A DNA stretch of 64,000 bases. Origin: Sycon ciliatum. Taxonomy: Eukaryota > Porifera > Calcarea > Leucosolenida > Sycettidae. Made by a program: the position numbers and the translations under genes. The stretch covers positions 12,262,369 through 12,326,368 of the forward strand of contig NC_088645.1 in assembly GCF_964019385.1 (NCBI RefSeq), written 5' to 3'. Under the pieces are notes generated by a model. That model was not told the DNA's origin, did no database searches, and saw only the letters and a program-made list of their open reading frames with translations. Of this stretch, positions 1-64,000 are shown in pieces (the first letter of the stretch is position 1; every line of letters starts with the position of its first letter).

Positions 1-428
1 ACAATTCGTTTTCGCAAAGCTTCCCTTTCTTTACTTATCTTTGATATTTATGACCCACCCAAGTTGGGTGGTGTGCTGCTTTGCTGCTTCGAATTGTAGT
101 TAGACCGCTTTGTCAAATATCGTACTGGTCTCGTCATCGTCCAGTAACAATCGACATTCTTTGTTCCGTTGGGACTGTAGCTTTTGCTCGTTTTCGTTGC
201 GCTTGCCTTCCCCTCTTTGGTCTTTTCCATAACCTTGAACCTTCCAAGTTGGAAGGCTGTCGGTTAGCGCTACGGAGATGTGTTAAAGTTAGGTGTCAGG
301 ACGTCGAATGTCTCAGTACTCTGTCAGTTTTGTGCCTAGTTATTGCACTTTCTGACTGTATATAGTATCATGTTACAGTGATGGAGAGTTACTCTAAACT
401 CGTATCCATATGTCCTTTTCTATTTTAC

Positions 429-866
429 ATTATCATTCGTTCTCACTTTTTTTTTTTTTTTTTTTTTTTTGTTGCTGATACACACTTGTCACGCTTAGTT
501 CTTACTTGTATACCCTTGTTTTCTGCACACTTTTGTGAGAAATCGCACCTCGATATTCTAGTGCTGTCATTGTATCGTGTCACCCTACCTTGATTGCTAT
601 ATTATTTCCTTTGTTCTCATTTTGTTCTTTAGTACAACGGTGATTCCTGAAGAGTGTTGTACGAACACTTGTTCGAATCATCTTTTTTTTCCATTGCCCT
701 TTTTCTTCTTACATGTATTTTTCCTTACCCTTTAGGTTGTTTCTTGCATCGTCTCCATCGCTTACATTGTTAATAAAGTAGTCCACATGTCGCTTCAGCT
801 CGTCCTACTTATTGCCATATTAACATTATTGTCTCCTCGTCGAATTTTTAAATACTTCAGGTCGAG
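429..866 (+). repeat. Left pseudo-LTR of the Penelope-like element
   Basis: This copy matches 4075-4497 almost base for base, including a 22-24 nt T-run, a hammerhead motif, an AATAAA-like stretch (TTAATAAAG) near 770 and the first codons of the RT ORF. Sequence identity ends abruptly at both edges. Confidence 0.85.
639..682 (+). ncRNA. Hammerhead ribozyme, left pseudo-LTR (one core-adjacent change)
   Basis: Stem I pairs GGTGATTC (639-646) with GAATCATC (675-682). Between them lie the core CTGAAGA (647-653), a two-base-pair stem II (GT/AC), GAA (663-665), a 3-bp stem III with a two-base loop, and C674 as the cleavage base. Compared with the right copy, the first stem III base is C instead of A, which breaks the pair next to the core. 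It is therefore probably weak or inactive. Small type I hammerheads in Penelope pseudo-LTRs are an established phenomenon. Confidence 0.7.
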
Positions 867-3800
867 ATATAGCCAGACTCAGATAGATATTCTGAACCAT
901 GCGCTGAAGTCACGATTTCATTATCGTAGAGTTGCATTTAACGTAGTGTTCCTTAGACGTTGTCTGGACAATGGTGTTTGTCCAGGTGGTGTAGAGAACC
1001 GTGTCCGCAGGACCAAAGCTTACCACACGTTAAACATCGAACGCGTATTCATGAAAGACGAGATTGCCCGGTCCTGCGACACTTTGTCAAAGTCACGTTC
1101 GCGGTTTAGGTATTTGTATGATCGTGCACGCTGCTTTCTCTCCTCTCACGACTTCTTGAGATTCTCTATGCTCCTTTCGGAAAATGACCAGAAACAACGT
1201 ATCCATCTAATCACAAAACATGACAAGACCTACAATTGGCTAAGACAGAAACGATATGGACATGTCACCATCGATCCTGATACCACCATAATTAACATGA
1301 CATCACTAGAGTTGACCACTCTTCAGAAAGAGCTCCTCTGTCGTGGAACCGATTTCGGGATTCCACCAAAATCAAACAAGAAGGAAGTAATCATGACCGA
1401 GTTTGAGCTCTTTTACCGCAAGTTATTACGTTTCAGACCGGTGTCCGAGTCACAACAGTCCATTTGCGCCGCAAAGATCCGGGCAGAGGCCGAGGAACAC
1501 GCTGATGCATTACCGGATAGAAGAACGTTTTCATTGAAACGCGAACATCTCAAAGCCCTGCATGAGCTACGTAATAACAAAGACATTATTGTCACGCGCC
1601 CGGATAAGGGTCGTGCAACTGTTTTAATGAATAAAACTGACTACATCGAGAAGATGTCCGTTATCCTAAATGACACATCAAAGTTCCGTACACTTGGTCC
1701 GGTCAAGACCTGTGATCGAACTGAAAAAGTAGAAAAAGATCTTGTAACTTACCTTAAGAAGCTAAAGAATGAAGAACAAATATCAAAACATGAATTCGAT
1801 CGCATCAAACCGACTGGTACCCTTCGTCCTAGACTCTATGGCCTTCCTAAAATTCATAAACCTACATGCCCTGTTAGACCAACAGTATCCATGACCGCCT
1901 CCCCTCAATACTCTATCTTGAAATGGCTGTGCATCTACCTACAGCCTGTTCAAGATTACTATTGCAAACGCACTGTGAAGGATAGCTTCGACTTTGTTGC
2001 GAGGCTTCGTGATAGTCCGGTCCCTCTCAATGCACACATGTGTTCCTTCGATGTTGTAAGTCTCTTTACGAATGTTCCTATTGATGAGACTGTTGACATC
2101 TGTATGGATGTATTGTACCGTAACGATGATGTTGATACTCCATGGGTATCGGAAGCGGCGTTTCGTCATTTGATGCTGTCAGTTACAACTGGTGTCGAAT
2201 TTTCGTTCAACGATGTGATGTACAAGCAAGTAGATGGTGTGGCGATGGGATCTCCTCTTGGTCCCGTCCTCGCCAATATATTCGTTGGTTATTGTGAGTG
2301 CAAGATTGATGAGTCGCTTTGGCCCGCGTTCTACGTGCGTTTTGTTGACGATTCGTTCACGCATTTTGACAGGGTTGAGAGCAGTGAATTGTTTCTCGAT
2401 GTGCTCAACAACCTACATCCTTCCCTCCGCTTTACTTGTGAGCACGAGCAGTCTAGTAAGTTGTCATTTCTAGACGTGCTTGTAGAGAAGACTGGCTGTG
2501 AAATGTTGACTTCTGTGTATCGTAAGCCTACGTTCACCGGTCAGTACATTGCCTTCGATTCATATTGTTCGTTTCAATACAAGGTCAACTTAGTTCGTAA
2601 CCTCGTGGACCGTGCGAAACGTATTTGTTCGCCCAGTAAGCAGCAGGCCGAGCTCGATTTCCTTCGATCTGTTTTCTTGAAGAATGGCTACCCGGAATTC
2701 TTGTTGCGTAAGTTTCTGTCCATGGAGCAGAAACCGAAATCGGTGCTGATTGGTCCACCTCGCTGTCCCGTCTATCTATGTTTGCCATGGAAGGGGCAGG
2801 AATCGATCAAAGTGTGTCACGCAGTCAAGTCTATCGTCCGTCGTACTTATTATGCAGTACATTTTGTGCCAGTCTTCACAACAATGCGTGCGTTCACGGT
2901 GCGGAAGGACGTCCTACCAACCCTCCACCTCAGTCATGTTATCTACAACTTCGAATGCCGACATTGTGCTAGTCGGTATGTTGGTAGGACTGTTCAGCAC
3001 CTGAACGCACGTATCAAACAACACACTCCACTTCACATCCTTCCACCCAGTGCGCAATCTGAGAGGCCCAAACGCGGGAGGCCTAGGAAAAACCCATCAC
3101 CTAGACGGCAGGATAGTTCCCTGCCGCTGTCTGCCGCTCCCCCTCTGACATCTGTGTTGGACGGGCTGGAGCTTGGCAGCTCTTTGGAGGTGCGTGCGGA
3201 ACCGCCACTGGTGCAGCCCTCGGGTGTGCCTAAGTCTGTGCCTCTGGGTGCTTTGCATGGGGCTGTGCCTCGAGTGGTGACAGCACCTCTGCCTCCCCCT
3301 GACCCTCCTCCTTCGAGGTCTGTGTTGGTGGGGAGCACCCGTGGTGGTCGATTTGTCCCACCGGAACCAGAGCTGGATTCAACAGAAAGACCAACAACCA
3401 TGGCGGCAACAACAACACCAGTTTCACATCCAACAACAACACCAGGTTCACATCCAACAACAACAACAACTAATCCACAAAACAAAGCAGCAAATGACAG
3501 ACCACGGAGATCTACAGCAGATTACAACCGGACCTATGAATTCACGGTAAAAATACAAAGGAAACAATCGGAAAGGACGACGACTGACGTGAAGGCAACG
3601 GCATTCAGGGTTGGCGTGGGTGGTGAAGGTGAGACGCAGGACGATGCAAGTGAGGAGGAGAGTCAAACCGCGGTGGATGACGGAGCAGGTTCTGATTCGG
3701 ACAGTGAGGGAGAAGGTGAGCTGAGTGAGGGTGAGAGGGAGTGTGAGGGTGTGCGCGTGAGTCGAGATTGTGTGCGTCCGTCTCGTAATAACAAGTCTTC

Positions 3801-3993
3801 AGTATACAATCATTTGGTTTCTAGTACTGACTGTTGTCGTACTTATTCTGATTCCTGTTTTTCTGTTTTGTGCCGTGCTCGTCATGGTTATCTTTTGCAG
3901 TTACAAGTTTTGGAAGCTGTTTGTCAGCGCATTCATAAGCCGAATTTGTGTGTCCAGAAAGATAGTGTTATTACCCTAAAATTGTTCAAATAA
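787..3993 (+). CDS. Penelope-like reverse transcriptase with GIY-YIG endonuclease
   Basis: This 1,068-residue protein copies the element's RNA into DNA and nicks the target. Residues of about 260-640 hold the Penelope-type RT: PDKGRATVLMN, LYGLPKIHK near 351, the motif A aspartate in SFDVVSLFTNVP near 420, GVAMGSPLGP, and the catalytic FVDD near 518. From about 717 a GIY-YIG domain begins (VIYNFECRHC, YVGRT, then an Arg/His helix). It is interrupted after about residue 755 by a stretch of roughly 240 residues with an AT-hook (KRGRPRK), Pro-rich, PTTT-repeat and acidic segments. The GIY-YIG C-terminal half resumes near 1000 (SSVYNHL, then VLEAVCQ with the likely catalytic Glu, then KPNLCVQK). 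The ATG at 787 lies inside the pseudo-LTR and opens a hydrophobic leader, so the real start may be elsewhere. No frameshift is visible. Confidence 0.9.
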   Translation: MSLQLVLLIAILTLLSPRRIFKYFRSRYSQTQIDILNHALKSRFHYRRVAFNVVFLRRCLDNGVCPGGVENRVRRTKAYHTLNIERVFMKDEIARSCDTLSKSRSRFRYLYDRARCFLSSHDFLRFSMLLSENDQKQRIHLITKHDKTYNWLRQKRYGHVTIDPDTTIINMTSLELTTLQKELLCRGTDFGIPPKSNKKEVIMTEFELFYRKLLRFRPVSESQQSICAAKIRAEAEEHADALPDRRTFSLKREHLKALHELRNNKDIIVTRPDKGRATVLMNKTDYIEKMSVILNDTSKFRTLGPVKTCDRTEKVEKDLVTYLKKLKNEEQISKHEFDRIKPTGTLRPRLYGLPKIHKPTCPVRPTVSMTASPQYSILKWLCIYLQPVQDYYCKRTVKDSFDFVARLRDSPVPLNAHMCSFDVVSLFTNVPIDETVDICMDVLYRNDDVDTPWVSEAAFRHLMLSVTTGVEFSFNDVMYKQVDGVAMGSPLGPVLANIFVGYCECKIDESLWPAFYVRFVDDSFTHFDRVESSELFLDVLNNLHPSLRFTCEHEQSSKLSFLDVLVEKTGCEMLTSVYRKPTFTGQYIAFDSYCSFQYKVNLVRNLVDRAKRICSPSKQQAELDFLRSVFLKNGYPEFLLRKFLSMEQKPKSVLIGPPRCPVYLCLPWKGQESIKVCHAVKSIVRRTYYAVHFVPVFTTMRAFTVRKDVLPTLHLSHVIYNFECRHCASRYVGRTVQHLNARIKQHTPLHILPPSAQSERPKRGRPRKNPSPRRQDSSLPLSAAPPLTSVLDGLELGSSLEVRAEPPLVQPSGVPKSVPLGALHGAVPRVVTAPLPPPDPPPSRSVLVGSTRGGRFVPPEPELDSTERPTTMAATTTPVSHPTTTPGSHPTTTTTNPQNKAANDRPRRSTADYNRTYEFTVKIQRKQSERTTTDVKATAFRVGVGGEGETQDDASEEESQTAVDDGAGSDSDSEGEGELSEGERECEGVRVSRDCVRPSRNNKSSVYNHLVSSTDCCRTYSDSCFSVLCRARHGYLLQLQVLEAVCQRIHKPNLCVQKDSVITLKLFK

Positions 3994-4074
3994 TGTTCTG
4001 TTGTGTAGTGTGGCAACGTTGTTGCCACTTGTGCCTAAATGTGTTTTGTCACCTTCTTGTTTATTATTGTTATT

Positions 4075-4515
4075 ATTATCATTCGTTCTCACTTTTTTTT
4101 TTTTTTTTTTTTTTGTTGCTGATACACACTTGTCACGCTTAGTTCTTACTTGTATACCCTTGTTTTCTGCACACTTTTGTGAGAAATCGCACCTCGATAT
4201 TCTAGTGCTGTCATTGTATCGTGTCACCCTACCTTGATTGCTATATTATTTCCTTTGTTCTCATTTTGTTCTTTAGTACAACGGTGATTCCTGAAGAGTG
4301 TTGTACGAAAACTTGTTCGAATCATCTTTTTTTTTCCATTGCCCTTTTTCTTCTTACATGTATTTTTCCTTACCCTTTAGGTTGTTTCTTGCATCGTCTC
4401 CATCGCTTACATTGTTAATAAAGTAGTCCACATGTCGCTTCAGCTCGTCCTACTTATTGCCATATTAAAATTATTGTCTCCTCGTCGAATTTTTAAATAA
4501 TAATAATAATAATAA
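4075..4515 (+). repeat. Right pseudo-LTR with (AAT)n tail
   Basis: This is the second copy of the 429-866 repeat, starting 81 bp after the RT stop codon. It ends after a truncated copy of the ORF start, where TTTTTAAATAA runs into about six AAT units. The few differences from the left copy include the base that restores the hammerhead core. Confidence 0.85.
4283..4326 (+). ncRNA. Hammerhead ribozyme, right pseudo-LTR
   Basis: Core CTGAAGA is at 4291-4297, GAA at 4307-4309 and cleavage base C at 4318. Stem I pairs GGTGATTC (4283-4290) with GAATCATC (4319-4326), with one G-T pair. Stem II is GT/AC around a five-base loop; stem III is AAC/GTT around TT. All conserved core positions are present. 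The distance to the equivalent base in the left copy (674) is 3,644 nt, which is the expected length of a self-cleaved unit transcript. Confidence 0.78.
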
Positions 4516-5580
4516 TTTGAAAGCCCTATTTGAATATGCATTGTGCCTCGCCGTCTTTGAAGGTACGGTACGGGATAGGTACGGGACAGGTACGATCGAG
4601 GGTAATACGACACCGTCTACCGCCTTGATGACGGCAAAAAAAAGCATAGGGATGTTATAAATTTTTCAATTCTCCTATTTTTCAGGCATATCCTGGGATT
4701 CGAACCCGCACTATCGCCCTACATGCATTCCCCCATACACTTCGCATTCATATCCATTCTTCCAAGTTGCTTTACGTTATGATCTTGCGTTTGAAAGCCC
4801 TATTTGAATATTGCGGCCAGCTGTATGTGGCCAGCTGTGTTTGATGGTACGGTACGGTACGGGACAGATACGGGATAGCGCCAGGCGTGACACAAACACA
4901 CAAACAAACACACAAACACCAAACGAGAGAGCTTGGAAGCTCAGGGCCCTACGCTATGCTTTTTTTCCTTGATGACCTAGACAAAAAAACGCATAGGGAT
5001 GTTAAAAATTCTTTAAAAAATTCCTTTCCATTCTGTAAAGACATAACCTGGGATTCGAACCCGCACTATCGCGCCCTGCATGCATCCCCCGATACACTTC
5101 GCATACATACTAATTCTTCCAAGTTGCTTCACATTATGGTCTTGCATTTGAAAGCCCTATTTGAATATGCATTGTGGCCAGCCGTCTTTGATGGTACGGT
5201 ACGGTAGGGATAGGTACGGGACAGGTACGATCGAGGGTAATACGACACCGTCTCCTGTACCGTACCATCAAACACAGCTGGCCACATACATGTACAGCTG
5301 CCCGCAATATTCAAATAGGGCTTTCAAACGCAAGATCATAACGTGAAGCAACTTGGAAGAATGGGTATGAATGCGAAGTGTATGGGGGAATGCATGTAGG
5401 GCGATAGTGCGGGTTCGAATCCCAGGATATGCCTGAAAAATAGGATAATTGAAAAATTTATAATATCCCTATGATTTTTTTGCCGTCAGATACGGGATAG
5501 CGCCAGGCGTGACACAAACAAACAAACACACAAATACCAAACGAGAGAGCTTGGAAGCTCAGGGCCCTACGCTATGCTTT
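4516..5580. repeat. Composite inverted/direct repeat block with B-box-like motif
   Basis: A segment at about 4626-4866 reappears inverted at about 5262-5488, and parts of it recur directly at 5040-5240. Shared pieces include a TTTGAAAGCCCTATTTGAAT stretch, GGTACGG microrepeats, a CCAGGCGTGACACAA motif and GGGTTCGAATCCCA (inverted arm near 5410), which matches a tRNA B box. A tRNA-derived SINE is possible, but no convincing A box or cloverleaf was found. No coding potential is seen. Confidence 0.6.
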
Positions 5581-5905
5581 TAATGTAAAAAGGCCAGAGA
5601 TAAAAAGGAAAAGAAGGAGCAAACCAAAAGCGGATGAAGTGAGAGAAAGATAACAATCCGCAAAAAATCTGCAAATACTTTTGCCTAACTCATATTCAAA
5701 CTGATTGAAACGTTTTTGCAATACAATGATGTAGCCAATTAACGGAAAAAAACATTTCCATCAGTTCTAGTAACATGTACGATGAGCTAGGCAAAAAATG
5801 TCCTGATGTCTGTCCTGACGTTTTCTGTGACCAGCGCTGACTCTGCCGATCACGGGCGTTCTGGCCTCGACGGGATCTCTCTTCCGACGTTTCCTGTGAC
5901 CGGCG

Positions 5906-6232
5906 CTAAATCGCCCGTTCACGCTTATTTTGGAGTCGACGAGATGTCTGTCCTGACGTTTCCTGTGACCGGCGCTGACTCTGCCGATTACGGGCGTTCT
6001 GGACTGGACGGTATCTCTCTTCCGACGTTTCCTGTGACCGGCGCTGAATCGCCCGTTCACGCTTATTTTGGAGTCGATTCTGCGTCTGTCCTGACGTTTC
6101 CTGGGACCGGCGCTGACTCTGCCGATCACGGGCGTTCTGGAGTCGACAGGATCTCTCTTCCGACGTTTCCTGTGACCGGCGCTGAATCGCCCGTTCACGC
6201 TTACTTTGGAGACGACGGGATCTCTCTTCCAA
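5906..6232 (-). pseudogene. STPR-type 23-residue repeat relic
   Basis: The minus frame encodes almost five consecutive 23-residue units of the form EERxxRLQxxRxRxxQRRSQETS. This periodicity and Arg-rich pattern match the STPR (score-and-three-amino-acid peptide repeat) DNA-binding domain, which also occurs near helicase-like mobile-element proteins. The DNA repeats with a 69-bp unit (about 138 bp for an alternating pair). There is no ATG: the frame opens after a stop with a TTG, and no flanking domain is visible, so this looks like an orphan fragment rather than a complete gene. A second minus frame over 5767-6198 is also open, but it is a by-product of the repeat. Confidence 0.45.
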
Positions 6233-6362
6233 AGTATCTCTCTTCTAAAGTCTGTTTTTGCTGATTCATCCTATCACCTATTCCGCAACTAGCGTCCATT
6301 CTAATTTTATTTCCTCCTCGTCTCCCTATTAATTTTCTTTCCAAATCTCCCTCTATATCGTT

Positions 6363-6695
6363 TTGGTCTATCGCTGCTTGTCATCAATTACTAGCCCCCT
6401 CCTTCAGTCACTGTTTCTCCTGCGTTCAGTTGGCCCGCACACAAATGCTCGTACTCGTGGCCAGGATACAGCTGCCTTAGTATTACCTACTGTACATATT
6501 GGGTATGGACTGCGCTCAGTTTCTTTTCTGGCGGCAGGTCGGTGGAACACTCTTCCTCCAAACTGTCGTCAGGCACAATCTGCTGGTTCTTTTGCTCACC
6601 TCACAAAGATTCACCTAGGGTTCCCTGTAACAAGGCCATGCCTGTTGGGACTCCCCTAGTCAAATAATAAATACTACTACTACTACTACTACTAT
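6363..6695 (+). pseudogene. 5'-truncated LINE, 3' end of RT ORF
   Basis: The last 98 residues of a non-LTR reverse transcriptase are readable (RCLSSITSPLL, LRSVSFLAAGRWNTLPP, LGFPVTRPCLLGLP) and align with the C-terminus of the ORF ending at 63982. The same AATAAATACTAC-type tail follows, here expanded to (TAC)n. This is a dead-on-arrival copy produced by incomplete reverse transcription. Confidence 0.85.
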
Positions 6696-6699
6696 CAGG

Positions 6700-7026
6700 G
6701 AGTCGTATACATAATACGACGAATATTGTGGCCAGCTGTTTGTGGCCAGCTGTTTGTGGCCAGCTGTTATGTATAATCCTTTAGAACCTTTGTAGTCACG
6801 GATACGAGACAGAAACGGTAGCTCCAGGCGTGACACAAGCACACAAACAAACAAACACCAAATCACAGATATATTTATTATTGGACAGATACGGTAGCTC
6901 CAGGCGTGACACAAACACACACACAAACAAACAAACACCAAATCACAGATACGGGACAGATACGGGACAGATACGGTAGCTCCAGGCGTGACACAAACAC
7001 ACAAACACACAAACACACAAACACCA
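6700..7026. repeat. Short-unit repeat block
   Basis: Repeated GATACGGGACAGATACGG, GCTCCAGGCGTGACACAA and (ACAA/ACAC)n motifs are shared with 4860-5570. Three GTGGCCAGCTGTT units occur near 6730-6770. No gene is seen. Confidence 0.6.
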
Positions 7027-7027
7027 A

Positions 7028-7308
7028 ATTAAAGCTGTGTGGACCCTGGCTACAGTAGCGCCAGACGTTACTGAAGTAACGTCTTCTGCATAGCTACGGG
7101 AATTAAAGCTGTGTGGACCTTGGCTAGCGCCAGACGTTACTGAAGTAACGTCTTCTGCATAGCTACGGGAATTAAAGCTGTGTGGGCCCTGGCTAGCGCC
7201 AGACGTTACTGAAGTAACGTCTTCTGCATAGCTACGGGAATTAAAGCTGTGTGGACCCTGGCTAGCGCCAGACGTTACTGAAGTAACGTCTTCTGCATAG
7301 CTACGGGA
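7028..7308. repeat. 69-bp tandem repeat, four copies
   Basis: ATTAAAGCTGTGTGG starts units at 7028, 7102, 7171 and 7240; the last three starts are 69 bp apart and the first unit carries five extra bases. Each unit contains a small hairpin, GACGTTAC-TGAA-GTAACGTC. The open minus frame over the array is explained by the unit length being a multiple of three. Confidence 0.85.
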
Positions 7309-7443
7309 ATAAAATGTACATGACTGTACAGTACTTGTATGATCCGAAATCTTTGCCAAACTAACAGCATGAACACCAGGAGAACTACTTAGGGTAAGAA
7401 AGCAAACGGAAACGTCAGTAATATTACGTACAAAACAATGTCA

Positions 7444-7503
7444 TTACATTTACATGTACATGTACATGTACATATACATGTACATACAAGTACATGTACG
7501 TGT
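7444..7503. repeat. TACATG microsatellite
   Basis: This is an imperfect run of TACATG/CATGTA units. The same self-complementary motif recurs through the window (53648-53690, 54181-54290, 54705-54740, 55728-55750) and is a characteristic feature of this genome. Confidence 0.8.
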
Positions 7504-7737
7504 ACCGCCTGCTCGCAACACACCTTAGCTCTACACGCTAAAAAGGTATGGACTAGTATTATTCCATAAAGACTTGTGCCTGCCATCTAAGAGTCATGGG
7601 TCAAGGGGCGGACACTGAGGGGAAATTCCCCAACACGAAGTCCTTTCCTGATTTCCTTGTTCTTGCTCTGGGCATGTTATAGGCGACAAGCCTGGGTCAT
7701 CCTAATAAAGATATTATTATTATTATTATTATTATTA

Positions 7738-7987
7738 TGCTAGTTTGTACGTGAAGTGTGTGGGTTACAGTGAGGGCTGCGTCCCACCCGCCTGTGTGGA
7801 TTCACAGGAAGTGTGAGTTACGAAGTCTGAAGAAAACGTTGAACGGTCTCTGCTTGGATGACGACTACACCATAGCTCAGTGGTTAGAGCATCGCTGGCT
7901 ACAAGCGAGGGTCCCTGGTTCGAGTCCTGGTGGTGACAGTCAATTTTTTCTTCAGACTTTTCCCGTTTGTCTCTTTCCCTCAAACCA

Positions 7988-8022
<35 letters not shown>
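7738..8022 (+). mobile_element. tRNA-derived SINE, single copy
   Basis: Positions 7866-7937 fold as a tRNA-like cloverleaf: D arm GCTC/GAGC with A box TAGCTCAGTGG, an anticodon stem TCGCT/AGCGA around a 7-base loop, a T arm with B box GGTTCGAGTCC, and 5 of 7 acceptor pairs. It is embedded in a longer unit that begins GCTAGTTTGTACGTGAAG and ends TTTCCCTCAAACCAGT followed by (TTA)n. The same unit recurs three times at 52.4-53.1 kb. An internal Pol III promoter is inferred from the two boxes. The 5' body and the unusual loop argue against a functional tRNA gene. Confidence 0.8.
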
Positions 8023-8023
<1 letters not shown>

Positions 8024-8024
8024 T

Positions 8025-8598
8025 AATAAGGATGGCGTAACTCCTCTGTAGCCTTGTCATGATTTCTAATTTTCTTTCACCGCCCACGGCCATTAGAAAT
8101 CATGACAAGGCTACAGAGGAGTTACGCCATCCTTATTAAACGATATGGCGATGGTCCGTCGCTTGTAACTCCATGGAGGTTGGTGAAGGCGCCGGTGACT
8201 CTTGTGAAGACTCGTGTGTCAGTGCGGTTCCTCTCTAATTGTCGTCGTCTCGGTGTTGTGCCACCGTTTGTGAGAAATTGTTCCAAAGCTAATTCGCTGT
8301 GCGATATTGTGGGTAGGTTCTGTTTTTGTTTCTGAATATGTGACATTATCTTCAATGTTAGTCTCAATTCTTAGCACTAGTTATGATGTTCCTGGTATAT
8401 TGCCACGTTATTGTTATTACCCTTTTTTCTGTAGTTATATTGTTGTTTTGTTCACAGGAGTCACATATCCCTGAAGATGCCCTCTTGGGCGAAAATTTGG
8501 AAAGGAGTTTGAAGTTTGGTTTTGAGAGATTTGGAGAGACTTTAATTTTTTTTGTAGCCAAGGACATTGTGCGGCCGTGGGCGGTGAAAGAAAATTAT
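8025..8598. mobile_element. Fold-back fragment, possibly Penelope-related
   Basis: Two nested inverted structures are visible. Arms 8025-8070 and 8092-8137 (46 bp) form a hairpin with a 21-base loop. The 25-bp segment 8067-8091 reappears inverted at 8573-8597. The plus frame of 8102-8335 (VSVRFLSNCRRLGVVPP) faintly resembles the N-terminal region of Penelope-type proteins. Near 8470 a CTGAAGA/GGGCGAAA string looks like a decayed hammerhead. SINE tail sequence lies on both sides (to 8022 and 8609-8645), so the fragment seems inserted in a SINE tail. Confidence 0.45.
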
Positions 8599-8663
8599 TA
8601 TTATTATTTTCCCGGTTGTCTCTTTCCCTCAAACCAGTTAATATTATTATTATTATTATTATT

Positions 8664-9020
8664 GTAAAAGAGAAAAGGACATATGGATACGAGTTTAGAG
8701 TAACTCTCCATCACTGTAACATGATACTATATACAGTCAGAAAGTGCAATAACTAGGCACAAAACTGACAGAGTACTGAGACATTCGACGTCCTGACACC
8801 TAACTTTAACACATCTCCGTAGCGCTAACCGACAGCCTTCCAACTTGGAAGGTTCAAGGTTATGGAAAGACCAGTTAGGTGTCAGGACGTCGAATGTCTC
8901 AGTACTCTGTCAGTTTTGTGCCTAGTTATTGCACTTTCTGACTGTATATAGTATCATGTTACAGTGATGGAGAGTTACTCTAAACTCGTATCCATAATTA
9001 TGTCCTTTTCTCTTTTACAT
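8664..9020. mobile_element. Fold-back copy of the Penelope 5' leader
   Basis: Positions 8664-8875 are the reverse complement of the leader seen at about 219-430. Positions 8876-9020 repeat part of the same leader in the forward direction. The two copies form arms of about 140 bp (8664-8805 and 8876-9020) around a 70-base loop. Inverted 5' structures are known for Penelope-like elements. Confidence 0.75.
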
Positions 9021-9063
9021 TTATTTATGGCTCAACATCCGAGTTTCAAATTATTATTTTTGT

Positions 9064-9380
9064 TGATAAATATGGTGGTAAAGACACACCTGGCAATATG
9101 GCGGTAAACACACGCCTGCCCACACACGCTCTCTAGGCTGCAAAGTTCTGGCACAGAGCTCTCCTTCTCACCACCACCACCATCAGTTCGCGCCTGGCGC
9201 CTGGTCGATGCATGGTTGGCGGTATCCGGCATAGCAGGCTGGTACATCAAGTAGTGCATGGCACATAGCAGATGACACAGCAACGACATAGCTCGATTGC
9301 GACGTACGTTTCGTCCCCGCTGGACTCATCAGGCAATCTTCTTCTTGGATGTCTGCACACGGAGCTTGACTCGGGAGAAT
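9064..9380 (-). mobile_element. Short hammerhead-bearing repeat
   Basis: This unit of about 300 bp aligns with 51180-51480: both have the CCTGGC/ATGG/GGTAA and ACACGCTCTCT landmarks, a GGCGC-rich middle and the hammerhead region at the same place. It has no ORF. The landmark sequence near 9064-9150 also occurs inverted at about 9400-9500 and 9720-9815. A non-autonomous ribozyme-carrying retroelement (retrozyme-like) is the best interpretation. Confidence 0.55.
9295..9338 (-). ncRNA. Type I hammerhead ribozyme
   Basis: Read on the minus strand, stem I GATTGC (9338-9333) pairs perfectly with GCAATC (9300-9295). The core CTGATGA is complementary to 9326-9332. Stem II GTCC/GGAC closes a five-base loop, followed by GAA (9312-9310). 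Stem III is ACG/CGT around a TA loop and the cleavage base is the complement of 9301. Every universally conserved core position is present, and the very short stem III is typical of retroelement hammerheads. Confidence 0.85.
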
Positions 9381-9396
9381 GAATTTGAAGCCACCA

Positions 9397-9522
9397 CTGC
9401 AGCTGTACTTTGCAGCCTAGAGAGCGTGTGTGGGCAGGCGTGTGTTTACCGCCATATTGCCAGGTGTGTCTTTACCACCATATTTATCAACCATAAGTAC
9501 AGCTGCAGTGGTGTCTTCAAAT

Positions 9523-9557
<35 letters not shown>

Positions 9558-10019
9558 GCATTGATAGTTTCTTGCACACTGCATGAAATTGTTAATTACC
9601 GTAGTAGCTGACACGTAGCTGTTGACTACACTGGCTGAACGTGAACACTTCTGCCTCACAATAATTCAAATGCTGAAATCGTTTGCAGGCTGCGGTTTAG
9701 TTCATGTCAGATGACTGCAGCTGTACTTTGCAGCCTAGAGAGCGTGTGTGGGCAGGCGTGTGTTTACCGCCATATTGCCAGGTGTGTCTTTACCACCATA
9801 TTTATCAACCATAAGTACAGCTGCAGTGGTGTCTTCAAATTCATTATTATTATTATTATTGTTGCATTGATAGTTTCTTGCACACTGCATGAAATTGTTA
9901 ATTACCGTAGTAGCTGACACGTAGCTGTTGACTACACTGGCTGAACGTGAACACTTCTGCCTCACAATAATTCAAATGCTGAAATCGTTTGCCGGCTGCG
10001 GTTTAGTTCATGTCAGATG
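9397..10019. repeat. Tandem duplication of about 317 bp
   Basis: Copies at 9397-9713 and 9714-10019 are nearly identical and differ mainly in the length of an internal (ATT)n tract and one base near 9690/9992. The small ORFs in them are duplicates of each other without recognisable content. Confidence 0.85.
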
Positions 10020-11090
10020 TTATCTTGTGGATGGCACCACGCCAACAGTGCTGGCTTCAGACGGTCACCCACAAGTCTGCTTAGGCCCGGTGTGCGATCT
10101 ACATGTAGATTGACATGTCCTGGTGCTCTACGTGTTGAGCCCTCTCCGCTAACTACGTAATCATTGTACAATGTAAATGGACATTTCCTCTCTGTACGTA
10201 CTCGAAGTACATGTACTGCGAATGCATCAGGGGACGATGACATTGGAATCCAGGCAACAGATTTGCTGAGGACAGGAGCGCTTGCACGATTTAGCCAGAG
10301 GCTTAGGAAGGCCAACTCCAGGGTTGCGGACGATGACATTGGAATCCAGGCAACAGATTTGCTGAGGACAGGAGCGCTTGCACGATTTAGCCAGAGGCTA
10401 AAGAGGGCCAACTCCAGGGTTGCCGCAGATTGCGAGATTTGGCCTTTGACAACAAGCTCGCGTCCTCCAAGCTGTGAGCACGGAATCTGAGCGAAAGACG
10501 AGAACGGACTTCTTGATGTTGGCTATACATGTACTGACCTCTGACAGCTGAGATGGTGCTAGCTGTCTACTAAAATGATGTGTTGGCACAAGCGGATAGC
10601 AGCTGCAGACCACCATGACTCAGTGGACGTCACCAGATATGATGCACGCCGTGCCACGGCTTCAAAATCGTGCAGTCTATTCTCCCGATGATACAATGCG
10701 GTGAAGTGGCGAGCGTGAGACAAGACAGCCACATGGCCGCAGCGCGTCTATTTGTACCTGTTGTCAAAGCTGGCATTGATCAATCTCAAAGATTGAATGA
10801 ATGCTGGTCTTGTCAAACTTTGATCAGATGACCAACACACGCCTGCTTGGGCGCGTGCCATGATGCGATCCTGCGGGCGCAAAGCGCACCCATTCCGTCT
10901 GGCTACAGAGACCAATCAACAGTTACCTGGTGACTCTGACAGGGAAATTAACGGTCTGTCACTTACCCTGCCTCTACGCGCAACAATGGTTGCGCGTAGA
11001 GGCAAGTGACACTTACCCTGCCTCAACGCACAACAATGGTTGCGCGTTGAGGCAGGGTAAGTGACACTCCTCTGCTCCGTAAGTTACTAA
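10020..11090. other. Non-coding span with tandem repeat and hairpins
   Basis: A 96-bp unit is duplicated (10233-10328 and 10329-10424). It is open in one plus frame as a 32-residue repeat (DDDIGIQATDLLRTGALARF is part of it), but has no recognised domain. Two hairpins with the loop AATG lie at 10970-11003 and 11010-11063, the second with a long stem. Nothing else is recognised. Confidence 0.5.
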
Positions 11091-11342
11091 TAATTATATT
11101 GTAGTTATTAGTAATAATAAATTCAGACAAGCTGATATAATAATTGCATTGCTACCACTGCCAAGCGCTGCAAGCAGAAACACTACGCTGGGGAGTGCAG
11201 AGGGCCATGAGGCGAGGTTGATGGTGTTATTCCCTCGCCCCTCCATCAGCATGTTACTCTGCGCACAAATGGCCGCAACAAGGCGAACCAGCTGAAAAGG
11301 ATGGCGGAATGAGGACCAGAGCAGAAGTGCTCCGATCACCAA
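11091..11342 (-). repeat. Repeat E, copy 1
   Basis: This is a 240-bp sequence found again at 15191-15450 and 23975-24210 (both plus strand), differing by very few bases. All copies keep one open frame of about 78 codons (VIGALLLWSSFRHPF, MEGRGNNTINLASWPS), hydrophobic and without a known domain. With no flanking gene structure it is treated as a repeat. Confidence 0.7.
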
Positions 11343-11357
11343 TATACTAATATTATT

Positions 11358-11585
11358 CTGTCCCCGGGGAAAATTGCAATTCCGCGGCCGCGTTTTTTTC
11401 CGCGTTTTTTGCGATTTTTTAAAAGACCGCGTTTTCCGCGATTTTCCCGCGTTTTTTGAAGTTTTTTGTTACACTACACGTACACACAGTGTACTGTTCG
11501 GTCAGCAACGTCTCATCGTGGCGGCTTTTTACTCAAATATGACGAGTGCTTACACCAAAGACTTGTAACTGATTGATTTCACTAC
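11358..11585. mobile_element. Truncated TIR MITE (family D)
   Basis: It starts CTGTCCCCGGGGAAAATTGC and is the inverted match of the right 228 bp of the complete element at 13982-14357. The other end is missing. It contains CGCGTTTTTT-rich runs. Confidence 0.7.
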
Positions 11586-12897
11586 ATTATTTATTATTTT
11601 CAGGCGGTTTTTTGTTGTCAACAGTGCATACTGCAGTTATGGCTCCAATGAAAGATATGGATGTGATTATCAACCAGAAAAAAATCAGAGCAATCGGCCA
11701 AGGGAAACCAGAGTTATGATCATTTGAATACGGGTGGGTACCCTTCATCGGCAAGTATACAATTAGGATGGGAAGCACGGCACAAAACGGGTTTCAAGAA
11801 GGCCATAGCAACACCCTAGCAACAGCCCAAAGTGCTCCAAATCGCACCAAACTTGGACAGCATGATTGGTGGAGCCCACCGGTATAAAATCACTGAATAT
11901 TTTTTTGAATTTTCAAAAACTGAACAGAAATAACAACAATGGCGTCCATAGCAACGACCTTAGCAACAGGCTTAGAATCTATGAAACTGCTGCTCATTGT
12001 ATCAAAATTCACCTCTTGGATTGTTTGTAAACTTTATTTAGAGTGGGAAGTCCAAAACAGGCCCTAGCCTAATAACAATGGTCCCACTAGTGAGGGAATG
12101 CTGTATATCTGTGCATAAGTATCAGTGAGTGTAACAGCAACTAGTAGGGAAAGAAAAAGAGAGAAGAAAAACAACTCAAAACAGGAGTTGCGACTTGCAT
12201 AGGGAGAAAATAACGTAAAGAGCAGTGCATACAGCATTTGTAAAAAGGCTTATTTATCTGGTAAGCAAAAAAACAAGAGCCATTGACTTAAAGCGATTGC
12301 GTTTTCTTTCTTGCCTGACCGCAGCGGGGAGCTGGTTCCATAAGATGGTCCCAGCATAGGTAACACGTTTGGCAAGATATGCAGTTGGGCGGATAAATGT
12401 ACATACTGATATGGCATAGCATACATGTACCAATTAATGTTTGAACAAGAAACAGGACAATGAGCTTCCCGGCCGAAGTAAATATATAGCATACATGTAT
12501 CTACAAGTGACGCGCTCAGCAAAAGTGGTTGCGACTGGCCTCACAATTAATACGCGACATTGCAATATTCACATGCCAGAAGGAGAGACAGAGGCTCAGC
12601 AGCAGCAACAACAGCAACAGCACTCTCACACACCATTTCAAGCATACATATAGACCTGTTCATCCATGAACACGCGCACCCACCACCAGTCCGTGCGCCA
12701 ACACCCACCCACACGCACACGTGTGTGCGCGCGCGCGCGCACACACACATACACACACACACACATATACTACTACTATAGCATGACTGCCCCATAGGGC
12801 CACGTCACTCCCTTGTGACAGGGAGCCAGAGTCAGGGTAAGAGAGTCAATGCTGGCGAGCCACATGCCGGTTGACATCTCGTTTTAGCTGAGAACGT
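11586..12897. other. No gene recognised
   Basis: The span holds AT-rich single-copy-looking sequence, a CAG/CAA run near 12598-12620 and a (CA)n/(CG)n microsatellite at about 12700-12765. No convincing exon was found. Confidence 0.5.
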
Positions 12898-13515
12898 TTA
12901 AAGCAACCAGAGGAGAGGAGGAGAGTCAATGCTAAAGGCCGATGTGTCAGGTTCGGCTCTGAGATGTGTCAGGTTCGGCTCATGGAACACACAACAGATT
13001 TCTGCAGTTTCCCTTTTTCTTGCTAATTCTTCTTCCAGATCAATGATTTTCTTTGACAGGCTTTCAACAGAATTTTTTTCAAATTTACTCGCATTTTCTT
13101 TTTGAATGTCACACGATTCAGTACTGACATAATGTGCTGGGATGATATCCAGTTCAGGCAGAACGAACGGCTGACAAAGCAGTTCGCTGATGGCGTCCTC
13201 GGCTTTGTCCTTCAGCAGCTTCTTCCGTCGGTCTCTCACCCGCTTGACTTTCGTCCCAACTGCTTTCGCGTTCACTTTGTCTATTTCCTTGCCATCCACT
13301 GCTGCTGACAACAGCAAAATCAGCGACTGCAAATTTATTTGCGTGTTTGTAGTCCACGACAGATGTTCAAGAACGAGGCTGTTCGTCAGCTGGCCAGGAC
13401 TATCCACTGCTACCCGCCCTGATGGCGAGTCAAGACGGAGCGCATTGCAACTGTTTACGCGTACAGCTTCTTGCACAGAGGGCCAATCCAAGACTCGTCT
13501 TTCTCGCACGCCATG
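12898..13515 (-). pseudogene. Uncharacterised Lys-rich, coiled-coil ORF, probably broken
   Basis: The minus frame encodes about 200 residues: a Ser/Leu-rich start (DSPSGRVAVDSPGQLTNS), a basic segment (VKRVRDRRKKLLKDK) near 90-105 and a short coiled coil (SLSKKIIDLEEELARKR) near 150. Codon use and the charged clusters look like protein. The only well-placed ATG (complement of 13513-13515) is in the next frame and reads 19 codons (MACEKDESWIGPLCKK) to a stop. A one-base indel near 13450 would join the two, so a frameshifted copy is likely; an intron is possible. No family was recognised. It sits between the inverted D copies. Confidence 0.35.
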
Positions 13516-13981
13516 GCGTTCTACTAAATATTATTTTCGCGAACAACCGCGACTCGGTACTCGTCAGCAAGATACAAGGAACTGATCTAAACTAAATCGA
13601 GGGTGCAGAATCCGATTATCGATGTTGCGAGTGTGTGCAATGCTTGCATCAAATCGAAAATCGACTTTGAAATCATTGAAAGACGCACGAATCCAGTCTT
13701 TTTTACGCCATTTCACCGAGATTGGTACCAAATGAAAGCTCAAAACCTCTACTCTCATGTAAACCCGTTCGATTTTGTCTCCAAGCGTCACTGCGTACTG
13801 CACCATCCAGTGACAGTTGAACGCCTCCGCAAAAATTGTGCCATGCGCAGATCCCCAAATCAATGCAGCTGCATGAAGGCTCTTTCGGGCCAAAAAGTCA
13901 CGTGACTGAAATCCCAGCAAGGTGACAGACTGACACTAGCAATTAGCATGCAGAGTAGCACTGACTAATATTAGTAATAAT

Positions 13982-14357
13982 CTGTCCCCGGGGGAAATTG
14001 CGGAAAAAAATCGCAAAAAACGCGGGGAAAAACGCGGCATGATATGGCATAATTTGCGGTGAATTTGCGGTAAATATGCGGTGAATATGCGGTGAATAAT
14101 ATTGATGTGCGGCAATTTTCAGTGAGTATGTAGTGAAATCAATCAGTTACAAGTCTCTGGTGTAAGCACTCGTCATATTTGAGTAAAAAGCCGCCACGAT
14201 GAGACGTTGCTGACCGAACAGTACACTGTGTGTACGTGTAGTGTAACAAAAAACTTCAAAAAACGCGGGAAAATCGCGGAAAACGCGGTCTTTTAAAAAA
14301 TCGCAAAAAACGCGGAAAAAAACGCGGCCGCGGAATTGCAATTTTCCCCGGGGACAG
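13982..14357. mobile_element. TIR MITE (family D)
   Basis: This 376-bp element has terminal inverted repeats CTGTCCCCGGGG(A/G)AAATTGC, a GCGGTGAATATGCGG-type interior and no ORF. Flanks are AT-rich (AATAAT / AATATT), so a target duplication cannot be read with confidence. The superfamily is not assigned. Confidence 0.7.
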
Positions 14358-15000
14358 AATATTATTAGTTAGAACGAGGTCTGTCTCGTTGTCCAGGAAA
14401 CGACCAATCAGCTACATTCCCGCCAAGGGCCTTATCAGAGTTTAAAGCCCGCTCAATCGTTATTTTACTACTCTTGATGACGCGTCGAGGGCCTTGGATT
14501 AGTTTAAAGCCCGCTGAATATACTCTAAACGGGTGCGTACAACTCCCTGTATGCATTATAGTACGGTGCAGATAATGAACTCAGCATAAAATGTACGGTG
14601 TACTACTAAAAGCTACTCATTTCAGAAGTGTGTACGGTTTTTGCCTCCCGTATTCTTTCATCTGTACGAATTTCCTTTGTCAACAGCTTGCAGAAACCTA
14701 TAAAACCGAAGATCAAAGTCATTAGAGGTATCGACAAGGGGCTCTCAAAGCCCCTAAATAGCTCCACAAGCTATGAATAAGAATGCAGCTCGCAATAAGA
14801 GCCCAGCATTTCATTTGCTTCTATTCTACTTTTAGTAGTACTAAGTGGTGCTGAGTTACCATAACTTACCAGAAGAAAAATTTTCATACCACACCAAATC
14901 TCTCTGCACACAAACCACAAAACTACCCAATATACATGTAATGGTACACAAGCATAATGGAAGTGAGATAATGCATGTAACCTCGTTCTAAAATAGTTAG

Positions 15001-15105
15001 GCAGGGAGGGTCTTATGGCTTGTTTGTGCCCTTCAGGGTAGCCCTCGGGCCTACGGCCCTCAGGCTAACCTGTCGGGCACTAACAAGCCATAAGGCCCTC
15101 CCTGC
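15001..15105. repeat. Palindromic element of about 105 bp
   Basis: Arms 15001-15031 and 15075-15105 (GCAGGGAGGGTCTTATGGCT and its near-complement) enclose a GC-rich, partly self-complementary centre. It is probably a small fold-back MITE. Confidence 0.6.
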
Positions 15106-15190
15106 CATGCACTAACCTATAATTAGTACTAGTGTCACCTTGCTGAATAGGGTGCTCAGTGAATCAACTACGGTTCCACGGTTCCACACT

Positions 15191-15450
15191 GTCCTTGGTG
15201 TTATTGGTGATCGGAGCACTTCTGCTCTGGTCCTCATTCCGCCATCCTTTTCAGCTGGTTCGCCTTGTTGCGGCCATTTGTGCGCAGAGTAACATGCTGA
15301 TGGAGGGGCGAGGGAATAACACCATCAACCTCGCCTCATGGCCCTCTGCACTCCCCAGCGTAGTGTTTCTGCTTGCAGCGCTTGGCAGTGGTAGCAATGC
15401 AATTATTATATCAGCTTGTCTGAATTTATTATTACTACACAATGTAATAA
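15191..15450 (+). repeat. Repeat E, copy 2
   Basis: It is inverted relative to the copy at 11091-11342 and nearly identical to 23975-24210. Together with the D copies it makes an approximately symmetric block, E-D'-D-E, across 11.1-15.4 kb. Confidence 0.7.
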
Positions 15451-16356
15451 CTACATTGTATAGTTATTACACAATGTAATAACTACAATATAAAAATGAG
15501 TCCCTCACCGGGGCTGAGTGGCAGGTACTTGGTCCGTTTCATCGCAATTGTCGCTTATCTATCGCAACTAAGAACAGGAGTTTTTTTACCGCTCTGTGAA
15601 ATTTCCAATACGCATAGTGAAGAAGCATGATACAGGATTCCTGTCCGCCACAAGAAATAAATTCAGCGATGGAATCTGATGAAGCAAGTCGAAGAAAGGA
15701 CGCAAGGTTACAAAAAATGTACAAAAGAAAACAGCGACGGAGCGCCTTCTTGCACTCAGGCTTTAGTTTATCCGACTCTGGCTCTGTATCACTCGAGCTG
15801 ATGCCACTTTAGCTCACATTCACTGGTGTGTATAGCTGCTAGCGTAGAGTGCCGTATCTCTTGCTTTCTCCGCTTGGCGTATAGCAGCGATGGGAAAGGA
15901 ACAGTCGCTGTTGTCACTTTGGCACTTGGAGGAACGTGGGCAGCGTGACCCGTCTGTCACTACAGTACTGTGTGTTCAACAATGTTTTTGAATCAGGCAC
16001 ACATCCCTCTCCAGACAGCTGTCATACGCTCTGCTGGATACGCTGACCACGACTCTTGTACTGCCGCTGCCAGGTCGGACAATGTCTTCTTTGCCACCAT
16101 CTTCTCGCCATCAGTTTGCAGGCTTGCAAAGAATACCAGGTCATTGCAGTTCAAACATTGCAGTTCAAACAACTGAGCTGGCTGGCCTGGCCGTGACTGT
16201 CACGCTCTCCAGGTCAGGATGTCGATTTCCCCTGCTACAGTTCCGGTCTTTGAGCTGCGCTTGGATTTTCGCTGCAGTGGTGCATTCACTGCAGTGCATT
16301 CACTGCAGCGAAAAGTTTCCCACTTTCCCATCAAAATGGACCGTATCATGCGTATG

Positions 16357-17110
16357 CGTGTTAAAACAAAATGGCGTCACGATTTATTGAAAGTGGTATA
16401 GTTGGTGGAACGAGTGTTCAAACCCATTTGAACTTCATACTGTTCGTCTTCTTTTTGACATGCTCTCTTTCCATCGTCCTTAGCTTTTGTTTATTGAGAG
16501 CTATTTTGGCTTTCTCCTATACCTCTGGGGGATGCCAAGTGATGGTTTTGAGAGGCTGGTGATGGCTGTGAGCGAGAGTTTGCCGATCGGCGTCGTCCTC
16601 GCTATAGCGATGAAAATACTAGTTACTGCGCACCTGGCAGATATCACAACACGTCGGAGCGTCCAGGAGCAAAGGAATCTTGGGTTTTCACTGGAATCTA
16701 GTTCCACCAGCATCGTGTAGCCCACCGTCGGTGAATGGCGGTCCACAAAGGTCGAAACTGGTCTTCTGCAGCATCTCGCAGTCCTGCGAGGCACACTGAA
16801 TACGCCTGTCATGTATTCTACAAATAAAAATCACGAAGTAGTGGACTTTACAGTGATGAGTCTATCCTGTATGCTGCAAAAGACGCAGGAAATGTGACTG
16901 GTGTCCGTACACTGGACGCCAATATCATCCCAGTCTTCTCCTGCAGGATCTGTTTGACATTGACATACCGGTATGCAGTGGGTCGACATTGGCCTGGTTT
17001 GGCAGCTATCTGCCTGGGTGGATGTAGCAGGTTTGCATTGGCGCGTCGTCCAGTCCGACATTTTCTTGTAACTGTGGAGTACTGGCAGGGTCTGAGAGGT
17101 TGCTCGTGCT
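16357..17110. repeat. Long inverted repeat, left arm
   Basis: It pairs with 19485-20236. The first 450 bp are nearly identical; the inner part has diverged with indels. Small ORFs appear in mirror image in both arms and do not resemble known proteins. Confidence 0.8.
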
Positions 17111-17760
17111 GTGAACACATCTCTACTGCCTGTCTCGTCCTGGAAGTGCCGTCTCGCCGCTTCCTTGCTCTACAGTCACGCCGTTATTTCGCTTTGTTTC
17201 GTGGTGCAGCTCAAAACCTGCCCAAACAACTGTGATCTCGCAACATGGTATGGACAAATTGCACCACTCATGCTGGTTAACTAAAACCGGGATAGTCGAG
17301 TAAGCGAGTTCACTCCCTGGGCCATGGCAAGATCTATTCAGCGCGGGCTATTCCAACCTCCAAGTGCATAGTCACCGATCGATCCATGCGATGGTGGTTG
17401 ACCTACAAAGAGCCAAGGTCTACGAGTACTACTATTGGATGCTGTCTACATGCAGTCAACAAAATCAAAATACCTCAGTATGCCCCAGAACAGGGCATGT
17501 GCATCTATAGCATGACACAACAGGGGTTCTGGCGGCACCTGTCAAACAAGCAGTAGCGACTAGTGCCAGCTACCTATTGGAGGCTAGCCGCTACAGTCTG
17601 TCACTGGAGATAATTATTATGTTCACTGTTTAGACTGAGCACAATCAATGATGCCCAATCAATCTGCCCAATGTGTGTTCTGTTCCACCTAATTTTAACG
17701 TCCCATCGCATCAACCCTACTACACGCACATGTCGTCACTCTAGCACGACTTGTGTTATT

Positions 17761-18116
17761 ACCGTACTGGCAATATATGTTGCCGCGTAACGCGTAACGC
17801 AGGGGGGGGGGGGGGGGGTGCGGCGTAACGCGCGACCAGGCTAGTGCGACAAATTTTCGTTGAGTTCGTAACGCACGTCCGGCGGGGTGCGGCGATCTTT
17901 TCATTGCAGTTTGCAAAAAATGATGCGGCAATAGCAAAAAAATGATGGGGCAATAGCAGAAAAGTGATGCGGCAATAGCAAAAAAAGGACTGCGGCAATA
18001 TAGAAACCTGTGTACGGCTCCTGTGCGACTTTGCATGTAACGCCCTGCGTGCGGCAAACATGTGCCAATGTAACGCTTCATGGCCTCACTGCGGCAACAT
18101 ATATTGCCCGTACGGT
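17761..18116. mobile_element. Small TIR element with G-run
   Basis: The ends are inverted copies (ACCGTACTGGCAATATATGT at left; one mismatch at right). The interior has an 18-base G-run near 17803-17821 and repeated GATG(C/G)GGCAATAGCA units. No ORF or clear target duplication is seen. Confidence 0.55.
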
Positions 18117-19484
18117 ATTGTTTATTTTGATTCGCACGATAAATAGAGCACAATAAACGTTAACTTGACCGAAGGTTAAAGGCGACTGCAGATAGAGGAA
18201 CACATCGAGGTACAGGTGCCGGCATCAATACAGTATCAGAGAGGTACGCAGAAAAAACTCTCGTAAGCCCAAGGGGAAGTGGTTGATGAGGGATGAATGT
18301 ACTCTCCACGCTCGTCTACACTGTTCGTGGAAATTCACACATACATACAATAATATACAACATAGCAATAGCATGCACAGAACCGAACAATTTCATGTTC
18401 ACACATGCAAGCACAGACCTGAACATTAGTACCAAAAGCCGATACAGACAATATCCCCAAAAACACAGACGCACACACACACAATGTCCCATGTATGCGC
18501 CCGTGGCGAGAAAAGCACGCAGATCTAAAAATGCACTGGATGTGAACCCACAGATTTTCTCTAATAGCAATGATAGCGGATCTGATTCTGAATGAAACAC
18601 ACACACAATACAATTATTGAATGCCCATCCGCAGATGATGGCAGGTCCTGAAAGAACAGGCAGTGTTCCAGTGATGGGGAACAGAACTTCGAGTGGCGAG
18701 TGAGGTATACACATACACGTGCGTGCGCGGGCACACACCAAAGTATGAAGAAATAGAATCGACATCGTAGTATTCATTGGTTGGGGAATGGAAAGGAAAA
18801 TAAAACATTGCTATAGGTTATTGTTGTAAGGACACTGGGAGCACAACAGAAAGGTAAGCAACTTGCTTTGAAGCAAAGAAAGTTATTATTCCACGGATCT
18901 CAGAAGGAAGGAACGTTCCAGAATGCTGCACTGGCAACAGGCGGCCTGCATGTGCGCGGCCCCTGCAGTCGGTCCAGCTGCCGGCCTTGCAGTGCTGAAA
19001 AGAATGTGCAGTACAGCATGTCACATAGTATCGCAGCCTGGACAAATAGACGCTGGGAAGTCCTAGTTATGTGCTCACCTACACCACGATGCACCAATCT
19101 TCTGAGCTACTTTGGCAACAATTTTGTCCACTTGAGACTCCCATGGGCTGAGCCAGTTGTTGAGGGCTGCATCAAGGTGGACGGCAATGACCGCTGATGG
19201 CAAGGCAATCCATGACACACAGTCACTAGGGCATCGTCAACATGGCGCTAAGGCTGGATGAATAAAATCAACCTTTAGGCTGCCGCGGGATTGACAACGA
19301 GGCCGCTGTCTCGAAGCTAGTCAGTCAGCCTGGTCACCGCCATTGACGAACCAGTCGCCACCGCCAGCAGTGGCGGTAGGTTGTGACAAGTATGGTGCAA
19401 TATTGTCAGCAAATTCAGTACTCAGGATAAGATGAGTGACAAAGGGAACGTTGTGTTTGATAATATTGAAGTGAACAGGGATGA
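18117..19484. other. No gene recognised
   Basis: This is the interior of the 4.9-kb unit, with short (CA)-rich tracts near 18470-18610 and 18710-18740. No exon, domain or repeat structure is convincing. Confidence 0.45.
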
Positions 19485-20236
19485 TCACAAACCCTGCGCG
19501 TACTCCACCGTGAGTTACAAGAAAATTCCGGACTGGACGACGAGCAAACACCAACCTGCTACATCCAACCAGGCAGATACTATAACGATAGCTGCCAAAC
19601 CAGGTCAATGCCGACCTACTGCATAATGTCAATGTCAAACAGATCCTGCAGGAGAAGACTGGGGTGTTGGCGTCCAGTCACTGAGTGTACAGACACCAGT
19701 CACATTTCCTGCGTCTTTTGCAGCATACAGGATAGACTCATCACTGTAAAGTCCACAACTTCGTGATTTTTATTTGTAGAATACATGACAGGCGTATTCA
19801 GTGTGCCTCGCAGGACTGCGAGATGCAGAAGACCAGGTTCGACCTTTCTGGACCGCCATTCACCGACGGTGGGCTACACGATGCTGGAGGAACTAGATTC
19901 CAGTGAAAACCCAAGATTCCTTTGCTCCTGGACGCTCCGACGTGTTGTGATATCTGCCAGGTGCGCAGTAACTAGTATTTTCATCGCTATAGCGAGGACG
20001 ACGCCGATCGGCAAACTCTCGCTCACAGCCATCACCAGCCTCTCAAAACCATCACTTGGCATCTCCCAGAGGTATAGGAGAAAGCCAAAACAGCTCTCAA
20101 CAAATAAAAGCTAAGGACGATGGAAAGGGAGCATGTCAAAAAGAAGACGAACAGTATGAAGTTCAAATGGGTTTGAACACTCGTTCCACCAACTATACCA
20201 CTTTCAATAAATCGTGACGCCATTTTGTTTTAACAT
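19485..20236. repeat. Long inverted repeat, right arm
   Basis: This is the reverse complement of 16357-17110. Part of the inner segment (GCAGGGTTTGTGATCATCCC on the minus strand) also occurs near 25011, so the family has further members. Confidence 0.8.
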
Positions 20237-20420
20237 GAATATCGCGGATTGTATGAATCGCGATGCCACTGGCGCTAGTCGCGATGGTTTTTTTCTTTCT
20301 GGTCTCCTCTGATCTTGCCATCGCTAGTTAGTTATCGAGATCGGACTGGGTTTCACCTGTCAAAAGGTGCGTGGGAGATAAGCGACAATTGCGATGAAAC
20401 GGACCAAGTACAATATAAAA

Positions 20421-20859
20421 ATTATAGCAATAAAAACTGCTTTATGGCAGTTTTCTAAAAAAAAGTTATTGTGTTCTAGTCCATGGACCCCGTCTAAAAA
20501 GTAAGAAATTAACGAAATGTGATAGCCGAAAATTAAAATTTCACACAAAACCTCACAATAATCACGACACTTGAAGATCTAATAATAGTACGGCTTTCAA
20601 CACTTGTTTATTCCGACACTTGTACTTGTACACGTACATGTACTGCGCCAACATGCTTGCATATGAAAGAGGACCACGGTCCACGAGGGGAAAAGGTCGT
20701 CTCGCATCCTGTGTGTGATTATTGTGAGGTTTTGTGTGAAATTTTAATTTTCGGCTATCACATTTCGTTAATTTCTTACTTTTTAGACGGGGTCCATGGA
20801 CTAGAACACAATAACTTTTTTTTAGAAAACTGCCATAAAGCAGTTTTTATTGCTATAAT
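20421..20859. repeat. Perfect 145-bp inverted repeat
   Basis: Arms 20421-20565 and 20715-20859 match without mismatch, including an 8-base A/T run, around a 149-bp spacer. Complete identity suggests a recent origin or ongoing conversion. Confidence 0.85.
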
Positions 20860-20899
20860 TTCTTTTGTTTTTTTGGCTAAAGGATATTATTATTTTATT

Positions 20900-21085
20900 T
20901 ATTTTACTAGGGTGTTTCCCACAAACCTATGGTCTTCTTACGGGAGCCCCCAGAACCTATAATTGTGTCACCAATGGAATGCCCTAAAATTAATGATGGC
21001 CAACATGTAGCGCCTCTACATGTTATTATTATTATTTTATTTTACTAGGGTGTTTCCCACAGACCTATGGTCTTCTTACGGGAGG
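20900..21085. repeat. Direct repeat pair
   Basis: A segment of about 43 bp, including CTAGGGTGTTTCCCACA and CCTATGGTCTTCTTACGGGA, occurs at about 20905 and 21040, each preceded by an ATTATTATTTTATTT-like tract. Confidence 0.65.
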
Positions 21086-21170
21086 CCCTATGTACATGTA
21101 CGTGTATCATTATCAAATTCAATACCGTATTTATACGCATTGATGTGCAAGCCTTTTCTTGCAGAAAGTA

Positions 21171-21561
21171 GGGAGGTTTAGTTCCCACGTAACGGAAACG
21201 CGTACGTGGGTGATCCACGGAAAGTGGATGGAGGGCACCTACGTTGCAATGTTGTGTTTAGTCACACGGAACAAACAAAAGCATGAAGCGAAAGGCCCAA
21301 ACCTGGTCAAAGACGAAGCTACTCGGGCCTAAGAAGCTCATCCAATATTTTGATTTCGTGCTTCGGAAACTTCTTCAGCTGAGCACCCTCACAGCTCGCA
21401 CAATGCGCTCCATTCTGATTTTCACCCACGTTCTGGCGGAACGTGGGTGAGCCTCCATACACGGTATGTCGTGAACCAGAAAACGTCTGTACGTGGGTCA
21501 CTGAGTATCACGTGGTACACACACGTAAAGTACCCACGGATTACGTGGGACTAAACCTCCC
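21171..21561. mobile_element. TIR MITE flanked by TA
   Basis: The ends GGGAGGTTTAGT(T)CCCACGTAA are inverted copies and TA dinucleotides flank both sides (21169-21170, 21562-21563), which is compatible with a Tc1/mariner-type insertion. No ORF is seen. Confidence 0.55.
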
Positions 21562-21579
21562 TAATGGAACTAGTCTTGC

Positions 21580-23640
21580 GTACATGTACACTGTATTCAG
21601 GTTCTTCTGCCGGGGAATCAATTATGGGTAGTGCAGTGGCGGTGATACCTTTTATACGCAGGTCATTCTGTGGATGTTGCAGAATTTCACGACTCTGTCA
21701 TAAAATTGTCTTGTCTTTCAGAAAATTCAGATGTCCACACCCTAAATCACATTTACATGAGAATTGTAACCAGGTGCGTGCCGCAGATGTTTTTGTTGAT
21801 TCTGTGTTTATAATTGTAGTCATGGGTTGTCGTGATAAGGTCATCCGGCATCATATTGTAGTGAAATCGTAATCCTGTTGATGTCGATAAAACTTTTGGA
21901 AGCTGTTCAATGACTTCAAAGTGTTACAAGTCCACGATTGTCTAAAACAACACAGCAAAGTAGGAACAATAAACATGTATTAAAATGTAAACAAATACAT
22001 TGCTGAGTCCGACACCTCGTTCCAACAACTACACTGATCCTGAGGATATAAGGGGCAAGGATATATGGTTGGAGGTACTGAGAGATAAACAAGGCACTCC
22101 ATAATAATAACATGTTACACGACTTTGGGGGAGTATGAATGATATCCAGTCAAACCTCTTTAGGACGAACATCAAGGGACCGATGGCATTTGCTCTGTGA
22201 GTTTGTCTTAACCCTATTTTATAACGAGTGAATACAATTATTTCTCCAATAGAGACACGAATAGATTTCTTCTACAGCGAAAGATTCTAAGCCAGACCAA
22301 ACCATTGACTCGTCTTTTATGAAACAAATGAGTCACTGAACCTTTCTTTAGCAACATGACGGCAACTGAAACAACAACAGAGAAAATACGATACATGTAC
22401 AGCACATTCTTGCAGGTACAACAAACAGATTGCAGATCGTAATTCTTGCTCTACCGGCACGCAACTTTATTTGGGGCAGTGCAATCTCGGCGCTACTCAC
22501 AAATCAAACAGCCCAGGCTCGAGTAAACAAATCCAATGGTACGAGATTTTCACGAGACGAGACTGCACCCATTGGCTTGTTTCGTATGAAGCAAACAAGT
22601 CACTGAATGCATGAACCTCTCCATAATGGAGATTTTCCCTGATATGCGAATTTATTTTGCATACTAGTACTCGGCCAATGCGTCCTTGAACCTTCCCCTA
22701 CAGATTGGGAACTGCCAACGATGCTATGCCACTGCAAAATTCAGATTCTACCCTATGATCGGGGCACGGAATGCCGGAAGCAATCATGACCAGTGCCTTA
22801 CTTGTAACGTACCAATGTACAATGAACATGAGTATTTCGACAACACATCTAAGCCTCAGCAGCAACATACAATGTAAGCCTTACCGTCAAGAAGGTGAAC
22901 TCGCGTTCTTCGCACACTGTTGGCAAGGGCAAAGAGATACGAATGGATCTAAATCCGAATAAAATCAGCACACGTTTCCGTAAATGAAAGGGTGAGCATA
23001 AGCAAATGAATCGAAGGAAACTGGTCAACTCAGAGATCACCTGTCATTGAGTATTCCGTAAAAGGAGGCCTCGACAGCAGAAAAGCTTTATTTAGAAAAG
23101 TTATCCTGTCAGCTTTTCCATTATTTATTGTATTCCACCTAAAATCAGCACACTTTTCGTAAATGAAAGAGTCAACACAAGCAAATGAATCAAAAGGAAC
23201 TGGTCAACTCACCTGTCATTGAGTAATATTCCGTGAAAAGAGGTCTCAGCAGATCCGAAGCGAAATAAGCCAGGACACGAAATATCCGAAACAGCTCATG
23301 CAAGAAGCAGTTCCAAAGAAGGAAGTTCCTCGCGCATGCCCATCCGAAAACGGACTGCACCAGGGAGGCCTACACATATGTGTAGGGCTCCCTGGACTGC
23401 ACTGCGCTGCATGCAACACAATGTCTGCCGTGCACGTGCACAGCACGCGGCTACCACCCGTTGGTAGATCTAATACCGAGCACCTTACGTAGAAACTTAC
23501 GTAGCCTAAGTGAAGTACCGAGCATGCTAGCACCTTCCGTAGAAACTTACGTAGCATAGCGGTGTCGTTTTTCTGCCATGTGAACACAATAATAGAAAAG
23601 CTGACAGGATCGCTTTTTCTAAATGAGTCACTCACCAGAG
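21580..23640. other. No gene recognised
   Basis: Only a diverged direct repeat is visible (about 23040-23080 and 23213-23255, around CTGTCATTGAGTA). No ORF above background and no domain were found. Confidence 0.45.
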
Positions 23641-23659
23641 TGGCAGGTAGATCTACAGT

Positions 23660-23970
23660 CACTTGACCATGTTGACAGTTGCTTGCCCGCGGCGGGCAAG
23701 CAACTGTCAAGTGACAAATGCCTCAGAGTACAATCATGCTCTTTGTGTCTGACACACATTTTCACCATACTCCTAGTACAGTCCTAGTCTAGTCCGTTCT
23801 CAGTAGATCTACAGACCAGACCATGTTGACAGTTGCTTGCCCGCGGCGGGCAAGCAACTGTCAAGTGACAAATGCCTCAGAGTACAATCATGCTCTTTGT
23901 GTCTGACACACATTTTCACCATACTCCTAGTACAGTCCTAGTCTAGTCCGTTCTCAGTAGATCTACAGAC
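23660..23970. repeat. 154-bp tandem duplication with a 39-bp palindrome in each unit
   Basis: Perfect palindromes lie at 23672-23710 and 23826-23864 (half-site TTGACAGTTGCTTGCCCGC). The rest of the unit, ending AGATCTACAGACCAG, is also duplicated almost exactly. Confidence 0.85.
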
Positions 23971-23974
23971 CAGT

Positions 23975-24210
23975 TGTCCTTGGTGTTATTGGTGATCGGA
24001 GCACTTCTGCTCTGGTCCTCATTCCGCCATCCTTTTCAGCTGGTTCGCCTTGTTGCGGCCATTTGTGCGCAGAGTAACATGCTGATGGAGGGGCGAGGGA
24101 ATAACACCATCAACCTCGCCTCATGGCCCTCTGCACTCCCCAGCGTAGTGTTTCTACTTGCAGCGCTTGGCAGTGGTAGCAATGCAATTATTATATCAGC
24201 TTGTCTGAAC
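23975..24210 (+). repeat. Repeat E, copy 3
   Basis: It is almost identical to 15191-15428. It begins immediately after the 154-bp duplication. Confidence 0.7.
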
Positions 24211-24324
24211 ACTTCGCACTGCCCATGGCGACCCGTCGGGAGGACGATGAACGTGTTACCATGAAGATGTTGTGACGAAAGTGTTTGTCTGAAACGTAGC
24301 TGAAAACAGGATGGCGCAGGGAGT

Positions 24325-24963
24325 TCAGGTCCTTGTCTTAGCTTTCACCGGCCAGGCGTTTGGACATCGGACAGTCAAGAACTTGAAGAAGGTTAGGAAA
24401 CCATGAATTTTTGTCTGTCGAAGGGTGTATATTTGGTGTTGACGTTGTGGTGCAAGATGTGGTTGTTGCAGGTGTGGAGGGGAGGTTTGGTGGTGGATGT
24501 CCCATGCTAGTAGGACTTGTTTAACAAGGAGTCGTGAGCTAAGGGTGGGGAGCTTTGCATGATGGAGGAGGGAACTGTGGTGAACTAGTGCAAAGAGGGG
24601 AATCCGAAGGCAGATGCGTATAGCACGGCGTTGAATTCTCTCCAGTGTGTCCCGCTGTTGCTGTGTGGTGTTGGAGAGGGCAAGGCTGCCATATTCGAGA
24701 ACGGGTAGGATGTAGGTCGTGTATATTAACAATAGGCTGGAAGAGTTCATTGTGCCACGTGTCTTGTGGAGTTGGCGTAGTAGTTTTTTTGGCTTTGTTG
24801 GTGGTTTCTATGATGTGTTGGGTCCATCGCAAATCGTCTTGGAGTGTAACACCAAGGTGCCTATGTTGGTGGACCTGCTGCAGCCGAGTCGAGCGGAGCG
24901 TGATGTAAATGGTGTGTTGGGGGTTGGAAGGAAAGGACGACGTTTTTCGTGGTGTAGCCTAGA
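24325..24963 (-). pseudogene. LINE reverse transcriptase C-terminal fragment, frameshifted
   Basis: Read on the minus strand, the first frame gives LGVTLQDDLRWTQHI and ends in a lysine run. After a run of seven A bases the next frame continues LLRQLH, TTYILPVLEYGSLALSN, RIQRRAIRICLRIPLF. This is the thumb/C-terminal part of a non-LTR RT, from a different lineage than the LINE at 60-64 kb. The A-run frameshift and missing N-terminus mark it as dead. Confidence 0.75.
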
Positions 24964-27200
24964 AGTGGCTATGGAAGGACATAGTAAAAGCTATGGAAGC
25001 ACATAGTAAGCAGGGTTTGTGATCATCCCTGTTCACTTCAAGCACATAGTAAGACAATAGGATACTAATAACTGCGAGAAAACGGGGGGAGAGAGAGAAT
25101 ACGATGTATCTGTGATACTACGTGAGGATTACTGAACTGCACGGGGATGGAGAGCAGAGCGATCAGCAGCAACTCGAACTACTCCCTACAGGCGTATGGT
25201 ACACATGCATGCTCAAACTCAGGTAGCCGGGTAATTGTGCATTATTTACCAGTGAGAGCGTTCTTCAGCAGAGCACCAGCACCGCTCACCGGTTTGCCTG
25301 GCTGACGTACCCCATTATTTTGACTGCTGATGGCCTGAATCGTTGACAGTCTGTTTGTCACTGTCTGTCACTTTTGCACATAGTGCACTAGTAATAGTTG
25401 ATTATCGTAACCGATTAGGCGCGTACGAAGGGGGGTTTCCAGTTGCCCGGAAACCCCCCAAATGTTCCAAATGAGCAACGTTTTTTGGGCTTTTTTGGTA
25501 GGGCGCACGATCGATCTGGCAAGAATGCGAAACTTCAACAGATCGTAACTCAGTCAAATCTCGCTCTAATCCAACAATACAAATATCCAGGTCGAATAGA
25601 AAACTCTCAGCTGTCGGTTGAAACAATTTGCGACGCGCTGCGAGCTATGTCTCTTGAGATAAGTCATTTGTAAGTTGAGCCGCGATCTCGGCAATTTCAA
25701 AATCGCGCAGAGCGACTTGAGTATCGAGAATTTGAGACTTTTCCTCACCCTGACTTGCTCAAATTTCCAGGGGCTTCACTGCACTTGTGATATTTTCAAG
25801 AGTACACAGCAAAAAATCAAAAGTCTGAGATCAAGAAAAACGAAATCGCTGGAGCAGGACGCGTTTGGGCCTTTGGGGCATTTTTCGCATCGTGGCTGCA
25901 CTCCACCGCTATCGCTGGATATGTACATGACTGTACTGTGTCCTGGCTATCATGGTCGACCTCATTCTCTCCCAGGTACCTTTTCACTTCCAGGAAGCCC
26001 AAGATAATGAAGATTGAGAGAGTAGAACCGAAGTTATGATCAAAAGAACACGAAAAAATTTCCTAGGGCTCTTTACAAAGGGTTAAAAGTTAAAACTCAT
26101 TGTTTGGGATTCAGTTGGAAACCCTCCTGGAGGTTACCCTGCGTACGCGCCTGCCGTTCCAGAAGGGAACTCACGACGGCCGCTGACACCCGCGGTACCC
26201 GATAAACCTAGCGGGCGAAGCTAGTGCGCGATCAAAAATGCACATTCCAACATTTTCAGTTGCCGTCACGCTGAGAATAACTCTGATATCTTCTCGCTTA
26301 CCTATGCGTTTTGGGGCTGGAAATCCTTCGGATTTTAGGCACTTTCACCAGTACTTCGTCTGGTTTCTATGAGCCACGATTTTACAAATCGGTGAGCCGC
26401 TCGACAGATCGCGCTGTGCATATTTGTTTGGGTTTGAAAACGTTTTCTTCATCACGGCGCGGCACACACGAATGGCGCTTGGTGTTGTAGTTTCTACGAG
26501 TGCATAGCTATAATCAATAGCTTTCCAGAGAGTGGTTGTTTGTGAGAAATGGCCAAAGGAGAACAGAGATATGACAAAATTTGTATTTTTGTAGACTGTG
26601 GATTGACTCAATTGCGAAAATAATGAGTAGTGAAAGGGTTAAAACTCTTTTTTGACTAGCCGACCTGCATCAATATACATGTACATGTACAGTGCTGCGC
26701 AATGAAATCCAGTCGATGCACTCATGAGTCATGTACACGCCGGGCGTTGCGCAGCCTGGCCCCTAGTCTAGGCCTAGACCTGGGAGCACTGGGATTCGAA
26801 ATGGTGCAAGGCGCAGACTTGAGTTCCGCGACTGACTTCACTGAGCAGGACTGTCGATGTGGATGAACAAGTGTGCCTTGCTTCTATGAGCAGTCAGTTG
26901 AAAATAACTAGCCGTAGCATCCTACATTCAGCAGCGATGCAGTAGTTTCACCTTTTTTTAATGTATTCCTCCAAGGAATATAGACGCGGCATTGGTACGT
27001 GTATATTGTTGTCAACTAACTTCAACCAAGCAAACCCTATGCTGGTGTAGCGGCATTGCTGGAAACAGTGGAAAGTAACGTTACATCTCCTGCTTTACGA
27101 TTTCCCTCGGTGTTCTACGCAGCATGAAGCATGCAGTACGTTGGCGTTTTTTCTCGTGCGACCAGTGGTAGTCTTATTCCTTGTACAACATAATTACGTC
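24964..27200. other. No gene recognised; possible TIR pair
   Basis: AGGCGCGTACG at 25417 and its inverse near 26140 may bound an element of about 730 bp, but no target duplication supports this. A short hairpin with CCGGAAACCCCCC lies near 25430-25460. No convincing exon was found. Confidence 0.35.
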
Positions 27201-27207
27201 ATTGGAC

Positions 27208-27475
27208 GTTGCCTGCATGCCGATGTCTGAACTGAAGTCGCCATAGCCGACAGGTCTAACCGCAAGTCAGCGGCCGCGCATTCCACACTCCCCTCTCCGT
27301 TATAGTACTGTGCATCCAGGCGAGATCGCGAGATTATTCAACGTACAACTAATTACTTTGGACGTTGCCTGCCGACATTTGCAGTCGCCATAGCCGACAA
27401 GTCTAACCGCAAGTCAGCGGCCGCGCATTCGACACTCCCCTCTACATTATACTGTGCATCCAGGCGAGATCGCGC
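27208..27475. repeat. Imperfect tandem duplication
   Basis: Two units of about 120-150 bp share TCGCCATAGCCGACA, CGCAAGTCAGCGGCCGCGCA and GCATCCAGGCGAGATCGCG. No coding content is recognised. Confidence 0.75.
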
Positions 27476-27479
27476 GAGA

Positions 27480-28550
27480 GCGTTAGGATGCTGCTATGCT
27501 GCTCATCGGACGTTACGTAACTCGTTACTGCTCTTGCGAGTGGCTCAGCCGGCGCCTGATAGCTTGGCTGGCATTGGTGCACGTGGCGGTGGACTCCGAG
27601 TTGCGTGCGTGTCCGATGCACGCTTGTGTGAGGTCCACCGCTGATACGAAGCTGAAGCTGGCCGATCGAACGGGACAATGCTGTGATGCATAAATGTGTG
27701 TGTATGCTTGGGTGTGTGTGTGTTTATGGCAGCTTCTGTGGTTTTCCAGTAAATACGCAAGTAAGCCATCTACCACCAGTACCAGGCATGCAGGCAGTAC
27801 ACGTCGTACCTGCCGATCTACGAGTCGCAGAGTCTACAGGCTTTCGTATTCTGTCTTCGCTCGAGGTCTTCTCAGTACACTATGGAGTATGGGCATGGTA
27901 CACACTGTGCATTTTACATGACGTATCTTTGTATAGGAGGAATGATCTTTGGAATCAGGCAATGGTATGGATGGATGCTGGTGCCCCTCCTTTACATGCA
28001 GTGAAATGAAGTGACAGGTGCCGTAGACACCTTCGAACCAGACTTCTGCCACTGAGCCAGGATCAGTCGTGCCACTCACTGAGCCGGGATCAGTCCTGCC
28101 ACTGAACTGAACCAGGACGGCAGGATCTGGGTAGGATTCGATCATCCCACTGAGCCCAGGTCCAGGAGTCGTGTCGACACTGAGCCAGGGCTAGGGCGGC
28201 AGGAGTCATGACGCAGTGGGCCCAGGCTCTTGTCATAGTAGGCTCTATCACGTAGGCTAGTTTGTGAGTTTCTGAACAATTCACATTCAAGCGACCCGAT
28301 AAGGGACCCGCGGATATTCATTCTGCTTCTCGTCTACAGTTCTCCTAGTCCTACCGTACATGGTAGGAGGACGGGAAGACGGAAACAAGAAAACGACACA
28401 CTACAGTATGCAGTGGTGCACGCCGAGCGCCCTATCGAAACATGACTCATCAGATTCTGTTGCGTGACAGAGCCTATAGTAGGCTATACCTAGGCCAGGG
28501 CCAGGAGCTGTCACCATGGTCACTCTTTGCACCAAAGCGTATAATACGTA
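27480..28550. other. No gene recognised
   Basis: A short GAGCC(A/G)GGATCAGTC(G/C)TGCCACT repeat occurs near 28050-28110. The ORFs overlap each other on both strands and none resembles a protein family. Confidence 0.45.
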
Positions 28551-28553
28551 CTG

Positions 28554-28857
28554 ACAAGAGTCCATAAACAAGAGTATGCAGCTTACTGTGATCTCTTTTC
28601 TATGGCCAGTATGGGCCAGATGCGTGACGCGCTGCATTCTTTACATCATTCAGCTGCAGTCCGCGCACTGCGGAAAATCAAAAACCGCACTTTTCCTCTG
28701 GTTTGAAATGGACTTTCGTACGGAACTGGAGTTCACGCGCCAGAATTTAGAGATCGGGTAGGTACATTGTACTGGAATGAATCGAGCAAAAACAGATGGG
28801 CTCGTACGAGAAATTGTGAGTTTGAATGCATGCTTTCAGAGCGTGATGAAGGCCTTC
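28554..28857. mobile_element. Partial copy of MITE family F
   Basis: It aligns in inverted orientation with 49418-49773, including one terminal repeat (CAAGAGTCCATAA) and the GGAACTGGAGTTCACGCGCC interior. The other terminal repeat is absent. Confidence 0.7.
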
Positions 28858-28993
28858 ATCTTGCAGACCAATGATCTGTGAGTCTGACAGAGCCTACAAT
28901 CTTGTAGCCTGTCACAGTGTGAGCTTACTCTGTGAGTTTGGACAAATTTGAGGACGCAGGAAGGTTGAGCTCGACACACGAGGGCAGAGGTAT

Positions 28994-29793
<800 letters not shown>

Positions 29794-30590
29794 GACTAAT
29801 TTCTTGTAGTAGACCGTGTTGCCCGTTGACTTGTTTTCACGTGTTTTGGTCGACCCTTGTATGCGAACATTATTCGTAATTTAGTTTTTGGTTTTTCAGC
29901 TCAGTCCAATAGTTAGTTATGATTGTCACATTGTGTAGATTTACGTTTGGCTCTTTGGATTGTGATCACGTTGTGTTAGTTGTATCAGAGCAGTATATAG
30001 TCACTTCTTCTGATATCCGTGTTTGCACGTGTATAGGTCGACCCTTATGAGAAAGGAATATCGTTAGTCGTTTGTTTGTCCGCTCATTGAGTTGTATCGC
30101 GTTGTGTATAATTTGTTGAGCTGTCTGTGGTCATTTCAAATGTCTGTGTTCCGGCCTAAATGGAGTCGCTGGAAAGTTTCTTCTTGCTGAAGATGCTGTG
30201 CGTGTGGAAACTTCCTCGAAATTTGCGCCAGTTCAAATTGGCTGCGGTCATCGCTATTGCAAACGGTGCTGTTTTTTTTGTTTTTTTGTTTTTTTTGTTT
30301 CTTTTTACATGTAAGCCTCAGCTCGAGCTCAAGCAGAATGAGAGTACAGTATGTATGTGGTGACGAGGCCCTGGAGCTCGGCCGACCATGAGATCTCGCG
30401 CTCGGCCTCGCAGCAACCAGGACGCGCCAAAAAAGTGGAATGAATAAAAAAGAAAAAATTAATAATGTCTGGTGAAGAGAATGGCGGAGAAAGCCAGAGC
30501 CAACGCTTGTATCCGAGACCCTTGATGGAAAGATTTCTGCCCCGCCCCCACTTCTATCCATGCCAGTCCACCGCCCCCGCTGTGCAGCAT
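29794..30590. other. No gene recognised
   Basis: A diverged pair of segments around GTGTTTTGGTCGACCCTT / GTGTATAGGTCGACCCTT lies near 29840 and 30030. No exon was found. Confidence 0.45.
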
Positions 30591-30598
30591 CTGATGGT

Positions 30599-31125
30599 TA
30601 GGCCTTGACGGATTATGCCAATATTTTCGTGAAATTATGCTTTTCGCATTGCTGAAAAAATTGCCGAAATATGCTATTAATTTTTTATGCTAAACGTTAT
30701 CATATTATGCCGCATTATGCTGCACATTTGCGACGAAACACCACAGCACTAGCCAACTTGGTTTCGCAAAAAAAACATGCATGACGACTAGCGCAAGAGC
30801 TTTTTTCGTAGAGGGCGTTGTACTGGGAGTTGTACTTATAGTAGCGAAAGTTCAATGGGGTCAACGCACCGTCCGACCTAGCTACGACCGTCACTGATTG
30901 TGGTGGACTGGAAATGTTATCAAGGGAGTCGTAAACCTACGACTTCCTGGTGCATCTACTTGTACTTGTACTTGTAGAACATGTACAACTGTATGGAATT
31001 TGATGCGAACAGGCGGATTATTCCAATTTATGCGATTCGTATGCAATTTGCCTCGAATTATGCGATTATTCGATTTTGGTAGGAATTATGCGAAAAATTA
31101 TGCTAGCATAATCCGTCAAGGCCTA
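30599..31125. mobile_element. hAT-type MITE, family A copy 1
   Basis: The termini are TAGGCCTTGACGGATTATGC and its inverse, flanked by the exact 8-bp duplication CTGATGGT (30591-30598 and 31126-31133). The interior has no transposase. An 8-bp target duplication and a TAGG terminus are typical of the hAT superfamily. The second copy is at 58682-59168. Confidence 0.85.
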
Positions 31126-31142
31126 CTGATGGTTCTGTGGTT

Positions 31143-31440
31143 CCCCAAATCGGCCCGTTTATTTCGCCTATTCGGCTTTTCGCTAGGCTCAGAAATACAC
31201 CAGATTCGGCTGCAATATCAGCTGATTGTTCGAAAATCGGCTGCAAAATTGGAATAATTATATTGGAAAATGTGCTAAAAGAATTGTTGGCATAATTATT
31301 TGCTTCAAGATTAGTGAGATATTGGAAGATTTGGTAGATTTTCGGCGATCCTCAAAGGAACCCTCCAAAATCGTTGAAAAGCTAAGCGATTTTCGATAAG
31401 TCTCGTTTTCGGCAATTTTTTTCAGCCGGCCGATTTGGGG
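31143..31440. mobile_element. Short TIR element
   Basis: The inverted ends are CCCCAAATCGGCC and GGCCGATTTGGGG. An internal piece of about 90 bp (AAAGGAACCCTCCAAAATC) recurs at 31670-31760. No target duplication is readable. Confidence 0.5.
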
Positions 31441-32002
31441 ATTTTACTGGTAGCGATCTTCCTAATGACTAATGTTTGTTTGAGGGGAGGGCAAAGGACA
31501 CGAGTCACACGACCTCAACGCACTAGTACTACGACCAAGAGTACATAGCCCCCCAAAATGTACGACTTGCTACGACTACAGTAGTAGAGAGCTCGAGTGG
31601 TCATGCTTGCACTTGGCAGCAACATCATTCGTTCGTAAACGCACTTTGCAACAACATTTTGACGGTAGACTTTTGGCGATTCTCAAAGGAACCCTCCAAA
31701 ATCAGCGAAAAGCTTAGCGATTTTTCGATAAGTCTCGTTTTCAGCAAATTTTCGGGAAAGCCTATTCTGTGGTTCGGAATAAAAGAAACTGCGGAAAGTG
31801 GGCGGAATTATAATAGAAGAAAACACATGGAAACGAGTTATGAAGCAACTATCCACGACTGTAGCAAGATAATAAGTAGTCAGAAAATGCGATAACGGAT
31901 TGAAATTACGGTTTCGGAAGTGATGGAACGAATGGGTCTCACTTTGCCTCCCCTCATTCTTGTCCAGGTGAAGCTGAGGAGCTGTGACAACAATTTACAA
32001 AC

Positions 32003-35000
32003 ATGGATCCGTTACGACGGCCCTATTCTGCACCCGCTGGACATGTGAGGGCTGAAGTACATTCCTCAAGGCAGCGGCACTTCAGCGTCTCTTCACTGCG
32101 TATGCGGGTACGTAAGAGAGGCCAGGCTTCTGGGCATCCCGCCTTGTACAATTTTAAAAGCATGTTTCTCTGCTTGTACCAGCAGAAAACCTGAAATTTA
32201 CAAGCAAACACGTGCAGATTCACATAAATCCAGTGTAAAAATGTGGTAATATCGGTCCCAGTCAAATAAAATTCTTGCACGTATGTCAACACAAAAACCA
32301 GGCTGATGTGGCGATCACCAGTCTTGAAAGACAGCGTCTAAACAGTCGTGTTAACTCAGCAGCTTGTAGTATAAGACAGTAAACAGCCAAGGCATATTGC
32401 ACCAGGAGTTCTCTTGCATAGAGGCATGCTTTGGTATCCAACGATGTAGCCTGTGTGATATCCTGCAGGATTTCCCCAGACATGTTTGCACGGACGGTCG
32501 AGGTGTGGAGGAGACGACTCGCAGCCAACTACCTATACGATGCTCGTCAGTTGCTTCGGGATCGTCCGGATTTCTGCAGCACAACCCAAGAATGCCCCTT
32601 GGGCTTGTAGACTACGACCAGCGGATGCCAGCGCAGGAGACAGTGCGCGAAAGCTCTGGAGGTGAGTTGAAATTCAATAATAATTTCAGTGTTCACTTGA
32701 GACCGAGTTAGACTGAGTTCATAGGAATGCCCCTGCAAAGATCAAAGGCGCAGATGCCGCTCATAAAGTGGTGGGAGATGAGTAGATTGGCCCACCGGCA
32801 TAGTGGTTGAAGACCGAAAATGATCCCATTCGCTGAATCCATGTTTCCCTTGTGCCAGGCCACGAGTTCCGGCCAATCAACTGTGTCAGCAGCACGGCTG
32901 GAAATAATCCTTCCGCTTCCAAGCAGGACTCAAAACCTGGTGCCCTCTGTTTCTCAATCATGGTTTTAGACCATCCCACTGTGCCTGCTTCATAATTGCT
33001 TCCTCAAATTTCGTTCTTACTGAAAAAGGCTTAGCATAGGTAATGGCTTGCCTGCATCTCATAAGGTCCCCAGTTCGAGACCCGCGCTGGGAGCAGGGAG
33101 AGTTCAGTCTGCTAACAAATGCGGTGATGGGTGCGTGAACCACTTTACCTGCAAGGAACTGAGCCGCCACCCACGGTCACCTGGGTGCTCACTACTCGGA
33201 GTGAGGGTGACATGGATGCAGCTAACGAGGTCCCCCGCCTTGTCGGGCATTGGTTGAGAGTCACCACCTCACCCGTGCCGTTAGGCAATGCGTCTGCCAC
33301 CCTTGTATCACGGGCATGATGGTGGCATGGCACAAGTGAAACTGCTTAAGCCGCTTGTGTTTCTGAACATTGTATCGCTGGTTGTATCGCTGGTTGTAAC
33401 GCGGATGTGCGACCTTTACTTTTAGATACTAACTATTTCAATGTACGAGTACTCACGCAAGGATTTGGATCATGTCGATGCTTCCCTTTAGGTTTGTTTC
33501 AACCAAGGGTGTACCATCCTGGTCGTGCAGCGTTGCCAGAACGTACTATTCCTCCACTGCGACTTCCCCAAGATGTCCCACAGCATGAGGGAGGCAGTTT
33601 TGTGAATCGACCAACAACGTTAGCCTCGAGACGTGAAGGCACGTCATGCTTCTCTACAGGCACTTCCATGCCAACTCTTGGCGACGTGCCTGCATCTCTC
33701 AAATGCCCGATATGCCGGAGTATACTGTGTAAACCAGTACAGACCGCCTGTGGCCATCGCTACTGCATGTCCTGTCTGGATTCTATCTTGAGGTAATTCA
33801 ATATCCTGCAGGAAACTCGAATTTCGCATGGTAGAACGGCATACACTCTGCCATGATCCGGATCATGGCTGAGTGTACTGACTTTACCGCACTGTGTATG
33901 AACTGCATGCTGCTCTACAGAGTACAGTGCTTGCTACGCTGTCTGTTGTGTGGTTACAGTAAATACCCGATACACTGTGTTCTGAGATGAGAAACACATG
34001 ACCGTAATGTGATGTGGATTGTATCCATTTGACGAGAGTACATTGTGATTTCTTCCCTCCGCCAACAGACGTTCCAACTCATCGCCATTATGCCCCGTGG
34101 ATTCTCAAACAATTCATCCAGTAAGTTTTGCCGGTGAACATGTGTTTTATAACACCGTCTAGTTCACATGTTACCAGTTGAGTTGTGGTCAGTGTATAAG
34201 CATTGTTCCCCAGGCTAATCTCAGGGAGTGGGTTCTCCAATGAGATACATCGTACTGACATGTGCATCCATAATAATAATTATGTCCCTTGCTTTCACCC
34301 CATCGCTCCCCCCAGGAACGGGAGATCTCTACAAAGGGCTGTCGCATCCTGGTTTGCTTTTGAAAGTGCCAACACTAGCTGATTTCAGTACCAACACAGG
34401 AGGCATGCCACGATCTATGCCGTATCGTCTGTACCTTCTTTTGCTGTTTGGGCACAGATATTTGCCGACAAGCACTGTGAGCGTCAGATACTGGCCTTGC
34501 CGGTTCATTGTCACCACAGCAACATTGGATGCCCCTGGCGTGGCACTTTCAGCGGACTTCCGGTAAGAGGGTGCATGGCTTGACTGTTCGACTGTTGCAA
34601 CCCACCGGGTTCTCTGCATATCCCTCGGCTGACTCAGGACCGCCAGAAGCAGTTTTGACTGGTCCGGCAGTAACTCGGCCTTTCATACAGTTTGTGTATC
34701 GATATGGCGGGTACACATATTAAGTTGTGTAGGATATGGCGGGTACACATACCCTCCACCGTAGTAAACACGTGCTGGGGGCTAACATGACATTGTTGGT
34801 CCGGTAATAACCTGCCCAGCTGCATCGGTTCAGGCAGCGCGAACCTATTACTGGCTGGTATCTCTCGTGGAAGACTCAGTGGAGGATGTTCAGGTTGTGG
34901 GAAACTCCGAGCTTCATCGTGAAACTCCGAGATACAGCGAACCTGAACGTCCTCCGCTGAGTCTGATATGTTCTAAGTTCTGTCTTTGACATTGAGCACT

Positions 35001-37675
35001 CCCCCAACAGCTCGGGTTCAACGGGCTTGTGGCTGTTATCTCTTGAACATATCCCTTCTGTAGCCTGTCAGACTGGGAGAAGAAATGTAAACAACTGCCT
35101 TCCTTGGGTTCCTTCACGTAGACGCTGCATAATCAGACCTTTTATGGATTTGACAATTCAAGTTACTGTACAATCTATTCCGTTCTGTATACTGGGCTCT
35201 GTACATGTTTCTAACTACAGGAGCATTTGTTGGATTGCGACTACGAGCAGTTTCAGTGTCTTCATGTTGGCTGTACGATGCGGTCAATGGTGCGTCGTGA
35301 CATGGACAGGCACATACGCTACGAGTGTGTGCACCGCATTGTCACGTGCGAATACTGCAGTGCGCCGTTTGCCCAGCGTGCGTTGGCCAAGCACCAGCGG
35401 CGCGACTGTGCGGAGTATTCTGGGCCCTGTCCGAACGCGTGTTGCAAGCTGATCAAACGCGGCAATGTAAGCATTCAGTCACACTATCACTTGCAAAGTT
35501 GATAATGTTCACAACTCTTTTATATTCGTTGTTCCACTGTATGTTGCAACGCATTGGTGGCGCATACAATGCATTGATCTTGCAACCATTTTTTTCAGGA
35601 AGAGCTTCAGGTGACACGTTGGTTCCTGCACAGAGGGGGGGGGGGGGGTAGAAGTTGCACCGTTAATTCAACAGGTCGCAGAGAAATCTGTATAAAAAGC
35701 TGAAACGTAAACATAGAAGTTCTAATTGCGGTAACTGCCACACTCGTCAGCTCCGCAGCTTAGTCCTGAGTTGAACTAATAGCAGTACATACAGTACATG
35801 TGGAATATCAAATATACGGACCGTTCAGAGCAGATGCTGTTGAGAAGGGGTTTGGCTGGAGGAAAAATGATTAGGTATTAAAATTAATGAATGAATGAGT
35901 CACAGATGCAGCATAAGGCCAATACGTGCATGTGATCCATCAAATACTGTATCATTTGTGCTCATCCGTCAACCCACACCCACAGGTTGTTTTAAACACT
36001 GACTATTACTGAGCCAGTCACCAGACACACACGGTCACCAGACACACACGTACTGATCCAAGGCGTATGGCTGAGAATTTGACCTATAAGCAAGGAGTCG
36101 GTCAGACTGATTTCCAGCTGTGCACGACCTGAAAGATCAATGCGTAGCTGTGGCTCAATCATACAGTGCTTTTTAGTACTAGAAAATAAACAGCTTTCTT
36201 TATGTGGATGTTTGTGTTCGGTCGTTTTCTCCAGCTTGACCGCCATACACGGCTGAACTGCTCGGACCGCCGGCAAACCTGCCCCTTCAACGGAGTCCGC
36301 TGTGAATTTCAGGTATGCTCTAGTACTATACACAAAGACGGTGTTGACTGACCTTTTGTAACCTTGCTTAGCTAGAGGGAGACCTGGAGACTGCATAGGC
36401 GTGTGTGATGGCCGCCGTATGTTGTAACGTCGAAAAGAGAGCAACATTGTTCGTTGCTCCGTCCATGCGTGTAGCGCTCTTTAAGAAATCGATCAAATAA
36501 GTTCGTCACACCGCCAGCTGATTATGCATGGTCTAGTACAAGTAAGGGGGCTGGTTGGACCGGACGTGACGCAGCGGAAAATGATAGAGCAGGTATATTT
36601 TTTTCTTGAAATGCAAATGCTGTGCCCCAACAGCACCTGGGCATCAAATTTGTCATTCGCACGCACATGGCATAAAGGGTGGTGAACTGACTTCTCCGTT
36701 CTGTGGGTCCTGAAAAGAGTATTTTAGATGTCCTCCAGAGCTTTTACTTCGCTGGAAAGCCCGACAGTATTGCATCCGTTGTCGTGGTATATACATATTG
36801 CTTTCATCAAGAAACATTTGTTTACGCTCGCAACCACCTTACTGTCTTGTTCTGCCTTCCATCTACTTTTCCTACGCTCTTTACAGGGTACACCCGCTCA
36901 AGTCACACAGCACTGTACAGACCACCAACAGCAGCATCTTGTAATGGTGGCCAGAGAGCTAGGCCGCGAGAGTGACGCTGTGTACGACCACCTGGCTATG
37001 GTTATGCTGAGAGTGGCTCACGTAGAGGAAACGCTCAGTGCAGAGGTGAAATCTGTAACGGCAAAGCTGGCCAGGTTGAGGCAAGACGTCGAGACAAGAT
37101 TGAAGGCATTCAAACGGATCCCTGATTCCCCTAAACCCAGCAGCCCTGCAGTGCCAGAGACAGATCTGCGCCTTCTCTCAGCGGAAACAAGCAGCTACGA
37201 TGGCGTCATCATCTTCAAGATCAACAACTTCACACAACGACTAGAGGACGCACGTACCGGCCAACGAGTCAGTCTATACAGTCCAACTTTCCACACCGGT
37301 CGTCATGGTTACAAGGTGTGTCTTCGTGTGTACCTCAATGGCGACGGATCGGGCAAAGGCTCTCACATCTCCGTCTTCTTCACCATCATGAAGGGAGAAT
37401 TTGATGGCCAGGTCAGTTGGCCGTTTCGTTTCAAGGTTACGTTTGCCATCCTTGATCAAGGGCAGGCACGCCATCACCACATTGAGTCGTTCATCCCGGA
37501 CCCGCACAGCAGTTCATTCCAGAAACCCGTCAACAACATGAACATCGCCAGCGGATGCCCGAAGATGATCAGCCACAGCGAGCTGTACGACAAGCAAACA
37601 AGCTACCTTCGCGATGACTGTCTCTACATCAAGGCATGGGTGGGCCAGTCGGCCAGTGTTAAACTGGATGACTGA
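32003..37675 (+). CDS. TRAF-family adaptor / RING E3 ligase, 8 exons
   Basis: Inferred exons are 32003-32107, 32469-32661, 33492-33792, 34069-34120, 34458-34562, 35221-35466, 36235-36312 and 36887-37675. All introns are GT-AG and all phases join, giving 622 residues. A RING spans about 171-212 (CPIC, CGHRYC, then CPVD in the next exon). TRAF zinc fingers follow at 217-360 (HCERQILALPVHC, GCPWRG, CEYCSAPF), then a coiled coil near 370-440 and a C-terminal MATH domain from about 461 (SLYSPTF, GYKVCLRVYLNGDG, NMNIASGCP). TRAFs couple TNF/TLR-type receptors at the membrane to ubiquitin-dependent NF-kB and JNK signalling. The MATH sequence is closest to the TRAF2/3/5 group. The first two exons rest on splice-site and phase fit only. 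Introns are 276-830 bp and free of large insertions. Confidence 0.88.
34868..34968. repeat. Hairpin in a TRAF intron
   Basis: GACTCAGTGGAGGATGTTCAGG near 34870 (written here only as a landmark, 22 bases reduced to its ends GACTCAG and TTCAGG) faces an inverse copy near 34945-34966, within the intron between the exons ending at 34562 and starting at 35221. Confidence 0.5.
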
Positions 37676-40128
37676 GGCGGGTATCCATGAGCAAACCCAC
37701 ACATGCTAGACTTCAAGTACGGTATGTTCACTGGGGAGTTGTAGCGTCGACACGCTTCTAAAAGCCAGGGTACCCGAGTGCAAGTGAAGCCTAACCCTTA
37801 TTGGCAGCATGTGGAAGATCAGTGACTTATTTACCTCAGGCAAGACCAACACCATCTTTTGGCCACGGTCACTTGCTATGCCTGCCCAGAAAGTATGTCG
37901 TGGGGTGTACTTATATACCCCAGGCCTCCCTAAACTCTCTTTGTTTCCTTGATTACTATTGCAATCACCCCCCCCCCCCCCCACCACCACCACCACCATC
38001 ACATAACCCTCCTCTCCGTCTGTCTTTACTGTAGTCTATTCTGTTAAAATAATTATTTTAATTTTTTTGGTAACACTAAGGGTAGCAGCTGCCCACAAGA
38101 ACAAAATGTAATGGTATACATGCTGGTTTCACACGTACACTGTACGTATGCTATAATCTATACGTATGCAGTTAACGGCTTCGCACCTGGGATGACTGCC
38201 CCTATGGCACACATTTCTGCATCATTACTTTTCACCGTTTTGCACTATTCTCGAACCTTTTAAACAATTTTTTTTGATCTTGACTGGCACTCCCTTCGTC
38301 CAGTCCACCCGTTGGCTGTTTTAGCCGCCACGCGGCTTATGGCGCTGTGGTCCCTGTGGTGTGATTCTGCTAGTACTAGTACCTTACAAGTAGACAACAA
38401 TAATCAAGTATATTATGACTGCGTCTCTACTACTGGACTCTAGTCAGTTGTCCTGCCTGGCGGTAATGGCCGGCAAGGTTTTAAAATCTCTTTCCAGGTG
38501 TGTTGCCTGAGCTGCAAGCACATCCCAGGCACGCCTGTTGTACACCTTTTCTCAGCCCCAGGGTCAACACACATGTTTTGGAGCCCAACTAAACTACTAA
38601 AGCCTGACAAGAATGATGCTGTCCCACGTCTTCTGCAGTTCTGGCTATGTGCAAACACGGCCCCAGGTGTACTCTGTCCAAAGTGTGTGCTGGCTAGCTG
38701 TAGGACATACTCTGTCCACAGTGTGCTGGCTAGCTGTAGGACATTATACTCTGTCCACAGTGTGTGCTGGCTAGCTGTACGAGATACATAATACTGTACT
38801 GTAGCAGTGTAGTGCAACAGGAAGGACAAAATCGATTTCTTTTTGCCGAACATGTGCTTTAGTTACACGTGTAATGCAGGTAATGAGCCAAGCGCATAGA
38901 GCAGCAGTCACGTTGAAACTGCGATCATAGTAGTTCAGTTGATACATGAATGGACCCTCTATGCCACTCACAGCGACTCGATGAGTAGTTACTGTTTGTG
39001 AGGCCCTCAAACGAAATCGTCCAATCTCTCCGGCCCGGGTGCAGAAATTGTTGTCATGTGGAGTCATGCGCAGCTAGTGTGATACTATTATCACAAACAG
39101 TTGAAACACTGTCTTTCACGAAGAGTCTGTGTCACGGTGCACCGGTGTACGTGTGTACGTGTGCCTATCACTGATCACCACCACAGGCTCTAGCCTAGAC
39201 CTAGGCGCCTAGGCCCTGGACCTAGGCGCCTAGCGGCCCTGGACCTATAGACCGGCAGCCAAATTTGAGAAATCGCTCGTATCAACAGGCGTGCTTCCTT
39301 TTTCTGCTGACAACCTGCAATTTCTACAGTGCGTTGACTATACTTGTAGGAAGCTGAATCTTTTAGTTGGCCATGCTAGAGCTGTGCAGAAACAGACATA
39401 CCGAGAGATTTTCTGCACTGGAATTTCACAAATCTCCGGCCATTGAAGCACCTTCTTCAAGCACTCAAGACCCTGAAAAATTCAAAAATTCAGGACGTTG
39501 CCGGTTCAAACCCCACATCGGGCGACTTTTTTTCTTTTGTTTGGAACTGAATTGCAGTGTTCTCGTGGTATTTAGCCAGCAATTTTAGCAGTATGTCAAG
39601 CCGATCGTAATTAACTTCTTCACAGAAGTAAGAAAATTCACTGAATCCCCATCAGGACCATCAATCCGGAAGCGTTTGTAAGAGCAAGCATGTTCAGGCT
39701 TTCCGTCTTCTTGCGAGAATAAAGTAAAGACAAGACAATACAAAAGAAATGTGAATTAGAGTGTCAACTGCCAGCACAAAGGATCACTAGCGAATCATCT
39801 GCCAGGCATATGTAATGGCCAGCTGTATTGATGTTTACACCTAGTCAGACATCGAAAACAGCAACAACTAAATCGACAACATCAACAACAATAGCAGCAG
39901 CAGCGGCACACACACGTTTGACAACCCCACCCATACATGCACAAACACACACACATTAACACTACTACTACTATTACTACTATATACAGCTGCAATTGCT
40001 GGCCACGCCGCTCCCAAGATGTGGGAGACGACGTCACGGAAGAAGTTCATCAATGACAGTACGGCTGATGCCGTCCCAGATCCTGGGGACGCCGAAATTG
40101 CCTGTTGCAGCGTGGGCACTCATGGCGG

Positions 40129-40129
<1 letters not shown>
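37676..40129. other. No gene recognised
   Basis: The span contains a C-run with (CCA)n near 37970-38000, a unit around GTGCTGGCTAGCTGTA repeated three times at 38680-38790, and GCCTAGACCTAGGCGCC-type repeats near 39190-39250. A GGTTCAAACCCC motif near 39500 matches a B box, but no tRNA fold was found. Confidence 0.45.

Positions 40130-40180
<51 letters not shown>
40130..40180. repeat. (CA)n microsatellite
   Basis: A pure AC repeat of about 50 bp. The long minus ORF crossing it is low complexity except for a short C2H2-like stretch (ECPRCNRQF, then GRHQPYCH) at about 40050-40130. Confidence 0.9.
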
Positions 40181-40183
<3 letters not shown>

Positions 40184-40546
40184 TCTCCTGTCCCGTCCTG
40201 TCCCGTTGACCCATTGGCGTTAACGGATACTTCGTCCCATCCGGGTAGGAGAGATGATGGACAATGTTTCCGATGGTGAGTCTGGTCTTGGATGTGTCGA
40301 AATAGTCAACTGAAGATGTATACACACATGCACACAGCCGCACACACACGCACACGCACATGTGTACACACACTTAGGTACATCAAACATGTCTTCCATT
40401 AAATTTTTATGCTAAAGTCAATTTCACACGATCTGACAGTTTACAACGGCCTGGTATAGCAGCGAATGCTATGCTCAAGAAATGAACCCATCCAGAAAAT
40501 TGTACACGCACCTGCGTAGACTGTAGTAGTAATGATGACAGGCTCG

Positions 40547-43500
40547 TCATGTGGCTGCATCATTCTGATCAGCGGGCTCAGGATCACTGTCAGATCCACA
40601 GTCACTGGAATCGGAGGAATCCTCCACAGACTCCGAAGTGGTGGTGCTGCTTGTAAGGTGGCTGGAACCAGGTTTGGTGGAGCAAGTTCGACAGCCACAT
40701 ACATCTGTGCAAGGCAACATGGACTTGTGGCATGCACACCTCTGGCTGGAGCAGTCTCCGACCACGCAGTTGCACTTCACCATGGCTAGAACCTCCTTGG
40801 GTGCCACGTTGGTTAATAGCCAAGTAATCTTCAATACACCTGCACCACACGGAAAAAAAACGCCAGACATTGGGCATTGTCCAAAGTCTGAAAAAAGGAA
40901 ACCGGGGATACTGGATGAGTTCTAGGTGGAACTGTTTGAATACTCGCACTAAGTAGGGAACATAATATTATTAAAGTTTGAAGGTGGGCTCAAAATCTTG
41001 ATGGTGAATGCACATTTGGGAGATGTACGGTGCATTATCGTTATACATCAGTAGAACAGAAAGATGACGGGGGGGGGGGCATTGGGTGGGGTGGTGGTGG
41101 TCGGGGAGGACGGACCATGTCCGGCCAATTTTGAAATGACTGGACATCGGGCCCGGCCATCTCACATTCCTTTGCATGCACTGACCTGCCTCGATAGTCC
41201 ATCCCTGGCCATCAGGACTGGGTTGGTCGGGTTGGCGTTGCAACGCAGACTTCCAGATAGCTGCCTGGTAATTGGCACGACGTGCGTGCTGGAGAAGGGC
41301 GTCCTCGCAAGGTGGAAGTTGCCTTGGGTCTCGTGCCTTGCTGGCATCGCAGAACAGCTTGTACCGCAAGCCATTGACATCGGCAGAGGAGCCTGTGGCA
41401 CCGTACAGTGCACATACAAACTGCTTGCATCCATTGAAAATGGACTCCTGCATTGCAAAACTCTGCCCAAGAGCTGCCATTGCACCCGCGAGGTTGCCAT
41501 TTCCCTTAACAAGCTTCAGGCCACGGGCTTTGCCTTTCCCAGAAAAGGCGCTGATTGCATCACATCCGGTGAAAGCATGGAGCCCTATCAGAGCGCCGCA
41601 GACTGTCGGGCCAAGCTTGTCGGCAATTGCAGTGACATTCAGCACTCTCCTCTTGGATTTCTGGCCAGTGAGGATATAGACAGTTCCATGTAGAGATGCT
41701 GAATGCGCTAGAGCCAGGACAAAGACATCAGTGTCTTGCGAGAATATGCAGACGGAAGATGCACCACGGCAGAGGGAATGCTCGGCATGCAAGAACATGC
41801 GCGTGTCCGCTTCTTCGTGCGTGCACTCGAGCAACGGTTCGACAGATGCGCTGAACTGGCCATCATCCTTGGCCTCCAGACGCCAGGACTTCACGCCAAC
41901 AGTCACGTAGATGCTCTGGCCAGGATGTAGTAGAAGAGCAGCTTGGTGTTCTGCCCACTGGTCGGCGAAGAACTGCACAAGATCAGTCTTGTTCTCACCG
42001 CAGGTCATAAATCTGCTCCAATCCGTGGGGATGGCTTGATCTGGGCGCTGTACGTGGCGACGGATGTGTCCAGCGGATGCATGCGAACGACTCTGCCTCT
42101 CAAACGACTTGATGGAGTTGGTGTGGTACTCGTCGGCTACAAAGTCTAATCGGCTAGACCTATGGGACACGAGAAGCTTCACCAGGTACTTCAATACCTG
42201 TTCGCTTAGCTGGCCGAATGTCGGCGGAAGTGACGTCTGAGCTCGTAGCATGGCCATTGCATCAATTACGAGCGCACACCCATCAGGAATCGAGTTTGCA
42301 GCCTCAGCTACGTCCTCGACTTGCTCAAGCAATGCCATGAGCTTCGACTTCTGCGTGGTAACTGGAGTGCCGTCACCCTGGGCTAGTGATAGCGGAAGTG
42401 TACCCAGCTCGTGCGTGAGCAGCAACCTCATGTCAATGGTTCTCACCTGCGCCATGACAACAAGTTGCTGGAACAGCTGAACCTGCTGCAAAGCAGTATC
42501 AGCTCGACAAGCACGTGAGGACTTCTTCCTCTTGGCGGGGGCCTTGAACGTCTCCAGTTTGTTCTTTTTCAAGACGTCAGAGATGCTGCTTCCATCGGTG
42601 ACCATCCGGTTCGCAATGAACTCCTGCACAGCATTCTCTCCGACCGTCTGCGCCGCATGCAAATCCTTCTGCACACTAGCTGAGGGCACATCTCTCGTGG
42701 CAAGGTTGACAAGGTCACCTGGCTGATAGGGGTTTCCGTACTCACTCAGCACCTTGCCGATGGCCTCAACATCATGCTGGTCTCTCGTCATACGGTGCTT
42801 GGTGCTGTCCTTGTGGGTAGTCGATGAGTTGTCTCGGTCGAGACCTGCCAAGCTGTAACAAGCTGATGTAACAGCGGCACATTCATGCGCAGTTAGCACC
42901 CAACGTTCCACGGCGCCTTTGTTTCGTGAGAAGCCGACAATTCCACCAGGTGTTTTGCTGTCCCTGTTGAATGTCTGCTCGATGGTTTGATCGACAGGGA
43001 CCTTGGCGAAGGACTTGGAGGAACGCGTTGCTGTGAAGTCTCCAGCCTTTAATGCTTCCGAAGCGGACGGGTTCGTATCGGGCAGTCGTACCATGTCGCA
43101 CCAGTACATTGTGAGGTAGCGGGCATAGTGTTGGTGGTCGTACGCATAAAACCACGGCAAAAGCTTCCGAACACATGCCAGATGCAGATTCCAGTCTCCA
43201 GTGCGAGTCGCTCGAATAAATTGCAGCAACAAGCTGATCATCTCCAGGTAAGACAGCCAATAGGAAGCCATGGACGGCTTGCTTGCCTCCTGCTGGCTAG
43301 ATCTGCAATAGTCTGCCTTCAGTACTGCGAATGCCGATGACTTGGTTGCCATGCTTGCAGCATCATAAATTCCGCTGTCACGGAGGGCACAGATTGCATC
43401 TTCGATGTGCTGAAGGTCGCCACCATTCTCTGCGTGTTCCAGGGTTCGTTCAAACACTTCCCAGCGACATTGCCACAGCGCTTCGAATGCCAGCTTGTGC

Positions 43501-45566
43501 ATGCGAATGGCACGGTTGTAATGCTTGCCAGATAATGCCGCTCTGCAAGCACTCGGACCGACAACACCAGCATCAACGAGGAGGTCACTCAGGCCACCGT
43601 CCGCGAACCGCTTTCCGATGACTCCAAGAAATGAGAGTATGGTGTGAAAACTGCCCATGCGCAGCACAACTTCCGGGTAAGCGTCTCTCTTCTGCGACAT
43701 CACTTGCACTGCCTTCGCATACATGGCTTGGTCACACGTCAAGATGCAGTGTGACTGACCATGACTGCGTGCCATAAGCACACATCTCTGGATGACCTCT
43801 CCAACAACAGCACCATCTGTAGGTGATTCGGGGATTAGCGGCAGGTAAGCGATACGGGTAACTGGTTGCACTGCCGTGCATGCAACGGATGCGTTGAAGC
43901 CAGACCAGGGTGGTACTTCCTGAGGCTCAGCAGCACTACGGCCAAACCGTGATGTTGCCTGCGTGCTTCGCAACAGCAACCAAACGATGTCCAGATCCTC
44001 TCCTGGTGCTAGTGCATCAGTCGACTGGGTTTCCGTTAGACCACTAGCTGAGAGATGAGGTGATGCTATGGATCTAGGCGGCACGAAAAGTGGTAGGGTC
44101 AACCGCTCTGAAGGGATCAGAGCCCTAGGCCGCCGGCTACTGCGGAGTAGAGGACCGTTTGCAGCACTCACGTCTGGTGTTCTGCCTGGTGCGGGTAATT
44201 CTGGACTTGGATGGTTGTTCTGCAGAACGATCGTGGCAGTTGCGTGCATAGTCCCCTTCCCATCTAGCGTTTCTTCATTCCGATCGTTGTTGTCCGAGCA
44301 GAAAAAAATGGCGTTGTTCGGGGTCACGGTGCTTGGAAGGCGTGTCTCTGAGTGCCTAACCTCCATGGCAAGAGCGGTTTCCACCTCAGATACCCTTGTT
44401 GCTGACACAGAGTGACCGAATCGGTTCAGCATTGTCACCAACTGCTGCGACCGGGTCAGATGGCGTGTCGTCATGGCCAGTGCAATGTGTTTTGGTGGCA
44501 CCACTCTTCCATTGCTGGCGGCGTACACAATATCCTGGGATATAGAATCCACCAGCCTGCCCACTCTCTCGTTAACTTCTGCAAGCCCGCCAACACAAGC
44601 CTCTACGTCTGGACCGCCTATGACCCACGCAAGAAAGTTGTGAAGGACGACAGGGACGCAGCGTGCAACTGACTCTTTGGTTATTTCAGTGGCATGGGGT
44701 GTGGAGGTCAGGACCGGCTCAACCTCTCTGACGGCATGGTGCACCATAATGGCGGCATGAAACAAATCCATTTCAGATGTTGCCGGCGCAGCTGACGCCA
44801 TGAAGACCTCATCGTCTTCTTCTGTTCGCCCTCCGAGATCGCCAATCACAGATGTCATCAAGCCAATATAGTTCTCCTCACTGAGGTGAGCGGCAATCAC
44901 CTTCTCCGGCTCCGTGACAGAGGAGCGAACGAACTTCACCCGGCCTTGGTACTGATTCAGTATCCTCGCTTTGACCAGCTCCGTTTTGTAGTTAGGGCTT
45001 GGCCTGCCGAGTGCTTCAAGCCTAGCAACGAATTTGCTGCGCAGAAACTGAATGGTGACAGCTCGTATGCCTCCTCTCCCATCTTGCTGCAAGATCTCGT
45101 TGTCGATGACATCAGCGACAACATCGAAGGCCGATGCAGTCTCAGATCGCTCCCGGCTCGACTGTGTAGTACAGAGGGTGAACTTGGCATAGCACGAGCG
45201 ATGGTATACAGTATCGGTAGCGATACAATCCGGATTACTCTGGACCTCCAGGAGTATGCGGGTATCTTCCTTCTCCAACGCAGCGTCCAGAATCCTCTGC
45301 GCTGCGTCAAAGCTCTCGCACACTGACAGCTTTTCAGCTGGCTTCCCTCGCTTCCGCTTGCTCTGTTGTTGGCAGAACAAACACAGCTCTTTCCGTGTTG
45401 GCTGTGGCGCTGTGCTACGTGTACATGGCCTTTTCGGAGGTGGTGGCTGATCATCCTCATCGGAGGCTGAGGAATCAGAGCAAGAACTGTTGGCATTTGC
45501 TTGTGCCTGTGGTGGTGCTAAGACCCTGACTCCAGGATCGAGGAGTCATCCTCTCACGACGGCCAT
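40547..45566 (-). CDS. Large uncharacterised protein with zinc motifs and FEN/XPG-like acidic motifs
   Basis: The proposed exons are 45566-45558 (ATG plus two codons), 45506-41186 and 40839-40547, giving 1,540 residues with all phases in frame. The main exon alone is open from about 45550. The N-terminus has CLFC near 45-48 and YHRSC near 104-109, a probable zinc site. Residues of about 1080-1330 carry, in order, VIDAM, FVADEY followed by SIK and Arg, EEADTR, QDTDVF and GCD before GKGK. This order and spacing resemble the catalytic acids of FEN/XPG nucleases (inference from motifs). After the 346-bp intron (AG|GTCAGT donor, T-rich acceptor ending CAG) the last exon has a Cys cluster (CNC, CACHK, PCTDVCGC). 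Similar proteins are widespread and multicopy in marine invertebrates. The function is unknown, and a mobile origin is possible. Confidence 0.8.
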
Positions 45567-46962
45567 CTTTTCTCCCGATGCGCAGTCGCAAGGTATACAC
45601 TCACCTATAAAAGAGGGTGGACAGACAGTGAATCTGATCAGTTGTGAAAGCTACTGAGTGAGTATGCCCTCCTCTAGGCTCTAGGTGATATTTTGTGCTC
45701 ACAGACTAGCATGAGCACCTACATTTTCAGGTACAGTGAGTCAGTAGATTTACGCATACTTGTGATTGGTCGTGAAACCAGGCAGTCTACTTTCAAGACA
45801 ACTAAACAGCTTGAATGTCCTTGCACGTCGATCGGTTGCGTGCTGCAAAGCGCTTAGCTACACTGTTCGGGGTTTTCGGCAACAGCCTCGTAAACTGAAG
45901 TGCCAGTGAGGCTGACTGGGAACAGCCATTGTGGGGAAGTCGTACAGGTATTACTGTTTCTGTCACCACATGCACAGCGTGCACGGCGACAAGCGTGGGA
46001 CTGACATGACACGAACGGCAGCTCAGCACGACAGTTGAGAGAGAGAGAGAGAGAGACTGCGGCATTTTCCCGATCCAGTACTGGCAGAAGGCTGTGTCGG
46101 CGATTGTAGAGCACGGTGAATCAGGGCAGGGCATACCTTCATCTCGACTCAAGATCCCAAGGTGAGCGGATCAAGTACTCTAAAAGCCATAATACTAGTA
46201 CTAGTATAACGAAGTTCTAACTGTAACGAGTTATTAAACTAGGAGAAATCTGTCTTTAAAATAGAAATTGTTATACAGAAATCGATACATGTACTGTCCT
46301 ATTGAGCGTTGAGAATAAGTGAGAACCGTTACCTTTGGTACACGTAAACCAGTCGATTTTGGGAAATCGTTATATATGCGCCTCGTTATAATAATGGCTT
46401 TTACAGTACTCAGTAACACTAACACGCACTTGCAATCAGGGGAAAAGCAGCTACGATAGTTTCTAGACTACAAGGTTGGCTTTGTTACTAAAATGCACAT
46501 TGTACGTGTAGCTGCAAATGATGTGAACCGCAACATGTTTCCATTGGCATTGCTGAGGCCAGATTCTCAGGCACACCATTATAATAGGTAAGTCACGTGC
46601 ATGATCTACTTCACACCGTGCAATCAAGAGCGTAGGTCAACTGTAGCTAAGAATGTCTCCGCTGGCTGCTTACACAATCTTTCAAATTCAGTTCACACTT
46701 TACTACTAATACTAGGATACTACAGTGCATTAGTGCTAGCTAGGGTTTAGACGGAAAGAGTGTCGAAGGTTACTCTTTAAAACTTACTATGGGCCAGGCC
46801 GCAATGGTTTTGCCACCCGGAGTTTTGGCTCAGCTTGAACACGGCATCTACATTGTACTTGTAATCACAAAATTAATGCAAGTATCGGTAAGTTTGTTAT
46901 GGGTGTACCACTCTTCATCCTTACCGCACACACGTGTCTTGGACTAGAAGAGCACTGCTGCA
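45567..46962. other. No gene recognised; 5' flank of the large minus-strand gene
   Basis: No TATA box or CpG-type promoter is convincing. A (GA)n run lies at 46038-46056. The ORFs here have no recognisable content. Confidence 0.45.
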
Positions 46963-47171
46963 TAGGCCTTTGCGGATAATGCCGGCAGAAAAATTGGCAG
47001 AATTCGGTACTTTTTCTGGTATTAAAGGTTCATGCATGTTTGGTATGTGGATAAAGAAATGGAGCAGAATTCGAGGAATTGCCCGCCATGAGGTTTGTAT
47101 GGTTCTGCCAATTTCACTGCTTTTCGAGCAGAATCTGCCACCTTTTCGAGCATTATCCGCCAATATGCCTA
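46963..47171. mobile_element. hAT-type MITE, family B copy 1
   Basis: It begins TAGGCCTTTGCGGATAATGC and ends with the inverse ATTATCCGC...CCTA; the interior carries repeated GCAGAAT words. The flanks CACTGCTGCA and CAGTGCTGCA match at 9 of 10 bases, so the target duplication is slightly degraded. Copies 2 and 3 are at 54476-54678 and 58539-59236. Confidence 0.75.
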
Positions 47172-47181
47172 CAGTGCTGCA

Positions 47182-49410
47182 CGTTCGTCCCTCTCTCACA
47201 TGAGGCCGTGCGCTATACATGTAGATGAAAGATGAAAGATGAAAGATGAAAGATTTCTTCAGTCACCAACAATGATTGTGTGTGTGTGTAGCTCTCTGGA
47301 ACCAAAATGTGTTCACTGTCCACAGGGCACATAATCATTGCCGGCTAGTGTGCTAGAAGATCATGCCCGTCTCATTGTCTAATTCTCTGTAGAATGTCTA
47401 CTGAGCTGGCCCTCTGCATGCATGCGAAGGCATTGTACTGTATGTGCTTTACAAACATACAGCTAGACGTTTCTGACAGGTGATGCAGTACTACTAGTAC
47501 TTGGACTGTACTGCTGCTCGCTGGCCTCTCTTCCACGATGAATACTTTCATGATGCTGTGCGCTAAAGACGAGAGATGAAAGATGTATTTTTTTCTTCTT
47601 TTTTTTGGCTAAGTATACAACCTACTCGTCAGAAGGGGAGAAGACAACAGAATAAAATAAATGTACATGTACATTTATACAATGTCTTCAGTCACCAACA
47701 TACAATGTACACAATTGTATGCTGGTATGATTACAGATGTTCACTCCAGTGCGTCTCCACTGCCGCTGTGAGTTTGCATTGTGTCATTGATGACATTATG
47801 TCATAGACAGAAGCCCTTGATTGATGAGCGCCTGCTGAGCGGGTCATGGAATGTCCTTGACACACGACCACAAATGGTGTGGTCGTGACTAGTCGTGGGT
47901 CCTGGACACAACATTCCATGACCCAATCCATTCCAATCCATCCATCCATCCATGATCCGGCTTCTGCATGTGTATGACATTATAATTATAATAATACATG
48001 TACAAGTACTTTAGGAATGGGTTTGGCGTTTGCTCCCCACAGTGCCACACTGGAGCTCCCGCCGCCGACTTGATTGACACTTGACTGACCCACGACTGCC
48101 AAGTGCCATGCATCCAGAACACACGAGAAGTCCATCGAACCTTCGACTCACATGTACATTCTACTTTACTTTAATTAAATCAGTGATGAGTCTGATGACA
48201 TTGTATTGTTCACCCGTATAATACGTAGTTTAATACAGCCAGTAAAAAAAGAGAGTAAAAAGTTCCGCTTCCACCCAGTCAGTACTAAAATAACTAATAA
48301 CAACCCAGCCAGTTCAGCACTTCAATGGGTCGGCTCAAACATGTAAAATGTATGGTCAGTTGGTCACAAGACCAAGATCTTCACGTGCCAGATGGTTTCT
48401 GGTTTTAGTTAAATTGGGCCATATCCACAGTCTCCGTGTTTCGTCCACTTACTCTTTGTGATGATTTCAATCCGCCTTAACGTAATAGTATTGAAGTAGT
48501 TAGCTACGTGAACATTCACATGTACCGCATGTACATGTACATTTTATCCATAGCGGGTAACAGGCGGCAACACATGGAACGTTAGTTCGAGGTACGGCTC
48601 CGAAAGACGAGGCTGTTGTGCGCACGCGGGTTTCCACGACTGGAACTCAACATTTCGCAATCAATGTGGGTAAAGAAATGTACACATTACAGTGTCACCA
48701 GAAGGCCATGTGGTTGACTGCAAGAAGATGAGCAATAGAAGGAACGTGCTATTATCTGATTATTGCTGGCAATCCCTGAACCGGACGTTGATGTTGCTTC
48801 CATGATGCTCTACGCTACCACAGTATGTTCCATGTGCAAGTGCAAATCCCCGTGACGCAGCTCACCAGATCAACGTGCGGGTCCTCTTCACTCGGTAGGG
48901 ACAGAGTCGAGCGAGCTGTATTCCCGGTGCGGAAAGGCGGGATCACCACCCCTGTACGGCAACTTCCCCATGTCTGTCCCCCCAAGAAGACGTGAATACT
49001 GTAGTCATGGTAGTAGTCACACTGGCCGAAGTTTTTTTTTTAATGTGCAAGTGCTGGAAAGTAGCAATCGTAACAATTTATCATGCCAGGCTATTTTGTT
49101 GCAGAGCAACGTAAATATAGATATCACCATTAGTCATTACTTACTCAACTGAGTAGTACCGGTAATTGCAAGGCATTCAATGTTCTGTCTCCTTTCTCCA
49201 AAAATGCACTAACTCCTTCGTACAAGCCGAACATTGGACATGCAGGTGCGAAGTTCAAAATAAAAATCCAATGAATTGTGAAGTTCAGTCTTGGGTACGA
49301 AGTTCATCAGTGACTCATAGTCCGCAGCCAGTCCGGTGGGATGAACCGGGCCGATAACATTACGGCTGATTGCGTAATGCTTGGCTTGAGTCACGCATCC
49401 GTATCGATAC
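47182..49410. other. No gene recognised
   Basis: The span contains a GATGAAA run at 47224-47255, TACATG tracts and CCAT repeats near 47938-47952. No exon structure was found. Confidence 0.45.
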
Positions 49411-49417
49411 CTATTAT

Positions 49418-49773
49418 CAAGAGTCCATAACCCAAGAGTATGCAACTGTGATTATGGGTGCATGCGTGGCGCGCTGCCTTCATTACGTAACTTGCCTTCA
49501 TCACGCTCTGGAAGCATGCATTCAAACTCTCAATTTCTCGCACGAGCCCATCCGTTTTTGCTCGATTCGTTCCAGTACCTACACAATCTCTGAATTCTGG
49601 CGCGTGAACTCCAGTTCCGTACGAAAGTTCATTTCAAACTAGAGGGAAAGTGCGGTGTTTGATTTTCCGCAGTGCGCGGCCTGCAGCTGAATGATGTAAT
49701 GAAGGCAGCGCGCCGCGCGGTTGGCCCATAGAAAAGAGATCACAGTTGCATACTCTTGGGTTATGGACTCTTG
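49418..49773. mobile_element. TIR MITE, family F complete copy
   Basis: Perfect terminal inverted repeats of at least 34 bp start CAAGAGTCCATAACCCAAGA. CTATTAT flanks both sides (49411-49417 and 49774-49780), so the target duplication is 7 bp, or 8 if the terminal C is counted. A hAT-like origin is plausible. There is no ORF. Confidence 0.8.
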
Positions 49774-49781
49774 CTATTATC

Positions 49782-51179
49782 ATGGTCCCATAATCATAAA
49801 ATAATGTAATCTAAATGCAATGCGCGCTAGCTACAAGTAGTACAACAAACATGTAGTTCAGGCCAAGTAAATACCCTGAGCTGGATTATACGGCCATTCC
49901 GTTGGGGCACGGTGAAGAGGATGTTTCCCGCCTGAGCATTGGAATAGATCGCAGTACGTAGAATTGTATACAACGTGTTTGTTACACTACTAGTTCTAGT
50001 GATACGTGTACGTCCTTGGATCATGGAGATACCAGCTCATCTAGATGAACAGTGTAGGTCGTTGGTCCTCTCTTGGGTGCTGAACAACCGTCTTCCATGC
50101 GTAGGTTGGTGTAAAAACAACCTCTGAAAATGAAATGTAGAAATCTGCCAAAGGACATCGCAGAACATCAATCGTGGTAAACCCCACCAGTACAGCTGCA
50201 ACAGTCATTGTAAGTTAACGACCATCATTCAATGGTTATCCCTTCCTCTCCGATAACAGCTGTTCTTGGATCTCACTTCTCAACCTAGTCTTGCTTCTGT
50301 TATAATCGCATCCATCCTGGTGGTACTGTGTATTTGTATTTGTATTTATGGATTCTCCACAGCCTGCGGCCTAAATCGAGGGAGTCTCCATGCTTCAAGT
50401 CACTAAAAATTCATACATTATCCCTTCGCCAATATGGTCACTAACATGTGAAATGCTTAAGCACTTCAATTCTTCAATGCACGAACTATAAGTCTCGAAT
50501 AGAGTTACATTGGTGACCTAAGCCGGCTCTGGAAGGCATAATGGAATGGTACCATCACTGCTACTCTTTCGGCTCTCTCTCGCTCTCCCTCTCTCTCGCT
50601 CTCCTTCCCTCTCTCCTCTATCTCTCTCTCCTTCCCTCCCTCCCTCTCTCTCTCTCTTTCGGCTCTCTCTCTTCCTCCTTCCTGATCTCTTTTAAAGGCT
50701 CTCTCTCTCGGCAATTGCCAAACATTAGCTTGTAGTGGAGTCCTACTGTTTTGACACATATAGAGGCTATTTGACTAGTACGATCGTATGGTGCTGTGTA
50801 CAATGTAGAAACCAGCTTTGAGGTGAATTCTGGTTCGATACAAAACACTTCGAATGATGATTGTCTCAATCAGATAACCTCCATACACGCATAATAATTA
50901 CCTTCATAACACCATGCATTATACAGTCACGTGCAGTGTACTACGGTCATGTACTACTACAATGGGTCACAAGGATGGGGATTTCCCTCTGACTTAGTCA
51001 CTGCAGTACTGGGCTCTTGTGTCGACGACTGTACTGTGTTCTGAGCAAAAGCTCGACCTCTGTCTGCGTTTCATTCGTGCTGAAGGCAAAACCGCTAATG
51101 CCGCAGTAATAGGCACAGCTGTTCGCAAAGAATTCAGGTGCTAACCGAGAATTAGTTGACTCATATGATGGCAAAGACA
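49782..51179. other. No gene recognised; CT-rich tract
   Basis: An imperfect (CT)n/(CCCT)n tract runs from about 50563 to 50712. ORFs on the two strands through it are low complexity. Nothing else was identified. Confidence 0.5.
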
Positions 51180-51480
51180 AACCTGGCGAAATGGTGGTAA
51201 CTACACACCTGCCCCTACACGCTCTCTCTCTCTCTCTCTCTCTCTCAGCTGCAAAGTAAGTAACTCTCAGGCACAAATGTCTAGTTTTCATCACGACCAG
51301 TTTGCGCATGGCGCCAAGTATCTGCCATATCGAGATGGCACATCAGGTAGCGCTTGGCGCATGAAAGATACCACAGCAACATCTATTAATTTTTACTTGG
51401 CTTTATTGTTACTATACCGTTGCGTCCTCGCTGGACTCATGAGGCATTTTTTTTCTTCTAGAATGTCTTCATCCAACATC
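51180..51480 (-). mobile_element. Short hammerhead-bearing repeat, decayed copy
   Basis: It aligns with 9064-9380. The minus-strand hammerhead at about 51415-51449 keeps stem II (GTCC/GGAC) but has CTCATGA in place of CTGATGA and GCA in place of GAA, so it should not cleave. A (CT)n expansion replaces part of the left segment. Confidence 0.6.
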
Positions 51481-52430
51481 CGAACATTCTTGGATGACTT
51501 CGCACTGAGCGTGACTAAAGCAGATCAATGAGATAACTGCTGTCAGTACCTCATCTCCCCATAACAGTGAAGGCATCGTAGTGACAACTGCCATCGCCAT
51601 TGTCCGCTGGTTGTCACTGGTAGCTCATACATTCATGATCATCGCGGGAGCGAACCTCGAGCACACTGCGCGGGGAGAATACGGTCATGCAGAATGAAAG
51701 AGGAGTGGTAGGTAGACAGAGACAGGCGGAGACAGGCAGAAAGAGAAAGCGAAGGATATTGTTGCCTTGCGACCTTCCTTGCGCTTATGCCACCGTGGTT
51801 CAGTTGTGACATTGGATGAGGCGGTGCTTGGTCGTGTTCGCACACCGGCTGACGGGTGGCCACTGCGCAGACACGTTCCAGGACGCCTACCTGGGTGGGT
51901 GAAGTTTGACAATAAGGTGAGGCACTTGCTTGTGCGGTAGAGTAACGTTAAAATAAAAGTAATGTTCGAACCAAGCTTGAACGGTTCGCGTTACCACCGG
52001 ATATACGAGTATTGTAGTTGTACAAATGCCAAACGTGCGCCGAGATTCTCAACATGCCGTTGTGCACTGACTATCAGCTAGCTAATGGCAAGAAGTTGTG
52101 AACAGGATTTTAGGGAACGGTTGCATGTTTTGGCGATGTACAGAGGCCTTCTCGAGGAAGATTGAATGAACCTGGTAAATTCAAGTGTACAGTGCGAGCA
52201 GGGTCAGGAGCCCTACCAGTCATGTACAGCACATTTAGTCATTATCTTGGCGTTTTTGTCTTTGCCTGTGAGCTGTGATCATTGTAAAAAAATTAATAAT
52301 AATAATAAAAAATAAACGCGGGCCCACGCACATATGTAGCCTGATGTACATGTATTTTACTGGTCGACTGCACAGATCTACATTGTACATAGTGCATGTA
52401 CAATGTAGATGCAAAAGAGAAGGGTTCTAC
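51481..52430. other. No gene recognised
   Basis: No repeat with a second copy in the window and no exon was recognised here. Confidence 0.45.
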
Positions 52431-52436
52431 TGATAC

Positions 52437-53110
52437 TACACCACAGCTCAGTGGTTAGAGTATTGCTGGCTTCAAGCGAGGGTCCCTGGTTCAAGTCCTG
52501 GTGGTGACAGTCAATTTTCTGCAGACGTGTCCCGTTTGCATCTTTCCCTCAAACCAGTGAATCCTTTATGATTTGGCCATTGGCGCTCCCCGCGCTAGTT
52601 TGTACGTGAAGTGTGTGGGTTACAGTGAGCGCTGCGTCTGTGTGGATTCATAGGAAGTGTGAGTTACGAAGTCTGAAGAAAATGTTGAGCGGTCTCTGCT
52701 GGGATGACGACTACACCATAGCTCAGTGGTTAGAGCAACGCTGGCCTCAAGCGAGGGTCCCTGGTGCGAGTCCTGGTGGTGACAGTCCAATATTTTCTTC
52801 ACACTTTTCCCGTTTGCGTCTTTCCCTCAAACCAGTGAATCCTTTATGACTTGGCGCTCCCCGCGTGCTAGTGTGTACGTGAAGTGTGTGGGTTACAGTG
52901 AGGGCTGCGTCCCACCCGCCTGTGTGGACTCACAAGAAGTCTGAAGAAAATGTTGAACGGTCTCTGCTGGGATGGCGACTACACCATAGCTCAGTGGTTA
53001 GAGCGTCGCTGGCTACAAACGAAGGTCCCTGGTTCGAGTCCTGGTGGTGACAGTCCGATATTCTTCAAACGTTTCCCGTTTGGGTCTTTCCCTCAAACCA
53101 GTGAGTTCTA
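52437..53110 (+). mobile_element. Tandem array of three tRNA-derived SINE units
   Basis: tRNA-like heads lie at 52437-52508, 52712-52783 and 52980-53051, that is 275 and 268 bp apart. Each is followed by a CCCGTTTG-TTTCCCTCAAACCAGTGA tail, and copies two and three are preceded by the GTACGTGAAGTGTGTGGG body seen at 7738. Unit 1 is 5'-truncated. B boxes are GGTTCAAGTCC, GGTGCGAGTCC and GGTTCGAGTCC, so unit 2 is probably Pol III-weak. A head-to-tail trimer is unusual for a SINE. Confidence 0.8.
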
Positions 53111-54467
53111 ATAATAATAAGAAGAATATTCGCGAAACGTTCTGTCGTCTGAAAGACCACGTGTCCGTCCAACACACCAGCGTGCGTAGGAACGCCAGTC
53201 GCCAGGACGGCATGCGTAATATGCCGGCAGGAGAGTCGACTTGACGACAGGTAGCACGCGCACGCGCTGGACGGGTATTTCCCAGGGACGAATTGCCCCG
53301 GGCCGTTGGAAATCAAGAACAGGGAGATTCCCCCAGGCCGGATAATAGTAAAATACTGACACCAGCGACGCGCGCGCCCACTTCACGTTCAGGGCAAGTA
53401 ATAGTTACAGTAGGTAAGTGAGTATTAGTTCAGGGCAAGTCATGTACATAGGTAAGGAGGTACTAAGGGAGTTCAGAGCAAGTACGATGACGTAAGTAAC
53501 AGTTAGTTCAGGGGACGTACATGCAGACTACTCTGTGTGGCTTTTCGCCTTTCACTTTTCAGCATTTTAGGCGGGCTCACACTCTTTGTATGGCACCTGC
53601 CCCATGTCTTACCGGTACACTGTACACCCCAGACGAAGTGAATATACGTACATGTACATGTACATGTACATGTATATGTATATGTAGTCAGTAAGTAGTA
53701 GTCATACTCATAAATACTGACCGAAGTTGAAAATCCAAAAAAAATGTTCAATATTCAATAGTTCTGAACCATACATGTTTTTTTTTGTTTTTTTTAGCGG
53801 GGTAACGGCCTCTTTTACGGGCAAAATAAAGTCATGTAGACGTGAAAAAAATTGAGATACCATGAAAGTTAAAATAGAATTTTATTCAAGTACAATACAT
53901 TGGGAAACTCCAAGAAATTTCACGTAAAACGGACGGAATTCAGTTTTCAATGGCCGATGCCTACCCCAGCACCATCCTGCGTCGACAGGCCTGTCAGGCG
54001 CCTTCTAGACCCGCGTAGCCGGAGGTCGACTGCATGGATCACAGCAAATTGGCTGCGAACTCGCACCCAAGCCATGATGATAGAAAATGGCTTGTCCCAC
54101 TTGAGGGCGAGGCGACCAGCAAGTCGCTTCTGATAGCTGGCGTATTCGCGATGTAGCACCCCATCCGTGGAACAAACCAACCATACATGTACATACATGT
54201 ACATGTATGTACATGTATGTACACTACTGCGGTACATGTACATTTACTTTATACATACATGTACATGACTTGTACATGTATGTACGTGTATAAAGTAAAA
54301 AGGACCAAGGAACTACAAGCTAGGCTTTAATGTCCACCAACACCACCAGTTACTAAACAATCAGCTCGTGCGATAACATTGCACGACACTGACCGACGTT
54401 ATTGTGGTATAGCATTATAGCGTAACTTGTGGTTCCTTGGTTCTTTTTTCTTTTCTATAAATTAATC
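53111..54467. other. No gene recognised; short tandem and TACATG repeats
   Basis: GTTCAGGGCAAGTA-type units recur at 53388-53515. TACATG tracts lie at 53648-53690 and 54181-54290. No exon was found. Confidence 0.5.
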
Positions 54468-54475
54468 CTTGGCTC

Positions 54476-54678
54476 TAGGCACCGGCGGATAATGCTGGCA
54501 GAAAAATTGGCAGAATTCGGTACTTTTTCTGGTAAGTTTCATGCATGTTTGGTATGTGGATAAAGAAATGGAGCAGAATTCGAGGAATTGCCCGCCATAA
54601 CGTTTGTATGGTTCTGCCAATTTCACTGCTTTTCGAGCAGAATCTGCCACCTTTTCGAGCAGAATCCGCCGGTGCCTA
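54476..54678. mobile_element. hAT-type MITE, family B copy 2
   Basis: Ends TAGGCACCGGCGGATAATGC and its inverse are flanked by the exact 8-bp duplication CTTGGCTC (54468-54475 and 54679-54686). The interior matches copies 1 and 3. No ORF belongs to it. Confidence 0.9.
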
Positions 54679-55345
54679 CTTGGCTCTCCATCCGAGTCCA
54701 TTCGTGCGTACATGTACATGTACATGCACGTGTATGTCCTTGAAGGAATAGTCATAGCGATTGTGCAGTGAATGTACACCAGGAAATACCACTATGCAAA
54801 CCCTCCTCGGCTCTACCCTAAGGGAATACACAAATTGTACAATGTCCAATGTATACAATAGTCATGTACATGTATGTCAATATCTACACGATCGAAGCAC
54901 TCTCCATCAAGTGAATCGAAAACTTTAATCAGTAATAAATTCTATAAAATAATAGTCGTCCACAGGTAACGTCATATCCGATGCACGGTGAGAAACTTGA
55001 AAAACACTCACTTCAGAACGTTTCTCTATCTCCACTGCAGCGTTTTCCTTTCACTGTCTCAGCCTGTATTCACATACTGTATAAGTGCAAGTTTTCGTTT
55101 GGAATTCACTTTCGCTATATTCGTTAGTTGGCGCGAAATAACTAAAAAAATTCTGAACGTTCGGGGTGACAGACCTCGACCAAAGACGAAATTTAGTACG
55201 TGGCAAGCCTGCTGGTGGAGCCTCCGAGTGATCTAGCGAAAGATTTCGTGAACGAAAATTTGTACTTACAATGTATACAGTAATCCGTCATTTTTTTCAT
55301 CCACTGGGTTATGCTTACACGTATTATGTCATGCACATACTCAAT

Positions 55346-55389
55346 CTGGGGACAGAACTGTTTCGTCCTTTGTGGACTCATCAGCTCAG
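55346..55389 (-). ncRNA. Type I hammerhead ribozyme (tandem copy, 3' in transcript)
   Basis: On the minus strand: stem I CTGAG/CCCAG with one mismatch, core CTGATGA (complement of 55378-55384), stem II GTCC/GGAC, GAA, stem III ACAG/CTGT around TT, and the cleavage base complementary to 55351. The core is complete. Confidence 0.8.
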
Positions 55390-55627
55390 CACAGAGGCGG
55401 AACCTGATAGCAATGAAGAATATAATTTCCAAAGCAAGATTTAAACCAGGCCCGAACGTACCTAAGGCTTGCCAGAGTGCTCAAACTGACAAGTCGGTGA
55501 GCTCTGCGTAATGCAAACAGCAAAGGCACTACCCCACATGAGAGTGCTCGACTACTACAAGAGCAGGAACGAAATACTCAATCTGTAGTTAGAAACATAT
55601 ACATGTACATGTATAATTATACTCAAT

Positions 55628-55673
55628 CTGCGGACAGCATGCTGTTTCGTTCTTTTTGAACTCATCAGCGCAG
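55628..55673 (-). ncRNA. Type I hammerhead ribozyme (tandem copy, 5' in transcript)
   Basis: Stem I CTGCG/CGCAG is perfect. Core CTGATGA is complementary to 55662-55668. Stem II is GTTC/GAAC around AAAAA, stem III ACAGC/GCTGT around AT, and the cleavage base is complementary to 55633. All stems are complementary although their sequences differ from the neighbouring copy. Confidence 0.85.
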
Positions 55674-55799
55674 CATGTATATGTATGTGTATGAATGGTA
55701 TATGCATAATGCATAATCAAGTAACCAAGTACATGTACATGTACATGTAGCTGCTCCACTGTCCAAACTACCGAAGAGTGCTCCTACATAAGGCAGAGC

Positions 55800-56258
55800 C
55801 TTGTACACAAGAGAGAGAGAGATTGGAAGCTGGGTCGCAACTCTGAGTTTCACGTATTACTACGATAATCAGGCAACTGATGGCTTCAAAACGGGCAGCC
55901 TGAACATAATGGGGAGCAAGGTGAGAACTACTGAAGGAAGTCATAGCGAACGAGTCAAGTCCAGGCGAGAAGTTAGTTGCTAAGTCTTCAGATTTGGCAC
56001 TTGAAAGTCCCCAGCTCTACAAGTATTCTACTCTATTTTATTCACACCGGAACTGCTGCTGCATAGCTCTAAGTCTAAAGGCTTAGCAACTTCTCACCTG
56101 CACTTGACTCGTTCGCTGTGACTCCCCAAGTATTTCTCACCTTGCTCCCCCTTATGTTCAGGCCGCCCGTTTTGGATCCATCAGTTGCCTGATGATCGTA
56201 GTAATACGTGAAACTCAGAGTTGCGACCCAGCTTCCAATCTCTCTCTTGTGTATACAT
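55800..56258. repeat. Inverted repeat with arms of about 180 bp
   Basis: Arms of about 55800-55982 and 56075-56258 are about 90% complementary (landmark TTGGAAGCTGGGTCGCAACT). The spacer is 90 bp. The mirrored ORFs are by-products. Confidence 0.8.
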
Positions 56259-56346
56259 CCATATGAACATGTAGAGATTGGTTGTTCTGAGATGTTTCGA
56301 CTTGGGAGGTTTAAGAACGTGGCTGCTCCTAACGACACTCAAGTAT

Positions 56347-56430
56347 CAGTCATTAATCGTGACCTCTAACGCTACGAGCAGCCACATTCAGTCATTAATC
56401 GTGACCTCTAACGCTACGAGCAGCCACATT
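56347..56430. repeat. 42-bp tandem duplication
   Basis: Two identical units start CAGTCATTAATCGTGACC. Confidence 0.9.
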
Positions 56431-57231
56431 TCATCAAATTAGTCGTTGTCATACACCTTTACATTTGTTCCTACATGTAAGTACGTGTACATGTATTGGA
56501 TATTTTCAAACATACCTTTTAAAATACAATCTTTATTGCCACATGTACTTCATAATGCTGGGTTCTCATTTCTCAAGGACAAGTCCTTGTACATGTATTA
56601 ATGCTGAATACCCTAGCACAGGTCGAAATATACATGTACTTGTACATGACACAATGCCCATGCATATGGCTGACCTGAAGACCGTGACAAGGAGGAATCT
56701 GGGGCAACAGTACAACAGTGGAGCAAGACTAATTCTTTGCAACTCGGAGTTTCATGCACAGTGCCACCATCAGGCCACATAGGGATGTTGTTAACCATGC
56801 CAGTATACAATGCACATTATAATGGGAGTCTTCGGGGTATCACAGTCATGTTCAAAAGTACATCAATCAATGCCGGTACTCTCTTGCCAGCACCTTAAAC
56901 AGATACAACAACGCAGCAAACATTGTAAATACTCACTGCAGGTGGAAGAAGGAAGGTATCATAAAGTGGTTTCAGTACTTAATGTAGCCATATTCAATCG
57001 CATCAACATTGCCCCATGACAGGCCCAACAAAAATACGATGGCAAGCATGCTGTTGAAGGCTCGAACCGTAAGCACTTTTAGCAGATTTGGCAAAGGTCT
57101 TGTGGACTCTAACTACTAGTACTCCCTGATGAAACTCCAAAGGCTAACATGTGAGATTTCTACCATTATGAAAATGCTTTGCTTCACGGAAACGTATTTC
57201 ATCGCGAAGAGCTGCGCTTCGGTCCTCTGAG

Positions 57232-57276
57232 CTGTGCTGATGAGCTCGAACAGAGTGAAACAGTTGCTGTCCACAG
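57232..57276 (+). ncRNA. Type I hammerhead ribozyme, plus strand
   Basis: Stem I CTGTG/CACAG, core CTGATGA (57237-57243), stem II GCTC/GAGT with one G-T pair, GAA (57257-57259), stem III ACAG/CTGT around TTG, cleavage base C57271. The 60 bases upstream resemble those upstream of the 55.35-kb copy (TTTCATCGC, TTCGGTCCTCTGAGC), so it is a diverged member of the same element family in the opposite orientation. Confidence 0.83.
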
Positions 57277-57479
57277 ACTTGTGTACAATCATGTACTTGT
57301 CACGTGGTGTATTAATTGTCACAAATTCACTTTTGTGTTTATTCATGCGCTAGTTTCGCTCATCCTCTCTCTGATAATCATACTCGACCATCGCCTCCCT
57401 CATCTCATTTTGATGACGATATTTTTTGGTCGAAACGCTAGAATATTTCGGAGCCTAGCCGCGCGCTCCGGATTTAGGG

Positions 57480-57892
57480 GTAAGCGGATTATGCTGGCAT
57501 AATTTTGGCAGAATCAGGTCCTTTTTGAGAAGGAGCATAAAATGGCATCCAAAAACAAGGGCAGATACCCAATGAGGCTGTTATACACGAAGGCATAATT
57601 GAAGGCACAATTGAAGGCATAATCAGGTCCTTTTTGAGAAGGAGCATATGGCATCCGAAAAACAAGGGCACATGCCCAATGAGGCTATTATATGTACATG
57701 TACATGCACACCTGCTATTGAAGGACCATACATAGCGTTTCTAGCCGATTTGGAATAATATTTTAGCAGCAACTATAGGACATTCCCCAAACGTTCAGCG
57801 TTTGCTTGTGAATTTGGTATTCCACTTGCATAATTATTATTGTCTTGCACTTCCACAAAGCTCCCAGTCCATATCATGACAATGGTCTGAGT
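57480..57892. repeat. Short direct repeats, MITE-like remnants
   Basis: GTCCTTTTTGAGAAGGAGCAT units occur near 57518 and 57627 (a repeat of about 110 bp that includes GGCATCC and AACAAGGGCA). GCGGATTATGCTGGCATAAT near 57485 resembles MITE termini, but no second end was found. Confidence 0.5.
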
Positions 57893-58431
57893 TAGGCCCT
57901 GGCGGATAATGCCGGCAGATTTTCGAGCAGAATATGGGTTATTTTAGAAAAGGAGCAGAATGAGCAGAATTCGGCAGAAGAAAGTAATGCAGAAGAAGGA
58001 GCAGATACTCTGCAGAACCAGCTACGAAGTGCGGAGAGGGCTGCTGGCGCCTATTTACGGCTCCATTGCGTTCACAAGCACGTGGACTCACTGGTAGATC
58101 CACATGTACATGGTCCCTTTTTGATACCTTATGACCGCATTTGATAATGTCGCGTCGTCCGATAATGCCGGCAGAATTTCGAGCAGAATATGGGTTATTT
58201 TAGAAAAGGAGCAGAATTCGGCAGAAAAGTGCAGAAGAAGAAGCAGATACTCTGCAGAACCAGCTACAAAGTGCGGAGAGGGCTGCCTGCGCCTATTTAC
58301 GGCTCCATTGTGTTCACAAGAGCGTGAGAATCTGGCAGAATACGAGCAGAATGGGGCAGAATACCGGCAGAATACGAGCAGAATGTCGAGCAGAAAACGC
58401 TACTTTTCCGAGCATTATCCGCCAGGGCCTA
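57893..58431. mobile_element. TAGG-ended MITE (family C) with internal duplication
   Basis: The termini are TAGGCCCTGGCGGATAATGC and its inverse. A segment of about 180 bp is present twice inside (about 57903-58087 and 58152-58330). The flanks share CTGAGT, so a target duplication is likely but not exact. Confidence 0.7.
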
Positions 58432-58538
58432 GACTCTGAGTTCCTTTTTTCATGACGATTATGTGTTCTTTTGGTCTTTTTGGTGAAGCATATACCCGGA
58501 CCCGTGCATGTAAAAGTTTCCTCGAGCATCCTGCGAGC

Positions 58539-59236
58539 TAGGCATATGCGGATAATGCCGGCAGAAAAATTGGCAGAATTCGGTACTTTTTCTGGTAAGT
58601 TTCATGCATGTTTGGTATGTGGATAAAGAAATGGAGCAGAATTCGAGGAATTGCCCGCCACAAGGCTTGTATGGTTCTGCCTAGGCCTTGACGGATTATG
58701 CTAATTTTTTCGTGAAATTATGCTTTTCGCATTGCTGAAAAAATTGCAGAATTATGCTATTTTTATGCTAAAAATTATCATATTATGCCGCATTATGCTC
58801 ACATATGCTGCTAATGTATTATGTATATGATGGTTCTGTGCAAAATAGCAGGGGAATTTTTTTGTAAAGGGCGTTGTACTGTAGTAGCAGAAGTAACCAG
58901 TTCAACGGGGTCAACGCACCGTCCGACCTAGCTACGACCGTCACTGATTGTAGTGGACTGGACATGTTATCAAGGGAGTAGTAAACCTACGACTTCCTGG
59001 CGCATCTACTGTCTTGAAGAACATGTACAACTGTATGGAATTTGATGCGAACAGGCGGATTATTCCAATTTTATGCGATTCGTATGCAATTTGCCTCGAC
59101 TTATGCGATTATTCGATTTTGGTAGGAATTATGCGAAAAAATATGCTAGCATAATCCGTCAAGGCCTAGTTCTGCCCATTTCACTGCTTTTCGAGCAGAA
59201 TCTGCCACCTTTTCGAGTATTATCCGCACACCCCTA
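58539..59236. mobile_element. hAT-type MITE, family B copy 3, split by a second MITE
   Basis: Ends TAGGCATATGCGGATAATGC and TATTATCCGCACACCCCTA are flanked by the exact duplication CTGCGAGC (58531-58538 and 59237-59244). The interior matches copies 1 and 2 once 58682-59176 is removed. Confidence 0.88.
58682..59168. mobile_element. hAT-type MITE, family A copy 2, nested
   Basis: Same termini as 30599-31125. The exact target duplication GTTCTGCC (58674-58681 and 59169-59176) is derived from the host MITE; the uninterrupted host site is seen at 54476-54678. This copy is about 40 bp shorter than copy 1. Confidence 0.92.
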
Positions 59237-59510
59237 CTGCGAGCACCCGCTAGAGAATACTAGTAATCTGGTCATTTTCCGAGCAGAATCCGCTTTGCTT
59301 ACCCGGTACCAGGGACGTCCAGGGCACAGCCTGATGAAGTTTTGATTATGGCGTAATAATTGTGATGGGTGGTCTTGGTACATGACATTGACTGTAATGA
59401 TGTAGATCTACAATGTACATAACGTCATAGTAGACATAATACTAGTACATGTACATGTACAGGTACATGTAAGTCAAATTATTTTGAAAGGAATTCGGGT
59501 GGACACTAGC

Positions 59511-59990
59511 CATTGGCGGACTATGCTCGGCCAATCGTCAATTTAATTTTGCTTTTGATTATGCCACAATTATGCCAACAAATATGCTGAATTATGCTGA
59601 ATTATGCTCGGTTCCACTATGTATTCACGCTGTACATAGAGGATTGAGAAACCACGCTTACACACACGGCCATGCCCTAAGCATAATTTTTGTCTAAACC
59701 GAAAGATTATGCCGACCTTACACGATGGAATCCGTTTTTTATGCCGGAGCATAATTTATTGACGAAATCCCAAGATTATTCCAAATAATATGCCGGCTAT
59801 GACAAGGAGTCGTAACTGGGGTATTAAAAAAAAAACATCTGCAGGCTTTCTGACAAAGCTGTATTATGCCCCTATATATTGTAAGCATAATTTTTGTCTC
59901 AAGCGAAAGATTATGCCGACCTTACACGTTGGAATCCGTATATTATGCCGGAGCATAATTTTTTGACGAAATCCCAAGATTATGCCGAAT
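59511..59990. repeat. Direct repeats of a TTATGCC-rich element
   Basis: About 110 bp around GCATAATTTTTGTCT and GATTATGCCGACCTTACACG occurs twice (about 59678-59790 and 59887-59988). It ends where the LINE leader appears to begin. Confidence 0.6.
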
Positions 59991-60070
59991 ATCATGGAAT
60001 GTCAGTGTGTCTTTGGGTGCACCTACACAGGCTACAGCTGCTCTGTCCAGTGCAAGTAGACATACGGTGA

Positions 60071-61054
60071 ATGAATTTGCATGCCGAGTGGGGAAAGCGT
60101 TCCATCCAAGGCTTTTTTGTTGTTGTATTCGAGCTGGTTCTCGCAAGAAAAGCCATGTCTGGGAGAGGTACGTATAGCCAGTCTGTACGGACCCCGAAAG
60201 CCGGTGACTCTGGTAGGCGGAAAGCCGAAAGTCCTCCCGATGATTTGAGGTCGAGTGGAAAGTCTGCTGCTGGCATCTCCGGTATCCCTAGGTCTGTTGG
60301 TCCAACCAGTGCTATAGGTTCCACCTCTTCTGCCAAGGCAGCTGTGGCCCCAGATATACTCGCTGATTTTAAGGTGTGTATGTCGGAACTTTTGGACGAG
60401 AGACTGGCAGTATTGATAAGCAATGTTGACAATTTGAGCAAAGAGGTGAAGGATCTCAAGGCCAGAGTGAACGAGTTGGAGCGCGAAAAGACGGAACTGG
60501 CCAGCACCGTACAACCCCTGACAGAGGATATGAGTACCCGTACTCATTCTGCAGTGTCTAGCCACGTGCCCCATGACATCGTGTCCACCGTACGCCAAGT
60601 GGTTGAGGAAGAATGCATGCAACTGCAGATACGGGACAATGTCATTATTTCAGGCATAGAGGAGGACACTGAGGAGACGCTAGTGGATGTGCTGGCATCA
60701 CTTGTTCCGGACATAGAGGCATCAACCTTCACTGCAGCAGACCGACTCGGACGACCAGGAGGTGATCGACCAAGGCTGATCCGCGCCAAGATGACAGCCA
60801 CCACCAAGGCCAAATTGATGGATGCGCGCTTTGGCTTGAAGCATGGTACGAACCCAGTTTACGTAAACCACGATCTAACTATGCAACAGAGAGAGGCCCG
60901 TCGAAGTCTCCTGCCGAAGTACAAGCAGCTCCGTTCACACGGTGTGAAGTGTTTCCTTCTCCGTGATAAAATCCTAGTGGATGGCAAGCCCATTACAGAA
61001 GAGAAGATCATGCAACTCTTGATGGCCCCAGGTCAGAGCAGTATGCAAGGATAG
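60071..61054 (+). CDS. LINE ORF1 RNA-binding protein
   Basis: This 327-residue protein is the presumed nucleic-acid chaperone of the element. Residues of about 1-90 are Ser/Pro/Lys-rich and probably disordered. A coiled coil follows at about 105-140 (NVDNLSKEVKDLKARVNELE). From about 190 an RRM-like and C-terminal domain typical of L1-type ORF1 proteins is visible (IRDNVIISGIEE, ADRLGRPGGDRPRLI, VYVNHDLTMQQREAR, CFLLRDKILVDGK). The ATG at 60071 is the first in frame. It ends in a single TAG, after which the same frame stays open into ORF2. Confidence 0.85.
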   Translation: MNLHAEWGKRSIQGFFVVVFELVLARKAMSGRGTYSQSVRTPKAGDSGRRKAESPPDDLRSSGKSAAGISGIPRSVGPTSAIGSTSSAKAAVAPDILADFKVCMSELLDERLAVLISNVDNLSKEVKDLKARVNELEREKTELASTVQPLTEDMSTRTHSAVSSHVPHDIVSTVRQVVEEECMQLQIRDNVIISGIEEDTEETLVDVLASLVPDIEASTFTAADRLGRPGGDRPRLIRAKMTATTKAKLMDARFGLKHGTNPVYVNHDLTMQQREARRSLLPKYKQLRSHGVKCFLLRDKILVDGKPITEEKIMQLLMAPGQSSMQG

Positions 61055-63982
61055 GATCCTCTGGGAGCTCCCAATCAAGTAAGAAGTAAAACCCCAAGTA
61101 ATATCCACTCTGCTTGTCTCCTTAAATACTCTGCCCATGACCCACTTGTAGTAGCACACATAAACATATGCAGCCTCAGAAACAAAACTCATGAAATTCA
61201 ACAACTATTGTCTGACCATAAAGTTCACGTCCTATGCATTACCGAGTCTCACCTGGACTCCACTGTTAGCGATGCTCGCCTTAACATACCTAACTTTAAT
61301 GTTTTCCGCTGTGATCGCACTATACATGGTGGCGGTGTCTGCATTTATGTTCATTCTCACTTTGCTGGAACCGTAATCCAACGATCTACAGGATCCACTC
61401 TAGAGATATTAACTGTCCGTATCCGCCTTGCTACCAAGCCACGTGCAACAGACATTAGTGTGTCCACCTTGTATCGCCCGCCGTCTGCCACAGTGAATTT
61501 CTGGGACCAGTTGAGCTCTGAACTTGATTTAGCCCTTCAAACTCCGAATGCATTAATCCTAGGCGACTTCAATACTGATGTCCTCCAGCCAACGACTCCA
61601 GGATATCGCCATCTACAGCGTGTCTGTGCGGAGCATCACCTCAGAAATGTTATCACTGAACCCACTCGTTTAGCACGCACTTGCCTAGATCTTGCTCTGG
61701 TTTCAGACGGCTCCCCTGTAGTCAAGGCGGAAGTAGTCTCAATGAACGGTGTTAGTGATCACGATCTCATCATTGTCCAATGTGCCTATCAAAACCTTGA
61801 GCCCATTCCTGCGCACACTCACAGGCTGATTCGGAAGCCTGCACCCCATTCTATGGACTTTGACCAATGTGGCCAGGAAATCAGTGAAAGTTTCAGAACT
61901 TCGGAGTCGCCCACCAGCCTGGACGGTCAAGTGAAGCACTTTTCCAAGTGTTTGAGACATGTTCTGGACAGAAATGCCCCGATCACTCAGCTCAAGGTGT
62001 CTGGATTTGGCAGGCCTCGTCGGCAACCATGGGTTACGTCACACTTGAAAAATCTTCTTCAGCTTCGAATAAACTTGCACAGGAAATTACGAAGGAACCC
62101 AACCGACGGCCCCCTCCTCCAGCAGTACCGGGCAGCACGGCGCGAGGGAACCCTCTTGAATAAGAAACTCAAAACAGAATACTGCGTGAAGGCCTTCAAC
62201 ACCCACAAACGCAACCCCAGAGCCCAATGGCAAATCCTGAACAAGCTTGCAGGACGAGAAAAAGTCAAATCACTACCTAAGGCGACTATATCCGACCTGA
62301 CAGCCACATTTGCAACCGTAGTTTGTGATCCTGCAAGACCGTCTGAACTTGTTCTACCCAGCCCACCAGTCGACATGCCCACTCTCAACGAGTTTACGCC
62401 AGTCACAGTAGAGTATGTTGAAGATGTCTTGAAGTCATTGAACAGCCACAAAGCACAAGGTTCCGATGAAATACCACCATGTCTCCTCAAAGGATGCCGC
62501 ACAGACATCGCTGGCCCACTCACCGCTATCATCAATAAGTCTCTGCATACAGGCCAAGTTCCAAGTAGTTTTAAGCATGCACACGTGTGCCCACTCTACA
62601 AAGCTGGCGACGCAACTATTGGCTCCAACTACCGACCAGTGTCACTTTTGCCAGTGATATCCAAAGTGCTTGAGAAGGTAGTACACCGACAACTTGTAGC
62701 ATTCTTCGACAATCATCCGGAACTCGGTGCATTACCGGAGGAGCAGTTTGCTTACAGGCGCAATCACAGCTGTGAAGACCTTTTGGCGTATGCAATAAAC
62801 GACTGGCAGTTGGCCTTGGACAAGAAGCAGCTGTGTGGAGCCATGTTTGTGGACATGAGCAAGGCCTTCGACCGCGTTCAGCATAGCAAGCTCGTGCAGG
62901 AACTGGCTTCAGTTGGCGTCGGAGGTGTGGCATTGCGTTGGTTCGCAGACTACCTTACTGGGAGAACCCAGCAGGTCGTTGTCGGCGATGCCCGAGGCAG
63001 TACAGAGCCCTGCTCACGTGGTGTACCACAAGGCTCCGTGTTAGGCCCCTTACTTTTCTGCATTTATATCCGGCGTACCCCTCAGAAATTTCAACATTGC
63101 CGTGCTCTCCTGTTTGCGGACGACATCGCGTTCTACGTCATCGGTCGCAAGGCTTCAACCGTGCTCAGAATGCTTCAGACAGATCTCTTGAATCTGGAGG
63201 ACTTTCTCAGCGAGCGGGGACTGGTGCTGAATCCCAAAAAGTCTCAGCTACTGTTGCTCAGACGACCTACTGCGCAACTGGACGTGATCCCCAGCATCAC
63301 CTGCAAAGGCACCGTAATCCCCGAGTCCAGCCATGTTCTGTACCTTGGCCTCCTATTGGACTCGTCGCTCAGCTTCGAGCAGCAGGTTGAGCGTGTGTGC
63401 GCAAAGGCACAGTGCAAGGTTGCCTCATTCCGCCACGGGCGCCGCGATGTCTCCATGACCGGCCGCCGCATGTTTTACCTGACAATTGTCCAGAGTACCT
63501 TGGACTATGCCAGCACATGTTATGTTCACTGCTTGTCTGCTAAACTCAGAGACAAACTTGAGTCAACCAGCAATAGGTGCCTAAGGCGAGTGTTTGGCCA
63601 TGATCAGTATACTTCTATCGATTTCATTCTCACCAAATATAACCTGTATACTTTCTCTCGCCGTGTAAACTTGAAGCTGTTTGTGTTTGTTTTTAGGTGT
63701 CTATCTCGTTGCACCAGTCCTCTTTTAAGCACGATATTTACCCCCCGCTCTGCATCATGCCGCACAAATGCTGCTACCCGCGGTCAAGCTTCAGCTGCTC
63801 TGAACCTACCCAGAGCTACGTCTCGTTACGGCCTGAATGCTATTTCATTTTTGGCAGCAGACAGATGGAACATGCTTCCACCTGGATGTCGTCAAGCTAA
63901 GCCCCTTTCTGCATTTGTCACAAGCACCAAGTCATTCCTAGGGTTCCCAGTAAAAAGGCAACGCCTGTTGGGAGTTCCCTAG
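61055..63982 (+). CDS. LINE ORF2: endonuclease and reverse transcriptase
   Basis: The frame is open from the codon after the ORF1 TAG to 63982 (975 codons) with no ATG in its first 100 or more codons. The apurinic-type endonuclease occupies the first 270 residues or so (HINICSLRNK, ITESHLD, GGGVCIYV, LILGDFNTD, GVSDHDLI). The RT follows (NYRPVSLLPVISKVLE, FVDMSKAFDRVQ, GVPQGSVLGPL, catalytic FADD). The C-terminus has the conserved SRYGLNAISFLAADRWNMLP block. ORF2 nicks the target and primes reverse transcription there. Translation probably depends on readthrough or reinitiation past the ORF1 stop. Confidence 0.9.
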   Translation, partial: DPLGAPNQVRSKTPSNIHSACLLKYSAHDPLVVAHINICSLRNKTHEIQQLLSDHKVHVLCITESHLDSTVSDARLNIPNFNVFRCDRTIHGGGVCIYVHSHFAGTVIQRSTGSTLEILTVRIRLATKPRATDISVSTLYRPPSATVNFWDQLSSELDLALQTPNALILGDFNTDVLQPTTPGYRHLQRVCAEHHLRNVITEPTRLARTCLDLALVSDGSPVVKAEVVSMNGVSDHDLIIVQCAYQNLEPIPAHTHRLIRKPAPHSMDFDQCGQEISESFRTSESPTSLDGQVKHFSKCLRHVLDRNAPITQLKVSGFGRPRRQPWVTSHLKNLLQLRINLHRKLRRNPTDGPLLQQYRAARREGTLLNKKLKTEYCVKAFNTHKRNPRAQWQILNKLAGREKVKSLPKATISDLTATFATVVCDPARPSELVLPSPPVDMPTLNEFTPVTVEYVEDVLKSLNSHKAQGSDEIPPCLLKGCRTDIAGPLTAIINKSLHTGQVPSSFKHAHVCPLYKAGDATIGSNYRPVSLLPVISKVLEKVVHRQLVAFFDNHPELGALPEEQFAYRRNHSCEDLLAYAINDWQLALDKKQLCGAMFVDMSKAFDRVQHSKLVQELASVGVGGVALRWFADYLTGRTQQVVVGDARGSTEPCSRGVPQGSVLGPLLFCIYIRRTPQKFQHCRALLFADDIAFYVIGRKASTVLRMLQTDLLNLEDFLSERGLVLNPKKSQLLLLRRPTAQLDVIPSITCKGTVIPESSHVLYLGLLLDSSLSFEQQVERVCAKAQCKVASFRHGRRDVSMTGRRMFYLTIVQSTLDYASTCYVHCLSAKLRDKLESTSNRCLRRVFGHDQYTSIDFILTKYNLYTFSRRVNLKLFVFVFRCLSRCTSPLLSTIFTPRSASCRTNAATRGQASAALNLPRATSRYGLNAISFLAADRWNMLPPGCRQAKPLSAFVTSTKSFLGFPVKRQRLLGVP

Positions 63983-64000
63983 TAAAATAATAAATTCTAC

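Follow-up and report, generated by a model that had tools for sequence, protein, structure and literature searches.

Results

Two hammerheads and a recurring 12-mer on the minus strand

The 64,000-nucleotide stretch of Sycon ciliatum DNA analysed here (the window; NC_088645.1, positions 12,262,369 to 12,326,368) carries two complete type I hammerhead cores on its minus strand, as the first-pass annotation had stated. The core of hammerhead 1 extends to C17 at 55668-55633 (CTGATGAG...GAAAC...GTC), with cleavage predicted between 55633 and 55632, and its helices are CTGCG/CGCAG (I), GTTC/GAAC (II) and ACAGCATGCTGT (III). Hammerhead 2 shows the same core pattern at 55384-55351 on the minus strand, with cleavage predicted between 55351 and 55350 and an A-C mismatch in helix I (CTGAG/CCCAG). 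The two predicted cleavage sites are exactly 282 nt apart, and each core is followed by the common tail CAGATTGAGTAT, at 55630-55619 and 55348-55337; both observations had been reported correctly. An additional CAGATTGAGTAT at 55585-55574, with no hammerhead before it, had been overlooked. Lying between the hammerheads, this third copy changed our reading of the locus: it is the 5' end of a second element.

The core pattern occurs three times in the window, compared with 0.02 occurrences expected in a shuffled window; besides the pair, it picks out an unrelated hammerhead at 9332-9308. The proposed covariance-model check (Rfam) hit both copies of the pair, in each case below the gathering cut-off: hammerhead 1 scored 26.5 bits with HH9 (cut-off 52) and hammerhead 2 scored 24.4 bits with Hammerhead_1 (cut-off 34). 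Four family copies elsewhere in the genome exceed the Hammerhead_1 cut-off. Folding energies lend weak support, with z-scores of -1.26 and -2.13 for the first and second copies and +0.60 for a third, plus-strand copy at 57237, for which the predicted single-strand fold shows no hammerhead.

Three separate insertions at the locus

To describe the insertions we number the unit from the first base past the cleavage site. Insertion 1 (55675-55619, minus strand) is a 5'-truncated, 57-nt copy of subfamily A covering circle positions 186 to 14, i.e. the hammerhead plus a 14-nt tail; it is 100% identical to unit A, and its 3' end is the usual 3' point of the retrozyme family. It is followed by 33 nt of TACATG-rich, microsatellite-like sequence (55586..55618) that falls outside both unit alignments. 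Insertion 2 (55585-55337, minus strand; 249 nt) runs from circle position 3 round to position 14, one turn plus ∼12 nt, and has CAGATTGAGTAT at both termini. It is more diverged and belongs to a subfamily whose unit measures ∼237 nt; its identity is 82% to unit B and ∼86% to relatives at loci L074, L058 and L053. Insertion 3 lies on the plus strand (57223-57285, positions 179 to 13, with its hammerhead at 57237); this hammerhead and tail are 81% identical to unit A over 63 nt and end at the family's same point. Together with ∼57 nt upstream, insertion 3 matches L058 and L031 with 95 and 92% identity over 120 and 124 nt respectively. Since the upstream part is not retrozyme unit, we assign insertion 3 to a related family in which this hammerhead and tail are joined to another body.

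Tandem units (∼150-450 nt) are absent at the locus, where the copies stand separately. No target duplication of at least 7 bp was found at insertions 2 and 3, and the flanks of insertion 1 hold a single 8-bp candidate, with a displaced 3' end. Adjoining the retrozyme copies is a hairpin-like element, a 119-nt inverted repeat (55814-55932 / 56129-56247; 95% identity, 196 nt between the arms) with an inner 39-nt pair.

A retrozyme family with tandem arrays elsewhere in the genome

Searching the genome (538 Mb in 313 contigs) with the exact pattern CTGATGAG..CGAAAC..CAGATTGAGTAT gave 1,564 matches (898 + 666) and none with the reversed control; an exact 35-mer from the middle of the unit gave 1,907 (951 + 956). 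The further tandem copies that the first-pass annotation had proposed to look for were found as arrays with units of 226-229 nt. In subfamily A, neighbouring copies are mostly 228 nt apart, helix II is GTTC/GAAC and helix III contains GCATGC; subfamily B has a spacing of 226 nt, helix II GTCC/GGAC and TTCTG. Spacings of 227 and 229 nt also occur, and a more diverged subfamily has a unit of ∼237-238 nt. Values of 184, 207 and 868 nt in the same list reflect intervening other DNA or rearranged units. Among the spacings listed for 51 loci, none is 282 nt.

Units A and B have GC contents of 48.2 and 49.6%, their longest stop-free stretches, read round the unit, span 75-83 codons, and folded as circles they show moderate stability (z = -2.25 and -2.90, each relative to 100 dinucleotide shuffles). 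The cores and helices found are those of a canonical type I hammerhead, as required of metazoan non-LTR retrozymes. Helix II shows compensatory changes (GTCC/GGAC, GTTC/GAAC, GCTC/GAGC, GGGG/CCCC); among 61 motif matches it is fully paired in 55, G-U pairs allowed, and proximal helix I in 42. One exact pattern each gave no match in IMG/VR and in prokaryote genome contigs, collections not meant for animal DNA. A divergent relative, 75% identical to unit B and with CTGATGAGGGGACAAACCCC in its hammerhead, is present at L028 and L035, both flanked by TATTCAGCT.

Most insertions share a 3' end beside helix I

We mapped 107 insertions from loci L001-L091 and the window, after removing 9 of 116 as exact duplicates and omitting alignments less than 40 nt from the end of a locus. 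The loci had been selected by hammerhead or mid-unit, and the sample thus represents insertions bearing one of these; not all are independent, as L006, L033, L055 and L057 have flanks in common. In 95 of the 107 the 3' end lies at position 6-17, typically with the junction GAG|TA(T) beside helix I. The preferred start site of reverse transcription is thereby placed ∼11 nt past the cleavage site, from where insertions run back across that site.

Because most loci were picked with the tail in the search pattern, three less biased sets carry more weight. Among 21 loci found with the Rfam model, which requires no tail, 15 of 17 distinct primary insertions end at position 6-16. At one exception, L002, the end of the hammerhead and the tail resume after a gap; the other, L021, is an 86% copy that ends at position 226, the cleavage site, and runs into an AGAT repeat, perhaps a linear-monomer insertion or else a small deletion. 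Ends at the cleavage site are invisible to the tail-requiring pattern, and their frequency is hence taken from the 17 + 5 less biased loci (1/22). All five loci chosen by the 35-mer end at 10-16 (three distinct, as two pairs have common flanks). Finally, 33 insertions contain an internal tail and were thus open to detection by way of their inner copies. Most of these inner tails have the sequence GAGTATTTCGC, from which the last copy diverges after GAG. This GAG is kept in 31 of the 33, and a further TA or TAT is common to last tail and flank in 28, a count made against AT-rich flanks and with no shuffled control. Over 20 nt, AT makes up 73% of the left and 81% of the right flank.

Target duplications were counted in 94 insertions, omitting 13 of the 107 with a 3' end beyond position 21 or a length below 40 nt. 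In 44 of them the flanks carry a duplication of at least 8 bp, compared with 4.1% of randomly paired left and right flanks, and in 37 one of at least 10 bp (3.2% in shuffled pairs); the remaining 50 lack an 8-bp duplication. By a crude test, which 4-base repeats still pass, 17 of the 44 are simple sequence. Clear examples are TATACTCCCTTT (L045), GTATGGTCATGTA (L029), GAATTGTTAGATA (L046) and GTATGATTCAT (L010). These duplications exceed 4 bp, as required of metazoan non-LTR retrozymes, and mostly place the element end at position 10-12, with TA(T) common to target and RNA (outliers, -2 to 19).

Judged from these junctions, reverse transcription apparently starts there on an uncut RNA, most simply a circle. 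In the canonical reading of helix I, the proximal part is CUGCG/CGCAG and the distal CUC pairs with GAG at positions 9-11. Both pairings appear when the B hammerhead is folded to minimum energy; in the corresponding fold of the A hammerhead, the 3' strand pairs with the neighbouring UCUGUG instead. If the canonical reading is right, the start lies at the open edge of the ribozyme.

Multi-turn copies and the nature of the template

Among insertions with at least 95% identity, 64 of 69 end at position 10-17; the five with 3' ends elsewhere were left out of the counts of 5' ends and lengths. The 5' ends of the 64 are distributed all round the unit, and their lengths range from 50 to 1028 nt, 36 being longer than one turn. 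The maximum, 1028 nt, belongs to L091, where an AT stretch follows an internal tail and two events may be combined; the next longest copy, L071, measures 863 nt, or ∼3.8 turns. Two clusters of 5' ends, at 133-151 (12/64, P = 0.006) and at 180-194 (7 of 28 first-turn copies, P = 0.007), were picked out post hoc and do not count as proof.

All 64 insertions cross the hammerhead and the cleavage site, which is partly a matter of selection, the hammerhead having been the criterion for these loci; the same crossing is seen at the five loci picked with the 35-mer. As only ∼11 nt lie upstream of the start in a self-cleaved linear monomer, such a monomer is no template for these insertions. To judge from where the copies start and how far they run, the templates could be either uncleaved multimers or circles, and similar junctions are to be expected if copying began at this internal start on uncleaved multimers.

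Of the 28 insertions with at least two hammerheads, 27 are uniform in hammerhead type (26 by an automatic typing rule, plus L071 after reading its sequence); L063 is a genuine mosaic of types. Units of the same subfamily differ by 1.21 changes within arrays and by 2.99 between arrays (28 and 350 pairs respectively), and none of 2000 permutations gave a within-array value as low. Private changes are repeated in every unit of the L032, L039 and L059 arrays. Collectively, the arrays look like copies of one molecule; against this, the two units of L019 differ by seven changes. Unequal crossing-over could be another route to such homogeneity; we favour a circle over homogeneous linear multimers or later homogenization, a preference drawn from comparison of the genomic copies.

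A Penelope-like element in the same window

A candidate helper lies at 429-4499 on the plus strand. This Penelope-like element has an open reading frame of 1068 amino acids (787-3993), with RVT_1 at residues 413-538 (E = 1.2e-4) followed by GIY-YIG at 717-747 (E = 0.018), both below the Pfam cut-offs, and is bounded by pseudo-LTRs at 429-854 and 4075-4499 that are 98.8% identical. A motif scan located a minimal type I hammerhead motif at 4279..4330 in the second pseudo-LTR; Rfam makes no call there at gathering score, and the free-energy fold is a different hairpin. In the first pseudo-LTR, the corresponding copy near 647 has C in place of A beside GAA. Among 44 listed genome matches of the element, 20 are full-length and stop-free with 97-100% identity, and we therefore take it to have been recently active.

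Six genome copies were followed past the reading frame. Three end at 829-830 and one at 853, L097 runs on and L100 is unmatched there; the window copy ends at 853-854. These five ends mark two internal points separated by 23-24 nt, and each runs into (ATT)n or (AAT)n. This target differs from the TATA/GTAT targets of the retrozyme, so that element and retrozyme do not share target and start sequence, and the retrozyme unit has no clear similarity to the element (best E = 0.065). Because the Penelope-like element enters another microsatellite, its role as helper of the retrozyme is unproven. Either another enzyme is the mover, or one enzyme serves both and the start sequence of the RNA picks the repeat. 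An open frame of 924 amino acids with endonuclease and reverse transcriptase domains, LINE-like and also a possible helper, is found at 61208-63982 (plus strand).

Discussion

Probable independent insertions copied from a circular RNA

We interpret the window copies as independent insertions of a non-autonomous, non-LTR retrozyme family, generated by copying from circular RNA, and put the probability of this reading at roughly 0.75; cleavage of the RNA, its circles and its copying are steps that we infer. By analogy with published retrozymes, genomic arrays would be transcribed, the RNA would be cut by the type I hammerhead of each unit, and the 226-229-nt monomers would become closed circles. 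A helper reverse transcriptase, most likely that of a Penelope-like element, would then nick AT-rich DNA, and the nicked strand would pair with the UA(U) that immediately follows helix I on its 3' side (positions 12-14). Copying would proceed leftwards through the hammerhead and the ligated cleavage site and on round the circle for 0.2 to ∼3.8 turns before it stops, a course that the junctions support. Outside microsatellites, the target duplication left on joining to the second strand would typically measure 8-16 bp. The hammerheads of the pair would stem from separate events of this kind, probably of different age, and their 282-nt spacing would have no function.

We give about an even chance to a more specific version, in which the hammerhead does double duty: it would make the circle, and the edge of its helix I would serve as landing platform for target-primed copying by a Penelope-like reverse transcriptase. 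On this view, retrozymes would multiply by rolling-circle reverse transcription that writes copies straight into the chromosome, and 2-3 bases of pairing between primer and template would select the microsatellite that receives them.

The first-pass annotation had read the locus as a single retrozyme dimer whose two hammerheads release a circular RNA of 282 nt. Its assignment to a metazoan-type retrozyme family has stood, as arrays exist elsewhere in the genome; the dimer at this site has not. Two complete cores on one strand with the same 12-mer after both, and cleavage sites 282 nt apart, are what a dimer would show, and yet the copies align separately with 33 nt of other DNA between them, so that the pair is not a dimer. 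In addition, a perfectly conserved stub of subfamily A (100%) is paired with a diverged insertion (82% to its nearest unit) whose hammerhead is of a different subfamily, and the third CAGATTGAGTAT marks where the second element begins. Given that recent arrays repeat at 226-229 nt, or ∼238 nt in the diverged subfamily, the value of 282 nt is best read as an accident of neighbouring insertions and not as a unit length. A transcript through both hammerheads might, on the predicted cleavage sites, release a 282-nt RNA, but a 282-nt circle is not the product of the family, and we consider the dimer very improbable. We give even less credence to the view that the arrays are satellite DNA growing by unequal crossing-over, with the hammerheads as passengers. 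Tandem arrangement and largely homogeneous units would agree with it; what speaks against it is that many short copies are dispersed and flanked by target duplications, with 5' ends that vary freely and a 3' end that is preferred, and that helix II carries compensatory changes.

A different template is an unlikely explanation, but one with a precedent: a Penelope-like reverse transcriptase would start internally, beside a hammerhead of a long, uncleaved linear multimer. In the reported experiments on the Anolis element, the reverse transcriptase starts inside the RNA and hammerhead mutants insert equally well (PMC11167929, Frangieh et al., 2024); the Penelope-like copies described here also end at two internal points, and one array, L063, is a mosaic. 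Against this template, arrays are mostly uniform copies of one unit (27/28), and the target duplication, where seen, directly adjoins the element's 5' end (within the 4 nt of slack permitted).

Relation to known hammerhead retroelements

Metazoan non-LTR retrozymes are described as tandem units of 170-400 nt (220-240 nt in the coral Acropora), with circles proposed as templates for reverse transcription and Penelope-like elements as strong candidate movers (PMC7229834, Cervera and de la Pena, 2020). In the features tested, the family described here fits these retrozymes as that account presents them: it has a type I hammerhead in short tandem units and many copies, a GC content below 50% and target duplications of more than 4 bp, and it co-exists with Penelope-like elements. 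The likeness is one of features; the present family differs in that a preferred start of reverse transcription is resolved here. The main text of PMC7229834 contains none of 'junction', 'truncat' or 'insertion site', and its passages on target duplications and on 'primed' give no start point. More generally, no preferred 3' junction of a retrozyme appeared in the titles, abstract openings and main-text passages surveyed. According to a 2020 review, metazoan retrozymes carry no conserved motif that reveals the moving retrotransposon (PMC7761336).

For the Anolis Penelope-like element, two nearby internal start points are described (PMC11167929). As in the Penelope-like elements with minimal hammerheads treated in that report, the retrozyme insertions terminate within the RNA, favouring a point downstream of a type I hammerhead, and the targets are AT-rich. 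The Penelope-like element of the window has pseudo-LTRs, a minimal type I hammerhead motif and a 'tail'; its own end and those of its relatives lie at two neighbouring points, which resembles the 'tail' of PMC11167929. Plant LTR retrozymes, as recounted in PMC7229834, have type III hammerheads, LTRs, circles of 600-800 nt and 4-bp duplications (PMC4918200, Genome Biol 2016). Like these, the present family is non-autonomous and hammerhead-bearing, with a circular RNA as its proposed intermediate; in contrast to them, it has a type I hammerhead, units of 226-229 nt and longer duplications.

With priority uncertain, this genome appears to add a preferred start at the edge of the hammerhead, a short stretch of pairing to the target, and insertions of more than one turn that share this start. 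The role of the circle, so far presumed, thereby becomes a prediction within reach of an assay with a single RNA, protein and DNA target.

Other features of the window

The unrelated hammerhead (9338-9295, minus strand) scores 35.4 bits, above its Rfam cut-off, and has a very short helix III. It adjoins a 306-bp tandem repeat (9396-10019), and 310 nt of the region are copied in L014 with 96% identity. Three tRNA-like sequences were called by Rfam on the plus strand, at 7868-7935, 52714-52781 and 52982-53049; ARAGORN also calls two of the three, with a CTA anticodon. Two of the three lie within a 268-bp tandem repeat, and all are possibly tRNA-derived SINEs rather than genes.
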